A DNA stretch of 10,034 bases, taken from positions 1 to 10,034 of the forward strand of contig JAUXFG010000144.1 in the NCBI GenBank assembly GCA_030620115.1. The letters are read 5' to 3'. Under the pieces are notes generated by a model. That model worked only from the letters and a program-made list of their open reading frames with translations. It was not told the origin of the DNA and did no database searches. Both the position numbers and the translations under genes were made by a program. This document shows, in pieces, positions 1 through 10,034 of this stretch (positions are counted from its first letter, which is position 1; each line of letters starts with the position of its first letter). The DNA is from Candidatus Fermentibacterota bacterium. GTDB lineage: Bacteria; JAFGKV01.

Positions 1-132
1 AAACAAGAACACCGAAAAAGGCACTTGAATCAGAATGCCTCAGTCGCTATGCTCCTTCGGCAGCCAGTTAGCGCGAGGGTTCTACACCAGATGAATACAG
101 TGGTCCTTGAGAGGAGAGCTGAGGTCAAATGA
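1..132 (+). CDS. possible 3' end of an unidentified ORF
   Basis: The first plus frame is open from the window edge for 43 codons and ends in TGA at 130-132. The visible C-terminus is basic and mixed (ending VVLERRAEVK) and I do not recognise a family. The only positive support is that its stop overlaps the ATG of the next small ORF as ATGA, a common arrangement of translationally coupled genes. An open stretch of 43 codons can easily occur by chance, and another frame here (ending KKALESECLSRYAPSAAS before a TAG at 67-69) cannot be excluded as the true coding tail. Confidence 0.25.
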   Translation, partial: KQEHRKRHLNQNASVAMLLRQPVSARVLHQMNTVVLERRAEVK

Positions 133-263
133 GAAAGGTCGGAAGAAACGCACCGTGCCCGTGTGGGAGCGTTGCGGATGTGGCCATATCCTTGCGACAC
201 GCAGGCTACATCATACTTGATGGTTTCAGAGTAATCGACGATGAACCGATGGTAGAGGTGTAG
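129..263 (+). CDS. small ORF with a SEC-C-like N-terminal motif (44 aa)
   Basis: A 44-codon ORF starts at ATG 129, preceded by GAGG at 121-124, and ends in TAG at 261-263. Residues 5-14 read GRNAPCPCGS, which closely matches the opening of the SEC-C metal-binding motif (usually GRNDPCPCGSGKKYKKC, ligands C-x-C-x8-C-[CH]). SEC-C occurs at the C-terminus of SecA and in many small or fused proteins, where it binds zinc. Here only the first cysteine pair (C10, C12) is present. The positions for the second pair hold Ser and Leu, and the rest (ending LDGFRVIDDEPMVEV) is unlike SEC-C. It may be a remnant, a divergent small protein, or a chance match. The ATG overlaps the stop of the ORF to its left. 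Confidence 0.4.
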   Translation: MRKVGRNAPCPCGSVADVAISLRHAGYIILDGFRVIDDEPMVEV

Positions 264-393
264 AACCATGCGTCTGGGTGCCGCTCAGCTCGCGCACATT
301 AGGCCTCGCATACTATTATGCACTGTTCTCTCCAGAAGGGAGCTCTTGGCATCGCTTTCTGGTTTGGTTGTGTCCGTGTGGGCGGAATGACTG

Positions 394-400
394 AAGGAGG
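394..400 (+). promoter_or_regulatory. ribosome binding site of the membrane methyltransferase
   Basis: AAGGAGG lies six bases before the ATG at 407. It is a near-consensus Shine-Dalgarno and fixes the start of the gene. I saw no convincing sigma70 promoter in 264-393. Confidence 0.75.
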
Positions 401-406
401 TGGAGC

Positions 407-910
407 ATGGAGCTGATGCCTGCCCTTGAAATAGGATGGCCTAATGGGTGGATTCTGTTGGCTTTGCTCTTTTTTGTATATGGCATTTTGCTTTTGGTCT
501 TTCCAAAGGATGTGATAGCACGGCTGTATGAATATGATCGATCCAGGTGGAGCAGAAGGCAAAGAGCTTTCTATACTATAGGGAAACTGTTAATTCTTGT
601 ATATTTGGCTCTCATAATCTTTACTCCACTGAAAAGAGGAACTGTTGTTTTCATTCCTGCGATTGTTCTATTCGTCCTTGGATTGGCTGGTTTCATTATT
701 GCGCTGGTCAATTTCAAGAACACACCACCTGATCAGCCGGTTACCAGTGGACTCTACAGAATGTCACGCCACCCACAGGTGTTCATGGGATTCATGCTAG
801 GTTGTGGGATTTGTATGGCGATAGGCTCATGGCTGGCACTATTCATACTGATTCTATCCTCATTATTCGGTTCCGCTAGAGCCCTGGCGGAGGAAGAAGT
901 TTGCCTATAG
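407..910 (+). CDS. isoprenylcysteine carboxyl methyltransferase/PEMT-type membrane methyltransferase, cut short by an in-frame TAG
   Basis: The 167-residue product is an integral membrane protein with hydrophobic segments at roughly 15-32, 58-73, 79-102 and 125-154. Residues 114-123 (SGLYRMSRHP), GSW at 140-142 and the acidic EEE at 162-164 form the typical SAM-binding C-terminal pattern of the ICMT/phospholipid methyltransferase/NnrU-like group. Substrate cannot be predicted. The family continues past the EE pair with a YG..Y..Y...VPRY tail. Exactly this tail is encoded in the same frame after TAG 908-910 and ends at TGA 971-973. So the ancestral gene was 407-973, and this copy carries a single-codon interruption (nonsense mutation, sequencing error or, less likely, recoding). 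The missing tail is conserved, so the truncated product may be inactive. The gene is clearly more A+T-rich than its neighbours (25 of 60 G+C in 421-480, 22 of 60 in 601-660), which may point to transfer. Confidence 0.8.
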   Translation: MELMPALEIGWPNGWILLALLFFVYGILLLVFPKDVIARLYEYDRSRWSRRQRAFYTIGKLLILVYLALIIFTPLKRGTVVFIPAIVLFVLGLAGFIIALVNFKNTPPDQPVTSGLYRMSRHPQVFMGFMLGCGICMAIGSWLALFILILSSLFGSARALAEEEVCL

Positions 911-973
911 CGATATGGTGATTCATATGGTGCCTACATGAAACGAGTACCCCGATACTTTCTATTCTTTTGA
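911..973 (+). pseudogene. in-frame C-terminal tail of the methyltransferase after the TAG
   Basis: Twenty sense codons follow TAG 908-910 in the same frame and end at TGA 971-973. They encode YGDSYGAYMKRVPRY followed by a short hydrophobic end. This is the standard C-terminus of ICMT/PEMT-type methyltransferases, where the second Tyr-rich block and VPRY follow the EE pair at this spacing. There is no start codon or ribosome site for separate translation, so the segment is expressed only by readthrough or if the TAG is an error. Confidence 0.7.
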
Positions 974-1061
974 TTATGAGTTTGTAACGGGTTCAGAGAG
1001 TATCAGTTGCCTATTACAGGTGAGTCCATTTCCAAGTGAGAAATCCGGGCTAGTGCCGCCA

Positions 1062-1077
1062 CCCGCCAGTCGGCGGG
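1062..1077. repeat. short GC-rich hairpin
   Basis: CCCGCC and GGCGGG flank the four-base loop AGTC, giving a perfect six-base-pair stem about 90 bases after the methyltransferase tail. No T-run follows, so it is at best a weak intrinsic terminator. It may equally be part of a dispersed intergenic repeat. Confidence 0.4.
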
Positions 1078-1117
1078 ATCATTCATGGAAGAAACTTGGC
1101 TCGGGCTCGACAAAGCT

Positions 1118-1153
1118 CCCGACGAGGTTCCCGATGAAGTTCGAGATGAAGTT
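1118..1153. repeat. three 12-base imperfect direct repeats
   Basis: The units CCCGACGAGGTT, CCCGATGAAGTT and CGAGATGAAGTT follow one another without gaps. In one plus frame (ATG 1085, TAA 1208) they would encode PDEVPDEVRDEV. That 41-codon ORF has no recognisable ribosome site and no other support, so I annotate only the repeat. Confidence 0.55.
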
Positions 1154-1206
1154 TCAGGTCAGACCGGGGGGGCGAGAATCAATTGCAGAGCGAAATCATC
1201 GGCGCG

Positions 1207-1246
1207 ATAAATCTCTAGTAAATCCATGGATTTACTAGAGATTTAT
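1207..1246. terminator. perfect 40-base palindrome, candidate bidirectional terminator
   Basis: Positions 1207-1226 are the exact reverse complement of 1227-1246, with CCATGG at the centre and CTAG on each arm (left arm begins ATAAATCTCTAG). As RNA it would form an 18-base-pair stem with a CATG loop on either strand. It sits between the convergent methyltransferase and glycosyltransferase genes, 44 bases past the stop of the latter, where a shared terminator is expected. Against this, the stem is A+T-rich and the only T-run is the TTTAT at its foot. A protein-binding site or mobile-element remnant is the alternative. Confidence 0.5.
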
Positions 1247-1289
1247 GAGAGAGTGGAATTATGGATGGCGGATAGACTATAGGGAACCC

Positions 1290-2480
1290 TTAGACCGACC
1301 GAGGGGGGAGTTTCGCTAAGAAATCACAGAATTGTGACATGTGCTCCAGGTAACGATCCCAGGAGTATCGCTCGCCCAGTCTGCGTCTGGCCTCTGTGGC
1401 AATTCTGTGGGCGAAATCCTGGTCGCCGAGGATTCGGAGGATACCATTGGCAAAGGCATCAGGCTTCGGCTCGACCAGCACGGAGATCTTGTCGTCGAGC
1501 ACCTGCGTATGCGTTTCAAGCCTCGTGGCAACGATCGGTCTGCCTGACTGCAAGTATGAATAGATCTTGAGGGGAGTATTCTGGCCCACTTTCCTTGGGG
1601 AGATAAGGATTGATGCCATGTGCATGTAGCCGGGCATCGCGTCCGACGGTTGTTGCCCCGTCAACCTGATCCAATGGTCGACGCCGCGATCTCTCGCCAA
1701 ATCCTGTAGGGCCTTGACTTGTTCAGGCTCTCCCCCCACGAAGAGAAAAAGAGCATCAGGCTCCTGCGCTACCACTCTCGGGATGGCTTCTAGCACGATA
1801 TCGAGCCCCTGGTTTACCTCCAATGTACCGGTATAGAGAATGATCTTCTTGTCTCGAAGGCCAAGTTCCGCCCGGAGGGCTGTGGATCTCTGCGGCACCT
1901 CGGGGCCAGGGGGATCGCATACCGGGGGGTTTTCGATGAGGAACACGGGAGTGGTGGAGTTAATCTCCCGCACGAGGTCTTTGAGCCACGGGCAGACCAC
2001 GATGATTGCGGCGCTTTTTCTCAGTATCCAGCGTTCGGTCCTGCGTGCCCATGCCAACAGGATCCTCGAATGCGTGAAATTGTAGTTCACCAACTGCTGG
2101 GGCAGGCTCGAATGCATGTCATATATATGGGGCTTACGCAGGAGCTTTGCCAAGATCAGGCCGATGACCGCGCCCTCCTCGTGTGACTGTACGATATCCA
2201 CGTGACGGAGCGCAGGCAAAAGGAGCAAAGCCCTCATGGCCAGTACCATATCCAGCGGAAACTTCACCCAGGAAGGCCCGATAGGCACATGTCGAAGGAA
2301 TAGGATGGGGAAGCTTCGATGCACCCGAACTCCGGGTATCTCTACTTGTTGCCCAATATGATAGGTAACAAGATCAACACGATGCCCCAACGCGCTCAAG
2401 GCCTTCAGACGCTCGCGAACGCTGAAGGGCGTACCCCGGAACTGGAAAAAAGGCTGAGGAGATATCATGAGAATATGCAT
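1290..2480 (-). CDS. glycosyltransferase family 4 protein
   Basis: A 396-residue GT-B fold glycosyltransferase, usual length for GT4, expected to be cytoplasmic or loosely membrane-bound and to transfer a sugar from an activated donor during polysaccharide, glycolipid or exopolysaccharide synthesis. The N-terminal acceptor domain (about 1-170) opens with MHILMISPQPFFQFRGTPFS, including the glycine-containing loop that follows the first strand. The donor domain begins near 210 with LYTGTLEVNQGLD (216-228) and has the nucleotide-sugar segment SPRKVGQNTPLKIYSYLQSG (294-313). In many GT4 enzymes this reads KxYEYLxxGxPIV; a serine (S308) replaces the usual acidic residue, as I recall from a subset of homologues. 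Start ATG 2480 is chosen because the Rossmann strand begins there; an AGGAG lies 13 bases upstream, somewhat distant. It ends in TAA. The donor and acceptor are not predictable, and no other polysaccharide gene is in view. Confidence 0.88.
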   Translation of the reverse strand: MHILMISPQPFFQFRGTPFSVRERLKALSALGHRVDLVTYHIGQQVEIPGVRVHRSFPILFLRHVPIGPSWVKFPLDMVLAMRALLLLPALRHVDIVQSHEEGAVIGLILAKLLRKPHIYDMHSSLPQQLVNYNFTHSRILLAWARRTERWILRKSAAIIVVCPWLKDLVREINSTTPVFLIENPPVCDPPGPEVPQRSTALRAELGLRDKKIILYTGTLEVNQGLDIVLEAIPRVVAQEPDALFLFVGGEPEQVKALQDLARDRGVDHWIRLTGQQPSDAMPGYMHMASILISPRKVGQNTPLKIYSYLQSGRPIVATRLETHTQVLDDKISVLVEPKPDAFANGILRILGDQDFAHRIATEARRRLGERYSWDRYLEHMSQFCDFLAKLPPRSV

Positions 2481-2530
2481 CTACCGGCCCTTTCTCCTAT
2501 TGTGAGCGTTCATGGGCTGAGAGGTTCAGC

Positions 2531-2600
2531 GTTCTGGGTTCAGCGTTCTGGGTTCAGAGTTCTGGGTTCAGAGTTCTGGGTTCAGCGTTCTGGGTTCAGA
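2531..2600. repeat. 14-base tandem repeat array
   Basis: Five contiguous units of GTTCTGGGTTCAG plus A or C occupy 2531-2600, with degenerate units on both sides (2521-2530 and 2601-2620). The units differ only in the last base. The array starts about 50 bases upstream of the glycosyltransferase start, so it lies in the leader or promoter region of that gene. It has no spacers and is not a CRISPR. Similar GGTTCAG-type arrays occur between genes in deltaproteobacterial genomes (recalled, not checked). Confidence 0.9.
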
Positions 2601-2659
2601 GTTCAGAGGTTTAGGGTTCAGGGGGACTCTGAACTGCTGATTCGTGGAATCTGAAAAGC

Positions 2660-2693
2660 AACCCAGAACGGTGAACCTCTGAACCTCTGATCC
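2660..2693. repeat. inverted copies of the 14-base repeat
   Basis: AACCCAGAACGGTGAACC at 2660-2677 is the reverse complement of array sequence GGTTCAGCGTTCTGGGTT with one mismatch, and two further GAACCTCTGA units follow to 2690. On the minus strand the copies start within ten bases after the lipoprotein stop codon and could pair with the array to form a large hairpin in the operon's 3' end. There is no T-run, so ordinary intrinsic termination is not supported. Confidence 0.7.
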
Positions 2694-2697
2694 TTAC

Positions 2698-3801
2698 CTA
2701 TTCAAGCTCGGTCTTGAGCCGTCGCAAGATTTCCATGGCCTCTGCGCCGGGAACATTTTCTTCAACACCAAAGGCGCCGTCCATTCTCCCCTTCATGATG
2801 CCTCGAGAGGTCATGAGCCGCACGCAGTTGTAAAAGGGAGATTGTGGTGAGAGATCGCTGAAATCAGCCTTTGTCTCACCAACATATTTCATCTCCAAGG
2901 ATGGATCCTGGAATGCTTCCACCAGGATTTTCTGCATCGCGAACGCCAAATCCGCCCGCGCGATTTTCTCATCAGGGAGGAACTCGCCACCTGGGTATAC
3001 GTCCAGTATGCCGCATGCGAGCATCTTCTCGCAGTAACCACGTGCCCAAGAGCCTTCCACATCCTCGGGAAGAGAAACCTCAGCCTTCCGGTGCCGATAT
3101 ATTCTATCCAGGGGAAGAAGCTCATCGAGCACGGCGGAGAGCTCTGCTCTCGTGATTGCAGGCGATGCCGCTACCTTCTTCATGACCTCCGATTGACCCG
3201 CAGTGGCCCGGCGGAGTTGCTGGAGTCGCTCCCAGCTCTCAGAGGCTTTCATAAACTGTGGATCGATCTCCAATGCATTTCGATACGATCCCTCGGCCAG
3301 ATCCGGCTCATGCATCTCCTCTTGGGTCATGCCCTTGTAGAGCCACGCCTTCTTGTAGGCATCGGGCTGCTCCTCGTCCTCTCTGGTCTTGGTCTTCAAT
3401 GCCTTGTCGAACTCCTTGATGGCATCTTCCATCTTCCCTTGTGCCATCCGAACGCGCCCCAGGCCGACTCTGGCCAGGGCGTATCGATCATCCTGATCGA
3501 GGGCCTCTTTCATCTCATCCTCCGCGGCCTCCAGATCATTCCGTGCGAGAAACACAAGGCCCAATCCTTCATGCGCGGGGGCGAACGGAGTCTTGGCAGT
3601 ATGCGCCAGATCCCTTGATCGTTGGAACATCTCCTGGGCAAGATCAAGCCTGCCCTGCTCGTAGTACTCCATCCCTTGATGATACGCACCTTCGGGTGTA
3701 TCCAAGATACTGAACGGCTTCAGCTCTTTCTGTGCTCCTCCACATGCCAAGAGTAGGGTCAAGAGGGCAACGAGCAGTAGTCCTGTCTTATTCCTATTCA
3801 C
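2698..3801 (-). CDS. outer-membrane lipoprotein with TPR repeats and SLH-like repeats
   Basis: A 367-residue protein starting with GTG 3801, fixed by AAGGAGG at 3808-3814. Residues 1-20 are a lipoprotein signal with lipobox LLAC (C20); glycine follows the cysteine, so transport to the outer membrane is expected. Residues about 36-195 hold TPR helices (for example YHQGMEYYEQGRLDLAQEMF and ALARVGLGRVRMAQGKMEDA), a protein-binding scaffold. From about 213 there are three SLH-like segments: ITRAELSAVLDELLP; WARGYCEKMLACGI with ADLAFAMQKIL (252-293); and FSDLSPQSPFYNCVRLMTSR with AMEILRRLK (314-363). SLH domains bind cell-wall-linked polymers in other bacteria. The gene follows the FlgT-like gene by 13 bases and is the last of the operon; it ends in TAG. 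A link between outer membrane and peptidoglycan is my inference. Confidence 0.85.
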   Translation of the reverse strand: MNRNKTGLLLVALLTLLLACGGAQKELKPFSILDTPEGAYHQGMEYYEQGRLDLAQEMFQRSRDLAHTAKTPFAPAHEGLGLVFLARNDLEAAEDEMKEALDQDDRYALARVGLGRVRMAQGKMEDAIKEFDKALKTKTREDEEQPDAYKKAWLYKGMTQEEMHEPDLAEGSYRNALEIDPQFMKASESWERLQQLRRATAGQSEVMKKVAASPAITRAELSAVLDELLPLDRIYRHRKAEVSLPEDVEGSWARGYCEKMLACGILDVYPGGEFLPDEKIARADLAFAMQKILVEAFQDPSLEMKYVGETKADFSDLSPQSPFYNCVRLMTSRGIMKGRMDGAFGVEENVPGAEAMEILRRLKTELE

Positions 3802-3814
3802 GGATAGCCTCCTT

Positions 3815-4972
3815 CTATCGGTCGCACGCAGTGACGATGATCTTTCTCTCGTCCATGGTCGTCAGGCGGAAGCCTGGATCGCGATCGATACGTGTCGCAA
3901 GGTAGACGAGCTTTTCCGGGTAGCGGAGTTCGATGGCGCCTGATCCATCTTTGAATTCCCCGGCCTCAACCGCTTCGACCCAACGAAGCTTGCTCACGAG
4001 GTTAAGCAGCCTTCTGTACGAGGCGAGGCTTGGGAGCCCCTTGGCCTCGACACGCACGGTCTTCATCTTGTTGACCAAGTACTCGGAGTTCATCCAGGAG
4101 AGCACTTTCTTGACGATCTCTGGCGCTGCTTTTTCCATGGCCTTCTCGCTGGCATCGAATTCGTCCTGGCCGAAATCCTTGATGCGCCGCACCTGTTCCT
4201 GGCCAATGATCTTGCCGGTCTCCACTTCCACCATCCTGCACGTGACTCTCGCATGGGCTGAAGGGATACTGATGGAGGGGGCGTACTCGCTCTTATTGGC
4301 GTGAACAGAGGTTTTTGCCGTGCCTTTGATCACGAGGTTCGAGAGGAATCGTAGACCGATCATCTGTGCTTGCTCCACGTCCCCCTCGATGCGGGTGATC
4401 TCGGAATCCCTTTGTCTAACCATCTCCACGTGTTCCCGATCCCGTACATCGTACCCGGCGTCGATGAAGCCTTCGACGAGCTCGTTCTCGATCAACGAAT
4501 CATCGATGGGCTCACCAGCCATCTCTTCGTCAATCTGTATGATGACGGTAAGATTGCTGGTAAGGTTTGTCTTGATCTGTTCCTCGAGCTCTGCCTTCTC
4601 CACCTTGGCCGAAATCTTGAGACGGTAGAGATCTCCTTCGGCCCCCTCACTCACGACTTGGTAGTCCGTGATCATGCCCGATGAGGTGTTTCGTACCGTG
4701 GCCGAGAGGAGAAGCTCGTTTTGCACAAGGGTCTCCGCGTCCACAAGAACACCCACGGCCTTCTCCAGGGCTCTGACGCGCGCATCAATGATGGCCTCGT
4801 CCCTGGCCTGTGCCACGTCACCGGTCAGAATGGTCCCCACGCCCTCTGCTTCCACGATCTCCGCTTGCAGCGGGAGCGGAGAAAGCACAAGGATCAGAAA
4901 GAGAACACCTGGCGCAAACCCGAGTCGCTCAGCCCACCACGAAGACAACCTTACACTCCTTGAGGAACTCAT
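3815..4972 (-). CDS. FlgT-like periplasmic protein
   Basis: A 385-residue secreted protein (signal peptide with hydrophobic core about 20-36, cleavage after LQA37). Residues about 40-130 fit the FlgT N-terminal domain: an alanine-rich helix (ARDEAIIDARVRALEKAVGV) followed by NTSSGMITDYQVVSEG and strands LYRLKISAKV. Residues about 140-300 resemble the TolB/CsgG-like middle domain. The last 80 residues (from KTVRVEAKGLPSL) form a further alpha/beta-looking domain I cannot name. In Vibrio, FlgT forms the H ring around the flagellar basal body together with FlgO and FlgP; no flagellar gene is visible here. The start is uncertain: ATG 4972 gives the full ORF but has no ribosome site, whereas TTG 4948 (residue 9) follows AAGGAG at a proper distance. 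It overlaps the upstream gene by 44 bases (20 with TTG) and ends in TAG. Confidence 0.78.
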   Translation of the reverse strand: MSSSRSVRLSSWWAERLGFAPGVLFLILVLSPLPLQAEIVEAEGVGTILTGDVAQARDEAIIDARVRALEKAVGVLVDAETLVQNELLLSATVRNTSSGMITDYQVVSEGAEGDLYRLKISAKVEKAELEEQIKTNLTSNLTVIIQIDEEMAGEPIDDSLIENELVEGFIDAGYDVRDREHVEMVRQRDSEITRIEGDVEQAQMIGLRFLSNLVIKGTAKTSVHANKSEYAPSISIPSAHARVTCRMVEVETGKIIGQEQVRRIKDFGQDEFDASEKAMEKAAPEIVKKVLSWMNSEYLVNKMKTVRVEAKGLPSLASYRRLLNLVSKLRWVEAVEAGEFKDGSGAIELRYPEKLVYLATRIDRDPGFRLTTMDERKIIVTACDR

Positions 4973-5834
4973 TCTTCATCTCAGCGGCCAGGATCTCAGA
5001 GGCATCGTCCACGGAGAGGAGCACGTCGGCATTATGGGCTCCTGCTGCGGCAACCGCCTTGACCACGATCGGATTGGCGCCTATCCGCTCGGTAAGGGCC
5101 TTGGCTTTGTCAATGCTGTCGGTATAGCCAACTACTCCGAACCGGATTGCTGCCGATTGTTCGATATTGACCCGTCCATACAGCTCTTCATCTTTTCCTT
5201 GCACAAGAATCCTGGGCGCTAGTGCCGGTCTTACGCCGATTCCGGTGGCGTCCACGATCAAGCCTGTGGCCTCGGGAGTAGCCGCTGTTCTGGATGCGCT
5301 TGCGGCGAACAGCGAAGGCGGTGAGGCCTGTGTCTTGCGTTCCATCCACGGCACCACCACGGAGCTCAGCCCCTTTTCGCCGGTGAGGGTGAGACCCATG
5401 GTGATCTCGACCCAGATCGACCCGTCGTCAAACTCGGTCTTATTGAGAGCGAGCTCCTGTGCGCCCGTGATGAGCCCCTCGGTGGAGGTTTTCAGGCGGA
5501 CATCCTTTTCCACTTCGTTGACGAAGAGGTTATCGGAATCTATCCGCACACCGTAAATGATCTCCGCGAGCTTCTCCAAGGCGAACATGCGGGCGGTTTT
5601 CAAGGACATGGAGTAACACTGTGCCTGGGTCTTTGCCAACTCGATGTTGCAAGTGGCGCCTGCCGTGACCTCGAGATAGCCGTCCTCCCAATTGATCCTG
5701 CTCTTGTACTCCTCACTTATGGTGCGTTCTTCCAACGCGGCCTTGGCACTTCTCTCCTCCTCCCACCATTTTGGTTGGGCTGATGCCACCGACACCACAA
5801 GGAGAAGGATTCCGATCGCGAGCTTCATTTTCAT
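4929..5834 (-). CDS. secreted LPP20/FlgP-like protein, short paralogue
   Basis: A 301-residue protein with a Sec signal peptide (1-19, ASA then Q20) and no lipobox. The mature protein begins with WWEEE (23-27). Residues about 45-165 form the LPP20/FlgP-like domain, including the helix MSLKTARMFALEKLAEIIYG (76-95) and strand pairs around GSIWVEITMGLTL. Residues about 190-301 form a second conserved domain: TGLIVDATGIGVRPALAPRI, LYG, GANPIVVKA and FLKECKVVFVV. Cysteines C62 and C73 (C-x10-C) and C294 match positions in the long paralogue upstream, suggesting disulfides. Only a short, low-complexity linker (166-189) joins the two domains. GGGAGG at 5841-5846 precedes ATG 5834. It lies 61 bases after the long paralogue, pointing to tandem duplication. 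The function is unknown; an outer-membrane or periplasmic ring or complex with the FlgT-like protein is inferred. Confidence 0.8.
   Translation of the reverse strand: MKMKLAIGILLLVVSVASAQPKWWEEERSAKAALEERTISEEYKSRINWEDGYLEVTAGATCNIELAKTQAQCYSMSLKTARMFALEKLAEIIYGVRIDSDNLFVNEVEKDVRLKTSTEGLITGAQELALNKTEFDDGSIWVEITMGLTLTGEKGLSSVVVPWMERKTQASPPSLFAASASRTAATPEATGLIVDATGIGVRPALAPRILVQGKDEELYGRVNIEQSAAIRFGVVGYTDSIDKAKALTERIGANPIVVKAVAAAGAHNADVLLSVDDASEILAAEMKNEFLKECKVVFVVG
4956..4961 (-). promoter_or_regulatory. ribosome binding site favouring a TTG start for the FlgT-like gene
   Basis: AAGGAG on the minus strand ends seven bases before TTG 4948-4946, inside the last codons of the upstream gene. It supports TTG at residue 9 as the true start, which leaves a shorter and more typical signal peptide. 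ATG 4972 has only weak purine-rich sequence before it. Confidence 0.5.
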
Positions 5835-5848
5835 ACGATCCTCCCTTC

Positions 5849-5890
5849 GAAACCTAGAAACGAGGAAACCACGAAGCGTTCATAGGTTTC
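5849..5890 (-). other. imperfect hairpin between the two paralogues
   Basis: GAAACCTAGAAACG (5849-5862) pairs with CGTTCATAGGTTTC (5877-5890) at 12 of 14 positions around a 14-base loop. It fills most of the only sizeable gap in the operon and lies just before the ribosome site of the short paralogue. It could affect mRNA processing or relative expression of the two genes. No T-run follows, so a terminator is unlikely. Confidence 0.45.
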
Positions 5891-5895
5891 AGTGT

Positions 5896-7953
5896 TCATG
5901 CCTGAGGCAGGATGGTGATTGCTACCTTGCACTGCTTCAGGAATCCTGTCTTTTGATCCGCACGCTCAATCAACATGGCGTCTTCCCGCGAGACAACCAG
6001 GTCCGACCGGTGCTTTCCCGTGGCGTCTACCGCCCGTACGACCAGTGGATTGGAACCTATGCGCTTTTTTGCTTTGTCACGGGCCGTCTCCGGCGAGTCG
6101 GACCAACTCGCATAACCCTTGCTCAGTGCCACTTCCCGGGAGGCGGTGCGCTCGCCGTACACCTCTTCACCGTCCTGGGAGAAGATCCTGGGCTTCAATG
6201 CGGCCCGTGCCCCCAGGTAGGAGGCGTCGAGGATGAGACCAGTGAAGTCCTTGCCTACTGACTCGCTGACATTGGTGGAAGTCAGATGCGCGCCCTGAGC
6301 AAGATCTCTCGCGCCGCGGTCTACTGTGCGCAGAGAATCAATGAGGGTTCGGACAAGACTCGCTGCTGCCGTGGCTTCATGGGTCGCCTGCTCTAGCTCG
6401 TTCGAATCACTGCTCGACGTCAAAGCCACGGCGTGAATTTGCTGTGCCTGTGTTTCTGCCGCGGCCGTACGCTCCTCGAGACTCGCGACTCGTTGCTGCA
6501 GAGTCTTCGCCTCTTCCAAGCTCTGCCGCAACTCCTCTATGGATGTCTGCATCTCCTCCGTACGCTCTGTGGCAGAGAGCTGCTCCACCGCCGTGGCAAC
6601 CTCAGCCAGGGCAGCTGCTCCTTGTTGCTGAAGCAGCTGCTGTCGCTGCCTCGTTTTGACCAGTTCCGTGTTGATCCGCGAATTCTCCTGAAGAAGCCGC
6701 TGGATCACCTCATGGTTGGAAAAAGACCCACGGATGCTGAGGCTGTCAATGGCAAGTCTGGCTTCTCGCAACTCTGAAGAGAGCCCCGAGATCTCTCCTC
6801 GGGCGGCCTTTGCCTCTGCAAAGGCCCGTTGTGCCTCTTCCAGGCCGGCCTCGGCTGCAGGGACGCCTTCCGTCACCTGTGCATTGGCTCCCAGAAGAGA
6901 GGAGAGAGCCTCTTCAGTTTTCCGTCTCGCGCCATCAGCCAGCTGCCGCGCTTCTTCAACCTCAGACTGAAGTCGTTTTGTCACGTCCAAGGCCTCGACG
7001 AGCTCACTGCTTCGAGTGCTTGCCGCTTCGCCGGCGTCCCGTGCATCCTGGGCCGCTTTCTTTGCGTCTTCAGCCGCTTGTTCGAGTCGCCGTGCCATGT
7101 TGCGAGCTTCCTGAGTGGCCCGTACAACCTCCTCGAGCTCTGCCGACGAAGGGTATTGGGCTTGGATCTCTCTACCCTGATCGTCAACCTTTGCTGCAGT
7201 TTCGGCCAGAGCCTGGGCCAAATCTCTTGCCTCTGTTGCCAAACGAGATGCGGCGGCTGCCTGTTGGAGCGCCTGCCTCACTTCGGCATGATCGCTCCCG
7301 GTGGCAATGATTTGCTTCGCTTCCTCTGCGGACTGAAGTGCTTGTTCAACCAGTTGTTCGAACCGGTCGGCACGAGCTCTCGCTTCCTCCATTTCCGTTT
7401 GCGTGCGCCGCAAATCAGCCTGAAGCTTGAGGATCTGGGGAGATGATTCAGCAACCGGGATATGTGTGATCACCGCCTGGCTGAGTCCCTTTGAGCCGTT
7501 TATGAGTAGACCCAACCGAACACGAACCAGCAGCGAGCCGTCCTGCATGGTGGTTGGCTCTTCACTGATGATGTGTGCATTCGTGATGAGCCCCTGGACC
7601 GCGGTGTTCAGGCGTGTGTTCTTGATGACTTCGTCTTCGAATGTATTGGATGAGCTGATGTAGACGCCATGAATGGTCTCCGCGAGCTTCTCATACGCCA
7701 AGGATCTGGCGGCTTTTAGAGCCATGGTGTAGCAGTGGGATTGGTTGACCGCCAGAGATGGATCACAACTCGCCTCTCCCATGGCCTCAATGTAGCCGTC
7801 ACCCCAATTGACCATGGTGGCATAGTCCGCACCCTTGTCAGTTGCTTCGAGAGGAGAAGCCGAGGCCTCCTCTTCCCACCAGTTATCCGCGCCCGCGCCG
7901 GGCGCCAACAGGAACACCACCAGAAGGAAGATCGGGAGAATTCGTCGCAACAT
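5896..7953 (-). CDS. secreted LPP20/FlgP-like protein with long central coiled coil
   Basis: A 685-residue protein with a Sec signal peptide (1-22, then DNWWEEE). Residues about 45-168 form an LPP20/FlgP-like domain (MALKAARSLAYEKLAETIHG at 77-96; cysteines C63 and C74). Residues about 570-685 repeat the C-terminal domain of the short paralogue (TGLILDASYLGARAALKPRI, GSNPLVVRAV, FLKQCKV with C675). Between them, about 172-550 is almost all Ala, Glu, Gln, Arg and Leu with heptad-like spacing and few glycines or prolines, a predicted coiled coil that could be over 500 angstroms long if continuous. So the two terminal domains are held apart by a rod, as in envelope-spanning proteins. GAGGAG at 7961-7966 sits seven bases before ATG 7953, and the gene starts 13 bases after the TPR gene. 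The C-terminal domain belongs to no family I can name. Confidence 0.82.
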   Translation of the reverse strand: MLRRILPIFLLVVFLLAPGAGADNWWEEEASASPLEATDKGADYATMVNWGDGYIEAMGEASCDPSLAVNQSHCYTMALKAARSLAYEKLAETIHGVYISSSNTFEDEVIKNTRLNTAVQGLITNAHIISEEPTTMQDGSLLVRVRLGLLINGSKGLSQAVITHIPVAESSPQILKLQADLRRTQTEMEEARARADRFEQLVEQALQSAEEAKQIIATGSDHAEVRQALQQAAAASRLATEARDLAQALAETAAKVDDQGREIQAQYPSSAELEEVVRATQEARNMARRLEQAAEDAKKAAQDARDAGEAASTRSSELVEALDVTKRLQSEVEEARQLADGARRKTEEALSSLLGANAQVTEGVPAAEAGLEEAQRAFAEAKAARGEISGLSSELREARLAIDSLSIRGSFSNHEVIQRLLQENSRINTELVKTRQRQQLLQQQGAAALAEVATAVEQLSATERTEEMQTSIEELRQSLEEAKTLQQRVASLEERTAAAETQAQQIHAVALTSSSDSNELEQATHEATAAASLVRTLIDSLRTVDRGARDLAQGAHLTSTNVSESVGKDFTGLILDASYLGARAALKPRIFSQDGEEVYGERTASREVALSKGYASWSDSPETARDKAKKRIGSNPLVVRAVDATGKHRSDLVVSREDAMLIERADQKTGFLKQCKVAITILPQA

Positions 7954-7966
7954 GATCCTACTCCTC

Positions 7967-8773
7967 TCAGTTGCAGGCTTTTTGCATATAATGTCTTGCA
8001 GCCCTGTTTGCGGGGTCGACCCCCTTCAGCCGTTTCCATAGAGCGCAGGCTTCTTGCTTTTTCCCCTGCTTCAACGCGTTCAGCGCGAGTTCGTGATAGA
8101 CCTTTGCCAGGTTGAATCGCGCTTCCTGATTCTGAGGATTGATTTGCAAGACCCTTTGCCATTGGCTGATGGCGCCTTCGAGGTCATCCTTGGCATAGAG
8201 GAGCCATCCGAGTCCGTTCCGTGCGGGCTGATGCCGAGAGTCCAAATCAAGAGCCTTGCGATAGGAGAGCTCTGCATTGGCGCTCATCTCCAGCCCATGG
8301 AATGTCGCGCCGAGACGGTAATGAGTCTCAGGCTCACCTGCGTCGGCATCTCGAGAACGCTTCAAATGCGTCAGCGCTTGTTCCGCCTGTCCCCGAAGCA
8401 GGAAGAGCGCGCCAAGGAAGTAGTGGGCCGTAGGGTTCTCGGGATCATCCTTCAGTATTGCCTCGAACTGGCCCATGGCCTGTTCGAGTTTCTCCCCATG
8501 GAGGGCGATCACACCCAGCCATAGTGCCGCGGTCTCATTTCCCGGGTCCAGGGCCTGGACGTAGTTGAACTGTGTGGCTGCGTCAGAGAGTCGATTCTGT
8601 TTCAGCAGGATCAGGCCCAGGAGGTTTCGCGCATAAGTACTCGACGGATCCAGTTGCAGCGTCCTATTCAATTTGACTTGGGCGGCGGGGTACTCACCAG
8701 AGAGGTGATCCAGATCCGCCTCCAGGATCAGATGCGTTGCTTCGTCGGTTGATGTCGCCAAGAGACTGAGCAC
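7967..8773 (-). CDS. TPR-repeat protein, probably secreted
   Basis: The ORF of 268 residues from GTG 8773 is almost entirely seven consecutive TPR units (about 12-45, 46-79, 80-113, 114-147, 148-181, 182-215 and 216-256), each ending with a pattern such as LQLDPSS, QALDPGN or LQINPQN. TPR solenoids bind other proteins. The start is doubtful. The same frame upstream of GTG reads RKTFIISLALVLSLLA (8803 to 8756), a good signal peptide that GTG 8773 would cut in half, and GTG has no ribosome site. No ATG, GTG or TTG occurs in this frame just upstream; only ATT 8842 (AGGAG close before it) and ATT 8827 are candidates. The gene overlaps the amidase by at least 46 bases, so coupled translation is likely. 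It ends in TGA, 13 bases before the next gene. Confidence 0.82.
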   Translation of the reverse strand: MLSLLATSTDEATHLILEADLDHLSGEYPAAQVKLNRTLQLDPSSTYARNLLGLILLKQNRLSDAATQFNYVQALDPGNETAALWLGVIALHGEKLEQAMGQFEAILKDDPENPTAHYFLGALFLLRGQAEQALTHLKRSRDADAGEPETHYRLGATFHGLEMSANAELSYRKALDLDSRHQPARNGLGWLLYAKDDLEGAISQWQRVLQINPQNQEARFNLAKVYHELALNALKQGKKQEACALWKRLKGVDPANRAARHYMQKACN

Positions 8774-9978
8774 CAGGGCGAGGGAGATGATGAATGTCTT
8801 GCGAGATAAGGTTTGAGCTGGCCCAATAGGCTGCCCACGAATGTCTCCTGGAACGTTTCGCTCGAAAGAAGCTGCTCTTCCCGAGGATTGCTGATAAAGG
8901 CAGCCTCCACCAGGATGGAGGGCATTTTTGCCTTGCGCAAGACAAAGAAACTGGCGCTCTTCGTTCCCCTGTCCTTAACGGGCAACTGGCGTCCAAGACC
9001 AGCCTGAACATCTTGTGCGAGGTGACTCGAGTCTTCCCAAAGAAGCTTGCGTTGGAGCTTGAAGAGTACCCACTCGATGTTGACGGGGCTCTCCTCTCGC
9101 AGTGTCTCCTCGGGTTCCGCGAAGCTGTTCTCGTACGCGGCCACACGGGCGGCTTCCTTGTCTGAGGCCCTATCCGAGCAAAAGAATGTCTCTGATCCTC
9201 TTGCTTTTCTGTTTTCCGCTGCATTGCAGTGGAGCGACAAGAACAGGTCCGCACGGTATTGATTGGCGGTGGTAGTGCGGTCGGAGAGGTTGAGGTAGTA
9301 ATCCTCCGTCCTGGTGAGGTAGGTCTTGGCAGAGCTTTGCTTCTCGATTGCTTTGGCGAGCCTCAGGCCCAACAGGAGTGTGATGTCCTTCTCCTTGGTT
9401 CCCGCCTTGCCCACCGCGCCGGGGTCATGCCCGCCGTGGCCGGGGTCGATCACGATATTCCTGATTCTCAGGTCCAATTTTCCTCTGGAGCCAAGGTCTC
9501 CCAATTCCGCGGATTCTTGCCGTGCCTTCTCTTGGAGATGCGCCATCTCAGGCGATAGAGGTGCGGTGCTTGGCGAGATGGATGCCCCAAATATGTCGAT
9601 GAGGATTCGTGGCGGCGTGCCGACCTTCTTTATGTGGACCGTGGCTCCCGTGGAGGTATCGAGCTCGAGCACGGTTTTGAACATCTCATCGGAAGGCGTG
9701 AAGATCCTCATGGCTTTCAGGGGACCAGAGGAGAACCGTTTGCTATCCTCCATGGGCAGATACAGGGCTCCCTGCAAGGTCACGGATGCCGGATCCCCCT
9801 GGAGAAGCGAGATCGGGCATTCGCCATCCAGTTCAAGAACAAGACGTGTCTGGTCCGGAAGCAACAGCGTATGGATGCGGCCGACCACGGGAATCAATCC
9901 GTCGTCGTTTCCCCATAGACACGCGGGGATAGAGCCTGCCACTAAGGGAAGTGTTCTCAGGAAGGTGCGTCTACGCAT
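8728..9978 (-). CDS. N-acetylmuramoyl-L-alanine amidase, AmiC type (AMIN plus amidase_3)
   Basis: A 416-residue zinc amidase that cleaves the bond between N-acetylmuramic acid and L-alanine in peptidoglycan, acting in the periplasm. The start RRRTFLRTLPLVAG is a twin-arginine (Tat) signal, as in E. coli AmiA and AmiC. Residues about 30-132 are an AMIN localisation domain. The catalytic domain spans about 174-392: DPGHGG with zinc ligand H181, E196 in TKEKDI, H250 in SLHCNA, and catalytic E358 in LVEAAFISN; all expected residues are present. The last 20 or so residues are a Ser/Trp-rich extension overlapping the TPR gene. A C20 after SIPA is a poor lipobox. Start ATG 9978 has no Shine-Dalgarno; a C-rich repeat lies directly before it, and the frame stays open to the window edge without ATG, GTG or TTG. 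It is the first visible gene of the operon. Confidence 0.92.
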   Translation of the reverse strand: MRRRTFLRTLPLVAGSIPACLWGNDDGLIPVVGRIHTLLLPDQTRLVLELDGECPISLLQGDPASVTLQGALYLPMEDSKRFSSGPLKAMRIFTPSDEMFKTVLELDTSTGATVHIKKVGTPPRILIDIFGASISPSTAPLSPEMAHLQEKARQESAELGDLGSRGKLDLRIRNIVIDPGHGGHDPGAVGKAGTKEKDITLLLGLRLAKAIEKQSSAKTYLTRTEDYYLNLSDRTTTANQYRADLFLSLHCNAAENRKARGSETFFCSDRASDKEAARVAAYENSFAEPEETLREESPVNIEWVLFKLQRKLLWEDSSHLAQDVQAGLGRQLPVKDRGTKSASFFVLRKAKMPSILVEAAFISNPREEQLLSSETFQETFVGSLLGQLKPYLARHSSSPSPWCSVSWRHQPTKQRI

Positions 9979-9986
9979 GGGATTGG

Positions 9987-10034
9987 AGATGGGGTGATGG
10001 GGAGATGGGGTAATGGGGTGATGGGGAGATGGGG
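9987..10034. repeat. 8-base G-rich tandem repeat with quadruplex potential
   Basis: Starting with GGGG at 9991-9994, the plus strand carries units TGATGGGG, AGATGGGG, TAATGGGG, TGATGGGG and AGATGGGG, giving six GGGG runs separated by four bases and a 24-base higher-order period. It continues past the window edge. Such spacing can form a G-quadruplex on the template strand of the amidase gene (C-rich in its mRNA leader). It begins nine bases upstream of the amidase ATG, where the ribosome site should be. Confidence 0.85.

Follow-up and report, generated by a model that had tools for sequence, protein, structure and literature searches.

A conserved, flagellum-independent module of FlgP/Tp0624-, FlgT- and SLH-type genes that probably encodes an undescribed envelope structure in Candidatus Fermentibacterota and other bacteria

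Layout of the operon and its copies in sister genomes

The window (the whole stretch of DNA that was analysed, 10,034 nucleotides) is an entire contig, on which six minus-strand open reading frames follow one another in one direction with successive gaps of -46, +13, +61, -44 and +13 nt (Table 1). The first-pass annotation had described six linked, co-directional genes here, and this description was confirmed by the ORF positions, by Pfam and fold assignments and by the order of the genes in a second genome. Its placement of the DNA in Desulfobacterota was wrong: the genome belongs to a separate phylum sampled by three genomes, i.e., that of the window (G000), G001 and G002, which are 98, 94 and 82% complete, respectively.

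Table 1. Genes and repeats of the window, with the basis of each assignment
Feature	Coordinates	Strand	Basis or remark
AmiC-like N-acetylmuramoyl-L-alanine amidase	8728..9978	-	Pfam Amidase_3 179 bits, 1e-52; NCBIfam AmiC model over 88-392; motifs read in sequence
TPR protein	7967..8773	-	TPR matches; called start GTG; frame translation
LPP20-like A	5896..7953	-	paralogue profile; phmmer to FlgP chains; G001 ortholog
LPP20-like B	4929..5834	-	profile; Foldseek; VIA-align
FlgT-like protein	3815..4972	-	FlgT_N just under cut-off; Foldseek; VIA-align; start overlaps LPP20-like B end
TPR-SLH lipoprotein	2698..3801	-	Pfam SLH and TPR; lipobox LLAC, TPRs, two SLH stretches
GT4 glycosyltransferase	1290..2480	-	Pfam; matching G001 position
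14-bp tandem repeat GGTTCAGAGTTCTG	2523..2623	n/a	between SLH and glycosyltransferase genes
Tandem repeat GATGGGGT	9988..10034	n/a	contig break; cuts off first operon gene

In G001, from another genus of the same family, all six genes were found in identical order with ~57-70% identity (57% for the amidase, 62% for the TPR protein), and with ~40-48% identity for LPP20-like A. The genes are therefore real, since both order and sequence are kept in a second genus. The G001 operon consists of eight genes, with a PG-binding/FlgO-CsgG-like gene upstream of the six and a glycosyltransferase (60% identical to that of the window) downstream. The right end of the contig lies inside the GATGGGGT repeat, so that the operon of the window is truncated on its 5' side. 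Thus, the operon exceeds six genes: an upstream gene is missing here, and the operon probably ends with the downstream glycosyltransferase gene, which is linked in G001. The gap between the SLH and glycosyltransferase genes is 217 nt in the window, where it contains a tandem repeat, vs 36 nt in G001. Both intergenic gaps of the operon carry short tandem repeats (Table 1).

The first gene of the G001 operon lies 3 nt upstream of the six-gene set and encodes 503 residues with TPRs, a PG_binding_1 domain (58 bits), a CsgG/LpoB/FlgO-like region and a weak FlgT_C match. The CsgG (PF03783) score of 45.7 vs a cut-off of 20.8 and the FlgO (PF17680) score of 25.0 vs 22.6 place this protein in the FlgO/CsgG family, and LpoB also scored above its cut-off. 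The G002 contig covers the first gene, again with TPR, PG_binding_1 and FlgO/CsgG-like regions, followed by the amidase and TPR genes, and it breaks off within LPP20-like A; the third genome thus keeps the order of these leading genes, and most gaps in the operon measure from a few to a few tens of nt. No match to FlhA (PF00771) was found in any of the three genomes, which argues against a flagellar H/T outer ring in this phylum. Each genome also contains a second Amidase_3 gene, so the operon amidase has at least one rival for a role in cell separation.

Domains and folds of the encoded proteins

The amidase begins with a twin-arginine type signal (MRRRTFLRT) and carries the zinc/catalytic motifs DPGHGG, KEKD, SLHCNA and VEAAF, as read in its sequence, together with a weak AMIN-like region and an insertion of ~40 residues in Amidase_3. 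It shares with AmiC-type division amidases the Tat-type signal, Amidase_3 with its insertion and the catalytic motifs, and these features predict an AmiC-type enzyme. Unlike those amidases, it has an AMIN domain that is only weakly recognized, and its gene sits in a ring-protein operon.

The annotation had reported export signals on all of the proteins except possibly the TPR protein. Export signals were read in the sequence, and the TPR protein is probably exported as well, because its G001 copy opens with a signal peptide and because the window contains an in-frame hydrophobic stretch, RKTFIISLALVLSLLATS (~8803-8747), which begins just 5' of the called GTG and has no canonical start codon. 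This oddity would be explained by a rare start codon or by a small frameshift. The amidase extends ~24 residues past the C-terminal end of its sister, into the stretch (8747-8803) that probably encodes the signal peptide of the TPR protein.

Members of the FlgP/LPP20 family, which has an SHS2-like fold, form the Campylobacter basal disk and flagellar rings of Vibrio. LPP20-like A consists of a signal peptide, an N-terminal SHS2/LPP20-like domain (~30-167), a long coiled-coil insert and a C-terminal domain like D2 of Tp0624 (~559-680); both end domains were found by the paralogue profile, and phmmer matched the protein to FlgP chains (9hmf at 5e-6). Its matches to Cpf1 and SMC proteins were rejected as chance coiled-coil matches. 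LPP20-like B has a signal peptide followed by an SHS2/LPP20-like D1 and a D2 in tandem, as in Treponema pallidum Tp0624 (PDB 5jir), which its profile matched across D1 and D2 at 9e-12, with FlgP chains at ~1e-8. The structural model of LPP20-like B (mean pLDDT 69) gave 5jir as its best Foldseek match (2e-12), and VIA-align returned Z scores of 16.2 to 5jir, 7.4 to Lpp20 (5ok8) and 6.3 to FlgT. The superposition on 5jir had an rmsd of 11.3 over 197 residues, which suggests that the two domains are not placed as a rigid pair. The D1-D2 tandem of Tp0624, a protein that differs in having a third, OmpA-like domain outside the match, is thus matched full-length by profile and by fold; this tandem is without known function (PMC5104382).

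The relation of D1 to FlgP and Lpp20 is also seen in profile matches to four FlgP-type chains (E 1e-10 to 6e-7), which place D1 among SHS2-like domains. Neither window protein matched Pfam LPP20 (PF02169) at E up to 1, and NCBIfam likewise failed to recognize them; a relative within the same module (L103) passes Pfam LPP20 with 27.2 vs 25.9. The claim of two LPP20/FlgP-like proteins therefore stands by profile and fold matches and falls short of the Pfam family. The window proteins differ from the FlgP/LPP20 family in their extra D2, in their non-flagellate genome and in lying below Pfam LPP20 detection. In the FlgP literature, the formation of rings goes together with an insert that follows the SHS2 helix (PMC12222027). 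D1 aligns to FlgP without gaps across this ring-insert segment, from the SHS2 helix to the second strand, where the model has pLDDT <50 at 98-120. All three LPP20-like paralogues of the phylum (A, B and a third at L017:6000-6914) carry a WWEEE motif near the mature N-terminus, directly after the signal peptide, and a cysteine pair, GATC...QCY; other lineages mostly have GxGAPNP.

The FlgT-like protein consists of an SHS2-like N domain, a TolB-N/CsgG-like middle domain and a C domain. FlgT_N scored 27.9 bits (3.5e-6), just below its cut-off of 28.8. The best PDB match of the model (pLDDT 68) was FlgT of the Vibrio H/T ring (3w1e; Foldseek 1e-11), followed by a chain of the LPHT ring entry 8z5n, and VIA-align to FlgT gave a Z score of 11.8 with an rmsd of 13 over 210 residues. 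The N and middle domains of FlgT thus provide the best fold match, whereas the window protein differs in its sub-cut-off FlgT_N, in the lack of a flagellum and in its linkage to TPR-SLH and LPP20-D2 genes. Among named families, the nearest to the FlgT-like proteins of the module is LipL46 of Leptospira (9.6e-24 over 31-373 for L103, 2.1e-5 for the window), and these proteins score far below its 400-bit cut-off.

The TPR-SLH protein scored 41 bits for SLH vs a cut-off of 20.8, and the lipobox Cys is invariant across 22 relatives, making it a lipoprotein with an SLH domain. A CsaB-type pyruvyltransferase (PF04230) is absent from 18 of 23 module genomes, that of the window among them; its absence from most of them makes it probable that the SLH domain binds something other than the classical pyruvylated polymer.

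Distribution of the core module

The TPR-SLH lipoprotein is conserved along its length far beyond the phylum (37% identity to G008), with relatives, most of them nearly full-length, in 42 of the 386 sampled genomes at E <= 1e-30. We annotated the neighbourhoods of these relatives with iterated profiles. An LPP20-like gene lay near the TPR-SLH gene, mostly directly adjoining it, in 34 genomes from 19 family-level lineages, and the triad of LPP20-like, TPR-SLH and FlgT-like genes shared one locus in 22 genomes from 14 such lineages, including a G149 locus with the LPP20-like gene on the opposite strand. TPR-SLH and LPP20-like genes co-occurred in 35 genomes vs 7.3 expected, with a significance that is indicative only because the genomes are related. 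Named carriers of the LPP20-like/TPR-SLH pair included candidate division KSB1, Delongbacteria, Cloacimonadota and UBP11, among which the FlgT-like gene was seen only in the KSB1 locus, in the stretch read. A scan with a 7-row TPR-SLH profile returned 11 true module loci, and the other 24 matches were weak (E 5e-10 to 9e-4) and mostly to Firmicutes-type SLH proteins; a profile search of the genome contigs with LPP20-like B alone gave no matches.

The expected conservation of linkage thus held for the core triad and failed for the six-gene set, which was found only in the three-genome phylum of the window; in the loci read outside it, there was no sign of the amidase, the additional TPR gene or the LPP20-like copy with the coiled coil. 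FlhA was absent from 15 of the 22 triad genomes, representing 9 family-level lineages, and in flagellate genomes no FlhA match fell inside the retrieved module neighbourhoods. The core is therefore neither confined to flagellar loci nor devoid of conserved linkage, and the FlgO/P/T-type module without a flagellum that had been proposed is borne out by FlgO (in the sister genomes), FlgP and FlgT relatives conserved in genomes without FlhA. FlgO-, FlgP- and FlgT-type parts occurring together could also be a relic of flagellar outer-ring genes that outlived the flagellum itself. To our knowledge, flagellar rings contain neither the D2 domain nor the TPR-SLH lipoprotein, which speaks against such a relic, as does the lack of FlhA from the module neighbourhoods of flagellate genomes. 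The triad genomes without FlhA led us to reject it as the main reading, and we regard it as very improbable.

CsgG-like and FecR genes were frequent in the triad loci, and CHASE2-cyclase genes occasional. The CsgG match is full-length in some relatives (128 bits over 9-208 of 210 residues in L103), and several triad loci had none. Full-length CsgG, a GT4 gene within the operon and the middle domain of FlgT, which folds like CsgG, PelC and TolB-N, would fit an export apparatus for a fibre or polysaccharide, in which a CsgG/FlgO-like outer-membrane pore is stabilized by the LPP20-like, FlgT-like and SLH proteins while the glycosyltransferase and amidase make or route the product. We consider this unlikely, since the CsgG-like domain is only partly covered in this phylum, where it lies inside a large TPR/PG-binding protein, several triad loci lack it, and no secreted substrate or curli-like gene was seen to recur beside the module. 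The suggestion of a secretion or motility machine likewise found no counterpart, as no secretion or gliding machine was seen to recur there.

Among the 25 of 106 unlabelled neighbours listed, there was no flagellar or secretion family. Crp-type cNMP-binding regulators were the commonest among the unlabelled neighbours listed (4/57). Crp-type regulators and CHASE2 proteins adjoin L084, L085, L119 and other loci, with CHASE2 in 5 loci, one of them with a cyclase domain, hinting at cyclic-nucleotide control of the module.

A candidate ring or lattice between outer membrane and cell wall

These loci make up a conserved, flagellum-independent gene module for FlgP/Tp0624-, FlgT- and often FlgO/CsgG-type proteins with a TPR-SLH lipoprotein. 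No description of the module was found in the open-access literature, in agreement with the annotation, which knew of no system of this composition. Since the three core genes stay together in many distantly related lineages, the cluster probably encodes an undescribed structure that links outer membrane and cell wall, a function that we infer from the encoded proteins. The outer-membrane/peptidoglycan complex suggested earlier thus remains, as an inference, the best reading. In the form that we favour, with a probability of roughly 0.5, it would be a ring or lattice anchored to outer membrane and peptidoglycan, specialized here with a division-type amidase.

In such an assembly, the D1 domains of the LPP20-like proteins would use the FlgP-type insert to polymerize laterally, building rings or sheets beneath the outer membrane that the FlgT-like and FlgO/CsgG-like proteins may cap or nucleate. 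The TPR-SLH lipoprotein would anchor the assembly in the outer membrane, its SLH end pointing toward the wall, and the first gene product would bind peptidoglycan through its PG_binding_1 domain. In the phylum of the window, the AmiC-type amidase, exported by Tat, may couple the assembly to local cutting of the wall, probably during division or where an envelope structure passes through the wall. The FecR and CHASE2-cyclase partners suggest that assembly could be sensed or regulated in other lineages.

A SpoIID gene directly follows the module LPP20-like gene in G172, of an unrelated family, and the third LPP20-like paralogue adjoins a TPR-SpoIID gene in G000 and G001. The occurrence of SpoIID beside LPP20-like genes in two unrelated lineages favours the ring or lattice; the amidase link, which is found only in this phylum, the second Amidase_3 gene of each genome, the low confidence of the modelled insert, the lack of a CsaB-type enzyme from most module genomes and the detection of only two SLH stretches count against it. 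The SpoIID genes, the AmiC-like amidase with a PG-binding first gene in its operon and the LpoB-like matches could also be expected of a regulator of peptidoglycan synthesis and division in the manner of Lpo, Tol-Pal or NlpD, in which, with no large ring involved, LpoB- and TolB-N-like domains and the SLH and TPR proteins exert control over the amidase and synthases from the side of the outer membrane. Such a regulator, which we think unlikely, leaves the conserved FlgP-/FlgT-type core with its ring segment unexplained, and no amidase was found in the module loci read from other phyla.

Ring proteins of the FlgP and FlgT types have mainly been described as accessories of the flagellar motor. 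The ring or lattice may, more tentatively, be a widespread and undescribed envelope machine of many non-flagellate lineages, built of TPR-SLH-anchored rings or sheets of FlgP/Tp0624- and FlgT-type proteins, from which the flagellar FlgO/P/T rings would have been borrowed as one specialization; this broader reading is possible rather than probable. A conserved non-flagellar locus that combines such ring proteins with an outer-membrane SLH lipoprotein hints at the possible source of flagellar outer rings. It also places the orphan D1-D2 tandem of Tp0624 in a testable context and supplies candidate genes for outer-membrane-associated structures that electron tomography has revealed but that are still unassigned; none of these was found to be tied to the module in the open-access literature.

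Finally, a second D1-D2 locus is present in G000 (L017, contig C131, 4432-12404) and G001 (L032, contig C138, 61-6297), where the third paralogue, LPP20-like C, is followed by the TPR-SpoIID protein. This locus opens with a giant, repeat-rich secreted protein with a FlgD/T9SS-like C-terminal end, and it also encodes membrane proteins that resemble, by eye, Nuo/Mrp subunits.
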